Below, piece after piece: positions 1 to 64,000 of a DNA stretch of 64,000 nt. The notes beneath the pieces were generated by a model. That model saw only the letters and a program-made list of their open reading frames with translations, was not told where the DNA came from and ran no database searches. The position numbers and the translations under genes were made by a program. This DNA is from Eubacterium sp. 1001713B170207_170306_E7 (lineage in GTDB: Bacteria > Bacillota > Clostridia > Eubacteriales > Eubacteriaceae). The stretch lies in assembly GCF_015547515.1 (NCBI RefSeq), contig NZ_JADMVE010000004.1:186001-250000 (forward strand), in the 5' to 3' direction. The stretch's first letter is position 1; the number at the start of each line of letters is the position of its first letter.

Positions 1-396
1 CTGCTTCAGGTAACGCAGCTCTTCTGTCAGCAGCGCGGCCGCATCCCCCGGAGAGCCGATTCTCGGCTGCTCGGGCGGAGGGGTGTTCACACGCCGTCCA
101 AGCTCGATGGCTGCCTTAATCTGGCAGGCCTTTGCGGGGCCAATGCCCTTGAGCAGCTCATTGCGGTCGAGCTCTTCAATGCTCATGCCGAAAAAGGCCG
201 ACAGGTCGTTGTCAAAGGCCCTCAGAATACGCTGGCCCAGCTCCACCGCTGTCGCGTCCTGGCATCCTGTCTGAATGATAATGCCGATGAGCTCCGCATT
301 ACTGAGACTATGGACGCCGTGTTTTATCAGCTTTTCGCGGGGACGCTCATCTTTCGGCATCTCCCGGATTGCCATATGGTCAGTATTTTCGGCCAT
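1..396 (-). CDS. radC: DNA repair protein RadC (UPF0758), N-terminal part, cut by window edge
   Basis: The first 132 residues are visible; the 3' end lies outside the window. The product is a RadC-family (JAB1/MPN-domain) protein. The visible part is the N-terminal helix-hairpin-helix region, with the family signatures PREKL at about residue 20, LSNAELIGIIIQTG around 32-45 and KGIGPAKACQIKAAIELGRR around 85-105. The catalytic JAB domain would follow beyond position 1. The ATG at 396 is preceded by a strong ribosome site (GAGGAGGTGACC), which fixes the start. RadC's biochemical role is unsettled; its link to repair is historical. Confidence 0.9.
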   Translation of the reverse strand, partial: MAENTDHMAIREMPKDERPREKLIKHGVHSLSNAELIGIIIQTGCQDATAVELGQRILRAFDNDLSAFFGMSIEELDRNELLKGIGPAKACQIKAAIELGRRVNTPPPEQPRIGSPGDAAALLTEELRYLKQ

Positions 397-504
397 AGGT
401 CACCTCCTCGCACGGTTCTCTTTATTCTAACAGATTTCAAATTGCCTTTCCTAAATAAATTCCTAACTTTATGTAATGTTTTGTAACTGAATAATAAACA
501 AAAC

Positions 505-532
505 ATTAAAAAAGCCCCAAAAGGGGCTTTTC
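505..532 (-). terminator. Intrinsic terminator of the MarR gene
   Basis: A stem of AAAAGCCCC with GGGGCTTTT and an AAAA loop, followed by a T-run when read on the minus strand, lies just after the stop of the MarR gene. Confidence 0.85.
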
Positions 533-535
533 CGC

Positions 536-1006
536 TTATTTTTCTTTCAAATCCTCCAGCTGTCCGTTAAAAAAGGAAGTAAGCTGTTTTAAAGCAATTA
601 TTAAGTTTTCCAACCCCTCCTCTGTCAGAACCTCACCGACATTTGAAACCATATTCTCATGGAATATCCGGTGGTGCATCTCGGCCCGCATGCCTTTCTC
701 TGTTAAATAGATCCGTACCACACGGCGGTCCTTCTCGGAACGCCTGCGGGACAGGTACTCTTTTTTGACCAACACATTCACCGCTGTGGTCAGGGCGCCG
801 ACTGTGATCCCAACCTTTGCGGCTATTTCCGTCATCGTGTTTTTTTTGTCTCTCTGTAAAATACTGACTGCTTCGATGATATGTAATTCCTTGACAGAAA
901 GATTCTCAATGCTGCTTTTTAAAAGGGTTTGTTCTTCCAACGACAGGATTCTATTGAAGGTATCGACAAAAAAGGTGTTCAAAGTATCTCTTTGTTCATC
1001 ATTCAT
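536..1006 (-). CDS. MarR-family transcriptional regulator
   Basis: A 156-residue winged-helix regulator. The family core runs from LSVKELHIIEAV (about residue 36) through the recognition region TEIAAKVGITVGALTTAVNVLVKKEYLSRRRS to the wing RSEKDRRVVRIYLTEKG (about 88-105). C-terminal helices should form the dimer interface. The wording of the first helices resembles the FabT branch that controls fatty-acid synthesis, but no fab genes are visible here, so the target is unknown. It is transcribed alone, between radC and yhgE, with its own terminator; the start has an AGAGG ribosome site. Confidence 0.88.
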   Translation of the reverse strand: MNDEQRDTLNTFFVDTFNRILSLEEQTLLKSSIENLSVKELHIIEAVSILQRDKKNTMTEIAAKVGITVGALTTAVNVLVKKEYLSRRRSEKDRRVVRIYLTEKGMRAEMHHRIFHENMVSNVGEVLTEEGLENLIIALKQLTSFFNGQLEDLKEK

Positions 1007-1081
1007 GATTGACCTCTTAAATCTTGTATCTTTTTAAATTCATTTTATGTTAAAAGTATCCAAATGTCAATAAAAATGCAA

Positions 1082-1108
1082 GGGCCGCAGCAAATTTCAG
1101 CTGCGGCC
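1082..1108 (-). terminator. Terminator downstream of yhgE-like gene
   Basis: A 9-bp GC-rich stem (GGCCGCAGC/GCTGCGGCC, 8-nt loop) begins just past the yhgE-like stop. The T-rich stretch on the minus strand is only moderate (CTTGCATTTTT). Confidence 0.7.
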
Positions 1109-1116
1109 TTAAATAT

Positions 1117-3627
1117 TTATGATTGTTCTGTTATTTGCGAGGTCCTGCGCGCCTGTGCCTTATTCTGGAAATAGGTAAACAAAACCGTAAGGGCCATGAA
1201 CACAATCAGGATACCGATAAGCACCAGACTGTTCTGATCCACTCCCATGGTACCGGTGCCGCTGATCGCGTCCTTAAAAAGCCCGACGGAATAGGTCATG
1301 GGCATAAAGGGATACAGAATATTGAAAAACTTCGGTACTGTCTCCATCGGGAAAGTCCCTCCGCAGGAGGTCAGCTGAAGAATCAGCAGTGCTATGGCCA
1401 GGAATTTTCCCACATCCTTTAAAAAGACAACCAGGAACTGGACAATGGCGATAAAGACCATGGATACCAGGCAGCAGGCCAGGTAAAAGGCCAGCAGGTG
1501 GTTAATCTGAAGTCCCAGGCCAAACTGGAGCACCGCCGCCAGAAGCACTGCCTGCATGAGCCCGATCGCCAGGTAGGAAAAGCTCCGGATAACGCGCTTT
1601 TCCGAGCGTCTGGACAGCAGCACGAATTTTTCGTCCGCGTCCAGGTAGATACCAAAGAAAATAATGAGTGCGCCCACCCATAAGGATAAGGAGAGAAAGT
1701 AAGGCGCGAAGGCGGTTCCGTAGTTTGGCACCGGGTCGATGGCATCGGTATTCACATTGACCGGGTCGGCCGCGTAGCTGTCCAAGCCGTTCAGGGGCTT
1801 GAGCTGGTCCCGGACCTCAGTCAGGTTGTCATCCACGCCTGTCTTGGCGGTCTGCAGGCCGTCCTTAAGCTGGACGGAGCCATCCCGCAGCTTGACAACA
1901 CCGGATCCGAGCTCCTGGGCGCCGCCCACAAGGGTAGTGGTTCCGCTGTTCAGCGCTGACGCGCCGGAATCCAGGGCCTGAGCTCCGGCGTTTACCTGAT
2001 CAACCCCGGCACCTGCCTGGGCGGTACCGTCCGCCAGAGCTCCTGCGCCGTCACTGACCTGCCCGGCGGCCGCGTTAACCCTGCCCGCTCCTGCGTCAAG
2101 GCTTTGCGCGCCGCTGTCGGCCTGGCTGGCCCCGGCGGCCACCTTGTTGGCCCCGCTGTCCAGTGTATCGGCACCGCCGACCAGCTGTCCTGTCGCAGCG
2201 TCGAGGCCGTCCATTCCCTGCTGAAGGCTGCTGGTGCCGTCGGCCAGATTTTGAGAGCCGGCCTGGGCGGTCTGGGCTCCGGCAATGAGGGCCGGAATCC
2301 CCTGCTGCGGATCGTTAAGGGCGGTCTGTCCCTCTTTAATCTCGGCAGAAAGGGTATCGAGGCCTTCGCCCACTGCTTTGCCGCCCGCCTGTAAGGCTGC
2401 GGTCTGGTCCGGATCTGTCGCCGCTGCCTGATCGTAAAGCGCTTTAAAATATGGATTATTCAGCAAGTCCGGGTCACTTTGGGCTGCCGCCACAATACCA
2501 CCGACCAGCTGGCCGGAGTTTGAGATGAGCTGGTCCACACCGTCCTGATAGCCGCTAAAGCCGGTTTGCAGCTGCCCGACGCCGCTGTCCAGAGCGGTCA
2601 TGCTACTGTTCACCTTCTGGCTCAGCAGGTTCAGGCCGCCGGAAAGCTGGGTAATCCCATCGCTCAGTGAGGCTGCGCCTGCTGCCACCTGGTCTGCGCC
2701 GGATTTAGCCTTCTGTTCGCCCTGCTGGTATTCCCGGACCTTGGAGCTGAACGCACCGGTCCCGGCGGCCAGGTCACCCGCTCCCTGGTTTAACGCGCCG
2801 GTGCCGCCTGCCAGGGCAGAGGCGCCGTCGGCCAGATCAGCCGTGCCGTTTTTCAGTGCTGCTGTCCCGTTCGCCAGTGTGTCCGCGCCCTCCTGAAGGC
2901 TCTGGGCGCCCTGGGCCAAGCTGCTGGTACCGTCCGCCAGGGCAGACGCGCCCTGGGCCAGAGCGGCTGCTCCGTCGTTCAGGTCTGCCGCCCCGTTTAA
3001 AAGCGTGCCGGTGCCATCGGCCAGAGTACCGGTGCCGTCGCTCAGTGTGTCCGCGCCGTCCTTCAACTGTCCAAGACCATCCTGAAGGGTTTCCAGCTGG
3101 CCGGGCACCTCGTAAAGCTTACCGCTGAGCTGGGCCACCAGCTCCTTATCCACGCTGGCCTGGGTTGATTTTTCAACCTCCAGCACTGCCTTGCTGAGGA
3201 TCTGGCTGGCCAGATAATTCCGTTTTTCGTTGGGAGAATAGTAGATTTCTGCCTCGCGTTTATTCTGGGTACCGGCAGAGGCGATGTCTGAGGAGAAATT
3301 TTCCGGTATCCGGATCAGGGCATAGTACTGGCTGCCCTCGGTTCCCTTAACGGCATCGTCCTCATCGGTCAACACGAATTTAAGGGTGCCGTCCTCTTCC
3401 AGCTTGTCACACATTTCCTTCCCGAGGTTCCGGGACTTGCCGTCAATGACTGCGCCTTTGTCCTGGTTAACCACGGCCACCGGCAGGGTATCCAGCCTGG
3501 AGTACGGATCCCAGAAGGCGTCCAGATAGAAGAAACTGTACATAAGGGGAATGATGATTACGCCCAGGATAACGATCCAGGGCATCCACTTTTTAAAAAA
3601 TGATTTTTCTGACCTTTGCTGTTCCAT
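1117..3627 (-). CDS. YhgE/Pip-family membrane protein
   Basis: An 836-residue protein of the YhgE/Pip (phage infection protein) family. One N-terminal membrane segment (about residues 15-35, WIVILGVIIIPLMYSFFY) is followed by the family block DTLPVAVVNQDKGA. A long extracytoplasmic region of roughly residues 190-600 is built of repeated L-x-x-G-x-x-x-L heptad-like units, for example LADGTGTLLNGAADLNDG. A C-terminal ABC-2-like part has about five membrane segments. The chosen ATG follows GAAAGGAAG. An open frame continues 127 codons further upstream but crosses the promoter, so it was not used. The relatives include Lactococcus Pip and Bacillus YueB phage receptors; others sit near TetR genes in transport contexts. 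The cellular role is unknown. Confidence 0.85.
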   Translation of the reverse strand: MEQQRSEKSFFKKWMPWIVILGVIIIPLMYSFFYLDAFWDPYSRLDTLPVAVVNQDKGAVIDGKSRNLGKEMCDKLEEDGTLKFVLTDEDDAVKGTEGSQYYALIRIPENFSSDIASAGTQNKREAEIYYSPNEKRNYLASQILSKAVLEVEKSTQASVDKELVAQLSGKLYEVPGQLETLQDGLGQLKDGADTLSDGTGTLADGTGTLLNGAADLNDGAAALAQGASALADGTSSLAQGAQSLQEGADTLANGTAALKNGTADLADGASALAGGTGALNQGAGDLAAGTGAFSSKVREYQQGEQKAKSGADQVAAGAASLSDGITQLSGGLNLLSQKVNSSMTALDSGVGQLQTGFSGYQDGVDQLISNSGQLVGGIVAAAQSDPDLLNNPYFKALYDQAAATDPDQTAALQAGGKAVGEGLDTLSAEIKEGQTALNDPQQGIPALIAGAQTAQAGSQNLADGTSSLQQGMDGLDAATGQLVGGADTLDSGANKVAAGASQADSGAQSLDAGAGRVNAAAGQVSDGAGALADGTAQAGAGVDQVNAGAQALDSGASALNSGTTTLVGGAQELGSGVVKLRDGSVQLKDGLQTAKTGVDDNLTEVRDQLKPLNGLDSYAADPVNVNTDAIDPVPNYGTAFAPYFLSLSLWVGALIIFFGIYLDADEKFVLLSRRSEKRVIRSFSYLAIGLMQAVLLAAVLQFGLGLQINHLLAFYLACCLVSMVFIAIVQFLVVFLKDVGKFLAIALLILQLTSCGGTFPMETVPKFFNILYPFMPMTYSVGLFKDAISGTGTMGVDQNSLVLIGILIVFMALTVLFTYFQNKAQARRTSQITEQS

Positions 3628-3694
3628 TTGTTTTGATTGCTTCCTTTCTACCGCGATAATGGGTTCTTGGCGTTGGTTCTTTACATAATGTGAA

Positions 3695-3722
3695 AGTATA
3701 CCAAAGGATATACCCTCTGTAA
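3695..3722 (-). promoter_or_regulatory. Candidate promoter of the yhgE-like gene
   Basis: TTACAG, a 16-bp spacer and TATACT, read on the minus strand, about 70 nt before the yhgE-like ATG. Confidence 0.5.
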
Positions 3723-3767
3723 CCCGACAAACACCAGCCATTGTCCTGTTTTCTGACAAAATAAAAA

Positions 3768-3790
3768 ATCTGTCAGGTAGTCTGACAGAT
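3768..3790. promoter_or_regulatory. Perfect 9-bp-arm palindrome, probable repressor operator
   Basis: ATCTGTCAG, 5 bp, CTGACAGAT. The right arm contains CTGACA, which is placed as a -35 box 16 bp before TATACT (3804-3809) on the plus strand. A bound repressor would therefore block the promoter of the small plus-strand gene at 3876. A further TTCTGACA half-site lies at 3751. The size and symmetry fit a TetR-family dimer; the TetR gene at 4121-4687 is the obvious candidate, by inference. Confidence 0.6.
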
Positions 3791-3875
3791 CCGGGTTTTT
3801 GTCTATACTCAACCAGTCCGCTGGCTGATATGCTTAAAGCAGGTATCAATCCGCCCAAAACGAAAGGAGCAGACC

Positions 3876-4124
3876 ATGAAATCTCTGGAAATCCGATTAA
3901 AAAACGCGGTGCTGGATGTAAAGCTTGACCATATCCTGAGAGGCATCGCCAAATCACCGGAACGCTGCGCCCGCAGCCTCGTGGATCTTGGAAAAAGCAT
4001 TTCCCCAAAAGAGCTGACCCGAATCGAGTCCAGGCTGCTCTACAGCGAGTTTTTAAAGCTGTGCGCCTCCTCGGATATCGAGGGGACGAAAAAGAATTTC
4101 TTCCGGCATTTTATCACGCGTTAG
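3876..4124 (+). CDS. Small hypothetical protein under the palindrome operator
   Basis: An 82-residue soluble, basic, helical protein (MKSLEIRLKNAVLDVKL...) of no family I recognise. The support is a good ribosome site (AAAGGAG, 8 nt before ATG), a recognisable promoter (CTGACA-16-TATACT) overlapping a perfect palindrome, and an isolated plus-strand position between minus-strand genes. Its stop overlaps the stop of the convergent TetR gene by 4 nt. No signal peptide or membrane segment is seen. The arrangement suggests a regulated product or accessory to the YhgE/TetR unit; this is inference only. Confidence 0.6.
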   Translation: MKSLEIRLKNAVLDVKLDHILRGIAKSPERCARSLVDLGKSISPKELTRIESRLLYSEFLKLCASSDIEGTKKNFFRHFITR

Positions 4125-4687
4125 AGCGCGTTTAAGAAACGCTTTACCGCCAGATTTTTACTGTCCAGCACCAGATTTTCAAAACGCTCCCTCAAGAATT
4201 CCGGGCTTTCCCGCATTCCCTCCTGCGCCCAGGCAACAATGATCCCCACTGTTCCGTAGGAAAAAAACGAAGCGATAAAATCCATATCCTCAGGTTTGAT
4301 TTCCCTGCCGCCGCTGAGGTTTCCGATGATCTCCTTAAACAGCTCCTTGGCCACTGAAAAAAGGTAGGCCTCAAACTCCTTCTGGCCCGAGGCTTTAAAG
4401 GCATTAATGTAGAAATAGTCCTCTTTTTTCATCTGTGTCAGCATCCTGTAAATGCGGGAGCTCCAGTTTTCAAAGGTCAGATCCTCTGTCATGACAGAAA
4501 TCGCCTCGTTGTAATAAATCCAGTCCAGCAGCTCATACTTGTCCTGAAAATGGTAGTAAAAGGTCTGCCGGTTCAGCCCGCAGCTTTTGGCAATATCCGA
4601 AATGGTAATCTTATCAAAGCTTTTAACACGCATTAAGCCCTTAAAGCCATCCGCGATGGCCTGCTTTGTGATCAGTGATTCTGACAT
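4121..4687 (-). CDS. TetR-family regulator (DhaS-like C-terminal type)
   Basis: 188 residues. The N-terminal HTH is clear: ITKQAIADGFKGLMRVKSFDKITISDIAKSCGLNRQTFYYHFQDKYELLDWIYY, covering residues 5-60, including the family hallmark YYHFxxKxxL. The C-terminal half resembles the ligand/dimer domain of DhaS-type TetR proteins. The ATG at 4687 follows GGGAGG. An in-frame extension upstream would run through the dnaJ terminator and was rejected. Probable target: the palindrome at 3768-3790 that faces the yhgE-like gene and the 82-residue gene, by analogy with TetR-YhgE pairs. Confidence 0.88.
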   Translation of the reverse strand: MSESLITKQAIADGFKGLMRVKSFDKITISDIAKSCGLNRQTFYYHFQDKYELLDWIYYNEAISVMTEDLTFENWSSRIYRMLTQMKKEDYFYINAFKASGQKEFEAYLFSVAKELFKEIIGNLSGGREIKPEDMDFIASFFSYGTVGIIVAWAQEGMRESPEFLRERFENLVLDSKNLAVKRFLNAL

Positions 4688-4710
4688 GATTTTTTCCTCC
4701 CTTATGCTGA

Positions 4711-4747
4711 AAAAAACCGGTGCTGCAAAGGCAAGCACCGGTTTTTT
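4711..4747. terminator. Strong hairpin terminator after dnaJ
   Basis: A 14-bp perfect stem (AAAAAACCGGTGCT with AGCACCGGTTTTTT, 9-nt loop) begins 7 nt beyond the dnaJ stop. It has A/T flanks suited to termination on either strand and stands 24 nt before the tetR start, leaving no visible room for a separate tetR promoter. Confidence 0.85.
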
Positions 4748-4754
4748 AAAAATT

Positions 4755-5924
4755 CTATTGAAAGGCATTTTTTACCTTGGACCAGAATTTTTTACCTTCC
4801 TGGTGATTGTCGTTGCCTGTTTCTTTGTCAAAAGCTTTCAATAATTCTTTTTGTTTCTTATTCAGTTTGCGCGGTACCTCGACCCTGACGGTAATGTACT
4901 GGTCGCCGCGTCCGCGTCCGTTGACGTTCGGCACACCTTTGCCCTTGAGCCTGAAGACCTTGCCGGTCTGGGTGCCTTCTGGCACCTTGAGCTTAACCTT
5001 GCCGTCCACAGTCGGTACGACCAGCTCAGCGCCCAGGGCGGCCTGCGCAAAGGTCACAGGGATTTCCAGATAAACGTCGTCTTCCTCACGCTTGAAGATC
5101 GGGTCTTCCTTCACGCTGATATAAACGAAAAGGTCGCCCTTTCCGCCGCCGCGCGCGCCGGTGTTGCCCTCGCCGCGAAGCGGGAGAATGGAGCCGTTGT
5201 CCACACCTGCCGGAATCTTGATATTGATGGTCCGTTCCTTTTCCTGGATACCGGAGCCATGACAGGTATGACACGGGTCGTCGATGATTTCACCCTCGCC
5301 GTGGCACTTGTCGCAGACCGTGGTCTGCTGGATGGTGCCAAAGGGGGTCTGCTGACGGATATAAATCTGTCCGGAGCCACCGCACTTGTCACAGGTATGG
5401 GCTTCACTGCCCGGTTCCGCGCCGGAGCCGTGGCAGGTCGGACATTCTTCCTGACGCTTGATTTTAATCTTCTTCTCGGTTCCAAAAACGGCTTCCTTAA
5501 ATGAAAGATTGATATTAATCTTCATATCCGAGCCGCGGCTTGGACCGCGGCGTCCGCCGCCGCCTCCTCCAAAACCGCCGAAGCCGCCAAAACCGCCGCC
5601 TCCGCCGAAGGAGCTGAAAATATCGCTGAAAATATCCTCAAAGCCGCCTCCGCCGAAGCCGCCGTAAGAGCCGCCGCCTCCGCCGCCAAAGCCGCCTTCC
5701 ATGCCCGCGTGACCATACTGGTCATAGGTCGCACGCTTGGTTTCGTCGCTTAAGACTTCGTAGGCTTCGTTGGCTTCCTTGAATTTTTCTTCAGCCTCTT
5801 TATCGCCCGGGTTCTTATCCGGGTGATATTTCATGGCCATCTTACGATAGGCCTTTTTTATTTCATCTGCGCTGGCGCTTTTTTCAACGCCCAGCACCTC
5901 GTAGTAATCTCTTTTTTCACTCAT
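4755..5924 (-). CDS. dnaJ: Chaperone DnaJ (Hsp40)
   Basis: 389 residues, normal for the type I family. It has an N-terminal J domain with HPD (KYHPDKNPG near residue 35), a long Gly/Phe-rich linker (about 75-130), four CxxCxGxG zinc motifs ([32 protein letters not shown]), and C-terminal substrate-binding domains. It stimulates DnaK ATPase and hands over unfolded clients. A GTG 12 nt upstream could also start translation, but ATG at 5924 has a well-placed GAGGTG. It is the last gene of the hrcA-grpE-dnaK-dnaJ operon and ends at a strong terminator. Confidence 0.97.
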
Positions 5925-5988
5925 GCTTCTATTCACCTCGCCTCATATTGTAACCTAAAAGGCCCAGTCTGTAAAGAATCATTATTAA

Positions 5989-6015
5989 AGATGGCAGCCA
6001 TTACAGCTGCCATCT
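5989..6015 (-). terminator. Hairpin between dnaK and dnaJ
   Basis: A perfect 10-bp stem (AGATGGCAGC/GCTGCCATCT, 7-nt loop). The following minus-strand sequence (TTTAATAATG) is a poor T-run, so partial termination or an mRNA processing/stability element that sets the dnaK to dnaJ ratio is more likely than a full stop. Confidence 0.5.
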
Positions 6016-6054
6016 CCTAAAGTCTATCTTATTGTCGGGCTCACAGTGAAGGGC

Positions 6055-7890
6055 TTACTTGTCGTCATCGCTGACTTCTTCGTATTCAGCTTCTACAACA
6101 TCATCGTCGCCCTTCTGGTCAGCGGACTGTTCTTCGGCAGTCTGCTGCTGAGCGGTCTGTTCGTACATTTTCTGAGCGATCGGATATAAAGCTTCGTTTA
6201 ATTCTTCGATGGCTTTATTGATAGCTTCAACGTCTTCGCCTTCACCTGCGGTTTTTAACTTATCGATGGCAGCGTTAACCTTGCTCTTTTCGTCGTCGCT
6301 GATCTTGCCTTCCATGTCCTTCAGAGACTGTTCTGCCTGGTAAGCGGTGGAGTCTGCGTTGTTCTTGGCTTCGATCAGGTCTTTTGCCTTTTTATCTTCG
6401 GCTGCGTGCTGTTCAGCTTCTTTTACAGCCTTGTCAATGTCGTCTTCACTCATGTTGGTGGTGGATTTGATCACAACATTCTGAGATTTACCGGTGCCTA
6501 AATCCTTGGCGGATACGTTAACGATACCGTTGGCGTCAATGTCAAAGGTTACTTCGATCTGTGGAATACCACGTCTTGCAGCCGGGATACCGGTTAACTG
6601 GAAACGTCCCAGTGTCTTGTTGCCAGAGGCCATTTCACGTTCACCCTGTAATACATGGATGTCTACAGCGGTCTGGTTGTCGGCAGCGGTAGAGAATACC
6701 TGGCTCTTCTTGGTCGGGATGGTGGTGTTGCGTTCGATCAGTTTTGTGAACACGCCGCCAAGGGTTTCGATGCCTAAGGAAAGCGGAGTAACGTCGAGTA
6801 ACAGAACATCGTTGACTTCGCCGGCCAGTACACCACCCTGGATGGCTGCTCCGATGGCAACACATTCGTCAGGGTTAATTCCCTTGTAGGCTTCTTCTCC
6901 AGTTAAGTTCTTAACCGCATCCTGGACTGCCGGGATTCTTGTGGAACCACCAACCAGGATAACCTTGTTCAGTTCGTTTTTGCCCAGGCCTGCGTCGCCC
7001 ATTGCTTTGGAGACAGGTCCTTCGGTTTCTCTTACAAGACCAGAGGTTAATTCGTCGAATTTCGCTCTTGTCAGGGAGAGTTCAAGATGCTGCGGGCCTT
7101 CTGCGGTCGCAGTGATGAACGGCAGGTTAATGTCTGATTTCATAACGCTGGAAAGTTCGATTTTAGCTTTTTCAGCTGCTTCTTTCAAACGCTGTAACGC
7201 CATTTTATCAGATTTCAGGTCGATGCCGTGGGATTTTTTGAATTCATCTGCCATCCAGTCGATGATCTTGTCATCAAAGTCGTCGCCGCCCAGGTTGTTG
7301 TTCCCGTTGGTCGCCTTAACTTCAAAAACGCCGTCGCCTAATTCCAGGATGGATACGTCGAAGGTACCGCCGCCAAGGTCATAAACCATGATTTTCTGGT
7401 TGTCTGCCTTGTCCAGGCCATAGGCCAGTGAAGCTGCGGTTGGTTCGTTGATGATACGCAGTACGTCTAAACCGGCAATCTTACCGGCGTCCTTGGTTGC
7501 CTGTCTCTGAGCGTCGCTGAAATAAGCCGGTACCGTGATAACTGCCTTGGTTACAGTTTCGCCAAGGTAGGCTTCTGCGTCTGATTTTAATTTCTGCAGG
7601 ATCATCGCAGAGATTTCCTGTGGTGTGTAGCTCTTATCGTCAATGTTTACCTTATAGTCGGTGCCCATGTGTCTCTTGATGGAAGCGACTGTGCGGTCCG
7701 GATTGGTAACAGCCTGGCGTTTAGCCACCTGGCCGACCAGTCTTTCACCGTCTTTTGTAAACGCGACGACGGACGGGGTTGTACGGTTCCCTTCTGCATT
7801 TGGGATAACAACCGGTTCGCCACCTTCTAAAACAGCTACACAAGAGTTTGTAGTACCTAAGTCAATACCAATAATTTTTTCTTTACCCAT
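6055..7890 (-). CDS. dnaK: Chaperone DnaK (Hsp70)
   Basis: 611 residues. The N-terminal ATPase carries the phosphate-1 motif [10 protein letters not shown] at residues 6-15, the [10 protein letters not shown]-type motif ([12 protein letters not shown]) near 170 and [10 protein letters not shown] near 315. The substrate-binding domain and lid follow, ending in the usual acidic tail ([14 protein letters not shown]). The ATG follows AGGAGGACATAT. It refolds proteins together with DnaJ and GrpE, and titration of HrcA by chaperonins links its expression to protein damage. Third gene of the CIRCE-controlled operon. Confidence 0.98.
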
Positions 7891-7995
7891 AATATATGTC
7901 CTCCTAATGATTCGAAAGTTTGTTTTCTAGATTTAAATGCCGGCCGGATGACCGGACTTTGCGTCGATTCCAAAACGCCGACGCCGGACGTTTTT

Positions 7996-8547
7996 TTACT
8001 TCTGGTTAACCTTAACCATCGCTGGTCTTATGACCTTATCCTTAAAAGTATAGCCCTTCTGGAAAACCTCCAGAACAATCTGGTCCTCTTTTTCAGGATC
8101 CTCGCCAACGGCTACGCCGTGGTGGAAGTTCGGATCAAAGGCTGTGCCCACGCAGTCAATTTCCTGCAGGCCCTCCTCGTTCAGAACACTGATCAGCTGC
8201 TTGAAAACCATCTGGACGCCCTCGCGGTATTTGTCCGTGCTTTCGTCGTCGGCCGCTGCCTCGGCGCGGTCCAGGTTGTCAAGCACCGGCAAAAGCTTTG
8301 TGACAAAGCCTTCGAGTGCAAACTGGTAAATGTCGGTCTTTTCCTTCTGGGTTCTTTTTTTATAATTCTCAAAATCCGCCTGAAGGCGCATGAGCCGTTC
8401 CATGGCCGCTTCCTCTGCCTTGGCCGCCTCGTTTACCGATTTTTCAACCTCTTCTTCTGCGGTTTGTTCCTCCGCTGCCTGTTCCTCCGTAGCTTCTTCC
8501 TCAATGGTTTCGTCTACGTTTTGTTCCATCTTTTCTTCCTTAGCCAT
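7996..8547 (-). CDS. grpE: Nucleotide exchange factor GrpE
   Basis: 183 residues. A very acidic Glu/Ala-rich N-terminal tail (about 1-45) leads into a long coiled-coil helix (RLMRLQADFENYKKRTQKEK, family hallmark) and a C-terminal beta domain with GVAVGEDPEKEDQIVLEVFQKGY. It releases ADP from DnaK as a dimer. The start has an AGGTGG ribosome site. The gene lies 8 nt after hrcA and 105 nt before dnaK. Confidence 0.96.
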   Translation of the reverse strand: MAKEEKMEQNVDETIEEEATEEQAAEEQTAEEEVEKSVNEAAKAEEAAMERLMRLQADFENYKKRTQKEKTDIYQFALEGFVTKLLPVLDNLDRAEAAADDESTDKYREGVQMVFKQLISVLNEEGLQEIDCVGTAFDPNFHHGVAVGEDPEKEDQIVLEVFQKGYTFKDKVIRPAMVKVNQK

Positions 8548-8555
8548 TTAACCAC

Positions 8556-9590
8556 CTATTTCATTAATAATTTTGTTAAGTTTGTGTTCAGTTCATTTCT
8601 TATATAATCAAGAACCGAGGAGACATTGTCATAATTCATTCTCGTCGGCCCTATGACCCCAAAAGCGCCTACGGTCTTTCCTTCCAGCTCGTAGGTTGTC
8701 GTAATAATACTGAATTCCTTCAGATTCTCATTATCATTTTCATCCCCGATACTGATATTGATCACCTGACTGGTGTCGTCACTGGAGAGTATGCCCGCCA
8801 GCAGCGGTTTCTCCTCGATCACATTAACCAGGTGACGGATTTTTTCCACATCACTGAATTCAGGATAATTAAAGAGATTGGTCAGACCCATGGAATGAAT
8901 GTCTGAGGCCTCCTCCATCAAAGTATCCCTTAATACCGGAAGAATTTCCCGGAGTAAATTGCTTTCATCCGGAGACAATTCCTGAATCTGGTCCACCAGC
9001 TCCATATTAATTTCCTGAAAGGAAATATTTTTAAGGAAACTGTTTAAGACATTGCTCAGCTTCAGGGCTAAAGCCGTGTCAATTTCCTGCGAAAGGGTCA
9101 TTTCAATATTTTTTGCCATGCCTTCGTAGGTGACCACAATGAGTAAAACCCGTTCCTTTATTAAAGGAACAATCTGTACATGCTTGCAGTTAAAGCAGGA
9201 AACCCGCGGCGACAGCACGACAGAGGTATAATTGGTCAGCTGGGAGAGCACCTTTGCCGTATGGTTCATGGTGTTATCCAGCTCCCTTGTTATTTTTAGA
9301 TACCCATTATGGATGTCATTTCTCACAACCTTAGCTAATTTTTGGATTTGCATGATCTCATCGACATAATAGCGATAAGCCAGCTGAGTCGGAATTCTTC
9401 CTGATGAGGTGTGCGGCTGCATTAAAAAGCCCAGGTCTTCGAGATCAGCCATTTCGTTCCGGATGGTCGCAGGGCTGATGCCAAGGTTATAACGCTTTGA
9501 CAAGGTCCGGGACCCTACCGGTTCGGCGGTATTGATGTAATCCTTAATGATTACCTCCAATATCTTCTTCTTTCTCTCTTTCAAGTCCAT
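8556..9590 (-). CDS. hrcA: Heat-shock repressor HrcA
   Basis: 344 residues. The N-terminal winged helix begins ERKKKILEVIIKDYINTAEPVGSRTL and includes the recognition part NLGISPATIRNEMADLEDLG; TSSGRIPTQLAYRYYVD follows, then the GAF-like domain. It represses its own operon through CIRCE, found just upstream of its start. A GTG 9 nt upstream is in frame, but ATG at 9590 has the better-spaced AGGTG. First gene of the hrcA-grpE-dnaK-dnaJ operon. Confidence 0.97.
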   Translation of the reverse strand: MDLKERKKKILEVIIKDYINTAEPVGSRTLSKRYNLGISPATIRNEMADLEDLGFLMQPHTSSGRIPTQLAYRYYVDEIMQIQKLAKVVRNDIHNGYLKITRELDNTMNHTAKVLSQLTNYTSVVLSPRVSCFNCKHVQIVPLIKERVLLIVVTYEGMAKNIEMTLSQEIDTALALKLSNVLNSFLKNISFQEINMELVDQIQELSPDESNLLREILPVLRDTLMEEASDIHSMGLTNLFNYPEFSDVEKIRHLVNVIEEKPLLAGILSSDDTSQVINISIGDENDNENLKEFSIITTTYELEGKTVGAFGVIGPTRMNYDNVSSVLDYIRNELNTNLTKLLMK

Positions 9591-9606
9591 TTTGTTCACC
9601 TCTTTA

Positions 9607-9633
9607 TTAGCACTCGTTACTTGTGAGTGCTAA
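9607..9633. promoter_or_regulatory. CIRCE operator (HrcA binding site)
   Basis: Exact match to the consensus TTAGCACTC-N9-GAGTGCTAA, located between the hrcA promoter and its ATG. Confidence 0.97.
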
Positions 9634-9645
9634 TATCTTGACTAT

Positions 9646-9674
9646 AATATACCACCAGGCCTGTACTTTGTCAA
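9646..9674 (-). promoter_or_regulatory. SigA-type promoter of the heat-shock operon
   Basis: TTGACA, 17 bp, TATATT on the minus strand. The start point falls just before CIRCE, so HrcA binding would block initiation. Confidence 0.85.
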
Positions 9675-9765
9675 TAGATTTCTATAAGATAAATGTCAAG
9701 TTTTTAAGATTTAAACATTATTTAAGCAAGGAAACCTTGGCGGTCCTCCGCTGCACTCAACGCAC

Positions 9766-10905
9766 TTACACAAAGGCCATAAACACCTGGTTTGCCAGGT
9801 CCTGTCCCCTTCGGGTAAGGCGGATCACCGGGCCCTCACGCGTGAGGAGCCCCGCCTCGACAAGGCCTCCGATTTCCTCAAAATCCTCAAAAAAGCTGCT
9901 GCCAAACAGCTTTTGATAATCCGCGTCGTCCACGCCATACATGCGCCGCAGGCCCAGAAACATAAAATCGCCTTTTTTCTCCTGTAGGTCCAGGGTGTGG
10001 GCCTCGAGCACCGGGGGCTTGCCCTGCTCGGCCAAGGCGCAGTAGTCCTGCATATCCATCACGTTGGTGCGGCGCTCTCCCCGATAATAGGAAGCCGCGC
10101 CCAGCCCAAAGCCCACATAGGGCTTCATCACCCAGTACCGGCTGTTATGACGGCTTTCCCAGCCCTTTCGCGCGAAATTCGATATTTCGTACTGCTCAAA
10201 GCCCCTGGCGGCCAGGCCGTCGATGATGGCGTGCTGCATCTGCCGCTCCAGCGCCTCGTCCGGCAGCGCCAGCCTTCCCTGGCGGTACAGGGCGTCAAAG
10301 GCAGTCCCCTCCTCGATTTTCAGGCTGTAGCAGGAAATATGCCTGATGGGCGCAAGGGCCGTCAGGCACGCGATATCCGCTTGTACATCCGCCAGCGTCT
10401 GGCCTGGCAGGCCAAACATCAGATCGGCCGAGATATTCTCAAAGCCCGCGCGGTCCAGCAGCGCAAGGGATTCCTCAAAATCGGCGTAGGTATGGATACG
10501 CCCCAGGGCCTTAAGCCCCTGGTCGCTCGTGGTCTGAAGCCCCATGCTCACGCGGTTGATGCCCATATCACGGTAAGCCCGGCATTTTTCACTCGTTAAC
10601 GTTCCGGGGTTAACCTCAATGGTAGCCTCCACCGCCTCCCCGGACAGGACAAAGCACTGCCCGACAGCCTCCATGACCTGCCCGATATACCGGGGCGCCA
10701 CACTGGAGGGCGTGCCTCCGCCAAAATAAACCGTGTCCGCAGACAGCCTGCCCTGCCGGGCCCCAAAGGCCCTTATCTCTAGGCAGACCGCATCGAAATA
10801 CCGGGCCACCGCCTCCGGACCGCAGCCGGCCCAGGAGGCAAAATCACAGTACTGGCATTTCTGCACGCAGAAGGGAACGTGCACATAAATTCCGACATTT
10901 TCCAT
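9766..10905 (-). CDS. hemW: Radical SAM heme chaperone HemW (HemN-like)
   Basis: 379 residues. The radical-SAM cluster motif CVQKCQYCDF is at residues 12-21, with YFGGGTPS near 63 and the HemW-type HNSRYWVMKPYVGFGLGAASY block near 255-275, then a C-terminal winged-helix part. HemW proteins were long annotated as oxygen-independent coproporphyrinogen III oxidase but mostly act in heme handling. The gene often stands directly before hrcA in Clostridia, as here. The start has a GGAGCG ribosome site. Confidence 0.88.
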   Translation of the reverse strand: MENVGIYVHVPFCVQKCQYCDFASWAGCGPEAVARYFDAVCLEIRAFGARQGRLSADTVYFGGGTPSSVAPRYIGQVMEAVGQCFVLSGEAVEATIEVNPGTLTSEKCRAYRDMGINRVSMGLQTTSDQGLKALGRIHTYADFEESLALLDRAGFENISADLMFGLPGQTLADVQADIACLTALAPIRHISCYSLKIEEGTAFDALYRQGRLALPDEALERQMQHAIIDGLAARGFEQYEISNFARKGWESRHNSRYWVMKPYVGFGLGAASYYRGERRTNVMDMQDYCALAEQGKPPVLEAHTLDLQEKKGDFMFLGLRRMYGVDDADYQKLFGSSFFEDFEEIGGLVEAGLLTREGPVIRLTRRGQDLANQVFMAFV

Positions 10906-11024
10906 TAAAACGCTCCTTTTTATAAAATATGGCGAAAAAACAAATTGTCACCGGGACAAATTTAAGTCTTTATGTTACAATATATTCTATATAATAAAGT
11001 ATAAAGAGTCAAAGGAGTGAACAT

Positions 11025-11993
11025 ATGAAAAAATTTGTAGGCATTGGGGCGCTCATTGCCGCGGCTGCCGCAGTCCCATATCTGATTCATAAAAAACGCC
11101 AGAAAAAGCTTCAGGCCGAAGATGCCACCCAGCACGAGAGCCTCCCGCTCCCACAGAAAAAGCCCTGGGAAACCGACTTTAAAGACGAAGACCACCTGAT
11201 CTTCTGCGACGAGTCCAACCTGGGCAAGCGGCTGATCCAGCTGGAAAATTCCATCAATATCCGCGATATCGGCGGCTATACCGGCCTGGACGGACGCAAG
11301 ACCAAATGGCGCAAGGTGATCCGCAGCGAAGAGCTGGGCCACCTTTCCGATAAGGATGTAGAGTACTTTGAAGAGCTTGGCCTCAAGCATGTCTATGACT
11401 TCAGGGACGCCCCCAAGGCCAAGGCCCTGCCGGACAAGCTGCCCTCCACCGCGGACTACAAAAACATTCCAGTCCTCAAAAATATCCCCTTCAGCCACAA
11501 CGAGATCGACTTCCGGGCGCCGGACGGCATTGACCAGTTCATGCGCAAAATCTACCGCTACCAGGTCGAAAACGCCGCCCCGCTGTACGCCGAGATCCTT
11601 AAGGTCATGACTGACCCGGATCAGTACCCCATCCTGTACCACTGCACCAACGGCAAGGACCGCACCGGCTTTATGACCGCGCTGATCCTGCTGATCTGCG
11701 GCGTACCGGAGCAGACCATTATCTCAGATTATTCCCTGACTAACCTGACCTTCGACGAAGCCTTCGAAGTCCTCGGCACCATTATGGCCGATGAGATGGA
11801 CGAAGCCAAAGGCGTCTCCAAGGATCAGCTCAAGGATTTCTTTGGCGTCAAGCCCGAATGGCTGAAAATCCAGTTGAATTACATCAAGGAAAACTACGAA
11901 AATGTCGACGACTACCTGCTCGACAAAACCGATCTGACCAAAGAAGACCTGGACAAAATCCGCGAAAACATGCTGGAAGCGCCAAACGCGTAA
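11025..11993 (+). CDS. Membrane-anchored tyrosine/dual-specificity protein phosphatase
   Basis: 322 residues. An N-terminal hydrophobic segment (about 4-21) followed by a basic stretch suggests a membrane anchor with a cytoplasmic catalytic domain, or a signal anchor. The domain matches the bacterial Y_phosphatase3 family: NIRDIGGY near residue 80, VYDFRD near 125 and the CX5R loop HCTNGKDRTGF with Cys207 and Arg213. The ATG follows AAAGGAG. An AT-rich upstream region holds TATAAT at 10990 as a possible -10, and a terminator follows at 12005. The substrate is unknown; related enzymes act on phosphotyrosine or phosphoinositides. Confidence 0.85.
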   Translation: MKKFVGIGALIAAAAAVPYLIHKKRQKKLQAEDATQHESLPLPQKKPWETDFKDEDHLIFCDESNLGKRLIQLENSINIRDIGGYTGLDGRKTKWRKVIRSEELGHLSDKDVEYFEELGLKHVYDFRDAPKAKALPDKLPSTADYKNIPVLKNIPFSHNEIDFRAPDGIDQFMRKIYRYQVENAAPLYAEILKVMTDPDQYPILYHCTNGKDRTGFMTALILLICGVPEQTIISDYSLTNLTFDEAFEVLGTIMADEMDEAKGVSKDQLKDFFGVKPEWLKIQLNYIKENYENVDDYLLDKTDLTKEDLDKIRENMLEAPNA

Positions 11994-12004
11994 AAAGACA
12001 AAGA

Positions 12005-12029
12005 GGACGGCCCTGTGCCGTCCCTTTTA
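12005..12029 (+). terminator. Terminator between phosphatase and WYL regulator
   Basis: GGACGGC, CCTGT loop, GCCGTCC, then CTTTTAT on the plus strand; it ends only 16 nt before the next start codon. Confidence 0.75.
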
Positions 12030-12044
12030 TATTGGAGAAATATT

Positions 12045-12938
12045 ATGCAGACCCACCGCCTGTTTGAAATCATCTACCTGCTCTTAGACCAAGGGCAGAT
12101 GACCGCCAGCCAGCTGGCCGCCCACTTTGAGGTCTCCGTCCGCACCATTTACCGGGACATCGACCGCCTGAGCCTGAGCGGAGTGCCCATCTATACCAAC
12201 GTGGGCAAAAACGGCGGCATCGCCCTGATGGACGGCTACACCCTGGACAAATCCATCCTCAGCGACGCCGAGCAGAGCGAAATCCTCACGGCCCTCCAGA
12301 CCCTCCAGGCTGTCGAATACCCAGACCCAGACGGCCTGATCACCAAGCTGGGAACCTTTTTCAAAAAAAACCAGCAGAACTGGATCGAGGTAGACTTTAC
12401 GGGCTGGGGCGGCTCCATACAGGACCGGGAGCGCTCAGAGGAGCTCAAAAACGCCATCCTCACCCGGCACACCATCCGTTTTTCCTACTGGGGCGCCGAC
12501 GGAACCAAAAGCGAGCGCACCGCAGACCCCATCAAGCTGCTGTTTAAGGGGCACAACTGGTACCTTCAGGCCTACTGCCATACACGGCAGGATTACCGCG
12601 TGTTTAAGCTGTTCCGGATCCGGGACCTGCAGGTGCTGGAGGCCGCCTTTGACCCCTACCCCACAGTTCCCTTTACCGAAAACGCCCAAATCGTCATGAC
12701 CCCGCTTCACTTTACCATCCTCAAAAACCGGGCCTACCGCGTCTATGACGAGTTCGCAGAGGCCCAGGTTCTCCCGCTGCCCGGGGGCGATTTTGACATC
12801 CATACCTGCCTGCCCGTGGACAACTGGCTGGTGGGCTACCTCCTTTCCTTTGGCGGCGACCTGATCCTTCATTCCCCCGAGACGCTGCGCGCCTCACTGC
12901 GGGCCGAGCTTGAAAAAGCCCTGGCCCACTACACCTGA
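12045..12938 (+). CDS. HTH and WYL domain transcriptional regulator
   Basis: 297 residues. The N-terminal DeoR-type winged helix (RLFEIIYLLLDQGQMTASQLAAHFEVSVRTIYRDIDRLSLSGVPIY) is followed by the WYL domain, with HNWYLQAYCHTRQDYRVFKLFRI at about 180-200. ATG at 12045 follows GGAG; an in-frame start 30 nt upstream lies inside the preceding terminator and was rejected. These YafY/PafBC-like regulators bind nucleic-acid or nucleotide ligands through WYL in several known cases; no target is evident here. Confidence 0.88.
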   Translation: MQTHRLFEIIYLLLDQGQMTASQLAAHFEVSVRTIYRDIDRLSLSGVPIYTNVGKNGGIALMDGYTLDKSILSDAEQSEILTALQTLQAVEYPDPDGLITKLGTFFKKNQQNWIEVDFTGWGGSIQDRERSEELKNAILTRHTIRFSYWGADGTKSERTADPIKLLFKGHNWYLQAYCHTRQDYRVFKLFRIRDLQVLEAAFDPYPTVPFTENAQIVMTPLHFTILKNRAYRVYDEFAEAQVLPLPGGDFDIHTCLPVDNWLVGYLLSFGGDLILHSPETLRASLRAELEKALAHYT

Positions 12939-12955
12939 CAGCACCTGCTTTCCCG

Positions 12956-13600
12956 CTACAGCTGTTTCAGATACGCCTCCTCCCCGAGCAGCTCCCGCTT
13001 CACCCTGTCCATCGCCCGGCTGCACTGGTACTGGACAGTGGAGCGGTTCTGCCCTCTTTCCAAAGCGATCTCGGCGTAGCTGATCCCCTCCATAAAATGC
13101 CGGCAGACGTCCTCATAGGTTTCCTGAACCATCTGTTTTCGCATCACCGCCAGCACCTTTTGGGCCATACAGCCCCTGATGGCCTGATCCTCTGTATTGC
13201 AGGCGGCCGGGAACCAGTCGATTTTCCAGCAGTCCTCCTCTCCGTCTTCCCCGGCCACCTTTTCATCCAGCGAACAGGCAAACCGCTTTCTCTCAAGCCC
13301 AATCCGCCAAATCCGGTTTAAAATCATAAACCGCAGGCGGTTTTTCAGGTAATGCCTGAAATAGACATGCCGGTAATTGACCACATCGAAATCCTCGATG
13401 GCCTCCAGGATCTGCAGGCAGGCCTCCTGGCACATTTCCACCCGCTCCTCCTTATGATAGAAGGAACGGTAAACCATGCTGTAAGCCATGGGCTTAAAGA
13501 GGTTAACCACTGCCAGCTTCATGGCCTTATCGCCCTTCTGGGCCATTTCGATAAAGCTCAGGATCTCAGCCTGATTATCCTGCTCAGTCACCCTGCCCAT
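12956..13600 (-). CDS. RNA polymerase sigma-70-like factor, phage-module type
   Basis: 214 residues. A region-2-like part (LFKPMAYSMVYRSFYHKEERVEMCQEACLQILEAIEDFD) and a region-4-like HTH near the C terminus (ISYAEIALERGQNRSTVQYQCSRAMDRVKRELLG) resemble small sigma factors of phages and conjugative elements. The ATG at 13600 has GGGAG; it overlaps the upstream gene by 17 nt, so translation is probably coupled. Last gene of the five-gene overlapping module. It could act as an element-specific sigma factor or as an ArpU-like late regulator; which one is not resolved. Confidence 0.6.
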   Translation of the reverse strand: MGRVTEQDNQAEILSFIEMAQKGDKAMKLAVVNLFKPMAYSMVYRSFYHKEERVEMCQEACLQILEAIEDFDVVNYRHVYFRHYLKNRLRFMILNRIWRIGLERKRFACSLDEKVAGEDGEEDCWKIDWFPAACNTEDQAIRGCMAQKVLAVMRKQMVQETYEDVCRHFMEGISYAEIALERGQNRSTVQYQCSRAMDRVKRELLGEEAYLKQL

Positions 13601-14156
13601 GACCGCTGCTCCCATCCGCGGGCAACAGGTCTTTGTGCTCTGCCAGCTCCCCGACCAAATGCCGCACATTTTCCGGCAGCTCCTCCAGGGCGCGCTGCCG
13701 TCCCCGGCAGGCCCGGTAGCTGCGCATAAAATTGGACTGGATAACCGAATGGAAGGTTCCCGCATCCATCAGAGCCCACTCCCGCAGGCTGGCCGGAGAG
13801 CCTACAATGCCGCGGATGTCCTCCGGCAGCTTCTCGAACTCCTCCTTGGCATACCAGGCCGAGTTCTTAACCGCCCCCGACAGCCGCTGCCAGGCCTCCA
13901 TCTCCGAGAGCTCCGGCGCTGTGGTAAAAAGCCTCAGCTTGTCCAGCACCATGCCCACCGAGGGCGGAAAGCCCTTTCGGTCACTGGCGATAAAGGCCCG
14001 CACCGCGCCGGATACCAGCGGGTACTCATAGTCTTCAAGCATCCCCTGCCAGAGGCTGACCACGGTTTTCAGGTCCTCCTCGGACTGGTTGCTGTAATAG
14101 TAGGGATAGGCTGCCTTGATCACAGCCATAATTTTCAACGTTTCATTTCGGTTCAC
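13584..14156 (-). CDS. Putative replicative helicase loader/inhibitor (G39P-like)
   Basis: 190 residues. The N-terminal 75 residues (MNRNETLKIMAVIKAAYPYYY..., then LWQGMLEDYEYPLVSGAVRAFIASDRKGFPPSVGMVLDKL) match the pattern of phage helicase loader/inhibitor proteins such as SPP1 G39P, which bind the replicative helicase and prevent or direct its loading. The C terminus is variable, as in that family. It overlaps the preceding gene by ATGA (14153-14156). Confidence 0.6.
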   Translation of the reverse strand: MNRNETLKIMAVIKAAYPYYYSNQSEEDLKTVVSLWQGMLEDYEYPLVSGAVRAFIASDRKGFPPSVGMVLDKLRLFTTAPELSEMEAWQRLSGAVKNSAWYAKEEFEKLPEDIRGIVGSPASLREWALMDAGTFHSVIQSNFMRSYRACRGRQRALEELPENVRHLVGELAEHKDLLPADGSSGHGQGD

Positions 14157-14602
14157 ATTTCCTCCTCATTATTTAACATTTTTAAAAAAGGGTTCGTGGT
14201 TTCCTTTTGTCTCTTTTTGTCTGGTTTGTTTTGTTTATAGAATGCCGCGCTGCTGCCCGAACTGCCGGCCGCAGAACCGCCCCCACTGCTGCCCGCAGTG
14301 CCGCGCACCTCACGGACACGCCCAGAGACGGGGTGCATGTGGTATTTTGCCGGAATCTCCCCCGAGGCTCCCGGCACAAAATCAATGAGCCCCCTTTCCT
14401 TAAGCACCCTTCGGGCACCGAGGATACCGTTGTCCGACAGCCCCGAGAAAGCCCGCAGCGTCATATTCGGCGCGGTAAACCAGCTCTTCCAGCCACAGAC
14501 ACAGAGATTGTTGACCATCATGAGCCCGTGCCACAGGGATATCCGCCCAGAGGCCAGAGGCCTCAGCAGCAGATAATCCCGCATGGCGTTGAGCTCCGTC
14601 AT
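14153..14602 (-). CDS. Phage-type replication initiator N-terminal domain protein
   Basis: 149 residues. Helix-turn-helix region NAMRDYLLLRPLASGRISLWHGLMMVNN...FTAPNMTLRAFSGLSDNGILGARRVLKERGLIDFVPG (about 6-85) resembles the winged-helix N-terminal domain of DnaD-like phage replisome organizers. A Gly/Ser-rich linker and a basic tail (KPDKKRQKETTNPFLKML) follow. There is no DnaD C-terminal domain, so this may be a short or truncated form. ATG at 14602 begins 4 nt after the upstream stop. Confidence 0.55.
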   Translation of the reverse strand: MTELNAMRDYLLLRPLASGRISLWHGLMMVNNLCVCGWKSWFTAPNMTLRAFSGLSDNGILGARRVLKERGLIDFVPGASGEIPAKYHMHPVSGRVREVRGTAGSSGGGSAAGSSGSSAAFYKQNKPDKKRQKETTNPFLKMLNNEEEM

Positions 14603-14606
14603 GTAG

Positions 14607-15137
14607 TTAAGCCCCACGCTCCACCTGCTCCAGCATTTCCTCAAGCTTCTTGCAGCGGCGGTGCAGCTCAATATACGCGCGGGCCAGTGTCCCGGCCTCA
14701 CAGCCGCATTCCTCGGCGGGGACCGGTTCCCTGCCCTCCTCATAGTGGTAAAGGACAGAGGTCCTGGCGCTCACCTTGTGAAGCATTTCCAGGGCGCTCA
14801 CCTTTTGCTTAAACAGCTCCGCGGCCCATTCCAGCTTTTTCCTGTCCTTCATGAGCGGCAGCAGCACCTGCAGGCCGCGCAGGTTCACCATCCACATATG
14901 GCGGTGCCTTCCCCCGTAATACACCCGGCGCTTGCACTTGTCCTCCAGAGCCACCAGCGCGGCTATCTTGCTGGCCGAGGCGTATCCGAGCAGAGGCAGG
15001 ATCGGGCTCAGCGCCAGCCATACTACCGGCTCTCCGCCGTAATTCATGGGCGGTTCAATGACCGCCGGTATGGCCTCAAGGCCCTGCAGCCAGATGTAAT
15101 CATAACAGGTGGTGTCTGTAATGGTAAATCTATGCAT
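14607..15137 (-). CDS. Hypothetical protein, possible antirepressor-like fold
   Basis: 176 residues. The part VVWLALSPILPLLGYASASKIAALVALEDKCKRRVYYGGRHRHMWMVNLRGLQVLLP (about 45-100) follows the layout of BRO/antirepressor N-terminal domains (W-x-A...LGY...S.I..L...DK...GR...N..GL). The C terminus is helical and charged. It overlaps the previous gene by 8 nt, and the ATG at 15137 follows GGGGGAAA. Function is unproven; the position in a replication-like cluster fits an element regulator. Confidence 0.45.
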   Translation of the reverse strand: MHRFTITDTTCYDYIWLQGLEAIPAVIEPPMNYGGEPVVWLALSPILPLLGYASASKIAALVALEDKCKRRVYYGGRHRHMWMVNLRGLQVLLPLMKDRKKLEWAAELFKQKVSALEMLHKVSARTSVLYHYEEGREPVPAEECGCEAGTLARAYIELHRRCKKLEEMLEQVERGA

Positions 15138-15618
15138 AGCATTGTTTCCCCCAGGCCACAGCCTTTTCTTCCAGAAACTCAAGCGTAGCGGCCACACTCT
15201 CCGAATCCGCTTCCTCATCCAGCAGCTCTGCCAGACGGCGGATCCCCGCGATATCCGTTGTTGGCAGAAAATCGATCAGCTCCAGCTTGTGGGGCGCCGC
15301 CGCGATGCGCACAACCACGCCCAGCTCATCGTAGTGATCCGAGATAAAAGCGTCAATATCTTCTCGCTTTCCCATAAGCGCCGCCACCTCCCGGATATTG
15401 AAGTAGGGTGTGCCTTCCTTGCCATACACCACGGTTACCGGCTTCTCCGGCGCCCGGCCCACAAACACCGTGCGGTCATAATATGTCATTAATAATTTTT
15501 CATTGTTCATCTGCAAATCTATGAGCTCCATACAGAACAGCTGATCCAGCGTCGTAATAACCGGCTGATCCTTCAGCTCCTCCGGTTTGACAATACTCAT
15601 GTTTATTTTTCGATTCAT
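15130..15618 (-). CDS. Hypothetical protein, first gene of the phage-like module
   Basis: 162 residues. The middle contains VYGKEGTPYFNIREVAALMGKREDIDAFISDHYDEL (about 85-120), again reminiscent of an antirepressor N-terminal domain, followed by an acidic helical tail. No close family is recognised. The ATG at 15618 has AAAGGAAC. A 14-bp palindrome lies at 15635-15648 just before the ribosome site and a TATAAT lies further up, so this gene likely leads the operon through to the sigma-like gene. Confidence 0.45.
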   Translation of the reverse strand: MNRKINMSIVKPEELKDQPVITTLDQLFCMELIDLQMNNEKLLMTYYDRTVFVGRAPEKPVTVVYGKEGTPYFNIREVAALMGKREDIDAFISDHYDELGVVVRIAAAPHKLELIDFLPTTDIAGIRRLAELLDEEADSESVAATLEFLEEKAVAWGKQCYA

Positions 15619-15634
15619 TTAATTGTTCCTTTCG

Positions 15635-15718
15635 GAACACCGGTGTTCTTTGTTTTTCAAGCTTGTAGGTGTATTATACCGGGCCCGGCCCGCCGCCGCA
15701 AACCGCGGGTTGGCCGGG
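15635..15718. promoter_or_regulatory. Promoter/operator region of the phage-like module
   Basis: On the minus strand TATAAT (15672-15677) is the -10 box, and TTTGCG 18 bp upstream is a weak -35 box. A CCGGGCCCGG palindrome (15679-15688) fills the spacer. GAACACCGGTGTTC (15635-15648) is a perfect 14-bp palindrome in the leader. CCCGGCC/GGCCGGG (15684-15690, 15712-15718) forms a further inverted repeat. The density of symmetry suggests repressor control. Confidence 0.45.
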
Positions 15719-15822
15719 TAATCCGTCAAAAAAGAGTAATATATGGCTTTTTATAAGGGTTTTTCGGGTATTATTTTGCACTTTTTCCATAAAAGCGCAC
15801 CGACCCCTTTAAAACAAAAAAT

Positions 15823-15850
15823 AAAAAAAACAGAAAGCCAAAGCTTTCTG
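15823..15850 (-). terminator. Terminator of the toxin-antitoxin operon
   Basis: CAGAAAGC, CAAA loop, GCTTTCTG, then TTTTTTTT on the minus strand. Confidence 0.85.
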
Positions 15851-15869
15851 CCAGATGTGGTTTCGTTAT

Positions 15870-16175
15870 CTAATAGAATAATTTTGTATATTCCGTTTGG
15901 GTGTCCGCAATATGGTAAATAAAAACAGTATCCCCGATCAATCGGTAAATCGCAACCTGCTTTTTACAGATCACCATACGGTATCCTCTCTCATTCAGCC
16001 ATCTATCTGGCGTCAAAGATCCCGAGTTTGGAAAGATCTCTAAACGTTCGAGGACATCCAAAATATGGTCTGCTACGCTAACGGCTATCTCCTCATTAAA
16101 CTGAACCGTATAATAATCTTCTATTTTTTTTAAATCTTCCCAGGCTGTCGGCAGAATTCTCACTTTATACATCAT
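15870..16175 (-). CDS. RelE/ParE-family toxin
   Basis: 101 residues, typical for the superfamily. It begins YKVRILPTAWEDLKKIEDYY, has a middle block SLTPDRWLNERGYRMVICKKQVAIYRLIGDTVFIYHIADTQTEYTKLFY, and ends with the compact beta-sheet pattern of ParE/RelE toxins, which block gyrase or cleave mRNA on the ribosome. Which activity applies cannot be told from the sequence. It overlaps the antitoxin by 11 nt. Confidence 0.85.
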   Translation of the reverse strand: MMYKVRILPTAWEDLKKIEDYYTVQFNEEIAVSVADHILDVLERLEIFPNSGSLTPDRWLNERGYRMVICKKQVAIYRLIGDTVFIYHIADTQTEYTKLFY

Positions 16176-16431
16176 TTATTCTCTTACGCAGCTGCTCTCT
16201 TGCCTCAGACAGGCTTAATGCTTTTTCTCCATTTAAACGTTCCTCTTCTGCCTGCAGCACCCGGGCCCGTAACTCCAAAATTTGTTCTCTTTTTTCAAAG
16301 GCGTCAATGCTCATCAAAACCATGTCCCCTTCGCCGTTCTTAGTAATATAAATTGGTTCTTTTGTTTCTTTGGCAAGACTTGAAATTTTCGCATAATCAT
16401 TTCTAAGTGTGGCCGATGCTTTAATAATCAT
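16165..16431 (-). CDS. Phd/YefM-family antitoxin
   Basis: 88 residues. The N-terminal Phd fold (IIKASATLRNDYAKISSLAKETKEPIYITKNGEGDMVLMSIDAFEKRE) is followed by a charged helical tail that would wrap the toxin. The ATG follows AGGAGGGTG. The promoter has a palindrome across its -10 box, fitting autorepression by the antitoxin or the complex. The pair sits next to a phage-like module and may act as an addiction unit. Confidence 0.87.
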   Translation of the reverse strand: MIIKASATLRNDYAKISSLAKETKEPIYITKNGEGDMVLMSIDAFEKREQILELRARVLQAEEERLNGEKALSLSEAREQLRKRINDV

Positions 16432-16458
16432 TTTTACACCCTCCTGTATCTTTTTTAC

Positions 16459-16493
16459 GATATAATTATATCTTTATTTTTATATATTGTAAA
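16459..16493 (-). promoter_or_regulatory. Toxin-antitoxin promoter with palindromic operator
   Basis: TTTACA, 17 bp, TATAAT on the minus strand. The perfect 14-bp palindrome GATATAATTATATC (16459-16472) covers the -10 box. Confidence 0.75.
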
Positions 16494-16573
16494 GCGCTTT
16501 TTCCATAATATCCTCTGAACCCTTTATTCAGAACTCGCTTCCCGAGTACCGATCACAATAATAACTTGCTTTT

Positions 16574-16663
16574 TCATCTTTTCCCAAGCGCGGCCGCCAG
16601 CCGCTTCCCCTCCTCCAGCTTGCGCCTTATGGTGGCGTCCCGGTGCAGATGGCGCACGATCAT
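16574..16663 (-). other. Possible remnant of a small coding region
   Basis: An open frame of 29 codons (MIVRHLHRDATIRRKLEEG...) has protein-like composition and continues open upstream to a TAA near 16720. The only good ribosome site (AAAGGAGG at about 16697) points to an ATG in another frame that stops after four codons. This looks like a small gene broken by a frameshift, or a leader-peptide arrangement. Uncertain. Confidence 0.25.
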
Positions 16664-16712
16664 ACCGTTTTTAAGCTCCAGGCATTTCGCCTCCTTTACA
16701 GGCCCGGGGCCG

Positions 16713-17057
16713 TTAATTAATTAAATCCAAATTTACCCAGCTGTAGGCATACTTCTCCCCGGCTTTGGTCGATTTGGTCTTAATCTGGACAAAGGTGCAT
16801 CCCGGACCGCGGTACATGGGCAGCAGCTGGCTGCCCGGCAGAAGTGCCCGGGCCGCCTTTTCCGCCGCCGCGGTGCTCACGATGTCCCATTCCTCCAGCC
16901 ATTTTATAAGGGTGGCCTTACTCCGGTAGAATTCCAGCCCCCGCCAGTCCTCAAACCATACCCGCAGGCCGTGGCCTGCCTCCGGGTCTGTAAAAACCTC
17001 CACCCAGGCAATCCGGGTCTTTTCCTGAAGCACTGCGTACAAATCTTTTTTATTCAT
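16713..17057 (-). CDS. Hypothetical protein (114 residues)
   Basis: 114 residues, soluble, rich in Trp (including VWFEDWRGLEF, LIKWLEEWD, SWVNLDL). No recognised domain. The ATG at 17057 follows GAAGGAG. It lies downstream of the agrB terminator and upstream of the toxin-antitoxin promoter, in a segment of mixed small genes. Confidence 0.5.
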   Translation of the reverse strand: MNKKDLYAVLQEKTRIAWVEVFTDPEAGHGLRVWFEDWRGLEFYRSKATLIKWLEEWDIVSTAAAEKAARALLPGSQLLPMYRGPGCTFVQIKTKSTKAGEKYAYSWVNLDLIN

Positions 17058-17086
17058 AATAACTCCTTCTCTCTTTATTTAGAGCA

Positions 17087-17117
17087 AAAAAATAACAGAA
17101 AGCAGAAGCTCTCTGTT
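17087..17117 (-). terminator. Terminator after agrB
   Basis: AACAGAAAGC, AGAA loop, GCTCTCTGTT (one mismatch), then TATTTTTTT on the minus strand. Confidence 0.8.
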
Positions 17118-17165
17118 GGCGGGTGTCAAGCATTATCCCAGTTTCAATATTTAATTAAAGCAAGC

Positions 17166-17750
17166 CTAAGCCTGCCTCCTTTTTCCATACAGCGCCGCCA
17201 GCGACGACAGCGCAACCGTCAGAAGCCCCAGGGCCGCTCCGGCAGGCGCCGCGTTCCCGGGCGCCAGGTACCAGCCCGTCATGATCAGGGCCGTTAATAT
17301 CACCACAGTCAGCTTTGCCAGACGGCTCAGGCGCGCACGCTCCGCCCCGGTCAGCGGCTTATTCTCATGGGCCACCGGCGCTGTGAGCACAATGACCGGC
17401 ACGCCCAGGACAAGCGCCCCCAGAATAACCGGCAGGTAGTAAAGCGGCGGCAGAAAGGTGATCACTGCCAGAAACACCGAAAAAATGACCGTAAAGCTCA
17501 GGATACAGAAAAAATGTGAGGACGCGTGGTACCCTCCCGCAGACTGCCGGAGCACCAGAAAGGTGAGGACAAAGCCCACGCCCCCGGCTACCTGACCGGT
17601 GAGGCCAATCAAAAGCACCACCACCGCCAGATTGATAACCGCAGACAGCAGGAGCTCAAAGCTGTAAATATAGACCTCCCGGTCCTCAGCGTCAATGATG
17701 CGGTGGTGAATGAAGATGGACGTTAGTTTTTGGGATAGGTTGTGGATCAT
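17166..17750 (-). CDS. agrB: AgrB-family peptide-processing membrane protease
   Basis: 194 residues with about five to six membrane segments. The AgrB signature RQSAGGYHASSHFFC gives the catalytic pair His75 and Cys82, spaced seven residues apart as in Staphylococcus AgrB. AgrB cuts the C-terminal tail of the AgrD pro-peptide and forms the thiolactone ring. The ATG follows AGGAG. Its likely substrate is the 50-residue product of 18492-18644, with the two separated by a secreted-protein gene and a pseudogene rather than adjacent. More GC-rich than agrC/agrA, so it may have a separate history. Confidence 0.9.
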   Translation of the reverse strand: MIHNLSQKLTSIFIHHRIIDAEDREVYIYSFELLLSAVINLAVVVLLIGLTGQVAGGVGFVLTFLVLRQSAGGYHASSHFFCILSFTVIFSVFLAVITFLPPLYYLPVILGALVLGVPVIVLTAPVAHENKPLTGAERARLSRLAKLTVVILTALIMTGWYLAPGNAAPAGAALGLLTVALSSLAALYGKRRQA

Positions 17751-17774
17751 GGGGGATCTCCTATTTTATAATAT

Positions 17775-17945
17775 TTAATGCCAGAAATTCTGCTTCAGCT
17801 TTTCCAGGTCCGTATCAAAGCAATCCGATAATTCCTGATATTCTTCCACATCCAGCAAGGGTTTCCAGTCTATGAGCCGGGTTTCGCCTTTTTTGATAGA
17901 CTAGATGATTTGCCAGGGAGTATGGTTGTTGTAAACTTTACTCAT
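17775..17945 (-). pseudogene. Remnant resembling a small DUF2442-like protein, interrupted by TAG
   Basis: A 57-codon frame starts at ATG 17945 (MSKVYNNHTPWQII), meets TAG at codon 15 (17901-17903), then continues without a break as SIKKGETRLIDWKPLLDVEEYQELSDCF...NFWH to TAA. The G-E-T-R-L-I-D-W-K-P-L-L pattern resembles DUF2442 proteins, which often pair with DUF4160. No ribosome site precedes the later part. A decayed gene is the simplest reading. Confidence 0.45.
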
Positions 17946-17992
17946 CTAATTTAAAAGTTCTTTCTGTTTTTTATTTCATCGTGTAAACAAGA

Positions 17993-18021
17993 GCAGATAG
18001 CATAGTTATAATGCTATCTGC
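17993..18021 (-). terminator. Hairpin after the secreted-protein gene
   Basis: An 11-bp perfect stem (GCAGATAGCAT/ATGCTATCTGC, 7-nt loop) follows the stop of the secreted protein. The T-run on the minus strand is modest (CTCTTGTTT). The rest of the agrB to secreted-protein gap holds only the pseudogene. Confidence 0.6.
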
Positions 18022-18067
18022 TTTAAACAAAACACTTATTTATTCTGTCTTACAAAAATTCTTTAAC

Positions 18068-18397
18068 TCAAGCGCTTCCTACTAGATTTCCACCATACAA
18101 CACGGCAATATTATTGCCAGTAGTTACAGTTCTGATTAATTTAAGCCATCCTGAAACATAAGCTCCACCATACCATCCTTCTCTATAAAGACTAGTAGGA
18201 ATATAGTCTCCTACAGAATAGTTCATCCATTCTTCATGATATACAGTAACAGCGATTCTTGGTTGTATCTCTCCAGTTTGTATTGTTGTTGTTTCTTCAT
18301 TGGTTACTTTTTCATTTGCGAAAGCCGGCATCATTAGCGTCGTCATAATCAATAAAACAGCCACCAAAGAAACTGACAGTTTCTTACTTAGTTTCAT
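18068..18397 (-). CDS. Secreted small protein within the agr locus
   Basis: 109 residues. A classical signal peptide (MKLSKKLSVSLVAVLLIMTTLMMPAFA, likely cut after AFA at 27) leaves a mature protein of about 82 residues. That part starts with an acidic/Thr-rich stretch and then has an aromatic, Gly-rich body (YHEEWMNYSVGDYIPTSLYREGWYGGAYVSGWLKL, ending AVLYGGNLVGSA). There are no cysteines. ATG at 18397 follows AAAGGA. It lies between agrD and agrB on the same strand with low GC. Family not recognised. It may be a secreted effector, bacteriocin-like peptide or surface factor controlled by the agr circuit; this is inference from position. Confidence 0.65.
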   Translation of the reverse strand: MKLSKKLSVSLVAVLLIMTTLMMPAFANEKVTNEETTTIQTGEIQPRIAVTVYHEEWMNYSVGDYIPTSLYREGWYGGAYVSGWLKLIRTVTTGNNIAVLYGGNLVGSA

Positions 18398-18491
18398 TGT
18401 TTTTTCCTTTCTTATCATATTTTTTATATTTTTCCGTATATTATTTACTTCCCATTGGTATCACCCCTCTATCAAGTTATACATTTGAAAC

Positions 18492-18644
18492 TTATTTTTT
18501 ATATTTCGCCATTCTTTCCGGTTCTTTTGGCTGGTAGAATCCAAAACAAGCTGCAGCATTAGATGTAAAAATCCCCATTTCTAAAGCCAAAAATACAAAC
18601 AAAGGACCAAACCGTATCAATGCTTTTTTTACTTTACTTTTCAT
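18492..18644 (-). CDS. agrD: AgrD-like cyclic lactone autoinducer pro-peptide
   Basis: A 50-codon gene. The product starts MKSKVKKALIRFG, has an amphipathic/hydrophobic N-terminal helix (PLFVFLALEMGIFTSNAA), then the core ACFGFYQPKEPE and a charged tail (RMAKYKK). This layout matches the cyclic lactone autoinducer family: a Cys four residues before an aromatic residue (Cys33-Phe-Gly-Phe-Tyr37) as a five-residue thiolactone ring, followed by the conserved QPK-x-P-E cleavage tail. A ribosome site (AGAGGTAG) lies 6 nt before the ATG. It follows agrC (110 nt) and precedes the secreted-protein gene. AgrB at 17166-17750 would process it. Confidence 0.88.
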   Translation of the reverse strand: MKSKVKKALIRFGPLFVFLALEMGIFTSNAAACFGFYQPKEPERMAKYKK

Positions 18645-18671
18645 TTTTACTACCTCTTTTCAAATTTCTAT

Positions 18672-18709
18672 AAAAAAACTATCTTTAAATTAGGATAATT
18701 TAAAGATAG
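18672..18709 (-). terminator. Intrinsic terminator/attenuator between agrC and agrD
   Basis: A 14-bp perfect AT-rich stem (CTATCTTTAAATTA with TAATTTAAAGATAG, 3-nt loop) followed by TTTTTTT on the minus strand. Only 27 nt separate the T-run from the agrD start, so no separate promoter is visible downstream of it. Confidence 0.75.
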
Positions 18710-18753
18710 CATGATTTCGTTTTCTTATAAAGAGGGTTCGCAGAATTGACGGT

Positions 18754-20061
18754 TTATATCGCAGAATCAACAGAGTCTTTAAGGTTTAAATTGATCATCA
18801 GATAAAACCAGCCGTTTTTAACCTCATAATCCATCGTCCCATCATATTGTTTTGTTAACTGATATATTGTTTTAAGACCAAAGCCATGGTTCACCTGATC
18901 TTTTTTCGTTGTAATCAACCCATCTGAATCTTTGACTGGTTCTTTATCAATAGTATTTTTTATGTCGAGCAAAAGCATCCCCCCTGTTTTACGTAAGCTT
19001 AATATGATTTCCCCCTGTCCACAAGGCATTTTCTCACATGCCTCTAATGCATTATCCAATGCGTTTCCTAAAATAATACACAAATCCATCTCATCAACAA
19101 GTAACTCTTTTGGTAAAGAAATTTTCATATCAAACTGTATATTTTTTTCAAGAGCTTTAGTCTTTTTAACATTAACAACAGCATCAATTGCAGGATAGCC
19201 AGTACTGTAAGTAAGTTGTTTTATTGTGTGTATTTGCCTATCAACATATTGTCTAGCGGCATTTACATCTCCTATATCCAAATATCCTGAAAGTGCAATA
19301 AAAGCATTTTTCAAATCATGACGTATTTTTCTCATCTCTTCATTTGAGGATTCTAAACTCTGATAATAAGTACGTTGATTTTCGATTTGCTGCTTCAAAA
19401 AAAACTCCTTCAGGTTCTGTTCTTCAAGCTCTTCCTCCTTTTCAAAAAAGATAAATGAATAGATATTCCCAATAAAAAGGCCCGCAATCCCAATTAAACA
19501 CATCATTATACTAAAAGGATTTTCCATATCACTAAAGCTGAGTAATTGATACAATAAAACAATACTAGCCAAAGGAAGTACTAAAAGATAAATAGTTTTT
19601 TTGATAAATAGTTTACTAAAATCTGTTTTGTTACGAACGTACACAAAACTCACAAAACATAAAATTAAAAACTTTGTTAAAAGATTGCCCATTAACATTA
19701 ATTCAGCAGTAAAGCGAATCGTTTCGATATTTTCGCCACTTAAGAACATCAGTATGTATATAGCCAGTACATCACACAAAGCCATGACCACGCAGAAAAC
19801 CAGCGTCGCAACTAAACTGATCTTTACAGGAACACGATAAATAAAAAACATCAAAATACAGGCTGCTGCAGTAAATGAAATTAAAAGCAGTGGATTTTTC
19901 ACAAAGACAAGAGAAATCAAAATCCAAAGGCTTACCAGCGTGACTTCAAGCACAATCCAGCGCCGTTTAATCTTTTTCTCCCGTGAAAAGGCACGTACCC
20001 AATAATAAATCAAAACCGCCTCAAACACGGCCGCAAAGATTTGTACCCATATCTCCTTCAT
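18754..20061 (-). CDS. agrC: AgrC-like GHKL sensor histidine kinase
   Basis: 435 residues. Six or so membrane helices occupy roughly residues 5-210, then a coiled linker (EKEEELEEQNLKEFFLKQQIENQRTYY). The kinase core has the H-box RKIRHDLKNAF near 250, N-box NALDNALEACEK and G-box HGFGLKTIYQL. This is the HPK10/AgrC arrangement that senses thiolactone peptides. The gene starts 1 nt after the response-regulator stop, so the two are cotranscribed. The DNA is AT-rich compared with the phage-like region and hemW. Its natural ligand would be the AgrD-derived peptide encoded next door. Confidence 0.87.
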   Translation of the reverse strand: MKEIWVQIFAAVFEAVLIYYWVRAFSREKKIKRRWIVLEVTLVSLWILISLVFVKNPLLLISFTAAACILMFFIYRVPVKISLVATLVFCVVMALCDVLAIYILMFLSGENIETIRFTAELMLMGNLLTKFLILCFVSFVYVRNKTDFSKLFIKKTIYLLVLPLASIVLLYQLLSFSDMENPFSIMMCLIGIAGLFIGNIYSFIFFEKEEELEEQNLKEFFLKQQIENQRTYYQSLESSNEEMRKIRHDLKNAFIALSGYLDIGDVNAARQYVDRQIHTIKQLTYSTGYPAIDAVVNVKKTKALEKNIQFDMKISLPKELLVDEMDLCIILGNALDNALEACEKMPCGQGEIILSLRKTGGMLLLDIKNTIDKEPVKDSDGLITTKKDQVNHGFGLKTIYQLTKQYDGTMDYEVKNGWFYLMINLNLKDSVDSAI

Positions 20062-20062
20062 A

Positions 20063-20779
20063 TCAAATGCCTACTTTGCTTTGATAGTCTAAATGAGCTT
20101 TTTTTGCTTCATTTTTATATTTTCTGCTGACCGGCAGCGGTTCTTCCCGATCTTTTAAAAACACCTTATCACTGAGGAACTTTTTAATATACTGCATATT
20201 AATGAGATAGCTCTGATGGATACGGATAAATCCATGGGCGGCGAGCCGCTTTTCTTCTTCATTCAGCTTGCCGACAATTTTATAATCTTTATCCTTTGTA
20301 TGGATAATCACACTCCATCTTTGGGATTCTAAATAAATGAGCGCTGTTATTGGAACACTCATTCTGACACTGTTATACTCAAAATTATATTTTTGTTTTT
20401 TTAGAACATACTGTGCCAGCGCCCTGTCTATTTCCTCATGAAAAAAGGAATCATCTAAAGGCTTTTTCAGATATTGAAAAGCATCTAACCGAAACGCATG
20501 GGAAACATAGGCATCATGCGAGGTCACATAGATTAACAGAGTCTCCTCAAACACTGTTTTTAAACGGGCTCCGAGGGTAATTCCGTCCATATCCGGCATC
20601 TCAATATCCAGAAAGACCAGATCAAAAGGCCTTTTTTCTGCCGATTGTAAAAGCGCCTGTCCTCTTTCAAAAAATAAAATCTCCGGTTTAAACTTTTTAT
20701 CCTTAAAATAATCCTCAAGCCGTTTTTTCAAGTCCTGTCTGAAATAGACTTCATCATCACACACACCAATTCGGAACAT
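20063..20779 (-). CDS. agrA: AgrA-like LytTR response regulator
   Basis: 238 residues. The N-terminal receiver has the acidic pair DD at 8-9, phospho-acceptor Asp58 in VFLDIEMP, Thr/Ser (YVTS) near 105 and Lys in LKKP near 126. The C-terminal LytTR DNA-binding domain is clear (ITALIYLESQRWSVIIHTKD...FIRIHQSYLINMQYIKKF...LPVSRKYKN). AgrA/ComE-type proteins bind paired imperfect direct repeats upstream of targets; I could not identify such repeats by eye. It is the first gene of the agrAC unit. Confidence 0.87.
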   Translation of the reverse strand: MFRIGVCDDEVYFRQDLKKRLEDYFKDKKFKPEILFFERGQALLQSAEKRPFDLVFLDIEMPDMDGITLGARLKTVFEETLLIYVTSHDAYVSHAFRLDAFQYLKKPLDDSFFHEEIDRALAQYVLKKQKYNFEYNSVRMSVPITALIYLESQRWSVIIHTKDKDYKIVGKLNEEEKRLAAHGFIRIHQSYLINMQYIKKFLSDKVFLKDREEPLPVSRKYKNEAKKAHLDYQSKVGI

Positions 20780-20823
20780 TTTTATGGCCTCCTCTCTCCG
20801 TCCAGCGATTTATGCTTTATTTT

Positions 20824-20832
20824 ATTATAACA
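20824..20832 (-). promoter_or_regulatory. Extended -10 promoter element before agrA
   Basis: TGTTATAAT on the minus strand, about 45 nt before the agrA start. The -35 region is weak, consistent with dependence on an activator. Confidence 0.45.
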
Positions 20833-20875
20833 TTTTCAACTTATAAAAGATATCGATATATTTTTTAAACACATT

Positions 20876-20911
20876 AAAAAAGACAGAAAGCCTTTACTTC
20901 CTGTCTTTTTT
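20876..20911. terminator. Terminator after lipoprotein gene
   Basis: AAAAAAGACAG-A-AAG pairs with CTT-C-CTGTCTTTTTT around a short loop; it separates the lipoprotein gene from agrA. Confidence 0.8.
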
Positions 20912-20940
20912 GACGATTCACCTGCTATTCAAACTAGCGT

Positions 20941-21444
20941 TTATGTCACTTTCTCAAAATAAACCCGCACTCTGTTATCCTCTGGCACAAGCTCGGCGCG
21001 ATCCATATGGTATTCGATTCCCTGATCCTTAACCGATTCATTTAATGCTGACAGATCACTCTCCATTTTTTCTTTACATTCATCCCACGATTCATAGTAT
21101 TTTAGAATATATACATCTTTGTTGACGCTTCTGTATGTGGCATCAACCTTTGAATCGGAGCTTGGCGCACCGTCTGTATAGCGTATGTCTGTTAGAACGA
21201 TTTCTGCTTTATCCGGGTCCACAAGCGCGTTCATTGTCTCCAGATCCTTTTGGTATTCCGACCGGAACGCCTTGATATTGTCGTACTGTTTAAAAATCGC
21301 GTTCTGATTGTTCTCTACCTGTTCTTCCATGGTTTTTTCCACTTTGTTTTCCTTCTGCTCATCTTTTTTATTCAGCGTGCATCCTGACAACGGCAAAGAC
21401 AAAACAAGCAATGCCAGCATTGCTGCGAACAATTTCTTTTTCAT
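20941..21444 (-). CDS. Putative lipoprotein, paralog of the one at 22541
   Basis: 167 residues. A lipoprotein signal peptide with lipobox LSGC (Cys20) is followed by a Lys/Glu-rich linker and a conserved body: EEQVENNQNAIFKQYDNIKAF, LETMNALVDPDKAEIVLTDIRY, ILKYYESWDE, LSALNESVKDQGIEY, RAELVPEDNRVRVYFEKV. The same blocks occur in order in the 172-residue lipoprotein at 22541-23059. ATG at 21444 follows GGGAG; the in-frame extension upstream lacks a ribosome site. It would be a surface protein facing the peptide signals of the adjacent agr locus. Family unknown. Confidence 0.75.
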   Translation of the reverse strand: MKKKLFAAMLALLVLSLPLSGCTLNKKDEQKENKVEKTMEEQVENNQNAIFKQYDNIKAFRSEYQKDLETMNALVDPDKAEIVLTDIRYTDGAPSSDSKVDATYRSVNKDVYILKYYESWDECKEKMESDLSALNESVKDQGIEYHMDRAELVPEDNRVRVYFEKVT

Positions 21445-21535
21445 TTTTTCTCCCTTCTTTCGGGTTTTATCCCTAAAAATCTCGGGCACTCCCAAGCTTA
21501 CTTTTTTAGATTAGACCTCTCCTTTTATTTTATCA

Positions 21536-21563
21536 AATATAACATGTTTTTACATGCTGTAAA
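21536..21563 (-). promoter_or_regulatory. Promoter of the 20941 lipoprotein gene
   Basis: TTTACA, 16 bp, TATATT on the minus strand. The spacer contains the small palindrome CATGT-AAAA-ACATG. The rest of the 400-nt region between the lipoprotein and the gene at 21843 shows no other gene. Confidence 0.55.
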
Positions 21564-21782
21564 AGATCCTTCGCAAAATTAACACTCTATCTCACAATAT
21601 TGACCAAAATATTATCTTTTCAAACGGCTTTATTTCCGCTCAACCACATCCACATCCTTAATGAAGAAAAATCCTGCAAAGTATCTCAAATCAAAGTCTA
21701 TTGACAGGGCTTTTTCCTTTCTGTTTGTGGCGGACGACAGGATAAAAGGGGAGGTTTATCATGCAACATTCAAGGAATACTA

Positions 21783-21811
21783 TTGCATTCACCTCCCATG
21801 TACTGTATAAT
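21783..21811 (+). promoter_or_regulatory. Promoter of the small plus-strand gene
   Basis: TTGCAT, 17 bp, TATAAT on the plus strand, 32 nt before the TTG start codon. Confidence 0.65.
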
Positions 21812-21842
21812 TAAAGCAAAATTTAGAATAGGAGGTAGTCTT

Positions 21843-21998
21843 TTGTACGAATACAAAGTTTTAACCTTAAGTGTTAAGGAAAGTGAAAAAACCTATAATC
21901 AACTTGCTAAAGAAGGCTGGCGAGTGGTTTCTGTAATATCGAATCTTGCCAAAGGAATGGGCGTTATCGCAACATTGGAAAGAACAATCAAAGAATAA
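21843..21998 (+). CDS. Small DUF4177-like protein with TTG start
   Basis: 51 residues: (M)YEYKVLTLSVKESEKTYNQLAKEGWRVVSV...GVIATLERTIKE. The YEYKV...LN.LA.EGWRVV...A.LER pattern is typical of DUF4177 proteins, small cytoplasmic proteins of unknown role. The start is TTG at 21843 with a perfect AGGAGG seven nucleotides before it. A longer reading from an ATG at 21783 starts inside the promoter and was rejected. It is flanked by a promoter and a hairpin at 22025, so it is a single-gene unit. Confidence 0.75.
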   Translation: MYEYKVLTLSVKESEKTYNQLAKEGWRVVSVISNLAKGMGVIATLERTIKE

Positions 21999-22024
21999 AA
22001 TCATATAAAATTAGTATAGTATTA

Positions 22025-22059
22025 CAAAGCGGTTAGCCTTTTATTGATTAACCGCTTTG
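22025..22059 (+). terminator. Hairpin after the DUF4177-like gene
   Basis: An 11-bp perfect stem (CAAAGCGGTTA/TAACCGCTTTG, 13-nt loop) with only a short T-rich tail. The remaining sequence up to 22244 shows nothing recognisable. Confidence 0.55.
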
Positions 22060-22244
22060 CATTGCTAAAAAGGACACTTTATTTGGTGTTCCAATTTATT
22101 TTATAGTCCTTAAATATAGCATTTATATGGATAATCGTTTTTTTGATATCAAATTTTGATAACCTAATTGATCAACCAACGCCTAATCGTTAAACCAACC
22201 CTCTATCCGCATCCCCCTTTCTAAAATTATTTTTCTCCTCTTTA

Positions 22245-22517
22245 CTAACTTAGCTTTTCCTCTATTCTCCTGCAAAGAAAATGCCCGGCCATCACAATGA
22301 CAAAAAACAAAACCACCGGAATAAAAAACTGAAAGAACACCACAAAGCCCGGCTGCCCCTTAAGGCCCATCCCGGTCACGCCAAAAAGCGCCTCATTAAT
22401 TTGGTAAAGGGGCTTGCGGAGCCAGTGGAACAGCTGGTAGTTAATCATTATATCCACTGCAATAATGGCGCTGTAAACCACCCAGCTGATCCCTTTTCCG
22501 ATTTTATCTCTTTCCAT
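22245..22517 (-). CDS. Small membrane protein (2 membrane segments)
   Basis: 90 residues. Membrane segments at about 10-28 and 58-82, with a short middle loop (LYQINEALFGVTGMGLKGQPGF). The ATG follows GGGAGGC. The topology and the VTG position resemble the 87-residue product at 23843-24106, so the two may be paralogs. It is the last gene of a run of small membrane and lipoprotein genes. No function is recognised. Confidence 0.55.
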   Translation of the reverse strand: MERDKIGKGISWVVYSAIIAVDIMINYQLFHWLRKPLYQINEALFGVTGMGLKGQPGFVVFFQFFIPVVLFFVIVMAGHFLCRRIEEKLS

Positions 22518-22540
22518 ATGCCGCCTCCCTGCTCATCGCT

Positions 22541-23059
22541 TTAACTCTTTCCATCCACCTTTTCATAATAGGCCCGGACATTCTCCTGCTCTGGCACAAG
22601 CTCTGCGATGGTGGGCTTATAGGTGACGCCCTGATCCCTCACGCTCTCATTCAGGGCTGCCAGGTCGCTTTCTTTTAATGCGCCGTATTCTTCAAAAGAG
22701 TCGTAATACTTCAGCACATATTTATCTTTATCAATCATTTTGTAAGTTGCTTTTACTTTTGATGTATTTTTTGTCGCGGTCTGCAGATTCTCGTATTCAA
22801 GATTAGTCAGCACAATGTCGTATTTCTTTGGGTCCACCAGGCCGTTCATGGTTCTCAGGTCATTCTGATACACGGCTCTGAAGGCCTTGATATTATCGTA
22901 TTCCTTAAAAATAGTGCTTCTGTTATTCTGAACCTGCTCCTCAATGCTCCTCTCGGACAGAGGGATTTCCTCGCTCTTATCTTCCTCTGCCGAGCAGCCA
23001 AAAAGGGATAAACAGCAGACAGACAACAACACAAGCACTGCCAATCGTTTCTTTTTCAT
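22541..23059 (-). CDS. Putative lipoprotein, paralog of the one at 20941
   Basis: 172 residues. Signal peptide with lipobox SLFGC (Cys22). The body shares with the 20941 product the blocks EEQVQNNRSTIFKEYDNIKAFRAVYQ, MNGLVDPKKYDIVLTNLEY, YVLKYYDSFEE, SDLAALNESVRDQGVTY and AELVPEQENVRAYYEKV. It lies between a four-segment and a two-segment membrane protein gene, with 25-nt gaps on each side, so the three are probably cotranscribed. Confidence 0.75.
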   Translation of the reverse strand: MKKKRLAVLVLLSVCCLSLFGCSAEEDKSEEIPLSERSIEEQVQNNRSTIFKEYDNIKAFRAVYQNDLRTMNGLVDPKKYDIVLTNLEYENLQTATKNTSKVKATYKMIDKDKYVLKYYDSFEEYGALKESDLAALNESVRDQGVTYKPTIAELVPEQENVRAYYEKVDGKS

Positions 23060-23084
23060 TTTTTACCTCTCATCTCTTTAAACT

Positions 23085-23498
23085 CTACAGGGCTTTGGCT
23101 TTCTTCCAAAGGCTCTCTGCCAGAAGAAACAGGTAATAGCCCATCACCAAAAGGGATATGATCGTAAATGACGGCACCCGGACAAAGAACAGCAGCTTCA
23201 CACCCAGTCCGCCCAAGCCAGTGTAATAGACCATCCAAAATACAATGGGAACCACGAAATTGACAGCGATTATTCCTTTTGCCCACTTTGTGCCATACAC
23301 ATTTTGGGGAATGGTATGCAGGCCTGCCAGCAGGATTCCAATAACAGGGTACAGCAACAGGGTAAAAATAAAAAGAAAATTTCCATAGGCCGGCATGGTG
23401 GCGCTCGGCCTGTAATACTCATACCAGTGCACAGTTACCAGTGCTAAAATGATATACGGCACTGCTGCCAGGTAGACGAAATATATTTTATTTTTCAT
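23085..23498 (-). CDS. Small membrane protein (4 membrane segments), copy B
   Basis: 137 residues with four predicted membrane segments (about 5-22, 40-62, 75-95, 108-128). It ends ...LLVMGYYLFLLAESLWKKAKAL. The 123-residue product at 24103-24474 has the same size, topology and ending (FLLFGYYLYLLVISLRKGEQP), indicating duplication. The ATG follows GGAGGAG. Function unknown. Confidence 0.6.
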   Translation of the reverse strand: MKNKIYFVYLAAVPYIILALVTVHWYEYYRPSATMPAYGNFLFIFTLLLYPVIGILLAGLHTIPQNVYGTKWAKGIIAVNFVVPIVFWMVYYTGLGGLGVKLLFFVRVPSFTIISLLVMGYYLFLLAESLWKKAKAL

Positions 23499-23534
23499 GA
23501 CGCTCCTCCAGACTAAAGCACGGTTCCCATTTTC

Positions 23535-23780
23535 CTACCACTTATAAAAACACGTCATCTGGTCCACAAAAAAGTGGTTGATAATGACCTGATTCTGGCC
23601 TACCTTAAAATGAAAGAATTTTTGCAGTTCATAAATATAAGGGAGGGTATTCCTGTCGGGTTTAAAATAAATGACTGAGGCAACCTCGTCGGGCATGTTT
23701 TCTCTCAGCCGTTCCCGGTATTCTGAAAAAAATTCTTCTGCGTAAGCTTTTGCCGGTTTGGATAATTTCTGGTACTGCAT
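23535..23780 (-). CDS. Small soluble hypothetical protein
   Basis: 81 residues (MQYQKLSKPAKAYAEEFFSEYRERLRENMPDEVASVIYFKPDRN...). Charged and helical at the N terminus with a beta-like, aromatic C terminus. ATG at 23780 follows AAAGGAG. An in-frame extension of 33 codons upstream was rejected because it overlaps the upstream gene without a ribosome site. It sits between the two membrane-protein pairs. No family recognised. Confidence 0.5.
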   Translation of the reverse strand: MQYQKLSKPAKAYAEEFFSEYRERLRENMPDEVASVIYFKPDRNTLPYIYELQKFFHFKVGQNQVIINHFFVDQMTCFYKW

Positions 23781-23842
23781 ACGAGCATCTCCTTTCATAT
23801 TTAAAAACACTTTTTGAGAGCGCGGTATTTTACACCCAGGGC

Positions 23843-24106
23843 TCAGGGTTCTTCGGACTTTTTCTTTTCGAGGTCCCACCGGTAGAACAGATAGATGAGC
23901 ACCGTCACATTGATGGCAAGGGTCCAGGCTGGCACCATTTCCATTCCTCCCAGGTAACCCAGATACGCCACCGCGCTATTGCCTGTGACGCTGGACAGGG
24001 TCATAAAAATAAGGTTTGAGGCCGTACCAACCATAAAATGTAAATAGTAGGCGATCAGCGGCGACAGCGCGCAGAGGATCATCCCGTTTCGCATATACTT
24101 TTTCAC
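23843..24106 (-). CDS. Small membrane protein (2 membrane segments), GTG start
   Basis: 87 residues. Membrane segments at about 9-30 and 55-75, then a charged tail (RWDLEKKKSEEP). The GTG start overlaps the upstream stop (GTGA) and has GGGGGAG in front, so translation is coupled to the 24103 gene. It resembles the 22245 product in layout. Confidence 0.55.
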   Translation of the reverse strand: MKKYMRNGMILCALSPLIAYYLHFMVGTASNLIFMTLSSVTGNSAVAYLGYLGGMEMVPAWTLAINVTVLIYLFYRWDLEKKKSEEP

Positions 24107-24474
24107 GGCTGCTCCCCCTTTCTCAGGCTTATAACGAGCAAATACAGATAGTAACCAAAGAGCAAAAAAGAAACCGGATAAAAATAGCGGACGTCAAAGA
24201 AAACAAAAATCCGGAGGAAGCCCAGCAGAAAGAACCCCAGCAGAACGGCCAGATTGACAATAATGATGATTCGGGCACTTTTCTGGCGATAGGTGCTTTG
24301 GGAAATATCCATCAGGCAAGCGATCGCCAGGCCGCAGAAAATAAAAAGAATGTATTCCAGAAAGTAAAAGCTGTTCAGCGTGACGGCTGCGTACAGCTTC
24401 ACATTCCAGTTGCAGATAACCAGGAGCAAAACAAAATACGGAATCAGCGCAATGCGGACAAGATCGGCTTTCAT
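24103..24474 (-). CDS. Small membrane protein (4 membrane segments), copy A
   Basis: 123 residues with four hydrophobic segments; apparent paralog of the 23085 product. First gene of the membrane cluster. The ATG follows AAAGGAAA. A TGATATAAT extended -10 lies about 160 nt upstream (near 24632-24640), and the leader contains an imperfect hairpin (TTTCAGTTGTCC against GGACACTGAAA, 24519-24555). Function unknown. Confidence 0.6.
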   Translation of the reverse strand: MKADLVRIALIPYFVLLLVICNWNVKLYAAVTLNSFYFLEYILFIFCGLAIACLMDISQSTYRQKSARIIIIVNLAVLLGFFLLGFLRIFVFFDVRYFYPVSFLLFGYYLYLLVISLRKGEQP

Positions 24475-24682
24475 TTCGGTTTCCTTTCTGCCTTTTCAGG
24501 CCTTAAAAAACTTTTCCTTCAGTTTCAGTGTCCGTTTTTTGAGGACAACTGAAATCAAAATAAAGGCAAATTTGAATGAACACGTTTAAAATCAACGATA
24601 GCGCAACCGGTATTTAATTTATCTCCATTATATCACCTTTATCTTTGAAAAGATATAAGTAAAAAATGCAAATTTTTGTACT

Positions 24683-24722
24683 AAAAAACCACCGCCGGTT
24701 TTAAATAAAACCGGACGGCGGC
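24683..24722 (-). terminator. Terminator of the 24737 gene
   Basis: CCGGTTTT/AAAACCGG core (24695-24714) within a longer imperfect GC stem, then TTTTTT on the minus strand. Confidence 0.8.
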
Positions 24723-24736
24723 TTGGGTTTTGCCTT

Positions 24737-25270
24737 TTATTCATAAATCTGGAGCAGCATGGGCACAAACAATATGCCCACGTCCCAGGGCTCATGGGCG
24801 ATCCAGCTCAGCGGGATGCTTGACAGCAGCGCCTTCTGGGGCTTGGTCATGGACGGGTCGTGAATAATGCTTTCCAGGCTGTTTAATACCATTTTACACT
24901 CAACCTGCTTTTCCTCGGGCAGCTCTGACAGCATATTGTCAAAGCCGTCCCAGGCTGTGCCGTAGTCGGTCTCCCGGGTCAGCTCCGGGTCGGCGCCCTG
25001 AGTCTCGAAGGCGGCGGGATAAAGGATGTTATCCTCCCGGGCACTGCCCTCTGCCAGACGGCCCAGACCGGTATAGCGTCTGGTTTTCCGCTTCAGGAGC
25101 TGAAGAACCATCTCGTATGAGGCTGCTTTGGCTTCGCCGGTTTCAATGATCGAGAGGTCTGCGTATTTTTTTAGTAGTTCTGAATACGTGTTTTCCGAGT
25201 AATCTTCCAGATATCTGGCAAAAATACATTGCAGTATGTCCTGATAGACTGCTTTTTCCTGTGGCTGCAT
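24737..25270 (-). CDS. Hypothetical protein (177 residues)
   Basis: 177 residues, acidic, mostly helical, cytoplasmic (MQPQEKAVYQDILQCIFARYLEDYS...). No domain recognised. The ATG follows AAGGAGGA, and the gene ends at a strong terminator. It may be the last gene of the proS operon, 79 nt after the DUF2284 gene, or stand alone. Confidence 0.55.
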   Translation of the reverse strand: MQPQEKAVYQDILQCIFARYLEDYSENTYSELLKKYADLSIIETGEAKAASYEMVLQLLKRKTRRYTGLGRLAEGSAREDNILYPAAFETQGADPELTRETDYGTAWDGFDNMLSELPEEKQVECKMVLNSLESIIHDPSMTKPQKALLSSIPLSWIAHEPWDVGILFVPMLLQIYE

Positions 25271-25349
25271 GTCCGGTTCCTCCTTGATTAGAACTGTTTC
25301 TATTATACAATGGTTTTACCCATTTCTCAAGCGGAACGGCCATCGGTGC

Positions 25350-25889
25350 CTAAAGATTGTATAAAACCAGGGAAAAGTAGGTCACAAGGTTCTGGCCGCA
25401 GTCGTAGCTCATTCCCTGCTGAGCTGCCATCTGCATGATCATGATGCCGTGGCTCTCGATGGTTTTAAAGGCCCGCTCGGGGTGGCGGCAGGGCGCGTCC
25501 GGGTAGGTGCAGTGCTCACAGGGGATACAGCCAGTGGACAGAATGAGGGGATTTTCGGTTTCGCGCCGGAAGATTTCGGCGATCTCGAAGGTGATGGCCT
25601 CATGGTCGCCTCTGGCCTCGACACAGGCCTTGAGGTCGAAGGAATCCGCAACCTCGGTTACGGTTGAGAAGAGAAAGGCATGGGTGTAGGCCTGGCACCC
25701 GGCAATGCAGTCCTCAATGCTGCCGATCACCGGCGGACAGACCCAGCGCCTGCCGTACATACCGCAGTCGTTCATCTCGCAGATGGTGCGCACGTCCTGG
25801 GTAAAGATGATATCCCTTACCGGGAAAAAGGCGTAGTCGTAAAGGGGCATTTCCCGGAGCTGTTCTTCAATTTTCGCTTGCTTGGTCAC
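25350..25889 (-). CDS. DUF2284 predicted metal-binding protein
   Basis: 179 residues. Cysteine pattern as in DUF2284 proteins: CEMNDCGMYGRRWVCPP near 37-53, and CIPCEHCTYPDAPCRHPERAF near 119-139, which could hold a metal or FeS centre. The family turns up near corrinoid and methyltransferase systems in anaerobes. A GTG start with AGGAGG lies 6 nt before. It follows the DUF6320 gene by 12 nt, so cotranscription is likely. Reaction unknown. Confidence 0.8.
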   Translation of the reverse strand: MTKQAKIEEQLREMPLYDYAFFPVRDIIFTQDVRTICEMNDCGMYGRRWVCPPVIGSIEDCIAGCQAYTHAFLFSTVTEVADSFDLKACVEARGDHEAITFEIAEIFRRETENPLILSTGCIPCEHCTYPDAPCRHPERAFKTIESHGIMIMQMAAQQGMSYDCGQNLVTYFSLVLYNL

Positions 25890-25901
25890 TTTCCGCCTCC
25901 T

Positions 25902-26618
25902 CTATACATGCAGCTTTTTCTTCAGGTATGCCTTGGTGCGGTCGGGCACCCCGTGGTATATGCCCATGAGCAGGGCGATAATACAGATGCCGGACACTGC
26001 GACGATCAGGGACCAGCCAAAGCGCAGATACCCCAAAAGGTTGTAGGATACCACTCCGTCGATTCCCAGGTTCAGGACAATGGTAAAGGCGATCAGAACA
26101 GTGGGCACATAGATGAACTGGTTGCGGTGCCGGTTCTTTTGGTAGATGAGCCCGAAGATTACCAGGTCGATGCACAAAATGGTCGCAATGGGGATCACAT
26201 AGCTTGTGAACCAGTCGCCAGAGCCGCCGATGACCTGATAAATGCCATGACACAGCAGCAAAGTGGTGGCATAACAGCCAATCACGTTGATCCAGACAGG
26301 CAGGTAATTAAAGCAGAACAGAAAATAGAAAACCATTGCCACATCGGACATGATAATGATCTTCATCAGCGACGGGTTCAGCGGAAAGAACAAAAACAGA
26401 ACCAGCGATATGAGGAATACCGCAGCCGCGATAATTTCCAGCGAATAAAAAATCTGGTTTTTCTTTTCCAAATGATCCTCTGGATAGGTATTGACAGCCA
26501 GGGGATAACGCTTTTCGCCTTTTGGTTCACCGCCGATATCGGGGATCGGAAAATCGCACAGCGGGCAGTTTTTGACGTTGTTATCCACCTCGACGCCGCA
26601 TTTTGGACAATAAGCCAT
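25902..26618 (-). CDS. DUF6320-type membrane protein with N-terminal zinc ribbon
   Basis: 238 residues. A zinc ribbon (YCPKCGVEVDNNVKNCPLCDFPIPD, four Cys) leads into about six membrane segments from residue 60 onwards and a basic C terminus. It starts within the stop of the acyltransferase-like gene (TGATG overlap), and this pairing suggests the two act as one unit, for instance membrane-linked acylation. Exact role unknown. Confidence 0.7.
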   Translation of the reverse strand: MAYCPKCGVEVDNNVKNCPLCDFPIPDIGGEPKGEKRYPLAVNTYPEDHLEKKNQIFYSLEIIAAAVFLISLVLFLFFPLNPSLMKIIIMSDVAMVFYFLFCFNYLPVWINVIGCYATTLLLCHGIYQVIGGSGDWFTSYVIPIATILCIDLVIFGLIYQKNRHRNQFIYVPTVLIAFTIVLNLGIDGVVSYNLLGYLRFGWSLIVAVSGICIIALLMGIYHGVPDRTKAYLKKKLHV

Positions 26619-27949
26619 CAGGCATCCTCCCTTTCAACTTCGTAATAATTGATCTGGTTTCCCTCAATCCGGACCGGGATTCCCAGCTTTCGCAGCTTTC
26701 TGAAAAAAATCCGCTCGATGTCTTTTTCTCCGGTGGTCTTTCCAAAGGAGATGCAGAGCCTGCCGTTATAGCTGGCCATGACGATTTTCAGCTTGTTCCC
26801 GGCGCTGGGCGGCGGAAAGCTCTCGAAGGCAGTTATCTTGTCCCGGACCTCCTCGGGCATCCAGATGTTGCCCAGGTTGCTGACAGAGCTGGTGTAGCTC
26901 CTCTCGCCGTAGCGCTTGTACACAATGGGCATGATCACACGCTTTACCCACAGGGGGATCACGCGCAGCACCATGAGCTCTTCGTTCCGCACATTTCTGG
27001 AAACGTAGCGGTTAATGTTTTTCTGGTTGATGTACAGGCCCATATACCCTTTAATCAGGTCGATAATCTCTTCCAGGCTGTAAACGCCCAGCTGCATGTC
27101 AATGGCCGGATTCAGGCTGATAAAGAAATTCCGCAGGGTTTTAGACGGAAAGAAGGACCGCAGGTCCACGGGCACGTTGATGGCAATGCTGGCCTTGGTA
27201 TAGCCCGACCTTGCGCGTTTCTTTTTTTCCAGGCCCAGAATATAATCCTGGATGCTCTCAAAATAAAGGGCGGTGATAAACTGTGTCAGCGTGCACTTGT
27301 GGGCTCTGGACTGCGCCAGTACATCCGCCACGGGCACAATGCCGGTGAGCAGCAGGTACTGGCCCTTATCCAGCAGTCCAAAGGGAAAGTGGTAGGCTTT
27401 CTCGCCCTTTTCCGGCGGCGGCACCTTTTTTTCATAATATTTCTTAAAGGCGTCCTCGTATTCCTCGGGATTGACGGGGCTGTGAATGTCGATGATGTCG
27501 CCCAGATCCTTACAGACAATGCCGTCCTTTTCTTTAAAATATTCTAATATAAGCGGCTTTAAAAAAGCTAAACCGCCGTAGCCGTCGCAGATGGAATGGC
27601 TCATTTCCAGATGGATGTAACGGCCGTAGTACAGAATGCGGAAGGGAAAAACGCCCTTTCGCTGTTTAATGGTTTTGCAGGGATAGTGGGATTCCTTTTC
27701 AACCAGGGGGCGATTTTCGGAATGGTCGTAGTAATACCAGAAAAAGCCCCGGCGCAGCGTGACGTTAAAGTACGGAAAGCGCACCATCACGTTGTCCAGA
27801 GCTTTTTGCAGGGCGCCGGGGTCCACGGTCTCGGTGAGCCCCACCGTCATACGAAACACGGTCGATACCCTGGAGGACGCAATGGAGGAGTACAGGGTTC
27901 CCGCATTGTCCAGCTTGTACCAGCCCTTTCTAGGTTGCCGGTCTGCCAT
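26618..27949 (-). CDS. Condensation/alcohol acetyltransferase-like protein
   Basis: 443 residues. The chloramphenicol acetyltransferase-fold signature HxxxDG is present as HSICDGYGG near residue 115, after FPFRILYYGRYIHLEMS. The C-terminal part has a second-lobe sequence (SNLGNIWMPEEVRDKI...). It resembles alcohol O-acetyltransferase/condensation-domain proteins annotated next to DUF6320 genes. It probably moves an acyl group onto an unknown acceptor. No carrier-protein gene is nearby. It starts 2 nt after the preceding stop. Confidence 0.65.
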   Translation of the reverse strand: MADRQPRKGWYKLDNAGTLYSSIASSRVSTVFRMTVGLTETVDPGALQKALDNVMVRFPYFNVTLRRGFFWYYYDHSENRPLVEKESHYPCKTIKQRKGVFPFRILYYGRYIHLEMSHSICDGYGGLAFLKPLILEYFKEKDGIVCKDLGDIIDIHSPVNPEEYEDAFKKYYEKKVPPPEKGEKAYHFPFGLLDKGQYLLLTGIVPVADVLAQSRAHKCTLTQFITALYFESIQDYILGLEKKKRARSGYTKASIAINVPVDLRSFFPSKTLRNFFISLNPAIDMQLGVYSLEEIIDLIKGYMGLYINQKNINRYVSRNVRNEELMVLRVIPLWVKRVIMPIVYKRYGERSYTSSVSNLGNIWMPEEVRDKITAFESFPPPSAGNKLKIVMASYNGRLCISFGKTTGEKDIERIFFRKLRKLGIPVRIEGNQINYYEVEREDA

Positions 27950-27951
27950 TG

Positions 27952-28536
27952 TCAGCTGCCGACGATCAGGCCGTAGGCAGTACGGCTTGGCTTTGGAACA
28001 CCGGCCTCTGATATGCTGAGCCCTGCCCCGCCGGTTTCCTTTGAAAATATTTTAAAAATCTGGATGCCCTGCTGCAGATCCCAGCCCTTTTCGCCCGGGA
28101 ACAGCTCGGTACTTTCTTCCATTTTAAACTCGTCCCGGATAGCGGACAGCATGGCCTCTCTGGCCGCCGCGCAGCTGAAGTTGCACAGCTCCATGGTAAT
28201 GTACTGGTCCAGCACTTTTTTGCGGTCGACGCAGAAGGCTTCGATCTCCGGCCCACAGGATACAATGTTGGGGAACACAAAGCTTTCCCGCTTCAGAATT
28301 TCCAGGATTTCTTTGCTCTTAAAGGCCAGCCCGTCGATGGTAAACACATCGCTGTCCACCATCTGGATTTCGGCCCGCTTGTACATGGCCACAGGTCGGA
28401 TGTAAGGGCTGGCGGTTTCGATGATCTCGAATATCCGCTTTGAGCGCTTCGACTCCTTTTCCATGCGGATGTGCATGAAAAAGGCGTCGACGTCGAGTTC
28501 AAAGGGGATGTCCTTTATGACTCTTGCTCTGTTCAT
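27952..28536 (-). CDS. Cobalamin-dependent methionine synthase activation-domain-like protein
   Basis: 194 residues. ASPYIRPVAMYKRAEIQMVDSD...DGLAFKSKEILEIL resembles the family of stand-alone proteins similar to the MetH reactivation domain found in anaerobes. It starts 1 nt past the proS stop, without a clear own ribosome site, so it is coupled to proS. It may help reactivate a corrinoid protein; the match is by recall and moderate. Confidence 0.55.
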   Translation of the reverse strand: MNRARVIKDIPFELDVDAFFMHIRMEKESKRSKRIFEIIETASPYIRPVAMYKRAEIQMVDSDVFTIDGLAFKSKEILEILKRESFVFPNIVSCGPEIEAFCVDRKKVLDQYITMELCNFSCAAAREAMLSAIRDEFKMEESTELFPGEKGWDLQQGIQIFKIFSKETGGAGLSISEAGVPKPSRTAYGLIVGS

Positions 28537-28537
28537 T

Positions 28538-29989
28538 TTAGTAGGCGCGGGCGAAATAAGCCATCTTCTTCGCTGGTTTGCCACAGCAGACGCACTTGCC
28601 CTCACCGATGACTTCCTGCTCATCATCGAAGGGAACACAGCGCACACTGGCGCCGGTTTCGTCCTTGATCTTGTCCTCGCAGGCGCGGTCCTCGCACCAC
28701 ATGGCCTTGATAAAGCCCGGGTTTTCCTTAAGGTTATTCTTGAATTCGTCCATATCCACTGCGGTGGAGGTTTTTTCCTCGCGCATCTTGAGGGCGCGGT
28801 CGAACAGGTTCTGCTGAATTTCGTCCAGCAGGGTGCGTACTGCTTCGGTTATGTCGTCCAGGGCGACCTGTACCTTTTCGCCGGTATCGCGGCGGGCCAG
28901 AACACACTGGCCGTTTTCGATGTCGCGTGGTCCGATTTCCAGACGGATCGGCACACCCTTCATTTCCCATTGGTTAAACTTCCAGCCTGGGGAGTTGCTG
29001 TCGCTGTCGTCCAGCTCGACGCGGAATTCTGCGCCTAAAATGCCCTTGAGCTCATAGGCTTTATCCAGAACGCCTTCCTTATGCTGGGCAACAGGGATAA
29101 TAACCAGCTGGGTCGGCGCGATGCGCGGCGGCAGCACCAGGCCGTTGTCGTCGCCGTGTACCATAATGATCCCACCGATCAGACGGGTGGATACGCCCCA
29201 GGAGGTGTGGTATGGGTAGGCCTGTTCGTTGTTTCTGTCCAGATAGGTGATGTCAAAAGCCTTGGTGAAGTGCTGTCCAAGGTTGTGGGAGGTTCCGGAC
29301 TGCAGAGCCTGCCCGTCATGCATCAGGGCTTCCATGGTATAGGTCGCGGCAGCGCCGGCAAATTTTTCCTTTTCGCTCTTCTGGCCCACGACAACGGGAA
29401 TGGCCATAATGTCCTCGGCCACTTCACGGTAGATGTTTAACATCTGCATGGTTTCTTCCTGGGCTTCCTCGGGTGTTTCATGCAGGGTGTGGCCTTCCTG
29501 CCATAAGAACTCGGAGGTTCTCAGGAAGGGTCTGGTGGTTTTTTCCCAGCGCACTACAGAGCACCACTGGTTGTATAAGAACGGCAGCTGTCTGTAGGAA
29601 TGCAGCCACTTGGCGTACATGCTGCAAATGATGGTTTCGGAGGTCGGGCGCACGCAGAGGGGCTCTGCCAGCTCTTTGTCGCCGCCTTTTGTCACCCAGG
29701 CGACCTCGGGCGCAAAGCCCTCGACGTGTTCGGCTTCTTTTTTCAGCAGGCTTTCCGGAATCAGCAGCGGAAAGTACATGTTCTGATGGCCGGTAGCCTT
29801 AAAGCGTTCGTCATAGGCCTTCTGAATATTTTCCCAGATGGCGTAGCCGTAAGGGCGGATAACCATAAAGCCCTTGACTGGGGAGTAATCGACCAGCTCG
29901 GTCTTGGAGATAACATCTGTATACCATTGTGGAAAATCGACTTCCATTGGTGTGATTTCTTTTACCTGATTATTTTGTTTTTTACCCAT
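28538..29989 (-). CDS. proS: Prolyl-tRNA synthetase (archaeal/eukaryal type)
   Basis: 483 residues, the size of the short ProS type without the editing insert. Class II motif 2-3 regions are seen: [28 protein letters not shown] near 140-165, and [32 protein letters not shown] near 245-280. The C-terminal end has a Cys-rich zinc-binding segment ([12 protein letters not shown]) and the terminal Tyr typical of this type. The ATG follows AAAGGA. First gene of an operon continuing to the DUF2284 protein. Confidence 0.96.
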
Positions 29990-30065
29990 TGTAAAATCCT
30001 TTCGTATTCAAAACTCACATAAAGCTATTATAACACAAGTAGCGTGGCTTAAAAATGCAGAAATT

Positions 30066-30100
30066 AAAAAAAGTGCCATGGAACAGGCCCATCGCACTTT
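30066..30100 (-). terminator. Terminator after rplL
   Basis: AAAGTGCCATGG pairs with CCATCGCACTTT (one mismatch) and is followed by a T-run on the minus strand. Confidence 0.8.
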
Positions 30101-30126
30101 GTTTTTTGTGTTTGATAAAAGTTAAA

Positions 30127-30507
30127 TTATTTAACTTCTACGCTACCGCCAACTTCTTCAATTTTAGCTTTGATTTCGTCAGCTTCTTCTTTGGTAACGC
30201 CTTCTTTAAGCGGCTTTGGAGCTTCGTCAACAACTGCTTTTGCTTCTTTTAAGCCTAAGCCTGTTAATTCACGAACAACTTTGATAACTTTGATTTTCTG
30301 GTCGCCAGCAGCAGCTAAAACAACGTCGAATTCAGTTTTTTCTTCAGCAGCCGGAGCAGCGCCACCAGCAGCAGGAGCAGCAGCTACAGCTACAGGAGCA
30401 GCAGCGCTTACGCCAAATTCTTCTTCTAAAGCTTTTACTAATTCAGATAATTCTAATACGGTTAAACCTTTTACGTCTTCAATTAACTGTGTTACTTTTT
30501 CACTCAT
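30127..30507 (-). CDS. rplL: Ribosomal protein L7/L12
   Basis: 126 residues. The N-terminal dimer domain ([31 protein letters not shown]), the Ala-rich hinge and the C-terminal factor-binding domain ([49 protein letters not shown]) are all standard. It forms the stalk that recruits translation GTPases. ATG at 30507 follows GGAGGATATT. It lies after rplJ, with which it shares the L10 leader. Confidence 0.97.
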
Positions 30508-30602
30508 TGTAATATCCTCCAAAATTGTTTAATTATTTTTTAATTTAATTTTTGTACCGATTCTATATCAAGCATCCGGTACTTATGCTGTCAGCGCTGT
30601 GC

Positions 30603-31130
30603 TTACGCTTCGGCGCCTTTCTGTTCTGCGATCGCGTTTAAAGCGACCACTAAACCCTTGAGGTTTGCGTTCAATACATTTGCGAAGCCTGAGATTGGTG
30701 CGTTTAAGCCGCCAAGGACTTTTGCAACCAATACTTCGCGCGGCGGTAATTCGGCTAATTCCTTAACGCCAGCTACGTCTAAAACCTTACCTTCCACAAC
30801 ACCTGCTTTAATTTCCAAAGCCTTGTGTGCTGCTGCAAAGTCGTTGATCAGTTTAGCCGGAGCGACTGGATCGTCTTCACAGAATGCGATGGCGGTTGGT
30901 CCAACCAAAACATCCAGTAAGCCTTCTACGCCTGCTTCTTTCGCTGCAAAACGCATCATAGAGTTTTTATAAACTTTATAATCGATGTTGTTTTCTCTGG
31001 CTTTTTTTCTTAATTCGGTCACTTCTTCTACGTTTAAGCCACGGTAGTCAACAACGACTGTACCCTGTGCATTTTTCATTTTATCGGCAATTTCCTGCAC
31101 GATCGCCTGTTTTGCTTCAATATTTGGCAT
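30603..31130 (-). CDS. rplJ: Ribosomal protein L10
   Basis: 175 residues with the standard core (VVDYRGLNVEEVTELRKKARENNIDYKVYKNSMMRFAAKE). It anchors L7/L12 on the 23S rRNA. The ATG follows GGAGGTGC. The upstream leader is a typical L10-binding autoregulatory RNA. Confidence 0.97.
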   Translation of the reverse strand: MPNIEAKQAIVQEIADKMKNAQGTVVVDYRGLNVEEVTELRKKARENNIDYKVYKNSMMRFAAKEAGVEGLLDVLVGPTAIAFCEDDPVAPAKLINDFAAAHKALEIKAGVVEGKVLDVAGVKELAELPPREVLVAKVLGGLNAPISGFANVLNANLKGLVVALNAIAEQKGAEA

Positions 31131-31172
31131 ATTCTTTTCTGCACCTCCTTACGATGTGAATTTTAGTCATAT

Positions 31173-31285
31173 AAAAAGCTCTCTCCACGCAGGTGAAGAG
31201 AGCTTATATCATCATGTATATAATGCTCGTGTCTCTTCAGCCTCGGCAGGATATTTAAACCGCAGTCCCTGCTGTCTATGGATGA
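31173..31285 (-). promoter_or_regulatory. Ribosomal protein L10 leader with terminator hairpin
   Basis: On the minus strand GACAGCAGG (about 31278) and CCTGCCGAGG (about 31250) match the conserved paired parts of the L10 leader, where L10(L12)4 binds. They are followed by a 9-bp stem, AAGCTCTCT (31176-31184) with AGAGAGCTT (31197-31205), and TTTTT. Binding should favour termination and lower rplJL expression. Confidence 0.85.
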
Positions 31286-31316
31286 ACGTTTTTATAACTT
31301 TTTTACAACATCAAAT

Positions 31317-31345
31317 ATTGTATCATTAGTCTGTTTTTATGTCAA
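31317..31345 (-). promoter_or_regulatory. rplJL promoter
   Basis: TTGACA, 17 bp, TACAAT on the minus strand, directly after the rplA stop and before the L10 leader. Confidence 0.85.
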
Positions 31346-31346
31346 G

Positions 31347-32036
31347 TCAGATTTTTGCTGTATTAATTTTTACACCAGGGCTCATTGTGCTTGCAACGGT
31401 CACACTTCTGAAGTACTGGCCTTTTGCAGCGGCTGGTTTTGCTTTCTTGATGGTTTCCAGAAGGGTTGTCATGTTCTGCATGAGCTGTTCTTCTGTAAAG
31501 GAAGCCTTACCGATGATTACGTGGATAATGTTTGTTTTATCCAGACGGTATTCAACTTTACCAGCTTTGGTATCCTGGACAGCTTTTGCGATATCCATGG
31601 TTACTGTACCGGATTTCGGGTTTGGCATTAAGCCCTTTGGACCTAAAACACGACCTAAACGACCGACCTTGCCCATCATATCCGGGGTAGCAATCATAAC
31701 ATCGAAATCAAACCAATTTTCTTTTTGGATTTTATCAATAATTTCATCTTCGCCAAAGAAATCTGCACCGGCTTCTTCCGCTTCTTTCAGCTTGTCACCC
31801 TTGGCGACAACTAAAACTTTTACGGTGTTACCAGTACCATTTGGCAGTACGATGGCGCCACGAACCTGCTGGTCCGCATGACGGGAGTCAACGCCGAGCT
31901 TGATGTGCATTTCAATACTTTCATCAAAGTTAGCGGTCGCCATTTTTTTTACCTGAGCCACTGCGGCATCAAGGTCAAACAGTTCAGCTTTATCAAAACT
32001 TTTTAAATTGTCCTGATATTTCTTTCCTCGTTTCAT
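31347..32036 (-). CDS. rplA: Ribosomal protein L1
   Basis: 229 residues. It starts [31 protein letters not shown] and includes the L1 signature ([33 protein letters not shown]). It forms the L1 stalk for tRNA exit. ATG at 32036 follows AAGGAGGAAAT; an in-frame upstream extension was rejected. Operon rpmG-secE-nusG-rplK-rplA. Confidence 0.97.
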
Positions 32037-32098
32037 ATTTCCTCCTTGTGGTTTTAGCGGTTTCCCTCCCACTTAAGGTGTTTCTACCTTCTGAATTC

Positions 32099-32524
32099 TT
32101 ATTCTTCTACAGTGATACCCATGCTGCGCGCTGTACCAGCGATCATTCTCATTGCTGATTCAACATTGGCTGCATTCAGGTCAGGCATTTTTAAGGTTGC
32201 GATTTCGCGGACCTGGTCCTGAGAAATTTTTGCAACTTTAGTTTTGTTTGGTACGCCGGAAGCTTTATCAATCCCTGCTGCCTTTTTGAGTAAAACGGCT
32301 GCCGGTGGAGTTTTTGTGATAAATGTGAAGGAATGATCCTGATATACGGTAATTACTACCGGAATAATCATACCTGCTTCATTTGCTGTTTTAGCGTTAA
32401 ATTCTTTACAGAATCCCATGATATTAACACCATGCTGACCCAGAGCCGGACCAACTGGTGGAGCTGGAGTAGCTTTACCTGCAGGAATCTGTAACTTGAT
32501 GAGACCAATTACTTTCTTTGCCAT
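32099..32524 (-). CDS. rplK: Ribosomal protein L11
   Basis: 141 residues, the standard length. [35 protein letters not shown] at the N terminus and the C-terminal rRNA-binding domain ending [10 protein letters not shown] are typical. The ATG follows GGAGGTG. Confidence 0.98.
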
Positions 32525-32569
32525 GCTAACACCTCCTTCATTTTTTCATAATTGAAGAATAGTTTTCCC

Positions 32570-33109
32570 TTAAGTGTTCTTAATTTTTTGTATTTGTTCA
32601 AATTCCAGTTCGGTTGGAGTTTCCCGTCCAAACATGGAAATATTGACCTTAACTTTTGATTTTTCCAGATTTATCTCTTCGATAATTCCGGTAAAACCTT
32701 CAAATGGTCCATCCACAACATTGACTTCATCACCGACCTCAAGGTCGATCTGAACAGCCTGCTGCCGGATACCCATGTTTTTTAATTCGGCTTTGGTTAA
32801 TGGAACGGGCTTGGAGGCCGGGCCGACAAAGCCGGTTACACCACGCGTATTACGTACAACGTACCAGGAATCATCGGTCATAAACATCTTGACCATGACG
32901 TAACCCGGGAAGAGCTTCTTCTCTCTTACGACGCGCTTGCCGTCCTTTGTTTCGACAACTTCCTGTACAGGAACCTGTACTTCGAGGATCTGATCCTCCA
33001 TATGTCTGTTTTCGACCGTTGCTTCAATACTTGCCTTTACCTTGTTCTCATATCCTGAGTAGGTATGGGCAACGTACCATTCTGCCTGGCCACTGTTTTC
33101 ATATTCCAT
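32570..33109 (-). CDS. nusG: Transcription termination/antitermination factor NusG
   Basis: 179 residues. The NGN domain (AEWYVAHTYSGYENKVKASIE, FPGYVMVKMFMTDDSWYVVRNTRGVTGFVG) is followed by the KOW domain (VGDEVNVVDGPFEGFTGIIEEINLEKSKVKV). It links RNA polymerase to Rho or the ribosome. It lies between secE and rplK, the usual order. Confidence 0.97.
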   Translation of the reverse strand: MEYENSGQAEWYVAHTYSGYENKVKASIEATVENRHMEDQILEVQVPVQEVVETKDGKRVVREKKLFPGYVMVKMFMTDDSWYVVRNTRGVTGFVGPASKPVPLTKAELKNMGIRQQAVQIDLEVGDEVNVVDGPFEGFTGIIEEINLEKSKVKVNISMFGRETPTELEFEQIQKIKNT

Positions 33110-33124
33110 GATTATCCCTCAGTA

Positions 33125-33499
33125 CTATTTAAGTCCAATTAGTAGAGCGGCCAATGCACCAAGACCTGAATCAATAACCCAAATCAAAAATGTAAAGATT
33201 GCGACAAAGCCGGCTACGAAGCCAGAGCTTTTTGCCAGCTCTTCTTTTGTCAGCCAGTTAACTTTTTTAAGTTCGGAGAAAACGCCCTTAACAAAGTCAA
33301 GCATGCGGACAAAGATATTCGGCTTTTTCTTTTTGTCAGATTTCTTGGTATTCTTTTTATCTTTACTGTCAGTGCTCTTTTTGTCATCCTTGGCAACACT
33401 CGTCTTTTTTGATTCAGCTACCTGTGTCTTTTGGATATTATCATTTTTTGTGTTTGTGTTTTTTGTGGTTTTAGACTTTTTTTTCGTCTTAGCTGCCAT
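33125..33499 (-). CDS. secE: SecE translocase subunit with long Lys-rich N-terminal extension
   Basis: 124 residues, about twice the common bacterial short form. The C-terminal part is standard: amphipathic helix FVRMLDFVKGVFSELKKVNWLTKEELAKSS and one membrane segment (FVAGFVAIFTFLIWVIDSGLG). The first 60 residues are a Lys/Thr/Asp-rich low-complexity tail on the cytoplasmic side. The ATG has GAGGAA in front. It stabilises SecY. Confidence 0.93.
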   Translation of the reverse strand: MAAKTKKKSKTTKNTNTKNDNIQKTQVAESKKTSVAKDDKKSTDSKDKKNTKKSDKKKKPNIFVRMLDFVKGVFSELKKVNWLTKEELAKSSGFVAGFVAIFTFLIWVIDSGLGALAALLIGLK

Positions 33500-33521
33500 G
33501 ATTAATTCCTCTTTGCCAATC

Positions 33522-33671
33522 CTATTTCGTTTCTTTATGCAGTGTATGCTTTTTACAGAACTTGCAATATTTTTTTTCTTCTAAACGATCCGGATTGTTC
33601 TTTTTATTTTTCATTGTATCGTAGTTTCTTTGTTTACATTCCGTACATGCCAAAGTTACTTTAACTCTCAA
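33522..33671 (-). CDS. rpmG: Ribosomal protein L33, TTG start
   Basis: 49 residues. (M)[48 protein letters not shown] has the zinc-binding C+ form (CTEC and CKFC). The start is TTG at 33671, with GGAGG eight nucleotides before. First gene of the rpmG-secE-nusG-rplK-rplA operon. Confidence 0.95.
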
Positions 33672-33754
33672 TTACAGCACCTCCTACATCCTTTATTATA
33701 TACACGAATAACATCATATAGACACACGTTTCCTATTTTCATGGTCACCAGTAT

Positions 33755-33784
33755 AGAATAGCATAAAACGGTGGCCCATGTCAA
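33755..33784 (-). promoter_or_regulatory. Promoter of the rpmG-secE-nusG-rplKA operon
   Basis: TTGACA, 18 bp, TATTCT with an extended TG (TGCTATTCT), minus strand. A TATAAT nearer the gene (about 33693) may be a second start. Confidence 0.6.
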
Positions 33785-33793
33785 TAAAACAAT

Positions 33794-33814
33794 AAAAAAA
33801 GGCGTAACGCCTTT
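33794..33814 (-). terminator. Terminator of the acetyltransferase gene
   Basis: AAAGGCG, TAA, CGCCTTT, then TTTT on the minus strand. Confidence 0.8.
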
Positions 33815-33874
33815 CACATCAAAACACTATAAGCTATTATAGCAGAATTATCCTGAAGAATCAAGCGGTAATTG

Positions 33875-34399
33875 TCAAAGTTTTAGGCCCATCTGGTAAC
33901 AGTCGGTGGTCCGCCCGTCAATCTCCACAATTTCCGGAAATGTCCCCCAGATTTTGAAGCCGTATTTGGCGGCCAGGCGCTGTGAGCCCAAGTTATCGGC
34001 AAAAATAACCGCCATCAGGTTTTTAAGGCCCCGCTTTCTGCTCTCGCGGATTACGTGCTCCATCAGGCTTGAGCCGATGCCGCTGCTCCGGAACTCGGGC
34101 GCGATATAATAGCTGATCTCACAGGCATGCTTAAAGCCCTCCCGGCCCGACCGGTAAGCGGTCACGGCCATCCAGCCGGCCACAATGCCGCTCTTTTCGG
34201 CCACGTAAATGGGGTGTATGCCGTCGCTGTGCTCTTTAAACCAGCCTCTGCGGCTCTCCATGGTTACCGGGGTCAAAAGCGCTGTGACACGCCTTTCCAG
34301 AATAGCCACATTCAGAATATCCAGAATTCTCTGATAATCCTTCTCCTCTGCCAGGCGCACCGCGATGCGCTTTTCAGCCGTTTCCAACGTTCTTGTCAA
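33875..34399 (-). CDS. GNAT-family N-acetyltransferase (phosphinothricin acetyltransferase-like)
   Basis: 174 residues. It has the PAT-like layout IAVRLAEEKDYQRILDILNVAI at the N terminus, EISYYIAPEFRSSGIGSSLMEHVIRESRKRGLKNLMAVI (acetyl-CoA-binding motif A, with R-x-x-G-I-G in place of Q/RxxGxG/A) and LAAKYGFKIWGTFPEI. The start is TTG with AGGAG eight nucleotides upstream. It probably acetylates an amino group on a small molecule; the substrate is not known. It follows the small membrane-protein gene by 11 nt. Confidence 0.85.
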   Translation of the reverse strand: MTRTLETAEKRIAVRLAEEKDYQRILDILNVAILERRVTALLTPVTMESRRGWFKEHSDGIHPIYVAEKSGIVAGWMAVTAYRSGREGFKHACEISYYIAPEFRSSGIGSSLMEHVIRESRKRGLKNLMAVIFADNLGSQRLAAKYGFKIWGTFPEIVEIDGRTTDCYQMGLKL

Positions 34400-34410
34400 T
34401 AACAGATCTC

Positions 34411-34596
34411 CTATTTTCTTCCGATTTTATTTTTATAGGCAATAAAAACTGTCACGGCAAACAGGATCAGTACAAACCCGATTGTCGTAATCACAGGTGA
34501 CAGGACAATGCCCAGCAGGGCGATAATCACCGGCGCCACCAAAACGGCCACCAGCGCCAGTACGGCAATAATGATGTATTTTTTAAATTCATCCAC
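34411..34596 (-). CDS. Small membrane protein (61 residues)
   Basis: 61 residues with two hydrophobic segments (about 7-31 and 35-53) and a basic tail (YKNKIGRK). GTG start at 34596 with GGGGTG seven nucleotides before. It is likely cotranscribed with the acetyltransferase. Function unknown. Confidence 0.5.
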   Translation of the reverse strand: MDEFKKYIIIAVLALVAVLVAPVIIALLGIVLSPVITTIGFVLILFAVTVFIAYKNKIGRK

Positions 34597-34686
34597 AAGC
34601 TTTCACCCCTTCACCAATGAGTCGACTTATTTTAGCACAATCCACCTGTGCCTGCAATGCAGAATTTGTTATATTTTTGTGTGCCT

Positions 34687-35232
34687 TCAGCGCGGTATAT
34701 CCTGCTTGAGCACGACCTGAAAGCCCGCGTCCTCTTTTCCCTTTTCAACGCTGTATACCCCGGTCCAGCTGCCGCTGCGGCCGTCAAAAAATTTATACAC
34801 GTAACCCGGGTTTAATATTTCCAGCACACTGATCAGGACATTGATCACCTGGACAGCGCTGCGGATATTCTCGCCGTGGACCGCGGCGCCCTTCTGCTCC
34901 TGGGCCAGCTCAAAGGCGTAGGCGGACAGGTGGTGGTTCAGAAGCTGCAAAATGCGGTCGGCCTGGGCCTGGTCCATGCCCGCATCCGGGCTCAGCTCAT
35001 AGGAAAGCTCCAGCGGGTGCGCGTTGTAATCCTGGAAAAAACTCAGCATGGCACCGGCGCTCTGCAGCCGTCCCTCCAGAAAGCCTCTCTGATAATTCAG
35101 ATCCGCCAGCTCCACGGCGTCCGGGTTTCCGGACATGGCCTGGTTGATCTTTTCAATTTCTTGTTTGCAGATCTTGTAGGTCCGCTCCAGCTGCTTGGTT
35201 TCATTTTTCAGCTTCTCATCCCTGATTCTCAT
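34687..35232 (-). CDS. Hypothetical protein with N-terminal coiled coil
   Basis: 181 residues. The N-terminal helix (KLKNETKQLERTYKICKQEIEKINQAM) is coiled-coil-like. A middle helical part follows, then a beta-rich C terminus (NPGYVYKFFDGRSGSWTGVYSVE). No family recognised. It follows the dehydrogenase gene by 23 nt; the ATG has GAGGT upstream. Confidence 0.5.
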   Translation of the reverse strand: MRIRDEKLKNETKQLERTYKICKQEIEKINQAMSGNPDAVELADLNYQRGFLEGRLQSAGAMLSFFQDYNAHPLELSYELSPDAGMDQAQADRILQLLNHHLSAYAFELAQEQKGAAVHGENIRSAVQVINVLISVLEILNPGYVYKFFDGRSGSWTGVYSVEKGKEDAGFQVVLKQDIPR

Positions 35233-35255
35233 GTTTTACCTCAAATTCAATGGTT

Positions 35256-36116
35256 TTACTGCTCGTAATATTTAATAAGGGCCTGGGTTCCCAGATCACC
35301 ATAGCCTTCTTTTTCAAGGCTCTCGTACATTTCCAGCACCTTGCTCAGCACCTCCAGATGCGCGGAGGCCTCCTCGGCTTCCTCTCTGGCAATTCTCATA
35401 TCCTTGATATAGTGCTTCACAAAAAAGCCGGGCGCAAAGTCGTCTTTCAGGATTCTCGGCGCGGTATTGCTCATCTGAAAGCTTCCGGCCGCCCCTGCGC
35501 TGATACTGTTGAGCATGGTCTGTTCGTCCAGCCCCACGGCCTTCGCGTAGGCCAGGGCTTCGCAGACGCCGGATACAGCCCCCGCGATGGCGATCTGGTT
35601 GGCCATTTTGGTGTGCTGGCCTGCGCCCGGGCCGCCCTCGTAAATAATGTTGGTTCCCATGGCTTCAAAGACTGGCAGGCAGCTTTTGAACACGGCTTCG
35701 TCACCGCCGGCCATAATGGACAGGGTTCCCTTCTCAGCGCCCACGTCGCCGCCAGACACCGGCGCGTCCAGGGCCGCGATGCCGCGGCTGGCAGCGGCTT
35801 CATAAATGCGTTTGGAAAGCTTGGGGCTGGTGGTGGTCATGTCGATGAGTACCGCGCCCTCCCGGGCGTTCTCGATAATACCTGTACTGCCGAAATAGAC
35901 TTCCTCCACATCCTTGGGGTAGCCCACAATGGTAATCACTACGTCCTTATCTGCCGCGCAGTCTGCCACACTGCCGCACCAATGGGCCCCCTCCCGCACC
36001 ACAGCGTCTGCTTTAGCCTTTGTGCGGTTATAAACCGAAACCTCATAGCCCTTTTTCATGAGGTTTCTGACCATGGACTGGCCCATAACGCCGATTCCGA
36101 TAAATCCAATCTTCAT
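35256..36116 (-). CDS. 3-hydroxyisobutyrate dehydrogenase-family oxidoreductase
   Basis: 286 residues. Rossmann motif GFIGIGVMGQSMVRNLMKKGYEVSVYNRT (4-32) carries the family signature. The catalytic-site region DAPVSGGDVGAEKGTLSIMAGG (about 117-138) and the conserved Lys in GAGQHTKMANQ (about 170) are intact. The Arg/Thr after strand beta-2 (YNRTKAKA) suggests NADP. It probably oxidises a 3-hydroxyacid or reduces a semialdehyde such as tartronate or succinate semialdehyde; the exact substrate is open. Confidence 0.88.
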   Translation of the reverse strand: MKIGFIGIGVMGQSMVRNLMKKGYEVSVYNRTKAKADAVVREGAHWCGSVADCAADKDVVITIVGYPKDVEEVYFGSTGIIENAREGAVLIDMTTTSPKLSKRIYEAAASRGIAALDAPVSGGDVGAEKGTLSIMAGGDEAVFKSCLPVFEAMGTNIIYEGGPGAGQHTKMANQIAIAGAVSGVCEALAYAKAVGLDEQTMLNSISAGAAGSFQMSNTAPRILKDDFAPGFFVKHYIKDMRIAREEAEEASAHLEVLSKVLEMYESLEKEGYGDLGTQALIKYYEQ

Positions 36117-36152
36117 TTTAATTTCTCCTTATAATAAAGTGAATCCCGATAT

Positions 36153-36182
36153 AAAAACCCCGACAAGCTCTGCTTTCGGGGC
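36153..36182 (-). terminator. Terminator after tRNA-Arg
   Basis: CCCCGA/TCGGGG stem (minus-strand order, 12-nt loop) followed by TTTTTATAT. Confidence 0.8.
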
Positions 36183-36200
36183 TGTTTCAACTAAATTAAG

Positions 36201-36277
36201 TGGCGTCCCTAAGAGGATTCGAACCTCCGGCACGCGGTTTAGGAAACCGCTGCTCTATCCTACTGAGCTATAGGGAC
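36201..36277 (-). tRNA. tRNA-Arg (anticodon CCT), CCA encoded
   Basis: On the minus strand the acceptor GTCCCTA pairs with TAGGGAC. D arm AGCTCAGTAGGATAGAGC, anticodon stem GCGGT/ACCGC with loop TTCCTAA (anticodon CCT), T arm GGAGG-TTCGAAT-CCTCT, then G and CCA. The cloverleaf is complete. Confidence 0.95.
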
Positions 36278-36329
36278 GCGTTTTTTCTATACTATTATAA
36301 TAATCTTCTCTGAAAAAAGCAAGATTAAT

Positions 36330-37085
36330 TTAACGAAGATTGGTTTTTACAAAGCATCCCAGCTCTGCCACCTGCTTTCCGGTATAATTTTCAAGCTGAG
36401 AAACCATGTCCGCGGGTACGGTGGCCACACAGCAGGAGGCCGGACCGCCAGACTGTCCGATGTCAAAGGGAAGGCAGTCCTTCCATTCAAAGCTCAGGCC
36501 GTTGTCCTCCGCGATTTTTAAAACCTCGTAGGCGATGCCCTTTGAGCCCACCGGCACCATTTCCAGAAGCCCGGAAATTTTTCGGATGGCTGTAAAATCC
36601 GGGAGCTGCAAGGCCAGGTGCAGCTGCTTTGAAAAGTCGTCGCCGTACAGCGGCTTTCCGAAAAGCACTGCCTTATCACCCGGCTTTGTGATCCGGTATT
36701 TCACCTGGTCCTCCCGGACAAGGCCGATCACGGTAATGCCCGCCCCGGTCTGGACTGTGGGCATATTGTCCTCGCAGCTTCCAGTCAGAGCGATCTCATA
36801 GTCCGGAAGCTCAGCGATGGCTTTTTTGATGCCGTTGATCATGCGTTTTCCGGTGGGGTCTGTCTCCACGGCCAGGCCATCCGAAATGGCAATGGGCGCG
36901 GCCCCGAGGGCCAGCAGCTCGCCCAGGGCCACCTTGACGGTTTCATAGGCTGTCAGCTCCGGCGGTACCCTGACCACATCCATGGCCTTATCGCCGATGG
37001 CGCCAATGGAATCGCAGGTAATGACAATGGCTTCTTTTGTGTCTTTATAGATCAGGGTACAGTCTCTGATTTTTTCTACACGCAT
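36330..37085 (-). CDS. AIR synthase-related (PurM/HypE/ThiL-fold) protein
   Basis: 251 residues. The N-terminal part has IVITCDSIGAIGDKAMDVVRVPPELTAYETVKVALGELLALGAAPIAISDGLAVE and later ALTGSCEDNMPTVQTGAGITVIGLV, a layout of PurM-fold ATP-binding proteins. The C-terminal part carries QSGGPASCCVATVP. It probably forms an acyl-phosphate or activates an amide with ATP; the true substrate is unknown. ATG at 37085 follows GGAGGGA. Confidence 0.7.
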   Translation of the reverse strand: MRVEKIRDCTLIYKDTKEAIVITCDSIGAIGDKAMDVVRVPPELTAYETVKVALGELLALGAAPIAISDGLAVETDPTGKRMINGIKKAIAELPDYEIALTGSCEDNMPTVQTGAGITVIGLVREDQVKYRITKPGDKAVLFGKPLYGDDFSKQLHLALQLPDFTAIRKISGLLEMVPVGSKGIAYEVLKIAEDNGLSFEWKDCLPFDIGQSGGPASCCVATVPADMVSQLENYTGKQVAELGCFVKTNLR

Positions 37086-37132
37086 TCTTTCCCTCCTGAA
37101 ATCGAAACGAGGATGTGCGTTTCGGCACATCC

Positions 37133-37921
37133 TCAGTTTGTCTGTCCTAAATATTCCTCAAAGGTTTCATTTTTGCTGTGTATCTCTTTTGCCGCGTCTG
37201 CGCCCACATAGCGGATATGCCAGGGCTCATAGGAATAACCGGTAATATCGGTCTTTCCCTCCGGAAAACGGATAATAAAGCCGTAATTCTGTGCGTTGTC
37301 GGCAATCCACTGGCCTTCAGGCGTATCGGCAAAGCTTTCCTGCAGATCCATTCCCATGGCCTCGCAGGTCACGTCCATGCAGAGTCCGGTCTGGTGCTCG
37401 CTCTGGCCTGCCCTGGCGCTGACCAGATTGGCCTGCTCTTCGCCGTAGGCGGCAACGTTCTCTTCAAACAGATCCTTCTGCATGCTGTAGGAGCGGTAGC
37501 CGGAGGCGCAGTATAAGGTCACGCCGTCGTTATCCGCAGCTTCAAAAAGCTTGACCAGCGCATCAGACGCCTGCTGGCGGAGCTGTGTCTCACGGCTTCC
37601 TCTCAGGGGAACCGTCACTAAATCCGAGGGCTCGTAGTCTGAGGGCAGCTCATGGGTTTTATTGACCAGAACCTGAATGTCTCCCAGATTAGCAGGGTCA
37701 ACCGTCGGCGCTGCCGGCGTCGGTGATGCTGAAGGAGTCGGCGTCGCGGCCTGGGCCGTTGCGGTCGGCTCAGGCGTTGCCTGCGGTTCGTCTTTTTTGG
37801 TAAACAGACCGATGATTTTTCCCATCACTGTAAAAAAACCAACGATGACAAAGAGCAATAAAAGCAGCATAACGATCAATGAGATTAAAAATCGTTTTGG
37901 ATTTTTAATTTTTAGCGACAT
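37133..37921 (-). CDS. Membrane-anchored D,D-carboxypeptidase (peptidase M15, VanY-like)
   Basis: 262 residues. An N-terminal membrane anchor (about 12-35) is followed by a Thr/Ala/Pro-rich linker (about 45-75) and the VanY catalytic domain: YCASGYRSYSMQ, SEHQTGLCMDVT (SxHxxGxxxD zinc motif) and EPWHIRYVG (the His-Ile zinc ligand). It trims D-Ala from peptidoglycan stem peptides outside the cell. ATG at 37921 follows AGGAGGC. No vancomycin resistance genes adjoin. Confidence 0.88.
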   Translation of the reverse strand: MSLKIKNPKRFLISLIVMLLLLLFVIVGFFTVMGKIIGLFTKKDEPQATPEPTATAQAATPTPSASPTPAAPTVDPANLGDIQVLVNKTHELPSDYEPSDLVTVPLRGSRETQLRQQASDALVKLFEAADNDGVTLYCASGYRSYSMQKDLFEENVAAYGEEQANLVSARAGQSEHQTGLCMDVTCEAMGMDLQESFADTPEGQWIADNAQNYGFIIRFPEGKTDITGYSYEPWHIRYVGADAAKEIHSKNETFEEYLGQTN

Positions 37922-37982
37922 TCCTTCAGCCTCCTGTATCAAGATATCTCTATTATAACCGATTACTCTTTAATTATCAAAA

Positions 37983-38018
37983 GAAAAAATAGGACCGCTT
38001 AAAATTAAGCGGCCCTAT
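37983..38018 (-). terminator. Terminator of the cooT operon
   Basis: ATAGG-A-CCGCTTAA pairs with TTAAGCGG-C-CCTAT, followed by TTTTTTC on the minus strand. Confidence 0.8.
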
Positions 38019-38094
38019 CCGGAAAACAAAAAAAGACATGGTTAATAAACCTTGCCTTCAAGCAAATATTCTCAATTTATTTTATTGTCTGCTC

Positions 38095-38313
38095 TCAGCT
38101 TTCCTGAAACTTGATTTTGGCTTCCATCAGCTTTCTGGCTGCCTGCTGCATTTTGTCAATCGCCTGGTCTATTTCGCCGGCGACCTCAGGTCTGACCTCC
38201 GCCATTTTTTCGGACCATTCACGATAGCCCTCCACATGCTCACCGTTGTGATTAATCCAATGTACCAGTAATACCTGAAAAACTTCAGCGTCCTTTTCGG
38301 ATAATTTTTCCAT
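38095..38313 (-). CDS. Small helical protein, paralog of the His-rich protein's C-terminal domain
   Basis: 72 residues. The segment FQVLLVHWINHNGEHVEGYREWSEKM...EIDQAIDKMQQAARKLMEAK lines up with residues about 70-128 of the His-rich protein at 39119-39511 (HWADHNQEHAKEYKNWVDKM...AIEEAIALIGQADEHLMEAK). The shared HWxxHNxEH block may bind metal. The ATG at 38313 has AAGG eight nucleotides upstream. Last gene of the cooT-DUF3842-72aa operon. It is probably a partner in nickel handling for CODH/ACS; this is inferred. Confidence 0.6.
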   Translation of the reverse strand: MEKLSEKDAEVFQVLLVHWINHNGEHVEGYREWSEKMAEVRPEVAGEIDQAIDKMQQAARKLMEAKIKFQES

Positions 38314-38338
38314 TTCAGTCACCTTCTAAGTATCTGTA

Positions 38339-38752
38339 TTAAAGATTCAGCTCTTTTTTAATCAGCGCAACGGCTTCACGGATCTGCAATAACAGTGGTT
38401 TTTCCTCAAGGGAGACAATGTAATTATTTTCCGGTAGAATCGGAATATAAATCTTGATGGCTTCGCTGGCATTGACTGCCTCCACCATCCGCGTTGTCAC
38501 CTCACCCATCATTTCATTGGGCATTGTCATGGCAATGGAGCCGATAATCACGTCGGCTTTTCCCGCGTTTACCACGATGGCATTTTCACCGGTCGCCCCC
38601 TTGTTGGCACCCTTTTTGAGCATCGCCGCTGTCGCCAGGGCATTTGTCCCCAGACCGTATACTTCAATATAAGGTGGGATTTCCTCTTTCAGGATACCAA
38701 CAATCCGGGAGCCGATGCCGCCGCCCATTCCGTCCAACACAACAATATTCAT
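38339..38752 (-). CDS. DUF3842 protein
   Basis: 137 residues. MNIVVLDGMGGGIGSRIVGILKEE is a Gly-rich nucleotide-binding-like start, followed by EVYGLGTNALATAAMLKKGAN and GENAIVVNAGKADVIIGSIAMTMPNEMMGEVT. This is typical of DUF3842, whose role is unknown. It starts 1 nt past the cooT stop, so translation is coupled. Its place in the CODH nickel locus suggests a maturation role. Confidence 0.75.
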   Translation of the reverse strand: MNIVVLDGMGGGIGSRIVGILKEEIPPYIEVYGLGTNALATAAMLKKGANKGATGENAIVVNAGKADVIIGSIAMTMPNEMMGEVTTRMVEAVNASEAIKIYIPILPENNYIVSLEEKPLLLQIREAVALIKKELNL

Positions 38753-38753
38753 C

Positions 38754-38954
38754 TTATACCGCTGCGTCCTCGATCAGAATCTTGTGGTTCAATAATTTCA
38801 CTTCTTTTAAACGTCCGTTGACAATTTTAGTGCCTCCTAAAAGGTCCGAAAGTGTCAGGCTTCCGTCATTGTTCGGCACAATGTCGATGACATAGTCCAT
38901 AATTTTTTCTTCTTCGCCTTTTTTATTCACTAAATATGCTGAAGATTCGCACAT
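38754..38954 (-). CDS. cooT: Nickel-binding protein CooT
   Basis: 66 residues. MCESSAYLVNKKGEEEKIMDYVIDIVPNNDGSLTLSDLLGGTKIVNGRLKEVKLLNHKILIE matches the CooT family, small dimers that bind Ni(II) through the conserved Cys2. ATG at 38954 has AAAGGAG in front; an ATG three codons upstream is too close to that site. It supplies nickel for CODH maturation. It has its own promoter at 39057. Confidence 0.85.
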   Translation of the reverse strand: MCESSAYLVNKKGEEEKIMDYVIDIVPNNDGSLTLSDLLGGTKIVNGRLKEVKLLNHKILIEDAAV

Positions 38955-38997
38955 AACAAACATCTCCTTTCAATTTTGAAAATTAGATTTTCGTTCG

Positions 38998-39031
38998 GGT
39001 ATCCGGATGGATAATAAGAGCCCCGGATACC
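38998..39031 (-). promoter_or_regulatory. Inverted repeat in the cooT leader
   Basis: GGTATCCGG and CCGGATACC, 16 nt apart, within the 5' leader of cooT. There is no following T-run. It may be a regulatory RNA hairpin or a protein operator. Confidence 0.45.
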
Positions 39032-39056
39032 GGAGTTAATCATCTTTTGCAATCTT

Positions 39057-39085
39057 AGTATATAATGTTCAGCCCGATTTATCAA
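39057..39085 (-). promoter_or_regulatory. cooT promoter
   Basis: TTGATA, 17 bp, TATACT on the minus strand. Confidence 0.75.
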
Positions 39086-39118
39086 GCCATTTTATGGCAA
39101 TAAGGGGCATAAACAGCT

Positions 39119-39511
39119 CTATTTAATCAAAGCCTTTTTGGCTTCCATTAAATGCTCGTCGGCCTGGCCGATCAGGGCAATGGCTTCTTCAATGGCTTTT
39201 GACACCTCGGTCTTGCCCACTGCGTTCATTTTATCCACCCAGTTTTTATATTCCTTGGCGTGTTCCTGGTTATGATCTGCCCAGTGGTCCAGCAAAAGAC
39301 CTAAAATTTCGATATCCTTGCCTTCGCCCTCGTGGGTATGTCCGTGATCGTGGTCATGGTCGTGTCCATGCTCGTGGTCATGAGGATGGGTATGTGTGTG
39401 GGTGTGCTCATGTTCGTGTGCCGCGTCGTGGCTGTGCCCATGATCGTGATCGTGGCTACCGTCGTGCGGGTGGCTGTGTGTATGTGTATGTTCGTGGCTG
39501 TGTTCGCTCAT
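39119..39511 (-). CDS. Histidine-rich putative nickel-storage/chaperone protein (CooJ-like function)
   Basis: 130 residues. Residues 1-60 contain 27 histidines in HxH runs mixed with Asp, Glu and Thr, a typical Ni/Co/Zn-binding tail. Residues 67-130 form a helical domain with HWADHNQEH, shared with the 72-residue protein at 38095. In Rhodospirillum rubrum the cooCTJ set contains CooJ, a nickel-binding protein with a C-terminal His-rich region. Here the His-rich part is N-terminal, so any similarity is functional rather than clearly homologous. The gene lies between acsB and cooT with its own promoter (AAGACA-17-TATAAT, 39541-39569). Confidence 0.7.
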   Translation of the reverse strand: MSEHSHEHTHTHSHPHDGSHDHDHGHSHDAAHEHEHTHTHTHPHDHEHGHDHDHDHGHTHEGEGKDIEILGLLLDHWADHNQEHAKEYKNWVDKMNAVGKTEVSKAIEEAIALIGQADEHLMEAKKALIK

Positions 39512-39540
39512 AATAATCCCTCCATGCTTCTTATAATTTA

Positions 39541-39569
39541 ATTATAACCTTTTTCCTTAATTTTGTCTT
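39541..39569 (-). promoter_or_regulatory. Candidate promoter of the His-rich protein gene
   Basis: AAGACA, 17 bp, TATAAT on the minus strand, downstream of the acsB terminator. Confidence 0.5.
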
Positions 39570-39595
39570 GCTCTTTTAGAAATATTCTTATTTAG

Positions 39596-39628
39596 AAAAA
39601 GAAAGCAGGACGGCAACGTCCTGCTTTC
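39596..39628 (-). terminator. Terminator of the acs operon after acsB
   Basis: A 12-bp perfect stem (GAAAGCAGGACG/CGTCCTGCTTTC, GCAA loop), then TTTTTC on the minus strand. Confidence 0.9.
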
Positions 39629-39640
39629 AAGCAAGTTTTA

Positions 39641-41788
39641 TTACATAATTGGATCCATTTCCAGTGCTGGATGGCCTTTTTCTGTTAAGAATTCTAATAC
39701 TGCTTCGGAGTCAACAGCGATTGTTTCGTCACAAACCATGTCTGTGAAGTTTTCAATACCGTATAATTCCTGTACAGATTTGTTTAATCTTTCTGCAACA
39801 TCATCTTTCAGTTCCTTAGGCATCCATACGATTCTTTCGATACCGCCTTCAGCAGCCATGAATTTTTTGGAAGCAATGAAGTGACGGCCGTGGCCCATAA
39901 AGCCAGGAGTCTGAACCCCACCACCTGTCATGGAAGCTAATTCACCGAAGGTCATACCGGTTGGTGTCATGCCGCCGAATTCACGGTTAACAATAACAAC
40001 ACCGTTGGCTTCTGGCATAATACCGCAGATACATTCGAAGCAGCCGCAGGAAGTCATTGGATCTTCTAAGATTGAGTACAGTGTAACTTTTTCAACTGCA
40101 CCCTGAGAGCACTTCGCTACAACTTCATTAACTTCATCCCAAGCGCCTAAGCGTTCGTCGATAACACCATTCTTTTCGATTGGCTGAGAAGGACCGGTTG
40201 GGTCAAGTTCCTTGGTAGCTTTGGAGTCTAACCAGGAAACCGCACCGCAGAGGCCTAAACGTTCAGGTGTTACAACACAGACATGAGAAGGAGCGAAGGA
40301 CTGGCACAGTGTACAGGTGTAGAATACATCGACACTTTCATCTGTCAGAGAGTTCAGTCTGTCGTCACGTACGTTGTAGATTGGTTTAACCAGTTCTTCT
40401 TCAAGACGTACAACATCTTCTTCTTTGGTATAGATGGTAATTTCAACTTTATCGACAACCTTGCCAAATTCATCTAACATCTTCGCGTAAACTACTTCAC
40501 CGATGTGGCGCAGTCTGAAGCCAGCGTCAAACGCTTCTTTGGTTAAACGAACCCAGGCAATATTTCTCTGGCCTACGTGCATTGCGCCTTCGATGTAGTT
40601 TAAGAAGTAGTGTAATCTTCTTTCAAGTACAGATTCGAAGTCTGTCTGCATTGCTTTACCAGCAACCTTGATTTCCAGGCCAAGTGGGATACGGACAACG
40701 TCAACGCCGTCAAACTGTGGATCGTCGATATCCGGTCCGATAACGGTAATCTTATGATCTTCGATATCGCCCAGTTCAACAGTGTGAACGAGTTCCCAGG
40801 CTTTTGTTCTGTTTCCGCCGAATTCAGCTTTCATGTTGTCTTTACGGACACGTTCGCCTTCGAAAGCGGAGGATACAGATACAGGACAGTCAATTTCGGT
40901 AACCTTGATCTTGATGCCGCGGGCTTCAAGAGAGGTAGCGTCTGTCTTTGACAGGTCTGGCTGGTTTAACAGCAGGGTAGGAACTTCGTTGATGTAGGTT
41001 TCTGTGATTGCCGGGAAGCCCATGTCAATTGCGCAGGCGCCAGCAGCGATGATCTTGTCATCCCAATCGCCGAATACATTAACAAATGCGAAGACACGGT
41101 CTCTTGTGTAGATTCTGTGTTTTTCCCATTCGCCGGCAGGGGTGTTACCGAACATGATCGAAGCACGTACAGCAACAGATACAACGTTGATAACATCTTC
41201 GATTTCGTAACCGCATGGGATAACGCGAAGGTCAACGCCCATTTTGATCTTCTGGTCTCTGGCCTGGTCGATACATTTACCGACGAGGTATGTCTGAAGA
41301 CCTTTATTCTGATAAGATTTGATTGTTTTTGCTAACTGTTCAGGATCCTTGTGTTCACCGATAATAACAGCAACACCAGGGATATCCTGAGTAACCAGGG
41401 CAACACCGAAGGAACGGACAACCGCATCGGTTAATGCGCCGTCTACCCATTCTTCGTGTGGGTTTCCGTCTAAGTATTTGCAGGCCTGGATAATTTCACA
41501 TAACATTGCAGCGGCAACACCGGCTTCTAATGCGTCGGCCAGCATGTTTGTGCGGTTGATGTGTTCTTTTGCCATTTCAATACCGCGTTCCAGATCGCCT
41601 ACTGTCAATAATTTTTCGCCTGTGATCGCGTAAATTGTAGCTAAGCCATAAGCGGTATCCGGCAGCTTGGCTTCTGCGTCTCTGCCTTTTTCTTCAATGG
41701 CCTTTGCAACATCTTTTTCAGCACGTTCAAGATATTTAGCAGTACCACTGTAAATTATATCAAAAAGATTATAAGTCTTATGTTCCAT
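39641..41788 (-). CDS. acsB: CO-methylating acetyl-CoA synthase (ACS alpha subunit)
   Basis: 715 residues, in the family range. It joins CO, a methyl group from the corrinoid protein and CoA to form acetyl-CoA. Cluster-A ligands are intact: CTLCQSFAPSHVC near residue 490 with GLCG shortly after (4Fe-4S), and the CGCFEC segment near 578 whose Cys-Gly-Cys holds the distal nickel. The N-terminal CO-tunnel domain contains the conserved GEHKDPEQLAKTIKSYQNKGLQTYLVG region. Cotranscribed after cooC (62 nt), it closes the acs operon before a strong terminator. Confidence 0.97.
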   Translation of the reverse strand: MEHKTYNLFDIIYSGTAKYLERAEKDVAKAIEEKGRDAEAKLPDTAYGLATIYAITGEKLLTVGDLERGIEMAKEHINRTNMLADALEAGVAAAMLCEIIQACKYLDGNPHEEWVDGALTDAVVRSFGVALVTQDIPGVAVIIGEHKDPEQLAKTIKSYQNKGLQTYLVGKCIDQARDQKIKMGVDLRVIPCGYEIEDVINVVSVAVRASIMFGNTPAGEWEKHRIYTRDRVFAFVNVFGDWDDKIIAAGACAIDMGFPAITETYINEVPTLLLNQPDLSKTDATSLEARGIKIKVTEIDCPVSVSSAFEGERVRKDNMKAEFGGNRTKAWELVHTVELGDIEDHKITVIGPDIDDPQFDGVDVVRIPLGLEIKVAGKAMQTDFESVLERRLHYFLNYIEGAMHVGQRNIAWVRLTKEAFDAGFRLRHIGEVVYAKMLDEFGKVVDKVEITIYTKEEDVVRLEEELVKPIYNVRDDRLNSLTDESVDVFYTCTLCQSFAPSHVCVVTPERLGLCGAVSWLDSKATKELDPTGPSQPIEKNGVIDERLGAWDEVNEVVAKCSQGAVEKVTLYSILEDPMTSCGCFECICGIMPEANGVVIVNREFGGMTPTGMTFGELASMTGGGVQTPGFMGHGRHFIASKKFMAAEGGIERIVWMPKELKDDVAERLNKSVQELYGIENFTDMVCDETIAVDSEAVLEFLTEKGHPALEMDPIM

Positions 41789-41850
41789 GTGATTTTCTTC
41801 CTCCGTATTTATATTTCAATATAAAGTTATGAATGTTTTAGGTGAATGGA

Positions 41851-42633
41851 CTATTGATTATTTTTCACAGTCGCTTCGATTTTTTCCCCAAGAGCTGCAA
41901 TTTTTTCTCTGGTTTCAGGAACATCGTACGGTGATTTATTGTTTCTGTCTGAACCGGAAATCTGATCGCTGTAATCTAAGAAACCAAAAATATTTTCCGC
42001 TCCGATCCGTTCATTTAAGAAGTCAATATCTTCCGGTTTGCGAATTTTATTACCAATGGCATAAACGTGTTTAACACCGATGTCACCAGCCAGCTTGCTG
42101 ATTCGTTTAAAGGTCTGGATGCTTCGGATACCCGGCTCGACGACAACGATAAACGCGTCGACCGCTGACGCGGTTCCACGGCCGAGATGTTCAATCCCTG
42201 CTTCCATATCCATGATGACAATGTCCTTTTGGTATAAAACCAAATGTGTCGTCAGCATTTTCAACAATACATGTTCCGGGCAGACGCATCCGCCTCCGCC
42301 GGTATCGACTGTTCCCATTGTTAAGAGCTTAACGCCGTTAAACTCTCGGCAAAATTTTTCAGGAATATCCGCAACTTCCGGATTCATTGTAAAAAAGGCG
42401 CCGTAGGTTCCCTTTTTTGCGTTTGTCCGCTCTTCGGCCAAGTCTTTCATTTCGGAAATAGGTGTGATGCTGTCAATCATTTCTTCGCTCATACCCAGTG
42501 CCAGGCCTAGATTTGCATCGGGGTCAGCATCAACGGCTAATACGTTAAAACCTTTATCGGCATAGTAACGGCTGAGGCAGGCTGTAATTGTCGTTTTCCC
42601 AACGCCGCCTTTTCCAGTTAATGCTATTTTCAT
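41851..42633 (-). CDS. cooC: CODH nickel-insertion ATPase CooC (copy 1)
   Basis: 260 residues. MinD/SIMIBI-class ATPase with deviant P-loop GKGGVGKTT at 8-16, DADPDANLG near 37 and the CooC metal-binding CxC (GGGGCVCPEH) near 112. It drives nickel insertion into CODH (and possibly ACS) in an ATP-dependent way. It is placed between acsA and acsB, 38 nt after acsA, consistent with its client enzymes. Confidence 0.94.
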   Translation of the reverse strand: MKIALTGKGGVGKTTITACLSRYYADKGFNVLAVDADPDANLGLALGMSEEMIDSITPISEMKDLAEERTNAKKGTYGAFFTMNPEVADIPEKFCREFNGVKLLTMGTVDTGGGGCVCPEHVLLKMLTTHLVLYQKDIVIMDMEAGIEHLGRGTASAVDAFIVVVEPGIRSIQTFKRISKLAGDIGVKHVYAIGNKIRKPEDIDFLNERIGAENIFGFLDYSDQISGSDRNNKSPYDVPETREKIAALGEKIEATVKNNQ

Positions 42634-42671
42634 TTTATCACCTGTCCATTCTTAAAAATTATTCAGTATAA

Positions 42672-44567
42672 TTAAATTCCCAGTTTTGTTCTCTTGTCTT
42701 CAATATCGGCCATGATTAATTCAGCAGCCTTAACTGGATCTGATTCAAAGACATAAGCAGCGCCAGTCCATTCCTTAACACCTTCGGTCATCAGCTTCAT
42801 GAAGTTTTCACTTCCGGAAACATAAGGCATAACACCAAGATAAGTATTTAAACCACTTGATACTACATAAGATGCGATGGCAACAGCCTTTTCAGACATG
42901 TATTCAGGTGCGGCACCAACTACCGGCAATTCAGCGATATCAACGCCTCTTTCATTCGCTACTAATGTAACCAGGTGAAGGATACGGCTGATATCAACAC
43001 AGGAACCCATATGTAATACTGGAGGAATATTTGCTCTTTCGCAGGCTTCTTTTAAACCACGGCCGCAAAGTTCTTTTGCTTCCAGTTTTAAAAGACCAGC
43101 TTTAGCAGCAGCCTGAGCTGCACAACCAGTAACAACGCAGATAACGTCGTTTTTAATTAATTCTTTCATCAATGTGATGTGGGCATAGTCATGTTCGACC
43201 TTTGGATTGTTACAACCAACAATACCGGCAGCGCCTCTTAAAACGCCGGCCCAGACTAAGTCGCCTAAAGGTTTAACGGTACCTGTCACGTCGGTCTGAG
43301 AGTTAACAACACGGTCTAAAGCGCCGATGGTTGTTTCTACAGAATAACCAACAATGGTTTCAGATTTCAGTTCTGGTACGTCAACTTTGGAAGCGTCTCT
43401 GTTTTTGAAGTTCATTACAGCTGTTTTGATCACTTCTTCAGCACAGCTCAATGGATCTTCTTCATTAAATTCAATATACATGTCTCCGGCAATTTTTGCT
43501 TTTGGAGATGTACTGATAAAACGTGTATGGTAGCTCTTAGCTAATTTTGGCAGTGCAGGGAAGATACACTGAACGTCTACAACAGCAACTTCAACGGCGC
43601 CTGTGATAATGGCCATTTCCTGCTGGTAGAAGTTACCGGCGATCTTAATCCCGTGACGCATGGTCATTTCATTACCGGTACAGCACATACCGACAACGTT
43701 GATGCCCTTAGCGCCCTGTTCTTTTGCCATTTCAAGCAGTTCTGGGTTTTTAGATGCAACTGCGATCATTTCAGCCAGGTTCGGATCATGTCCGTGGAGC
43801 ATGATATTTACCTGTTCAGGATCAATAACACCTAAGTTGGATTCAGAAGCTCTTTCCTTTGGAATACCGTACATGATATCGGAGAATTCGGTACCGATCA
43901 TGGAACCGCCCCAGCCATCAGACATACTTGTTCTTAAAGAACGTCTTAAAATGGATTCAGGATCACTTGCGCAACCCATATGGGTGGAGTGCATTAAGGT
44001 AACAACTTCCTGGTCAATGGCTCTGGGCGCGATGTTTTCTCTGTCCCAGATTTCCTGACGGGATTTTGGCGCTCTCTTTAAGAAATTCTGTGTTCCGAAA
44101 GGTTTACCAAATTCCATCAGTGCTTTTTCGGCCAGTTCGTGAGCCAGAGCATAGGTTTCTTTGGTGTCTGTGTCTTCCAGACCCCATTCGGCAGCGATTC
44201 TTCTCAGCTTGCCTTCTTCTCTGATTTTGAAAGGACCATCTTCAGAAGAATGGTACATGGCATGTACGATATCACGCGCATGGTCAGAGTGGGCAGATGT
44301 ACCACCACAGCACATTCTCGCAAAGTTTCTGGCAACGATGGTGTCTCTGTCCGCACCACAGATACCTCTCTGAGCGCCTTTATCTGGTGACGGGCTTACA
44401 CGGCAGGGACCCATAACGCAGATACGGCAGCAGATACCGCCTTCACCAAAACCACACTGGGTTTTTAAGGCAGCTTTTCTGTCCCACATGGTTTCAGCGC
44501 CATCTTTTTGAGCTTTTTCGATTAAAGCTTCAGCTATAACATCAAATTCTAACAATTCATTGCTCAT
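42672..44567 (-). CDS. acsA: Carbon monoxide dehydrogenase catalytic subunit (CODH beta)
   Basis: 631 residues. It reduces CO2 to CO at the Ni-Fe-S cluster C. N-terminal Cys set QCGFGEGGICCRICVMGPCR (about 37-56), with CGADRDTIVARNFARMCCGG, provides clusters B and D. Downstream there are GMCCTGNEM, DVQCIFPAL (cluster-C ligand region), GAAGIVGCNN, VTGCAAQAAAK and MGSCVDISR. Its own promoter (TTGCGT-17-TACAAT) and a perfect inverted repeat lie upstream. The electron donor is probably ferredoxin, and CO passes by tunnel to AcsB. Confidence 0.97.
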   Translation of the reverse strand: MSNELLEFDVIAEALIEKAQKDGAETMWDRKAALKTQCGFGEGGICCRICVMGPCRVSPSPDKGAQRGICGADRDTIVARNFARMCCGGTSAHSDHARDIVHAMYHSSEDGPFKIREEGKLRRIAAEWGLEDTDTKETYALAHELAEKALMEFGKPFGTQNFLKRAPKSRQEIWDRENIAPRAIDQEVVTLMHSTHMGCASDPESILRRSLRTSMSDGWGGSMIGTEFSDIMYGIPKERASESNLGVIDPEQVNIMLHGHDPNLAEMIAVASKNPELLEMAKEQGAKGINVVGMCCTGNEMTMRHGIKIAGNFYQQEMAIITGAVEVAVVDVQCIFPALPKLAKSYHTRFISTSPKAKIAGDMYIEFNEEDPLSCAEEVIKTAVMNFKNRDASKVDVPELKSETIVGYSVETTIGALDRVVNSQTDVTGTVKPLGDLVWAGVLRGAAGIVGCNNPKVEHDYAHITLMKELIKNDVICVVTGCAAQAAAKAGLLKLEAKELCGRGLKEACERANIPPVLHMGSCVDISRILHLVTLVANERGVDIAELPVVGAAPEYMSEKAVAIASYVVSSGLNTYLGVMPYVSGSENFMKLMTEGVKEWTGAAYVFESDPVKAAELIMADIEDKRTKLGI

Positions 44568-44610
44568 ATTTAATTTACCTCTCCTAGTAATTTACTCACA
44601 TTGCAGCAGC

Positions 44611-44635
44611 TTTGTAAAAATTTCTACTTTACAAA
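44611..44635. promoter_or_regulatory. Perfect inverted repeat in the acsA leader
   Basis: TTTGTAAA, 9 bp, TTTACAAA, located about 12-36 nt downstream of the acsA -10 box. A regulator dimer bound here would block transcription. Confidence 0.5.
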
Positions 44636-44646
44636 AACACTTTATT

Positions 44647-44675
44647 ATTGTAGAATAATAAAAGCGGCAACGCAA
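44647..44675 (-). promoter_or_regulatory. acsA promoter
   Basis: TTGCGT, 17 bp, TACAAT on the minus strand, 80 nt before the acsA start. It would allow acsA-cooC-acsB to be expressed separately from the upstream acs genes. Confidence 0.65.
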
Positions 44676-44697
44676 ATCAGTCATTTATTCAATATGG

Positions 44698-44750
44698 GCT
44701 CCTAAAGCAACGTTTCTTTCATTTTTCAGAATGAGCGTTACTTTAGGGGC
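44698..44750 (-). repeat. Long hairpin between acsE and acsA
   Basis: GCTCCTAAAGCAACG pairs with CGTTACTTTAGGGGC (one mismatch and one G-T, loop about 23 nt). Without a T-run on the minus strand, it looks more like an mRNA processing or 3'-end stability element than a terminator. Confidence 0.6.
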
Positions 44751-44771
44751 TTGTTTTTTTATTAACTTCTC

Positions 44772-45557
44772 TTAGAATTCCAGAACGGAGTCTGCGTATA
44801 AGATATTATTTTTGATAATATCACAGGCTACAACAGTTTCCATTAAGCGTTTGTCGCAAGGATTAATGATTGCGCTGGATAAACCGCAGCACATTGCCAT
44901 TGCCATCATTGCGCTGTCGAGTAATGGTCTGATGTGTTTTGGAGCACCGTTGGAAACATTACTTAAACCACAAGTTGTCAGCAGACCCATGTCTGTGATC
45001 ATCTTAACGGCTTCAAGCATTTCTTCCTGTTTGTCCTGCATACCCTTGATAACAAGTGCCAGTGGGTCAAACAGCATATCGGTTGGTTCCATGCCATGTT
45101 CCATCCCTCTTTCAAGGAGTTCAGAACAGTAAGCGATACGTTCGTCATTGTCAGAAGGTACACCTTCTTTAGAGCATAAGCAGATGCAGGCAGCATCGTT
45201 GGCAGCAGCTAAATCCAGGTAACCGATACGGTCGCCGGCATCAGCGGAGTTAACGAGTGGCTTGCCTTTTTCACGGTTATAAACCTGAATACCCGCTTCG
45301 ATCGCTTTCATGTTAGCGGTGTCGAGTGCCAATGGAACATTGTCAAAGTTTTCCTGTAACAATTTAACGCCCCACTGCATTAATTCTTCACCGTCTTTTT
45401 CAGCAGGTCCGATATTCAGATCCAGGTAATCTGCACCAGCGTCCAACTGTTCTTTTGCTCTCTGCAGGATTGGTTCAGGATTACGTGTTTCAAATGCTTC
45501 GCGCATTGCTGGAGAAATACAGTGAATTCTTTCACCGATAACCATAAATTTTGCCAT
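44772..45557 (-). CDS. acsE: Methyl-tetrahydrofolate:corrinoid/iron-sulfur protein methyltransferase
   Basis: 261 residues, the standard length (TIM barrel, pterin-binding family). GERIHCISPAMREAFETRN is the entry region. ADYLDLNIGPAEKDGEELMQW and PLALDTANMKAIEAGI hold pterin-binding residues (Asp in LDLNIGP, Asp in LDT), and TTCGLSNVSNG carries the conserved Asn that activates the substrate N5. It passes the methyl group to Co(I) of AcsCD. It lies after acsC (122 nt with a hairpin). Confidence 0.96.
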   Translation of the reverse strand: MAKFMVIGERIHCISPAMREAFETRNPEPILQRAKEQLDAGADYLDLNIGPAEKDGEELMQWGVKLLQENFDNVPLALDTANMKAIEAGIQVYNREKGKPLVNSADAGDRIGYLDLAAANDAACICLCSKEGVPSDNDERIAYCSELLERGMEHGMEPTDMLFDPLALVIKGMQDKQEEMLEAVKMITDMGLLTTCGLSNVSNGAPKHIRPLLDSAMMAMAMCCGLSSAIINPCDKRLMETVVACDIIKNNILYADSVLEF

Positions 45558-45597
45558 AATGTTTCCCCTTTCGGATTATAAAATATTTTTGGATAAC

Positions 45598-45629
45598 CCG
45601 CAGCCGGGAGCCCCCGCTGCCAGCTGCGG
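45598..45629 (-). repeat. Hairpin between acsC and acsE
   Basis: CCGCAGC/GCTGCGG stem with an 18-nt GC-rich loop in the 122-nt spacer; no T-run follows on the minus strand. Confidence 0.45.
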
Positions 45630-45679
45630 AAAAGTTTCAATTCGTATGAATGACAGAGATTCGCCGTTCAGCGCAGAGC

Positions 45680-47026
45680 TTAGGCAATACCCATTAAATC
45701 ACGTAAGAATTTCGGGATCTGCATTGCTTCTGTCGGTCCGACAATAACTTCCCAGTCTGGAAGCGCTTCAGCAACGTCGCCCTGTAATACAGCAACCTTA
45801 CCTGGTAAGATAAGTTTTCTGCATTTTGTCTTGTCAGCAATGCCGCTTTCCTTGATGAAATCAGAGATAACGGAAGCACCGAATTTACCGGCAGCCCAGG
45901 CTGTAAGAACAGAGTAACCGCCAGCATCTGGAATAGCCAGGTAAGCAGGAACCTTAGAGCGTTCGATTTCGCCGGAAACTACGAAGTAGGACAGCGCGAA
46001 GTCAACGGTAACCAGTACAGGTGCGTTGTCGTCAGCTTTATTGAATTCGTAGATGGTCGGTTCGACACGCATTGGTTTCTGAGGATCGGTAAAGATGTTT
46101 TGTCTTAAGCCGAACAGCGGCAGAGCCTGTTTGAAATCCATATCGCTCATTACGATGATGGAGCCATAGCGCAGAACAAAAGCAGAAGCTAAGGCAACTT
46201 CCATCTGTTCGCAGCAGGCAAGCTTGTTAACAAATACAACTGAAGGATAGCCGAAGGTTCTGTCATCGCCCTTCAGAGTGTTGGTACGGATGGTTACAGC
46301 GTTGTTGTAAGCTTCTTTGACAGAGCTGTCGCCAACGTTCAGAACCAGGTTCTTGTAGCCAGCGGCTTCAATTTTTTCAACAACGTCATGTAATTCTTCG
46401 ATTGAACCGGCAGAAACGCCCAGTACAACGTCAGCAGCTTTGGCAACTTCTACCATCGCGTCGGCGTTTGCAGGGGTAGCGCCCATTAAGATACCCTTAG
46501 CAGCCTTGATTGCTTCAGCGGCTTCCTTAGCCACATCAACATCTTCTACAACTGCCATTGGCACACGGCCCAGTTCGATCACTTTAGCGATCAGGTCTAA
46601 GAATTTAGCCTTGTCAGCAGCATAACGTACAGAAGCGACTTCTACACACATTAATTCGCCGATACGGTCATATTTAACAGCTTCTAAATGCGCTACCTTC
46701 TTGGCGATTTCATCGTCAGAATCGGCATCTGAGAATTCAACTGCGAATAAAGCCTTGCTGACATAAGTTTTTTCATGTCTGAATAATACGGTTTCGCCGC
46801 CCAGAGCACATTCTGTGTCGCCGGTTCCGATCTTGATTGTTTTCATCGGAGGAGCGGTAGCTTCAGATAACTGAGCTTTAGCTTCGTCTGTAATATACGG
46901 GCATTTGTCAATTTCTGCAGCGCCAGCGGCTACTTTCATTGAGAATGCCATACATGTAGGGAATCCACATTCCTTACAGTTTTTCTTAGGAGTCAGTTTA
47001 AAAATATCTAAACCTTTTACTGCCAT
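45680..47026 (-). CDS. acsC: Corrinoid/iron-sulfur protein large subunit
   Basis: 448 residues. The N-terminal 4Fe-4S motif CKECGFPTCMAFSMKVAAGAAEIDKC (four Cys, about 17-42) is typical of AcsC/CdhE. A TIM barrel and the C-terminal B12-binding domain (GKVAVLQGDVAEALPDWEVIVGPTEAMQIPKFL) follow. With AcsD it carries the methyl group on cobalt from AcsE to AcsB. It lies 19 nt after acsD. Confidence 0.96.
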   Translation of the reverse strand: MAVKGLDIFKLTPKKNCKECGFPTCMAFSMKVAAGAAEIDKCPYITDEAKAQLSEATAPPMKTIKIGTGDTECALGGETVLFRHEKTYVSKALFAVEFSDADSDDEIAKKVAHLEAVKYDRIGELMCVEVASVRYAADKAKFLDLIAKVIELGRVPMAVVEDVDVAKEAAEAIKAAKGILMGATPANADAMVEVAKAADVVLGVSAGSIEELHDVVEKIEAAGYKNLVLNVGDSSVKEAYNNAVTIRTNTLKGDDRTFGYPSVVFVNKLACCEQMEVALASAFVLRYGSIIVMSDMDFKQALPLFGLRQNIFTDPQKPMRVEPTIYEFNKADDNAPVLVTVDFALSYFVVSGEIERSKVPAYLAIPDAGGYSVLTAWAAGKFGASVISDFIKESGIADKTKCRKLILPGKVAVLQGDVAEALPDWEVIVGPTEAMQIPKFLRDLMGIA

Positions 47027-47045
47027 TTTTTTGCGCCTACCTTTC

Positions 47046-47981
47046 CTAACCTACTAACTCTTTGATAAAGTTTTTAATCACTTTAGCTGATTCCGGATGT
47101 TTAACAATAACAGCGTTTGAGCCGCCGATTAAGCAAGAAGCTGCAGTGGAAACTTCCATAGCGATACCACGTTCTTCCTGATTTCCCCATTCAGGAGCTT
47201 CTTCTTCAGTGAATACGGCTTCTTTTACGCCCCAGGCTTCGTCGCCGACATTGGTCATGATTGGCATCTGCAGGTCGGTATCGTTCTGGCCTAAAGCAGC
47301 TAAACGGATACGGTCCATTGTAGAAGCAACATATTCAAAACCATAGCCAACAGCCGCGGTTCCAACATCCATGATGATGTTTCCGCCGTCAACACCTAAC
47401 TGTGTCAACAGGATATTTAACTGTTTTGCAAGGTTGATATCAACAGCAGACTGGCCGGATACTTTGTGGCCGTCAGCATTACCTGCTACGCCAACAGATT
47501 TGTAGTTATCTTCAACAGCTGAGAATAAAACAGCGTTTTTGCCAGACAGCGCCTGAGAAACCTTAACCAGTAAATCACCGTCTTTTTCAGCGTTGTTGCA
47601 GCCGGCAATAACCAGCGGAAGATCGACAGCCGCTTCGACAGCTTTAGCGATCTCAACACATTCTTCAGATGATTTGTTAGCGCCGTTAGGATCGGCACTG
47701 ATTAATTTTAACGCAATAAACTGTGCGTCTGTATTGTCCTGTACATATTTTGCCCATGCTGCAGGATCCTTTACGACATCACCGTAAGCGTCAACCAGAC
47801 ATTTTTCCCAATCTTCTGGGTAACTGTCTAAAATTTCGACACCAACAACCGGTGCGTTTCCTTCACCACTTAAAAATGGTAATCCTTTTTCTCCTCCGAG
47901 GGTAATCGCTGCATCTCCAACACCAATTACACACTCATTGATCTTGCCACTAAACTTTTGTTCTGCTTTTTTGAATGGCAT
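47046..47981 (-). CDS. acsD: Corrinoid/iron-sulfur protein small subunit
   Basis: 311 residues. TIM-barrel subunit of the corrinoid protein: KINECVIGVGDAAITLGGEKGLPFLSGEGNAP at the N terminus, LPLVIAGCNNAEKDG, and MDVGTAAVGYGFEYVASTMDRIRLAALGQND later on. The ATG follows GGAGG. A promoter with the shared acs motif lies upstream. First gene of acsD-acsC-acsE. Confidence 0.96.
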   Translation of the reverse strand: MPFKKAEQKFSGKINECVIGVGDAAITLGGEKGLPFLSGEGNAPVVGVEILDSYPEDWEKCLVDAYGDVVKDPAAWAKYVQDNTDAQFIALKLISADPNGANKSSEECVEIAKAVEAAVDLPLVIAGCNNAEKDGDLLVKVSQALSGKNAVLFSAVEDNYKSVGVAGNADGHKVSGQSAVDINLAKQLNILLTQLGVDGGNIIMDVGTAAVGYGFEYVASTMDRIRLAALGQNDTDLQMPIMTNVGDEAWGVKEAVFTEEEAPEWGNQEERGIAMEVSTAASCLIGGSNAVIVKHPESAKVIKNFIKELVG

Positions 47982-48078
47982 TTCCTCGTTACCTCCTAAC
48001 TCGTTCTTGTTAGTATTTTTTTATATTTCAAAGCCCGGAATCGTTTTGTGAACATGACAAATTCCGGTTGCTTTAAAA

Positions 48079-48090
48079 TTTCAATTGAAA
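48079..48090. promoter_or_regulatory. Palindrome in the acsD leader
   Basis: TTTCAATTGAAA, perfect 12-bp palindrome. The flanking string AAATTTCAATT is also found in the cooC2 leader at about 51800-51810. Confidence 0.4.
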
Positions 48091-48108
48091 ATAAACCGGT
48101 GTACACAG

Positions 48109-48126
48109 ACTTGTATATATAAGTAT
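48109..48126. promoter_or_regulatory. Shared acs motif, copy 1 (acsD promoter)
   Basis: ACTTGTATATATAAGTAT; 17 of 18 bases equal the copy at 51887-51904. It lies at about +1 to +18 of the acsD promoter, where a repressor would stop initiation or early elongation. The rest of the 311-nt gap (48175-48290) shows only AT-rich sequence without a gene. Confidence 0.65.
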
Positions 48127-48132
48127 ACACAT

Positions 48133-48161
48133 ATACTACTATCTTGTTATAAGTTTGTCAA
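48133..48161 (-). promoter_or_regulatory. acsD promoter
   Basis: TTGACA, 17 bp, TAGTAT on the minus strand, about 150 nt before the acsD start. Confidence 0.75.
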
Positions 48162-48292
48162 ACATTTTTCGACCAAAAACAAAAATTTACCCGTCTTTCT
48201 AAAGCTTTTAATTCGCAGTTATTTAGTAGGTTTAAATGATTTCATGAAACCCCTGAAAACGTCCCCGTAAATAAATGCGTTATTACTATATT

Positions 48293-48949
48293 TTACAGGT
48301 TTTCCTCCGCTTTTGCCAGCCGTTTCAGAGCCGGGATAAAAATATCTCCCATGACCGCCAGGTCCTCGGCGTCAAAGCCTGAGGTGATATTGCTGTCGAA
48401 CAGAATCTGTGCTTCCGGCGGGAACTCATCGTCCCCCAGCCAGAGAATCACGGTCAGATACATGTTGTTGATAAACTCAAACCGGTAGGATAAATCCCCA
48501 TGCTTTTTGGGCTCCGCGTTCAGCTTTTCCATGGCCCGCTTCAGACCTTCGACGTCGTAGTTGAAGGTAAAGGCAAAGCGCTTAAGGCAGCGGCCCTCAA
48601 AGCTTTTAAAATAGTGGTTCCCCCCCGAAATATCCCGGTATGCGATGGTGGTGCCCATGGGCGGTACGCCCTGGGCGTTAAGCAGATAACGCAGGATCAT
48701 GGTCATAGGCTTGTAATCGTCAAAGGCGCTTCCGTCTTTTAAAAGCACGTCGCCTTCAGGGTATTTCACTCTGTACACCTCACCCATCAGCGTTACAGTA
48801 AACATCTGTGTTTCGGGGTCATAGGGACAGGTGGACCGCTCCGCCATCTCCAGCGGGTCCTTATCTTTTATCAGATTTTTATAATGATCATAGGGCAGCT
48901 TGTCTTTTCGCTTTTCTTCGATGGCTGCTTCTATTTCAGAATTTAGCAT
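48293..48949 (-). CDS. DUF3786 protein
   Basis: 218 residues. The DUF3786 core is seen in FTVTLMGEVYRVKYPEGDVLLKDGSAFDDYKPMTMILRYLLNAQGVPPMGTTIAYRDISGGNHYFKSFEGRCL and VILWLGDDEFPPEAQILFDSNITSGFDAEDLAVMGDI. The family occurs in anaerobes near corrinoid and C1 genes; its role is unknown. It follows acsV by 13 nt, so it is cotranscribed and could serve corrinoid-protein activation or assembly. Confidence 0.82.
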   Translation of the reverse strand: MLNSEIEAAIEEKRKDKLPYDHYKNLIKDKDPLEMAERSTCPYDPETQMFTVTLMGEVYRVKYPEGDVLLKDGSAFDDYKPMTMILRYLLNAQGVPPMGTTIAYRDISGGNHYFKSFEGRCLKRFAFTFNYDVEGLKRAMEKLNAEPKKHGDLSYRFEFINNMYLTVILWLGDDEFPPEAQILFDSNITSGFDAEDLAVMGDIFIPALKRLAKAEENL

Positions 48950-48962
48950 TGGTTACCTCTGT

Positions 48963-50888
48963 CTATTTTTGCAGGCTTGGGAACAGGCTCATATCCGTAT
49001 GCGGGATAAAGCAGGCCGATATGAAGGCGTCCATATAAGCAGGGTGAACACTGAGCTCCATATAAGTCATATTCTGTCCAATTTCTGCGATTTTTTCTTT
49101 TCCCTCAGCCAGTGTCAGGGCCAGATAGCACCCCTGCATTGAGCTGTTTCCAATATAGTAGTACTTGTCAACCGGGATATCCGGGAGCATTCCCAAAGCA
49201 ATGGCGTTTTCGATGCCGAGATTGCTGCCGATTCCTCCGGCCACATACACATTTTCAAGCACCTCAATCGGCATATCCATGCTTTCCATCAGGGTGTGGA
49301 TGGCTGAGAACACAGCCCCCTTTGCCTTGATAAAGCTGTCGATGTCAATCTCTGTGATGTAGATATCCTTGGCACTGCCGTCCAGCTCCTTTGAGCAGAC
49401 AAAGTAGCGCCCAATGTCGTATTCGTCAAAGGCGATCCGCGGATTGCCGATATCCTTGCTGATACGGCCCTTGCCATCAATAATGCCGGTCCGCTTCATC
49501 TCGCAGATAAGGTCGATGATACCGGAACCGCAGACGCCTACCGGCGCTTCTCCGCCAATGGTTGAAAAACTCGCCTTTAATGTGGCGTCGTCAATTTTGA
49601 CTTCTTCAATGGCGCCTGGAACCGCGCGGGTCCCGCAGCTGATTTCTCCGCCTTCAAAGGCCGGGCCTGCTGAGCAGGCGCAGGTCATCATAAAGTCCTT
49701 ATTGCCAAAGACGATCTCGCCGTTGGTCCCAAGGTCCACCAGCATGGTAAATTCTTCCTGAAGCCAAACCGGAACAGCGAATACGCCAGCGGTAATATCG
49801 CCCCCAACATAGCTTGCCACCGATGGCGCCAGGTAGACCCGGCCCTCGGGATTGATGCGGATACCGATTTCCGTGCTCTTCATTTCAGGAATCGTATTGA
49901 CACCGGGAATAAAGGGCTCCCGTCTCAGATGATCTGGATTGATTCCCAGCAGCAGATGGGTCATGGTCGTGTTGCCGGCCGCGCACATCTCATAGATGTC
50001 ATCTGTGGTAATCCCGGCGGACTGAACCATCTGGCCGATCAGCGGATTGATGGTTTCCTCAATAATCGCGTCCCGCAGCTTTCTCAGGCCGCCGGGCTTT
50101 TCGGTATAAACAATCCGGTTGATGACATCGCCGCCGTATTTAACCTGAGCATTTCCCATGGAGGCCTTGGAAACAATTTCGTTGGTATCCATATTGACCA
50201 GACAGGCCGAAACAGACGTTGTGCCGATGTCCAGGGCCACCCCGTAGAGAGCGCAGGTACATTCCAGACAGGAACGCACATCCATGATCTCAGCAATATC
50301 GCCGCGCTTCAGGTAGACGACCTTAATCTTAAAGTTATTTTCCCTGAACGCGTCCGGGAATTTCCTGAGAACGTCCAGGCTTACCTGAATATCGGCATAG
50401 CCCAGAGTCTGGCGGAAATAACGCTTCAGCCGGTCCTCATCCGCGAGATTGTCGTCGTTGGTAGGCTCTGGCAGCTCGATAATCTCACAGCACAGGCGGT
50501 TGGAATCCGTCATCCCCATCTTTAGCATCTTTTTCCGCACATAGCGGATGTTTTTGCTCTCATTTTCAGACAGGTCCGTAATCTGCATTTCATTCTGGAA
50601 AGCCGAGGCCAGATCCGGCACATTCACCTCGATGTCCTCAACAATTTCAGAGCTGCAGGCCAGCACCCAGCCGTCGGCAATTTCCTCATCCGTCAGGCGG
50701 GTCAGTGACAAGGCGGCTACCTTGCCCTTTGTAATCTGAACCTTGCACTTCCCGCAGGTTCCACTGCCGTTGCACGGTGTGTCGATCATAATTCCGGCTT
50801 TCCGCGCCGCTTCCAGGAGATTTTCTCTTTGTCCCGCTAAAAACTCTACCTGCCGTTTCCCCTTAACGACAAACACTACTTTATGCAT
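48963..50888 (-). CDS. acsV: Corrinoid activation protein, reductive activator of CoFeSP (RACo)
   Basis: 641 residues. The N-terminal 2Fe-2S ferredoxin domain has CNGSGTCGKC (C-x5-C-x2-C, about 39-48) plus a later Cys in VLACSSEI near 75. A linker and middle domain follow. The C-terminal ASKHA ATPase has VALDIGTTSVSACLV near 215, GNTTMTHLLLG near 300 and VAGGIGSNLGIENAIALG near 560. It uses ATP to pull Co(II) of the corrinoid protein down to Co(I). The ATG follows GGAGGCG. Confidence 0.94.
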   Translation of the reverse strand: MHKVVFVVKGKRQVEFLAGQRENLLEAARKAGIMIDTPCNGSGTCGKCKVQITKGKVAALSLTRLTDEEIADGWVLACSSEIVEDIEVNVPDLASAFQNEMQITDLSENESKNIRYVRKKMLKMGMTDSNRLCCEIIELPEPTNDDNLADEDRLKRYFRQTLGYADIQVSLDVLRKFPDAFRENNFKIKVVYLKRGDIAEIMDVRSCLECTCALYGVALDIGTTSVSACLVNMDTNEIVSKASMGNAQVKYGGDVINRIVYTEKPGGLRKLRDAIIEETINPLIGQMVQSAGITTDDIYEMCAAGNTTMTHLLLGINPDHLRREPFIPGVNTIPEMKSTEIGIRINPEGRVYLAPSVASYVGGDITAGVFAVPVWLQEEFTMLVDLGTNGEIVFGNKDFMMTCACSAGPAFEGGEISCGTRAVPGAIEEVKIDDATLKASFSTIGGEAPVGVCGSGIIDLICEMKRTGIIDGKGRISKDIGNPRIAFDEYDIGRYFVCSKELDGSAKDIYITEIDIDSFIKAKGAVFSAIHTLMESMDMPIEVLENVYVAGGIGSNLGIENAIALGMLPDIPVDKYYYIGNSSMQGCYLALTLAEGKEKIAEIGQNMTYMELSVHPAYMDAFISACFIPHTDMSLFPSLQK

Positions 50889-50948
50889 ACACGCCTCCTT
50901 GTTCTGTTAACCTTTGCAAAATAGTCATATGCATGATCTTATTTCAAA

Positions 50949-50982
50949 GCAGAAGCCGCCACTCCTCTTCGGCGGCTTCTGC
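50949..50982 (-). repeat. Strong hairpin between cooC2 and acsV
   Basis: A 12-bp perfect GC-rich stem (GCAGAAGCCGCC/GGCGGCTTCTGC, 10-nt loop). The minus-strand tail is TTTGAAAT, a weak T-run, so partial termination or transcript processing is possible. Confidence 0.65.
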
Positions 50983-51008
50983 CAGTGCACTTAATCAAGA
51001 AACCAGAA

Positions 51009-51779
51009 CTACTTGATTTCCAGCTTATCAATGATTTCACGGACCGCCTTACGCGCTGCTGAGTCCTCTGGAAGGGTCACGAGCGGCTTGCCGTATGCGT
51101 CGTATTCAAACACCTGCTGGTCCATCGGGATAACGCCCAGAAGATCCAGCCCCTGCTTTTCAATTTCTTCCGCGGTGCCTTCGTTGAGTTCCCCGTTTGG
51201 CGCACGGTTGACAATCAGCTTGATCACTGGAATCCGTAGGTTCAGCTCCTCAGCCAGATCACGGATTCTGGCAACAGCCTGAATCCCGCGGCGTGAACAG
51301 TCGCTGACTAAAAGCAAAATATCCATTCTTCCCATGGTACCGCGGCTGATGTGCTCCATCCCTGCCTCGTTGTCCATGATGACATAGTTATAGTTTTCGG
51401 ATAAACGGCCAACCTGTGTTTTTAAAAGGCCGTTGACAAAGCAATAGCAGCCTTCGCCCTGGCTGCGGCCCATGACCAGTAAATCGTAGCCGTTCCCTTC
51501 AGAAACAGCCTGGTTCAGGCGCAGTGTCAGAAAATCCCCCTTGGTCATTCCCGGCGGCAGCTGATTGCCGTCCATTTCTGCGTGGTTGACCTCTTCCTTA
51601 ATGTGTCCGATGGTCATTTCGACCTCTTCACCCAAAACTTCGTTCAGGTTGGCATTTGAGTCGGCGTCCACCGCCAGAATCGGTCCCTTGCCCTGTTCTA
51701 CCAAATATGAAACCAGCATACCTGTAAAGGTTGTTTTTCCAACACCGCCCTTACCGGCTACTGCAATATTAAAAGCCAT
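51009..51779 (-). CDS. cooC2: CooC-family ATPase (copy 2)
   Basis: 256 residues. P-loop GKGGVGKTT at 8-16, DADSNANLNEVLG near 38, CxC as GEGCYCFVNGLL near 110, and MDNEAGMEHISRGT near 130. About as similar to copy 1 as expected for paralogs. It heads the cooC2-acsV-DUF3786 unit and probably matures ACS (AcsF-like) while copy 1 serves CODH, or the reverse; the sequence does not decide. Confidence 0.92.
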   Translation of the reverse strand: MAFNIAVAGKGGVGKTTFTGMLVSYLVEQGKGPILAVDADSNANLNEVLGEEVEMTIGHIKEEVNHAEMDGNQLPPGMTKGDFLTLRLNQAVSEGNGYDLLVMGRSQGEGCYCFVNGLLKTQVGRLSENYNYVIMDNEAGMEHISRGTMGRMDILLLVSDCSRRGIQAVARIRDLAEELNLRIPVIKLIVNRAPNGELNEGTAEEIEKQGLDLLGVIPMDQQVFEYDAYGKPLVTLPEDSAARKAVREIIDKLEIK

Positions 51780-51794
51780 AATACGCTCCTCCTT

Positions 51795-51810
51795 AATTGA
51801 AATTTCAATT
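51795..51810. promoter_or_regulatory. 16-bp perfect palindrome before cooC2
   Basis: AATTGAAATTTCAATT directly precedes the ribosome site (AGGAGGAG) of cooC2 and shares AAATTTCAATT with the acsD leader. Confidence 0.5.
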
Positions 51811-51886
51811 TCACCCAGCCTGTTCCACAGGCTTTTTAAAGCGTGAACTGATGGATCGTTATTTTTTTAACAAGTAAAAATCTTAA

Positions 51887-51904
51887 ACTTGTATATATAG
51901 GTAT
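51887..51904. promoter_or_regulatory. Shared acs motif, copy 2 (cooC2 promoter)
   Basis: ACTTGTATATATAGGTAT at about +4 to +21 of the cooC2 promoter. It differs from the acsD copy at one base. Confidence 0.65.
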
Positions 51905-51914
51905 TAACATGCCT

Positions 51915-51943
51915 ATCATAACATATTGAGAACCATAACACAA
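51915..51943 (-). promoter_or_regulatory. cooC2-acsV promoter
   Basis: TTGTGT, 17 bp, TATGAT on the minus strand, in the 350-nt gap between cooC2 and cls. That gap also holds the cls promoter; no further gene is seen. Confidence 0.65.
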
Positions 51944-52069
51944 TGTAATATTTTGTCCTGTAAAGCCGGGCTTAAGGCTGTGTTGTTCTACAAAAAGAAC
52001 AAATTAACACCTGCTTTTCCCGCCAAAAGCATCCAGACAAAAATACTTTTATTATCGCCTTTTAACATC

Positions 52070-52097
52070 TTGTAAAAAGTGCTGTATATGGTATACT
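52070..52097 (+). promoter_or_regulatory. cls promoter
   Basis: TTGTAA, 16 bp, TATACT on the plus strand. Confidence 0.6.
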
Positions 52098-52129
52098 TTC
52101 AGTATCATTACAGCCATCAGGAGAATCAT

Positions 52130-53608
52130 ATGACTTTTTCTTTTTTTACCCTCGCCAGCCCTTTCTCGGTTTTTGTGTTTATTGTGAATATCCTGTTCAG
52201 CTTCACGATTATCTTTCTCGAGCGCAAAACACCGCAGAGCACCTATGCCTGGCTGTTGTTTTTATGGATTATTCCAGTTTTGGGATTTGTGTTTTACCTT
52301 TTCTTTTCCCAGAACCTGACAAAGCGCAAAATCTACCGTTATAACACGCCGGAGAACGAGCAGTATCAGCTCCTGCTGCGCCGGCAGAAAAAAGCCCTGG
52401 TCGACCGCCAGCGGATCGCAAAAAACAAAACCATCGCAAAAAAATACCATTACAACATCGAGTACCACCTCAATGTCAGCCACGCCCTTTACACCGACAA
52501 TAACAGCATCGACATTTTTACCGACGGACACGATAAGTTTGACGCCCTGTTTGAAGCCATCGAAAACGCCCGCTCCACCATTCATATCGAGTATTATATC
52601 ATTAAATATGACGGTCTCGGCCGGAAATTTATGGAGCTGCTCACCAAAAAGGCCCGGGAGGGTGTGGAGGTCCGTCTTCTCTTTGACGAAATGGGCGGGC
52701 GCTACATTCCCAGGAGCGCTTTAAAGGAGCTTGAGGCCGCTGGCGGCCAGTACGGCATTTTCTTTCCCTCCCGGCTTCGCTTTATCAACCTCCGCCTGAA
52801 CTACCGCGATCACCGGAAAATCGTCATTATCGACGGCAAAACCGGTTTTATCGGCGGCTTTAACGTTGGCGACGAGTACCTGGGACTCAAGAAAAAAATG
52901 GGCTACTGGCGGGACACCCACCTCAGAATCGAGGGCTACGCCGCCTACGAGCTCCAGATGCGCTTTTTCCTCGACTGGCGCACCAGCGGCAACAAGGCCA
53001 GGCTCAACATCAACTCCGAAAATATCCACCGCTATTTCCCCTATATGGAAAACTGTGAGGGCTCAGGCATTCAGATTGTTTCAAGCGGCCCCGACGACCC
53101 TAATCAGGTCATTAAGCAGGGCTTTATCCGGATGATCACCAACGCTGAAAAATACATTTTAATCCAGAGTCCCTATTTCGTTACAGACGAAAGCATCATG
53201 GAGGCCCTGAAGATCGCCCTGTTGTCCGGTATCGACGTACGGATCATGATCCCCAACAAGCCGGATCATGTCTTTATTTACTGGGCCACCCTCTCCTATG
53301 TGGGCGAGCTCATAAAATACGGCGCCAGGGTTTACATTTACGACAACGGCTTTCTCCATGCCAAGGTTCTGGTGGTGGACGACCAGATTGCCGCTGTTGG
53401 CTCCTGTAATTTTGATATTCGGAGCTTCAGCCTCAATTTTGAAACCAATGCCTTCATCTATGATCCGGAAATTGCTGTCAAACTGCGCGATATTTTCTAC
53501 CGGGATATTGAAAAATGTATTTATTATGATACCCAGGCTTACGAAAAGCGCAGCCGCATCATTAAGGTCAAGGAATCCATCTCCCGCCTTTTTGCGCCGC
53601 TGCTGTAA
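52130..53608 (+). CDS. cls: Cardiolipin synthase (phospholipase D type)
   Basis: 492 residues. Two N-terminal membrane segments (about 10-60) are followed by two HKD motifs: HRKIVIIDGKTGFIGG near 230 and HAKVLVVDDQIAAVGSCNFD near 410. It transfers a phosphatidyl group between two phosphatidylglycerols at the membrane. ATG at 52130 follows AGGAG; the in-frame extension upstream crosses the promoter. It ends at a bidirectional terminator. Confidence 0.95.
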   Translation: MTFSFFTLASPFSVFVFIVNILFSFTIIFLERKTPQSTYAWLLFLWIIPVLGFVFYLFFSQNLTKRKIYRYNTPENEQYQLLLRRQKKALVDRQRIAKNKTIAKKYHYNIEYHLNVSHALYTDNNSIDIFTDGHDKFDALFEAIENARSTIHIEYYIIKYDGLGRKFMELLTKKAREGVEVRLLFDEMGGRYIPRSALKELEAAGGQYGIFFPSRLRFINLRLNYRDHRKIVIIDGKTGFIGGFNVGDEYLGLKKKMGYWRDTHLRIEGYAAYELQMRFFLDWRTSGNKARLNINSENIHRYFPYMENCEGSGIQIVSSGPDDPNQVIKQGFIRMITNAEKYILIQSPYFVTDESIMEALKIALLSGIDVRIMIPNKPDHVFIYWATLSYVGELIKYGARVYIYDNGFLHAKVLVVDDQIAAVGSCNFDIRSFSLNFETNAFIYDPEIAVKLRDIFYRDIEKCIYYDTQAYEKRSRIIKVKESISRLFAPLL

Positions 53609-53650
53609 AAAAACAGGATGTACCGCTTGATTCGGCACATCCTGTTTTTT
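53607..53650. terminator. Bidirectional terminator between cls and the symporter gene
   Basis: AAAAAAACAGGATGT pairs with ACATCCTGTTTTTT around a 15-nt loop between convergent genes; it overlaps the cls stop. Confidence 0.85.
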
Positions 53651-54920
53651 ATTTTTTGCGGTAAAAGACTTCCCGGTTCACCGCCTTATCCTGAGACGCG
53701 ACAATCGTCGTACAAACCGCGTCGCCCGTAATGTTCACCGCTGTTCTGGCCATATCCAGAATACGGTCGATCCCCATAATCAGGGCAATGCCCTCAATGG
53801 GCAGCCCGATGGAATTAAAGACCATGGACAGGGTTACCAGCCCGACTCCCGGCACACCCGCTGTGCCGATGGAGGCCAGGGTGGCCGTCGCAATAACCGT
53901 CACATAATCCGGTATCCCCAGCGGAATCCCAAAGGCCTGGGCTGCAAAGACAACGGCTACCCCCTGCATAATGGCCGTACCATCCATGTTTATGGTCGCC
54001 CCAAGGGGAATGGTAAAGGAGGAAATTTTGCGCGACACGCCCATCTCCCGCTCCAGCGTTTCTATGGACAGCGGAATGGTCGCATTGGACGTTGCCGTCG
54101 AAAAGGCAAAGCCCATAACGGGCAAAAACTTTTTAATAAAGGTGATGGGGCTGAGACCGGTAAAGCCCTTGAGCATTCCCTGGTAAACCACAAAGCACTG
54201 GATGCCAAGGGCCAGAAAAACAGCCAGCATGTATTTGAGCATTGGCAGAAACGCATTAAAGCCGATTCCCGCAAAGGTTTTTGCAATCAGGCAGAAAACA
54301 CCAACTGGTGCCACCTTCATGACCATTGTGGTCATTTCCATCATGACGTCGTTAAACTGGGAAAAGAAATTGGAGACAAGGTCTGCCTTTTCCCCAAGCT
54401 TAGCCAGAATAATACCAATCAGCAGCGCAAAGACAATGACCTGAAGCATATTTCCTTCGGCCAGACCCTGAATAGGATTTTTCGGGATAATATTCAGCAG
54501 CGTGTCTGCAAAGCTCGTCTTTTCCACCACTCCCGTTTCTGCCTGCTGAATCGAAGAAATATCCAGCCCCAGGCCGGGGTTGATCAGGCTTGCAATGGCA
54601 ATGGCCAGCGTAACAGCCACAGCAGTGGTGAAAATATAAAAGCCAATGGTCTTGACCCCCACCTTGCCAAGGGTCTGGGTATCTCCAATGGCGGAGCTGC
54701 CGCAGATCAGCGAGCAGAACACCAGCGGAACGACAAGCATCTGCATAAGGCGGAGAAAGCCGTTTCCAAGCACGTAAAAAATACCGTTGATAACAACCGT
54801 ATCCTTAATATAACCGCCGGGAACCAGATAGTGGAGCAGTATTCCTGTAACGGCTCCTGCCAGCAGCGCGATAAAAATCCAGGTTGTCAGGCCAGGCTTT
54901 TTTCCTTTATTTTTCTTCAT
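53649..54920 (-). CDS. Dicarboxylate/amino acid:cation symporter (DAACS family)
   Basis: 423 residues with eight membrane segments and two re-entrant hairpins as in GltP/GltT. The signatures AFSTATSNATIPLSIE (serine-rich HP1), GATINMDGTAIMQGV (NMDGT) and MGIDRILDMARTAVNITGDAV (TM8 substrate site with Arg and Asp) are intact. It takes up glutamate, aspartate or C4-dicarboxylates with Na+ or H+. The Arg in TM8 (MARTAVN) could favour acidic substrates. It follows the RmlD-like gene by 13 nt. Confidence 0.93.
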   Translation of the reverse strand: MKKNKGKKPGLTTWIFIALLAGAVTGILLHYLVPGGYIKDTVVINGIFYVLGNGFLRLMQMLVVPLVFCSLICGSSAIGDTQTLGKVGVKTIGFYIFTTAVAVTLAIAIASLINPGLGLDISSIQQAETGVVEKTSFADTLLNIIPKNPIQGLAEGNMLQVIVFALLIGIILAKLGEKADLVSNFFSQFNDVMMEMTTMVMKVAPVGVFCLIAKTFAGIGFNAFLPMLKYMLAVFLALGIQCFVVYQGMLKGFTGLSPITFIKKFLPVMGFAFSTATSNATIPLSIETLEREMGVSRKISSFTIPLGATINMDGTAIMQGVAVVFAAQAFGIPLGIPDYVTVIATATLASIGTAGVPGVGLVTLSMVFNSIGLPIEGIALIMGIDRILDMARTAVNITGDAVCTTIVASQDKAVNREVFYRKK

Positions 54921-54933
54921 ACACGTCCTCCTG

Positions 54934-55800
54934 TCATAGGGTGTCCCGCTTCAGCGTTTCCATAAAATCGCGGATGGCGTCTTCCCACCGCGGCATCTGG
55001 TATACTTCCGTCATGTACATCATCATATTTTCCAGCACAGTATAGCTGGGATATGGAAAAAACTGGCTGGTCATTTTTGAGACGGTTGCGTCGATCGGCA
55101 CATCCTCCATACCCGCCAGGCGCAGGATTTCCTTGGCAAAATAAAACCGGCTGCACACGCCCTCGCAGGCAGCGTGGAAGACGCCGTACTCCCTTGATGA
55201 AAGCAGGCGGACAATAAATTTTGCCAGCTCTGCCGCACTCGTCGGCGAGCTTACCTGATCGTTCGGAACCTGGAAGGGCTCACCCTTTCTGGCCATCTCC
55301 AGAACCCAGAACACAAAATTATTGCCGGTTCGTCCATAGATCCACGAGCTCCTGATCACCAGATGGCGGGGGTTCAGCTCCCGCACAAAGCTTTCGCCCG
55401 CCAGCTTGGACTTGCCATATACCGTTACCGGCTTTGGTGTGTCGAACTCCGTATAGGTGCGCTGGCCCATCCCTCCAAAGACATCGTCAGTGGATATCTG
55501 TATAATCTTTGCCCCGATTTTCCGCGACGCAATGCTCAGGTTCCGCGCGCCAAGGGCGTTGGCCTTGTACGCCTGAACCGGCTCATCCTCACAGGCTCTG
55601 ACATCGGTCATCGCTGCGCAGTTAATGACCACATCCGGACGGTTTATGTCTGCGTACTGCATCACTGCGTCCAGGTCTGTAATATCCACATCCCTGTCCG
55701 TTGTCAGAATATCTCTGGCCTCATCCTCAAGGGTTCTGTAAAGGGTATGGCCCAGCTGCCCCTCTGCTCCGGTAATCCATATACGATCATTTTCTAACAT
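54934..55800 (-). CDS. RmlD-like dTDP-4-dehydrorhamnose reductase family protein
   Basis: 288 residues. SDR fold: IWITGAEGQLGHTLYRTL (GxxGxxG) at the N terminus, NCAAMTDVRACEDEP, ISTDDVFGG and the catalytic Tyr-x3-Lys in YGKSKLAGE near 138. Residues for rhamnose substrate are only partly recognisable, and no rml partners are near, so the real sugar may differ. The ATG at 55800 has AGGAG. It is probably cotranscribed with the symporter. Confidence 0.8.
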   Translation of the reverse strand: MLENDRIWITGAEGQLGHTLYRTLEDEARDILTTDRDVDITDLDAVMQYADINRPDVVINCAAMTDVRACEDEPVQAYKANALGARNLSIASRKIGAKIIQISTDDVFGGMGQRTYTEFDTPKPVTVYGKSKLAGESFVRELNPRHLVIRSSWIYGRTGNNFVFWVLEMARKGEPFQVPNDQVSSPTSAAELAKFIVRLLSSREYGVFHAACEGVCSRFYFAKEILRLAGMEDVPIDATVSKMTSQFFPYPSYTVLENMMMYMTEVYQMPRWEDAIRDFMETLKRDTL

Positions 55801-55837
55801 CGCCACCGCTCCTTTTCGCAATTTTATTTTGGGTTTC

Positions 55838-57055
55838 CTAACTGTAAATTTCCACCAGACGTTTCAAAAGTGCGACCACTTTTTCCATGGACTGTACCGG
55901 AATGTACTCAAAACGCCCGTGAAAATTGTGTCCGCCTGTGCAGATATTCGGGCACGGCAGTCCCATATAGGAGAGACGCGCGCCGTCGGTGCCGCCTCTG
56001 ATGGCCGTCACTTTAGGTTTTATACCCACATCCTCCATGGCTTTCTCAACATTATGAACCAAATGGATATGGGGTTCAATTTTTTCCTTCATGTTATAAT
56101 AGGAGTCGGAAAGAAGGTACTCAAAGCTTCCCACGCCATACAGTTCATTGAGATAATCACAGATTTTCACAGCCCGTTCCTTGCGCTTCTCAAATTTTTG
56201 CCGGTCGTGGTCACGGATAATATAGGTCATCTCAGCCTTTTCCACACTTCCCTCAAACTGGTCCAGGTGATAAAAACCCTCATAGCCCTCTGTGTGCTCA
56301 GGTGTCTCACAGGCTGGCAGCATTTTCTGAAATTCCATTCCCATGAGCAGTGCGTTTTTCATTTTGTTTTTAGCGCTTCCGGGATGGGTGCTGACCCCGT
56401 TAACTGTCAACCGCAAACTGGCCGCGTTAAAGTTCTCATATTCCAGCTCACCCAGCTCGCCGCCGTCCACGGTGTACGCAAAGTCTGCGCCAAAGCCCTC
56501 CACATCAAAGTAATCAACGCCCCGGCCGACCTCCTCGTCCGGCGTAAAGGCAATTTTTATGGCCCCGTGGGGCACTGTGTGGTGCACGAGGTAGTCGCAG
56601 AGCGTCATGATCTCAGCCACCCCCGCCTTATCGTCTGCGCCCAGAAGGGTGGTGCCGTCTGTCACGATAATATCCTGGCCCTTGTAGCTCAGGATTTCCG
56701 GATAATCCTCTGTCTTAAGGACGATATTTTGCGCTTCATTCAGTAAAATATCGCCTCCGTCATAATTCTCGACAATTCTGGGCCTGACATTTTTCCCGCT
56801 CACTGCGCTGGAGGTGTCCATATGTGCGATCAGCCCGATGGCGGGCAGCTCCTGGTCCGTTGTAGCTGGAATGGCTGCGTAAACATAGCCATAGCGGTCC
56901 ATGCGCGCGTCCTCTACGCCCATTTCCTTCAGCTCCTCCACCAGCACCGCTGCCAGATTCTTCTGTTTTTCGCTGCTTGGAAAGCTGTCCGCGTCCGGCA
57001 CGGACTCTGTATCCACCTGGACATATTTTAAAAACCGGTCTGTTACTGTGTTCAT
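55838..57055 (-). CDS. pepT: Peptidase T (tripeptidase)
   Basis: 405 residues, the standard length. The M20 metal sites are intact: IGLIAHMDTSSAVSG (His, Asp) near 75-90, GADDKAGVAEI near 135, PDEEVGRG (Glu-Glu) near 170, and a C-terminal RGGTDGARLSYMGLPCPNICTGGHNFHGRFE. It releases the N-terminal residue of tripeptides in the cytoplasm. ATG at 57055 follows AGGAGG; the in-frame upstream part overlaps a terminator. Confidence 0.95.
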   Translation of the reverse strand: MNTVTDRFLKYVQVDTESVPDADSFPSSEKQKNLAAVLVEELKEMGVEDARMDRYGYVYAAIPATTDQELPAIGLIAHMDTSSAVSGKNVRPRIVENYDGGDILLNEAQNIVLKTEDYPEILSYKGQDIIVTDGTTLLGADDKAGVAEIMTLCDYLVHHTVPHGAIKIAFTPDEEVGRGVDYFDVEGFGADFAYTVDGGELGELEYENFNAASLRLTVNGVSTHPGSAKNKMKNALLMGMEFQKMLPACETPEHTEGYEGFYHLDQFEGSVEKAEMTYIIRDHDRQKFEKRKERAVKICDYLNELYGVGSFEYLLSDSYYNMKEKIEPHIHLVHNVEKAMEDVGIKPKVTAIRGGTDGARLSYMGLPCPNICTGGHNFHGRFEYIPVQSMEKVVALLKRLVEIYS

Positions 57056-57070
57056 TTTTCCTCCTGTAAT

Positions 57071-57100
57071 TAAAAAAGGCATCACATAAGAGATGCCTTT
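57071..57100 (-). terminator. Terminator after prfA
   Basis: AAAGGCATC/GATGCCTTT stem (8-nt loop), then TTTAATTA on the minus strand. Confidence 0.75.
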
Positions 57101-57157
57101 AAATGCCAAAATCTGAGAGACGGAGCCATTTACCGCAGCGCCTCTGTTCCGCTGCCT

Positions 57158-58231
57158 TTATTCACCCTGCTGCTTCAGCTTTTCTGCCTGGTCACTGGTA
57201 ATCAGGGCATCGACCATCTCGTCAATTTCACCATCGAGAAAAACCTCCAGCTGGTAAACCGTCATACCGATACGGTGGTCGGTCACACGGCCCTGCGGGA
57301 AGTTATAGGTACGGATACGCTCACTTCGGTCACCGGTGCCCACCTGGCTTTTACGGTTTTCGGCAATTTCGCTCTGCTGCTTCTGCATCTCAATTTCAAA
57401 AAGGCGGGCCTTCAGAACCTTCATGGCCTTTTCTTTATTTTTCAGCTGGGATTTTTCATCCTGACAGGTAACGACCATCCCTGTGGGCTCGTGGGTAATA
57501 CGAACCGCGGAGTCGGTGGTGTTTACACACTGTCCGCCGTTTCCGGAGGAACGGTAAACGTCGATTCTCAGGTCATTGGGATTGATGTCGATCTCGACAT
57601 CCTCAGCTTCCGGCAGCACAGCGACTGTGGCGGTGGAGGTATGGATACGCCCGCCGGACTCCGTACTCGGAATACGCTGGACGCGGTGAACCCCGCTTTC
57701 GTATTTCAGACGGCTGTAAGCCCCGCGGCCTTCGATGGAAAAGGTGATTTCCTTAATCCCGCCGATATCCGGGATATTGGAGTTCATAATCTCTGATTTC
57801 CAGCCCTGGCGTTCCGCGTAGCGGGTAAACATTCTGAAAAGGTCTCCGGCAAACAGGGCGGCTTCGCTTCCGCCCGCGCCTGCGCGGATCTCAACAATAA
57901 CGTTTTTGTCATCGTTGGGGTCCTTTGGCAGCAGCAGAACCTTCAGCTCGTCCTCGAGGGCGGCCTTCTTTTCGGTCAGCTCGTCCAGCTCAGCCTTGCA
58001 CATTTCTTCAAAGTCCTTGTCAATGCTTTTGTCGGACAGCATTTCCTTGCTTTCCTCAATGCCCTCAAGGGCTTTTTTATATTCATTATAACGGTTGATA
58101 ATCGGTTCGATATGGGCATGCTCCTTCATGAGCTTCTGCCACTGTGCCTGATCGGCGATAATATCAGGGTCTGCTATTTTTTCATTGAGCTCCTGATATT
58201 TACTTGATAAAAAATCTAACTTTTCTAACAT
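57158..58231 (-). CDS. prfA: Peptide chain release factor 1
   Basis: 357 residues. GGQ catalytic loop in [20 protein letters not shown] near 228-247 and the RF1-type codon-recognition region before it ([18 protein letters not shown]). It releases proteins at UAA and UAG. No hemK/prmC gene follows, which is the usual neighbour. The N-terminal domain begins [21 protein letters not shown]. Confidence 0.96.
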
Positions 58232-58260
58232 GCTATTTTTCTGTTTCTCCTCTATTACGC

Positions 58261-59121
58261 TTATTTCACTTCATCGAAGAAAAATACGGCCAGTGTTCCC
58301 GGGCCCGAGTGGGTACCGATAATGGGCGCCAGCGGCATAATTTTAAAATTGTCGGTCTTGAACTGCCTGCTGGCAAGCTTCACAAAGCTTTCAACCAGAG
58401 GCATATTATCCGCGTGGGTGATGTAGATGGTCTGTTCGTCCAGCTTGTCGCCCTTTTCTCCGATGTATTCCACCATTTTTTTCAGAAGCTTTTTCTCGCC
58501 CCGCGCCTTGTCAAGCTGTCGCAGCTCACCATTTTCGTCAACGTCCAGCAGGGGGCTGATCTTGAGCATGTTTCCGACAATGGCGGTTCCCTTGTTCAGG
58601 CGTCCGCCGCGGTACAGGTACTCCAGATCGGTCACTGTGAAAACATGACGGATATGCGCCGCATAATAGCGGCTCAGCTTTACCAGCTCTTCCATACTGG
58701 CCCCGTTCTGTGCCGCTTCGGCTACCTCACGCACAATCAGGCCGAGGCCTCCCGTTACCGCCTTGGTGTCAAGCACCTCGATATCCGCGTCCGGATACTT
58801 TTCCAGCACATCCCGCTTTGCCAGCATCGCCGCCTGGTAGGTACCGGACAGGCCGCTTGAAAAGCTGAGGTAGATAAAGGGCTCGGACGCCTCCGCCAGC
58901 TCGGTGAACCGTTTCACAAAATCCGCATAGGGAATCTGCGAGGTCTTGTAATGGACGCCGCGGCGCATTTTGCCGTAGAGCACCTCGGGCGTGATCTCGA
59001 TCCCGTCCAGGTAGGTTTTTTCACCCTCAACGACGTATAAGGGCATCAGCTCAACATCATATTTCTCCAGCGTTTCCACCGGCATGTCGCAGGCCGAATC
59101 GGTTAATATTTTTATACTCAT
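58261..59121 (-). CDS. DegV-family fatty-acid-binding protein
   Basis: 286 residues. It starts [27 protein letters not shown] and has the conserved [27 protein letters not shown] and [14 protein letters not shown] segments. DegV/FakB proteins hold a fatty acid for phosphorylation by FakA; no fakA is near. It is monocistronic or linked to prfA (29-nt gap). Confidence 0.9.
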
Positions 59122-59166
59122 TGCTTTCCTCTCTGCATTATTTTAATTTACCACTGCAACTGTCAA

Positions 59167-59213
59167 CGCTGCCCGCAGTTTTATGATACAAGGTATCCGT
59201 TTTGCGGGCAGCG
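59167..59213 (-). repeat. Long inverted repeat upstream of degV
   Basis: CGCTGCCCGCA with TGCGGGCAGCG, an 11-bp perfect stem around a 25-nt loop. On the minus strand TTGACA (59159-59164) follows and may be the degV -35 box. No clear T-run; it may end the PHP gene transcript. Confidence 0.5.
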
Positions 59214-59267
59214 GCAGATTCTCTTTATATTCTCAATTTATTATTGTAACATAAAAACAGTGTTTTG

Positions 59268-60023
59268 TTAAAATAAATCTTCTGCATCTTTTCTGGGATC
59301 AGCAAAAAGCCTGCGCCCCTTGGCCTCGAGGTAATCGGTCAGGCGCTTCGTATCCAGATTAATGATCAGCTCGTCCGGGAAATCCGCCTCGTCCAACGCC
59401 TTGTCTGCATAGGGAAAATAACCAATGTCGGTACAGAAATGGGTGTCGGTTCCCAGGATAACCGGAATATCCAGCTCCTTGCAGCGCTTGGCGATGGCCA
59501 CACAGTTTGGCTTGGAACCGTGCCGGATAAAAAATGAGCCGTTATTGATCTCAATGAGGGTATCCTTCCGCTTCGCCTCCTGCAGAATCGCCTCATAGTC
59601 AAGCTCATAGCTCGGATTGCCAAGATGGCAGATAAAATCCACCAGCGGATTGTTAATGGCGCCGAGAACCGCCGAGGTGTTGTCTGCCTTTGAGCCCGGC
59701 GCGATACAGGGCTCATGCAGAGATGCGGAGACAATCTCGAGACGCCCCGCAATTCGCTCAGACACATCAATGGTGCCGTCCTTGTCCATAATATTGGATT
59801 CCATTCCCTTCAGCACCTTCACGTTATTGATCACCGGCGGAATGACCCGGTAGTTGGCAAAAAACATTTCGCCGGGGGATCCGGGAATCTCTGGCCCGTG
59901 CTCTGTCAGGCAGAACATTTCAAGCCCTCTTCTCGACGCTGCTTCAACCAGTTCCATCAATGTGCAGTAGGCATGGCCGCAGGCCAGTGTATGTGTATGT
60001 CCGTCGAGTACGTATTTTCTCAC
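59268..60023 (-). CDS. PHP-domain phosphatase (YcdX/histidinol-phosphatase-like)
   Basis: 251 residues. Metal-binding motifs of the PHP fold: DGHTHTLACGHA at 8-19, TEHGPEIPG near 40, ESNIMDKDG near 74, SLHEP near 102, CHLGNP near 132 and GTDTHF near 192. It overlaps hprK by 4 nt (ATGA), so it is coupled to the uvrC-hprK operon. The substrate is unknown; relatives cleave small phosphate esters. Confidence 0.85.
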   Translation of the reverse strand: MRKYVLDGHTHTLACGHAYCTLMELVEAASRRGLEMFCLTEHGPEIPGSPGEMFFANYRVIPPVINNVKVLKGMESNIMDKDGTIDVSERIAGRLEIVSASLHEPCIAPGSKADNTSAVLGAINNPLVDFICHLGNPSYELDYEAILQEAKRKDTLIEINNGSFFIRHGSKPNCVAIAKRCKELDIPVILGTDTHFCTDIGYFPYADKALDEADFPDELIINLDTKRLTDYLEAKGRRLFADPRKDAEDLF

Positions 60024-61015
60024 TTCTGTTCCTCCTTAAGCGCTTTCTGCTTTTCTTTTTCTTCCTGTTTTTTACGCGCTTCCGCAACCTCTTCATTGTG
60101 CTTCGCGACCTTGTCGCAGAAAATCTGGGCCGAACGGAATCCCAGAGCCTTCATACGGTTGTTGATCGCAGCGGTTTCAATGATTACGGCCAGGTTTCGG
60201 CCTCCCGAAACCGGGATGGTTACCAGCGGCACCTCGATCCCGAGGATATCCTGGGTTTCTTCATCCAGGCCAAGGCGGTCGTAGGGAGAGGTTTCGTCCC
60301 AGTTTTCAAGCCTGATGACCATGTCCACCTCTACCGCCTGCTTAACCGCCTTTGCGCCGTACAGGGTTCTCACATCAATAATGCCAATGCCCCGAACCTC
60401 CATATAATACCGCAGCATTTCAGGCGCTGTGCCGCTCAGCACACGGTCCTGATGGTTGCTGACCTCCACCACGTCGTCGGCGATCAGGGTGCTGCCCCGC
60501 TTCACAAGCTCAAGGGCTGTCTCGCTTTTGCCGATACCGCTGGGCCCTGTGATCAGAACGCCCACACCGTGGACCTCCACCAGAACACCGTGCATACTGA
60601 TCATCGGCGCAGTTTTGCGGTCAATATAGTCAATTAAATGGTAAAAGAAAATAGAGGTTTTTTCCTTGCTTCTGAGCAGAATACGCCCGTGCTTTTTAGC
60701 GGCCGCCTCAAAAATCTCGGCCTCCGGCAGATCCCAGCAGATAATCACACATGGAAAATCATAGGAAAAAAAGTCGTCGATGCGTTTTTCCCGCAACTTG
60801 GGGTCAAGGCTCAGCAGGTAGGAGGTCTCAACCTTCCCGATAATCTGGATACGCTTGGCGTCAAAATATTCATAGTAGCCGTGAAGCTGAAGCCCTGGCC
60901 GGTTCAGCCCGCTGTCGTAAAGGTCAAACTCGTCGACCGGGCTGTAAATTTCCTCAAGATTCAGATCCTTACAAAATTCCCCAAGATTCATACATCCTAA
61001 AGATTCTTCGTTCAT
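60020..61015 (-). CDS. hprK: HPr kinase/phosphorylase
   Basis: 331 residues. The Walker A motif GPSGIGKSETALELVKRG near 157 and the capping region (IADDVVEVSNHQDRVLSG) are intact, along with MEVRGIGIIDVRTLYGAKAVK (family signature) near 203. It phosphorylates HPr on Ser46 to run catabolite control. It overlaps uvrC by 4 nt (ATGA). Confidence 0.95.
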   Translation of the reverse strand: MNEESLGCMNLGEFCKDLNLEEIYSPVDEFDLYDSGLNRPGLQLHGYYEYFDAKRIQIIGKVETSYLLSLDPKLREKRIDDFFSYDFPCVIICWDLPEAEIFEAAAKKHGRILLRSKEKTSIFFYHLIDYIDRKTAPMISMHGVLVEVHGVGVLITGPSGIGKSETALELVKRGSTLIADDVVEVSNHQDRVLSGTAPEMLRYYMEVRGIGIIDVRTLYGAKAVKQAVEVDMVIRLENWDETSPYDRLGLDEETQDILGIEVPLVTIPVSGGRNLAVIIETAAINNRMKALGFRSAQIFCDKVAKHNEEVAEARKKQEEKEKQKALKEEQK

Positions 61016-62910
61016 TTATTCTCTCTCTTTTCTTCAGATTTTGTTTTATGCTTTTCATCATTGAAATAGTCAAAAACCGCCTGGGCTGTTTTATCGCTCA
61101 TCCCCGGCAGTGTTTTAAGCTCCTCCAATGTTGTTTTCTTCAAATTATTAAGGCTGCCGTAATGCCGCATCAGCAGCTCCCGGCGCTTCTTTCCAATACC
61201 CGGAATTTCCTCCAGCCGGGATTCCAGCATTCCCTTTTTACGCAGTGTCTGGTGATACCCCAGAGCGTAGCGGTGAACCTCCTCCGATATATCGCTCAGA
61301 AAGGTGCACAGCGGTGTGGATTTCTTCAGCGGATATTCCTCATCCTTGTAGATGATTCCCCGAATTCTGTGGTGGTCGTCCTTTACCATGCCGCAGACCT
61401 CGATATGAACGTCCGGGTACATCTGTAAAATGCTCCGGACCGCGTCGACATGGGTCTTTCCGCCGTCGATACAGAACACATCCGGGAAGGGCAGAAAGCT
61501 GCTTTTCTTAGGGTCTTTCCCCTCCTTCTGCTCCTTGATCCCCCGCTCAATGCGCCGGAAAATCATTTCCTGCATACTAGCGTAGTCATTCTGTCCGTCC
61601 ACTGATTTTATTTTAAACCGCCGGTAGGCTTTTTTGTCGGGCCTGCCCCCCTGGAATACCACCATACCGCCCACATTGTCGGTGCCGCTGATATTTGAAA
61701 TATCATAGGCCTCGATTTTTTCGGGTGTATGGTCCATTCTGAGCAGATCCTTGAAAGCGTCCAGCCGGCTCTTTTTCTTTTCTTCCTTCTGGCGTTTTTC
61801 AAGCTCATACTGCTTGAGGGTGAGCTCCGCATTTTCTTCTACCATCCGCGTCATTTTTGACTTCTGTCCCTTTTGGGGCTTGGTCAGGATTACCTTTGCG
61901 CCGCGCAGCTCGGCCAGCCACTGGGCAATGGTGTCCTCCTCATCCTTAAGCAGAGGCGCGCCCAGAATAATTTCCCTGGGAATAAAGGGCTTTGAGGAGT
62001 AGTACTGCTTGACAAAGGTTGTCATAATATCCTCCGGAGTGGATTCCTCCACACCCTCGAGAAAGGTGTGATCCCTGCCCAGCATTTTACCGTCGCGGAC
62101 GTTAAAGACCTGGACACAGGCCAGATCATCGTCCTTCGCAAAAGCGATAATATCCTGATCCTGCTGGTTGCTGACGATAATTTTCTGTTTTTCCACAATA
62201 TGCTGAATACCGTAAATCTGATCTCTCAGCTTCGCGGCCAGCTCGTAATCCATATTCTGGGAGGCCTCGTTCATTTTTTCCTCAAGGGTCGAGACCAGCT
62301 CCTTATCCTTTCCGTTGAGAATGGAGAGGATATCGCTGATATAGGCCATGTATTCTTCCTTTGGCACATTGCCCTGACAGGGGGCGCAGCATTGGCCGAT
62401 ATAATAGTTGAGGCAGGGCCGTCCGCTCTTTTCCCCAAAGGCCACCTTTCGGTTGCAGCGCCGCAGGGGGTACAGCTTCCCGATGGCCTCAATGGTTTTC
62501 TTTACCGCAAAGCTGCTGGTAAAGGGGCCGAAATATTTGCCGCCGTCCTTTTTGTGCTCCCTGGTCATAATGACCTTGGGGTACTCATCCTCCAGCGTAA
62601 CCTTGACGTAGGGATAGCTTTTATCATCCTTTAACAGGATATTGTATTTGGGCCGGTGCTCCTTGATCAGGTTGCACTCCAGAATCAGGGCTTCCAGCTC
62701 GCTGTCCACCACAATGGTCTCAATATCACAGATATGGGATACCAGCGTGACGGTTTTGGGCGTCAGGTTTTTGGAATTTTGGAAATACTGCCGGAGGCGG
62801 TTCCTCAGATTGATGGCCTTTCCGACATATATAATATCACCCGCGGCGTTCTTCATCAGGTAAACACCGGGATTTTGCGGGATGTCTTTTAGTTTATTGC
62901 GATCGTACAT
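61012..62910 (-). CDS. uvrC: Excinuclease ABC subunit C
   Basis: 632 residues. The N-terminal GIY-YIG nuclease (PQNPGVYLMKNAAGDIIYVGKAINLRNRLRQYF), the Cys-rich region (CLNYYIGQCCAPCQG), the UVR motif (LEEKMNEASQNMDYELAAKLRDQI), the RNase-H-like endonuclease with EAYDISNISGTDNVGGMVVFQGG, and C-terminal helix-hairpin-helix repeats (LEEIPGIGKKRRELLMRHYGSL) are all present. It makes both incisions in nucleotide excision repair. First gene of the uvrC-hprK-PHP operon. Confidence 0.97.
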   Translation of the reverse strand: MYDRNKLKDIPQNPGVYLMKNAAGDIIYVGKAINLRNRLRQYFQNSKNLTPKTVTLVSHICDIETIVVDSELEALILECNLIKEHRPKYNILLKDDKSYPYVKVTLEDEYPKVIMTREHKKDGGKYFGPFTSSFAVKKTIEAIGKLYPLRRCNRKVAFGEKSGRPCLNYYIGQCCAPCQGNVPKEEYMAYISDILSILNGKDKELVSTLEEKMNEASQNMDYELAAKLRDQIYGIQHIVEKQKIIVSNQQDQDIIAFAKDDDLACVQVFNVRDGKMLGRDHTFLEGVEESTPEDIMTTFVKQYYSSKPFIPREIILGAPLLKDEEDTIAQWLAELRGAKVILTKPQKGQKSKMTRMVEENAELTLKQYELEKRQKEEKKKSRLDAFKDLLRMDHTPEKIEAYDISNISGTDNVGGMVVFQGGRPDKKAYRRFKIKSVDGQNDYASMQEMIFRRIERGIKEQKEGKDPKKSSFLPFPDVFCIDGGKTHVDAVRSILQMYPDVHIEVCGMVKDDHHRIRGIIYKDEEYPLKKSTPLCTFLSDISEEVHRYALGYHQTLRKKGMLESRLEEIPGIGKKRRELLMRHYGSLNNLKKTTLEELKTLPGMSDKTAQAVFDYFNDEKHKTKSEEKRENK

Positions 62911-62971
62911 GTCTATTCCTGAATTTTTTTAAGATTTTTCTACTTTTTGCCAAGAAATACTTTTATTTTTC

Positions 62972-62985
62972 ATACCATTTGGTAT
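62972..62985. promoter_or_regulatory. Palindrome overlapping a -10 box
   Basis: ATACCA-TT-TGGTAT overlaps TATAAT (62983-62988) upstream of the 63036 gene on the plus strand; operator-like. Confidence 0.4.
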
Positions 62986-63035
62986 AATCTATCTATAAAT
63001 AATGCAGTTACTTATACACGAAAGGATGTGTTCCT

Positions 63036-63290
63036 ATGTTTGAAACAGTTATAATCGATGGTCAGAACACCATTTTGTCAAACGGCAGCTTCGAAGTTAA
63101 GATCATTCCTAAAATATACGGCGGCTACACCTTAACCAAGACAGTCAAGGATGATCCGCTTGATATCATTGAAATCCGGGATATCCGCCTGCCGCTCTCT
63201 GAAAAAGAAATCATCCGGGAAGCCAAGGCCCTTTTAAGACAGAGCTATGATTCCGTAGACTTTAACAATTATAACATACAAACCATTTAA
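63036..63290 (+). CDS. Hypothetical protein (84 residues)
   Basis: 84 residues, soluble. It begins MFETVIIDGQNTILSNGSFEVKIIPKIYGGYTLTKTVKDDP and ends in charged helical sequence (LPLSEKEIIREAKALLRQSYDS). No family recognised. The ATG has AAAGGATG upstream and the promoter shows an operator-like palindrome. Transcribed on the plus strand, divergent from uvrC. Confidence 0.55.
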   Translation: MFETVIIDGQNTILSNGSFEVKIIPKIYGGYTLTKTVKDDPLDIIEIRDIRLPLSEKEIIREAKALLRQSYDSVDFNNYNIQTI

Positions 63291-63371
63291 ACAATACCCG
63301 GCAGGGTTAATTTTTAAAATCTGAAAACGTCACAGGCCGCTGCACTCAGGTGTAACGGTCTTTTATTGTCA

Positions 63372-63401
63372 TTGCGCCCTTTCTTTTTACTATGGTATAA
63401 T
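63372..63401 (+). promoter_or_regulatory. Promoter of the HAD phosphatase gene
   Basis: TTGCGC, 18 bp, TATAAT on the plus strand, about 30 nt before the start codon. Confidence 0.6.
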
Positions 63402-63431
63402 TAAGCATCCCATAAGATAAGGAGTTCATTT

Positions 63432-64000
63432 ATGAAAGATTACGCTGCGATTATTTTCGATTTGGACGGCACGCTGCTCGATACCTCCCAAGGTATTTAC
63501 AACGCTGTCCGCGCCACTGAGAAGATCATGCATTTTACACCGGTCGATGACGCGGTCCTTCCCGAGTATGTCGGCCCGCCGACCCTCTTCTCCTATAAAA
63601 AGCACTATGACATCGACGATGACACCGCCAAGAAGGCTGTTGTCCACCACCGTAAATACCAGAGCGAACAGGGCGTAAGGGAAGCGCGGCCCTACGACGG
63701 CATGGCTGACCTGCTCGCAATGCTGAAGGAGTCCGGTCATAAGCTGGGCGTTGCCACCCTCAAGCGCCAGGATATTACAGAGGCGACGCTGGCGGCCGCC
63801 GGGATGCTAAACTGCTTTGATTCCGTCAGAGGCATTGACATGGCAGAGTCCCTGACCAAGTCTGATATCATCAACCTGGTACTCGAAGATCTCCAAATCC
63901 AGCCAGAAAACGCGGTTCTCATCGGCGACAGCGCCTATGACGCCATCGGCGCCGCCCAGAGCGAGGTGGATTTTATCGGCGTTGAGTACGGCTTTGGCTT
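63432..64000 (+). CDS. HAD-IA family hydrolase (phosphoglycolate phosphatase-like), 5' part
   Basis: About 189 codons are visible before the window ends. Motif I is AIIFDLDGTLLDTSQG (residues 6-21), motif II is VATLKRQD, motif III is around SLTKSD, and motif IV is LIGDSAYDAIGAAQSEVDFIGVEYGFG. The layout with a helical cap after motif I fits the Gph/PpaX subfamily. The ATG at 63432 follows AAGGAG. It hydrolyses a small phosphate ester; the substrate is not determined. Confidence 0.9.
   Translation, partial: MKDYAAIIFDLDGTLLDTSQGIYNAVRATEKIMHFTPVDDAVLPEYVGPPTLFSYKKHYDIDDDTAKKAVVHHRKYQSEQGVREARPYDGMADLLAMLKESGHKLGVATLKRQDITEATLAAAGMLNCFDSVRGIDMAESLTKSDIINLVLEDLQIQPENAVLIGDSAYDAIGAAQSEVDFIGVEYGFG

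What the first reader, a model, noticed from the sequence alone, without database searches (positions are those of the whole stretch)
17166..20779. Complete agr-like quorum-sensing locus with a small AgrD pro-peptide gene
The 153-nt gene at 18492-18644 encodes a 50-residue peptide with the AgrD plan: hydrophobic N-terminal helix, ring core CFGFY, then the QPKEPE tail. It stands with an AgrB protease (His75/Cys82), an AgrC-type kinase and a LytTR regulator. The predicted signal is a thiolactone with ring Cys-Phe-Gly-Phe-Tyr. Unlike the staphylococcal order B-D-C-A, here the order is A-C-D-secreted protein-pseudogene-B. A gene this short is easy to miss in annotation.
Basis: partly seen in the sequence, partly recalled or inferred. 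Interest (0 to 1): 0.75.

Follow-up and report, generated by a model that had tools for sequence, protein, structure and literature searches.

The report
Swappable agr quorum-sensing and cargo cassette
A gut-type Eubacterium carries a real peptide quorum-sensing locus in which the signal, its receptor and regulator, and the secreted protein they probably control look like an exchangeable cassette plugged next to one conserved signal-processing gene, agrB.

Summary
18492-18644(-) encodes an AgrD pre-peptide (TIGR04223, 25.5 bits, cut-off 19), with AgrB (His75/Cys82), an AgrC-type kinase and a LytTR regulator. Function is inferred; no transcript or peptide data exist here.

New evidence. (1) A LytTR-type operator (9-bp direct repeats, 12-bp spacer, 10 bp before -35, 16-bp spacer, TG-extended -10) lies upstream of agrD, and a second with identical geometry precedes a lipoprotein gene (21574-21603). 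A 26-position motif finds three sites in the whole genome, none in the control. (2) In three sister genomes agrB and its flank are 89-95% identical, but agrA-agrC-agrD are strongly diverged at third positions, and the D-to-B interval holds different cargo: a bacteriocin-like module with C39 exporter, or a secreted protein with an ABC transporter. (3) In the species with the most divergent AgrA (39%), the operator words before agrD differ and one half-site of the lipoprotein operator is deleted. (4) The predicted AIP ring varies (CFGFY, CFWQY, CWGWQY) while the YQPKEPE tail stays fixed.

Verdict: a genuine agr system; order A-C-D-B also occurs in this genome's second agr locus. Unusual are the cargo between D and B and a conserved AgrB. 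New variant of a known kind.

The parts
18492..18644 (-). agrD: 50-aa AgrD-type pre-peptide, predicted ring CFGFY, tail QPKEPERMAKYKK
   Evidence: TIGR04223 25.5 bits over cut-off 19; orthologues in 3 sister genomes
17166..17750 (-). agrB: membrane endopeptidase, His75/Cys82
   Evidence: PF04647 117 bits; 89-95% identical in sister species
18754..20061 (-). agrC: sensor histidine kinase (GHKL ATPase, SPOB_a, H-D-L-K-N box)
   Evidence: NF046015 HisKinAgrCStaph 60.9 bits, below equivalog cut-off
20063..20779 (-). agrA: response regulator with LytTR DNA-binding domain
   Evidence: PF00072 and PF04397
18741..18770 (-). LytTR-type operator before agrD: TTGATTCTG-N12-TCAATTCTG
18703..18730 (-). putative agrD promoter: TTATAA-16-TATCTT with TG extension, 10 bp after the operator
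   Evidence: read; conserved positions in alignment A2
18672..18709 (-). perfect 14-bp inverted repeat plus T-run: AT-rich terminator-like hairpin after agrC, overlapping the putative agrD -10/start region; a hairpin of different sequence sits at the same place in G002
18068..18418 (-). secreted cargo protein SecP: Sec-type signal peptide, 109-116 aa, no known relatives
17992..18022 (-). terminator-like hairpin after the cargo gene
17775..17945 (-). broken small ORF with in-frame TAG, C-terminal ...KLKQNFWH; relative of small peptides encoded next to polyprenyl-synthetase-like genes in G002/G003; degraded trace before agrB in G002 too
21574..21603 (-). second LytTR-type operator TCAATATTG-N12-TTAATTTTG before the lipoprotein gene; -35 TTTACA at 21563-21558 and -10 TATATT at 21541-21536
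20941..21495 (-). lipoprotein gene, predicted second target of AgrA (function unknown)
   Evidence: lipobox LSGC; operator before it

Best explanation
This is an apparently intact agr (cyclic-peptide) quorum-sensing circuit. AgrB (17166-17750) probably cuts the 50-residue AgrD after Tyr37 and closes a thiolactone ring CFGFY. The exported peptide activates AgrC, which phosphorylates AgrA. AgrA binds 9-bp direct repeats at two promoters: agrD-secP (positive feedback plus a secreted protein) and the lipoprotein gene at 20941-21495. The agrA-agrC-agrD-cargo block behaves as an exchangeable pherotype-plus-effector cassette between conserved flanks, while agrB is resident and serves whichever cassette is present. 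Shown by sequence: gene families, repeats and their geometry, strongly diverged cassettes between conserved flanks, conserved AgrB. Inferred: processing by this AgrB, ring size, AIP sensing, AgrA binding, exchange by recombination, and a competition function for the cargo.
For: AgrD over the TIGR04223 cut-off; AgrB, AgrC and AgrA families. Direct repeats with 21-bp period upstream of agrD in four species; at this offset the 9-bp match is 9/9 in the window (0 of 1000 Markov-chain randomisations reach it) and 9/9 in G002 (0.003); weaker in G001 and G003 by the 9-bp measure (0.06, 0.03) but 0.006 and 0 of 1000 by the 13-bp measure. A motif with 26 specified positions and up to 3 mismatches gives 3, 3 and 2 sites in G000, G001 and G003, including agrD and the same lipoprotein gene each time, with 0 in the reversed-pattern control. 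Both window promoters have 10 bp from operator to -35 and a 16-bp -35/-10 spacer, matching the 12-bp repeat spacing and 10-bp offset published for LytTR promoters (PMC6193735). G002, with AgrA 39% identical and words CAGAAACTG-N12-CAGAAACTG, has lost one half-site of the lipoprotein operator. Cassette: third-position identity 0.29-0.58 in agrC/agrD against 0.78-0.92 in agrB and the next gene; matching DNA resumes 12-54 bp before agrB; G+C 33-38% in agrA/C/D and cargo against 59% in agrB. Cargo differs: C39 exporter with Bacteriocin_IIc-like peptide in G001, secreted protein plus ABC transporter in G002/G003.
Against: No expression, peptide or binding data. The genome's second AgrB (C8) could process AgrD1 instead. 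A terminator-like hairpin after SecP means agrB may be transcribed apart from agrD. A third motif copy lies inside a mobile element without an evident promoter, so the motif may not mean AgrA binding everywhere. The cassette reading rests on only four species. SecP has no relatives, so its role as effector is position only.
Confidence: 0.78

Rival explanations
1. An ordinary agr locus that has simply diverged fast between species; the different genes between D and B are unrelated insertions, with no exchange of cassettes and no functional link of cargo to the circuit.
For: agr loci are polymorphic in general (PMC12312760); SecP and the other cargo have no shown regulation; only four species could be compared.
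Against: Third positions in agrC/D are strongly diverged while agrB and the next gene are not, G+C changes abruptly, and AgrA is 90% and the first 40 AgrC residues 100% identical between the window and G003, then fall to 47%, a mosaic pattern. Cargo starts directly behind agrD under the agrD operator.
Confidence: 0.15
2. AgrD1 is processed by the second AgrB (C8 locus); the agrB at 17166 is a leftover or serves another peptide, such as the ancestor of the broken small ORF beside it.
For: agrB is separated from agrD by SecP, a terminator-like hairpin and a broken ORF; a second AgrB with its own AgrD exists.
Against: agrB1 is conserved at 89-95% aa with intact catalytic residues in all four species, always in the same block as agrD1; the C8 AgrB sits beside its own AgrD2 with a different tail (HQDKLPE).
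Confidence: 0.12
3. The repeats before agrD and the lipoprotein gene are not AgrA operators but remnants of transposon ends or another regulator's sites.
For: Similar sequence occurs in an intergenic stretch of a mobile element in G000 and G001, without an evident promoter.
Against: Only three genome copies; identical 10-bp/16-bp promoter geometry at both genes; different words with the same geometry in the species with a different AgrA.
Confidence: 0.12

Closest known systems
Staphylococcus aureus agr (agrBDCA)
   Same: AgrB, AgrD, AgrC-type kinase, LytTR AgrA, operator of direct repeats, allelic variation of AIP ring and receptor.
   Different: Order A-C-D-cargo-B; agrB conserved rather than part of the hypervariable region (in S. 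aureus it spans agrB, agrD and agrC, PMC12312760); candidate effector genes inside the locus.
Clostridium acetobutylicum agr with downstream effector CA_C0082
   Same: agr locus in Clostridia with an adjacent effector gene controlled by Agr (PMC10301443).
   Different: There agrBD and agrCA are operons and the effector (LanM-like) lies after agrA; here cargo lies between agrD and agrB and differs by species.
Streptococcus pneumoniae blp locus (BIP-BlpH-BlpR with its bacteriocin immunity region)
   Same: Peptide quorum sensing controls a syntenic but highly variable bacteriocin/immunity region (PMC7595303).
   Different: Double-glycine pheromone exported by BlpAB; here a cyclic AgrD/AgrB-type signal.
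Second agr locus of the same genome (C8, L003)
   Same: A-C-D-B set with an AgrD (43.6 bits to TIGR04223).
   Different: Compact, no cargo between D and B, different AIP region (NTACWLFNHQDKLPE).

Membership tests
agr-type cyclic-peptide quorum sensing | AgrD pre-peptide: hydrophobic helix, Cys ring core, charged PxxPE-type tail | tested here: met
   TIGR04223 25.5 bits, cut-off 19; alignment A1
agr-type cyclic-peptide quorum sensing | AgrB endopeptidase with catalytic His and Cys | tested here: met
   PF04647 117 bits, cut-off 23; His75/Cys82 read directly
agr-type cyclic-peptide quorum sensing | AgrC-type polytopic histidine kinase | tested here: met
   HATPase_c_5 85 bits, SPOB_a 30.7 bits
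agr-type cyclic-peptide quorum sensing | LytTR response regulator | tested here: met
   PF00072 and PF04397
agr-type cyclic-peptide quorum sensing | LytTR operator (9-bp direct repeats, about 12-bp spacer) at an autoinduced promoter | tested here: met
   geometry from PMC6193735. Presence of the sites only; autoinduction itself not tested
agr-type cyclic-peptide quorum sensing | Secreted thiolactone peptide made by this AgrB and sensed by this AgrC | not testable with these tools
   needs LC-MS and mutants
staphylococcal agr proper | agrBDCA order with agrB inside the hypervariable region | tested here: not met
   order A-C-D-cargo-B; agrB 89-95% aa while agrC/D 32-77%
blp-like bacteriocin locus | Double-glycine pheromone with C39 exporter as the signal system | tested here: not met
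   signal is AgrD; a C39 exporter occurs only as cargo in G001

The most novel reading that the evidence does not exclude
A single resident AgrB is a general-purpose processor onto which complete signal-receptor-regulator-weapon cassettes are swapped by recombination, each bringing its own AIP, AgrC, AgrA, operator sequence and bacteriocin-like cargo; outlying targets such as the lipoprotein gene then lose their old operator.
Probability: 0.45. Interest if true: 0.62.

Novelty: new variant of a known kind. Interest (0 to 1): 0.47.

Why it matters
In S. aureus AgrB varies together with AgrD and AgrC and shows substrate specificity. Here nature pairs one nearly constant AgrB with at least three predicted AIP rings, which makes AgrB's substrate rules testable. 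It also suggests that quorum-sensing pherotype and competition cargo travel as one cassette in acetogens of the gut type, and gives a ready natural experiment on how a regulon is rewired when its regulator is replaced.

Tried and rejected
SecP: no Pfam, NCBIfam or PHROGs family above threshold, no PDB, plasmid or viral relative, none in 398 genomes sampled from the phylum; single-sequence AlphaFold model too poor to search (mean pLDDT 49). Search with the agrB protein in genome contigs gave only E. callanderi. Transposon-end reading of the repeats: only three genome copies, so not favoured. G002-type operator words: one exact site in G002; the 2-mismatch matches elsewhere are at control level. 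AgrB tree: the four agrB1 form their own clade, no donor found. Literature: no paper in the held library on an E. limosum agr locus.

Full report
What was claimed and what is there. The window lies in a 4.27-Mb genome (G000). A relative of the same genus, G001, has a contig C18 of the same length (419,753) as the E. callanderi FD contig returned, so this is an Eubacterium of the limosum/callanderi group (inference). The 50-residue peptide at 18492-18644 matches TIGR04223 at 25.5 bits against a cut-off of 19. AgrB matches PF04647 at 117 bits, and residues 75 and 82 are His and Cys. The kinase carries GHKL and SPOB_a domains, the regulator a receiver and a LytTR domain. The finding is confirmed.

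Comparison with sister species. The genus search found two agrB genes in each of G000-G003. At the locus in question the flanks are shared: one or two lipoprotein genes upstream, agrB and the 114-aa gene downstream. Nucleotide matching resumes 12-54 bp in front of agrB in all three comparisons at 89-94% identity. AgrB is 89-95% identical in protein and 0.81-0.89 at third positions, like the neighbouring gene (0.78-0.92). AgrC and AgrD are 0.29-0.58 at third positions; AgrA is 0.42-0.51 except window-G003 (0.87). G+C is 33-38% in the window's agrA/C/D and cargo but 59% in agrB. Window and G003 AgrC are 100% identical over the first 40 residues and 47% around residues 120-160, where G001 and G003, which share the AIP core CFWQY, are 75% identical. 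This mosaic is what recombination of cassettes would leave, and the last point is a hint, from three sequences only, that this AgrC segment follows the signal.

Cargo. Between agrD and agrB, G001 has a C39-peptidase exporter (TIGR01193, 628 bits over cut-off 524), a 122-aa GG-leader peptide resembling Bacteriocin_IIc (24.8 bits, just under the cut-off of 27.1), small membrane proteins and an HlyD-type adaptor; G002 and G003 have a secreted 143-144-aa protein, membrane proteins and an ABC ATPase. The window has only SecP, a 109-116-aa protein with a Sec-type signal peptide and no detectable relatives, followed by a terminator-like hairpin and a broken small ORF.

Signal. Four AgrDs keep M1, K2, K4, G13, A20, L21, G24, A30 and the block Y37-QPKEPE-43, while the ring reads CFGFY, CFWQY, CFWQY and CWGWQY. 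Parts likely to be read by AgrB are thus constant and the part likely to be read by AgrC varies. In S. aureus the hypervariable region includes agrB, and AgrB shows substrate specificity (PMC12312760); here agrB lies outside the variable block. That one AgrB processes all variants is inferred.

Regulation. In front of agrD lie 9-bp direct repeats with 12-bp spacer (18741-18770), 10 bp before TTATAA-16-TATCTT with a TG extension, and a perfect hairpin with T-run that would end agrC read-through. The spacing agrees with published LytTR promoters (12-bp spacer, 10 bp upstream of -35; PMC6193735). A pattern built from these found, in the whole genome, the agrD site, one before the lipoprotein gene 20941-21495 with the same 10/16 geometry, and one in a mobile element; G001 and G003 also have the agrD and lipoprotein sites; the reversed control gave none. 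The agrD and lipoprotein sites of these species helped to shape the pattern, so their recovery is not independent; the small total number is the informative part. In G002, where AgrA is 39% identical, the words before agrD are CAGAAACTG twice, in the same geometry, and one half-site of the lipoprotein operator is deleted although the flanking DNA matches G001 closely. This is the strongest evidence that these repeats are AgrA's operators, and it is still only sequence evidence.

How unusual. Of 28 AgrD loci from outside the genus, 23 have an agrB within the roughly 3-kb stretch examined, mostly immediately adjacent; two of the five exceptions are shortened by contig ends. The genome's other agr locus is a compact A-C-D-B set. 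So the order is not unusual and the cargo between D and B is the peculiarity. Cargo beside agr loci is known in C. acetobutylicum, and variable bacteriocin regions under peptide control are known in pneumococcal blp. I found no paper on this locus in the held library; absence there does not prove novelty.

The broken ORF. The frame at 17775-17945 has a TAG at codon 15 and ends ...KLKQNFWH. It has relatives of 51-54 aa in G002 and G003 that end in or near Trp and lie directly before genes with weak similarity to polyprenyl synthetases. That is the layout of comX and comQ (PMC4008528), though no ComX model was matched. A degraded trace also precedes agrB in G002. This is a lead, not a result.

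Verdict. A true agr quorum-sensing locus; a new variant because of the probably exchangeable signal-plus-cargo cassette beside a conserved agrB. Confidence is high in the family assignment, moderate in the cassette and operator reading, low in the biological role of SecP.

Noticed in passing
G000:C8, L003:6638-9569: Second, compact agr locus in the same genome (AgrA, AgrC, AgrD2 with NTACWLFNHQDKLPE core, AgrB2), with counterparts in the sister genomes searched.
   Followed up: partly
L050:1456-2532 and L051:1459-2493: Small peptides ending in or near Trp directly before polyprenyl-synthetase-like genes: a possible ComX/ComQ-like pair in Eubacterium; the window's broken ORF at 17775-17945 is a relative.
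   Followed up: partly
L065:6784-6813 and L066:6523-6552: LytTR-operator-like repeats almost identical to the agrD operator, in an intergenic stretch of a mobile element after a very long helicase/methylase-like ORF, in antisense orientation without an evident promoter. Unexplained.
   Followed up: partly
20941-21495 and 22541-23059: Two paralogous lipoprotein genes (about 50% identical) upstream of agrA, both kept in G002 and G003; function unknown; the operator was found only before the first.
   Followed up: partly
13584-16431: Phage-like genes (helicase-loader-like 13584-14156) and a Phd/ParE-type toxin-antitoxin pair (15870-16431) next to the agr locus.
   Followed up: no
L013:3800-4080 (G002): Clean loss of about 12 nt covering the second operator half-site before the lipoprotein gene in the species with the most divergent AgrA.
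   Followed up: yes
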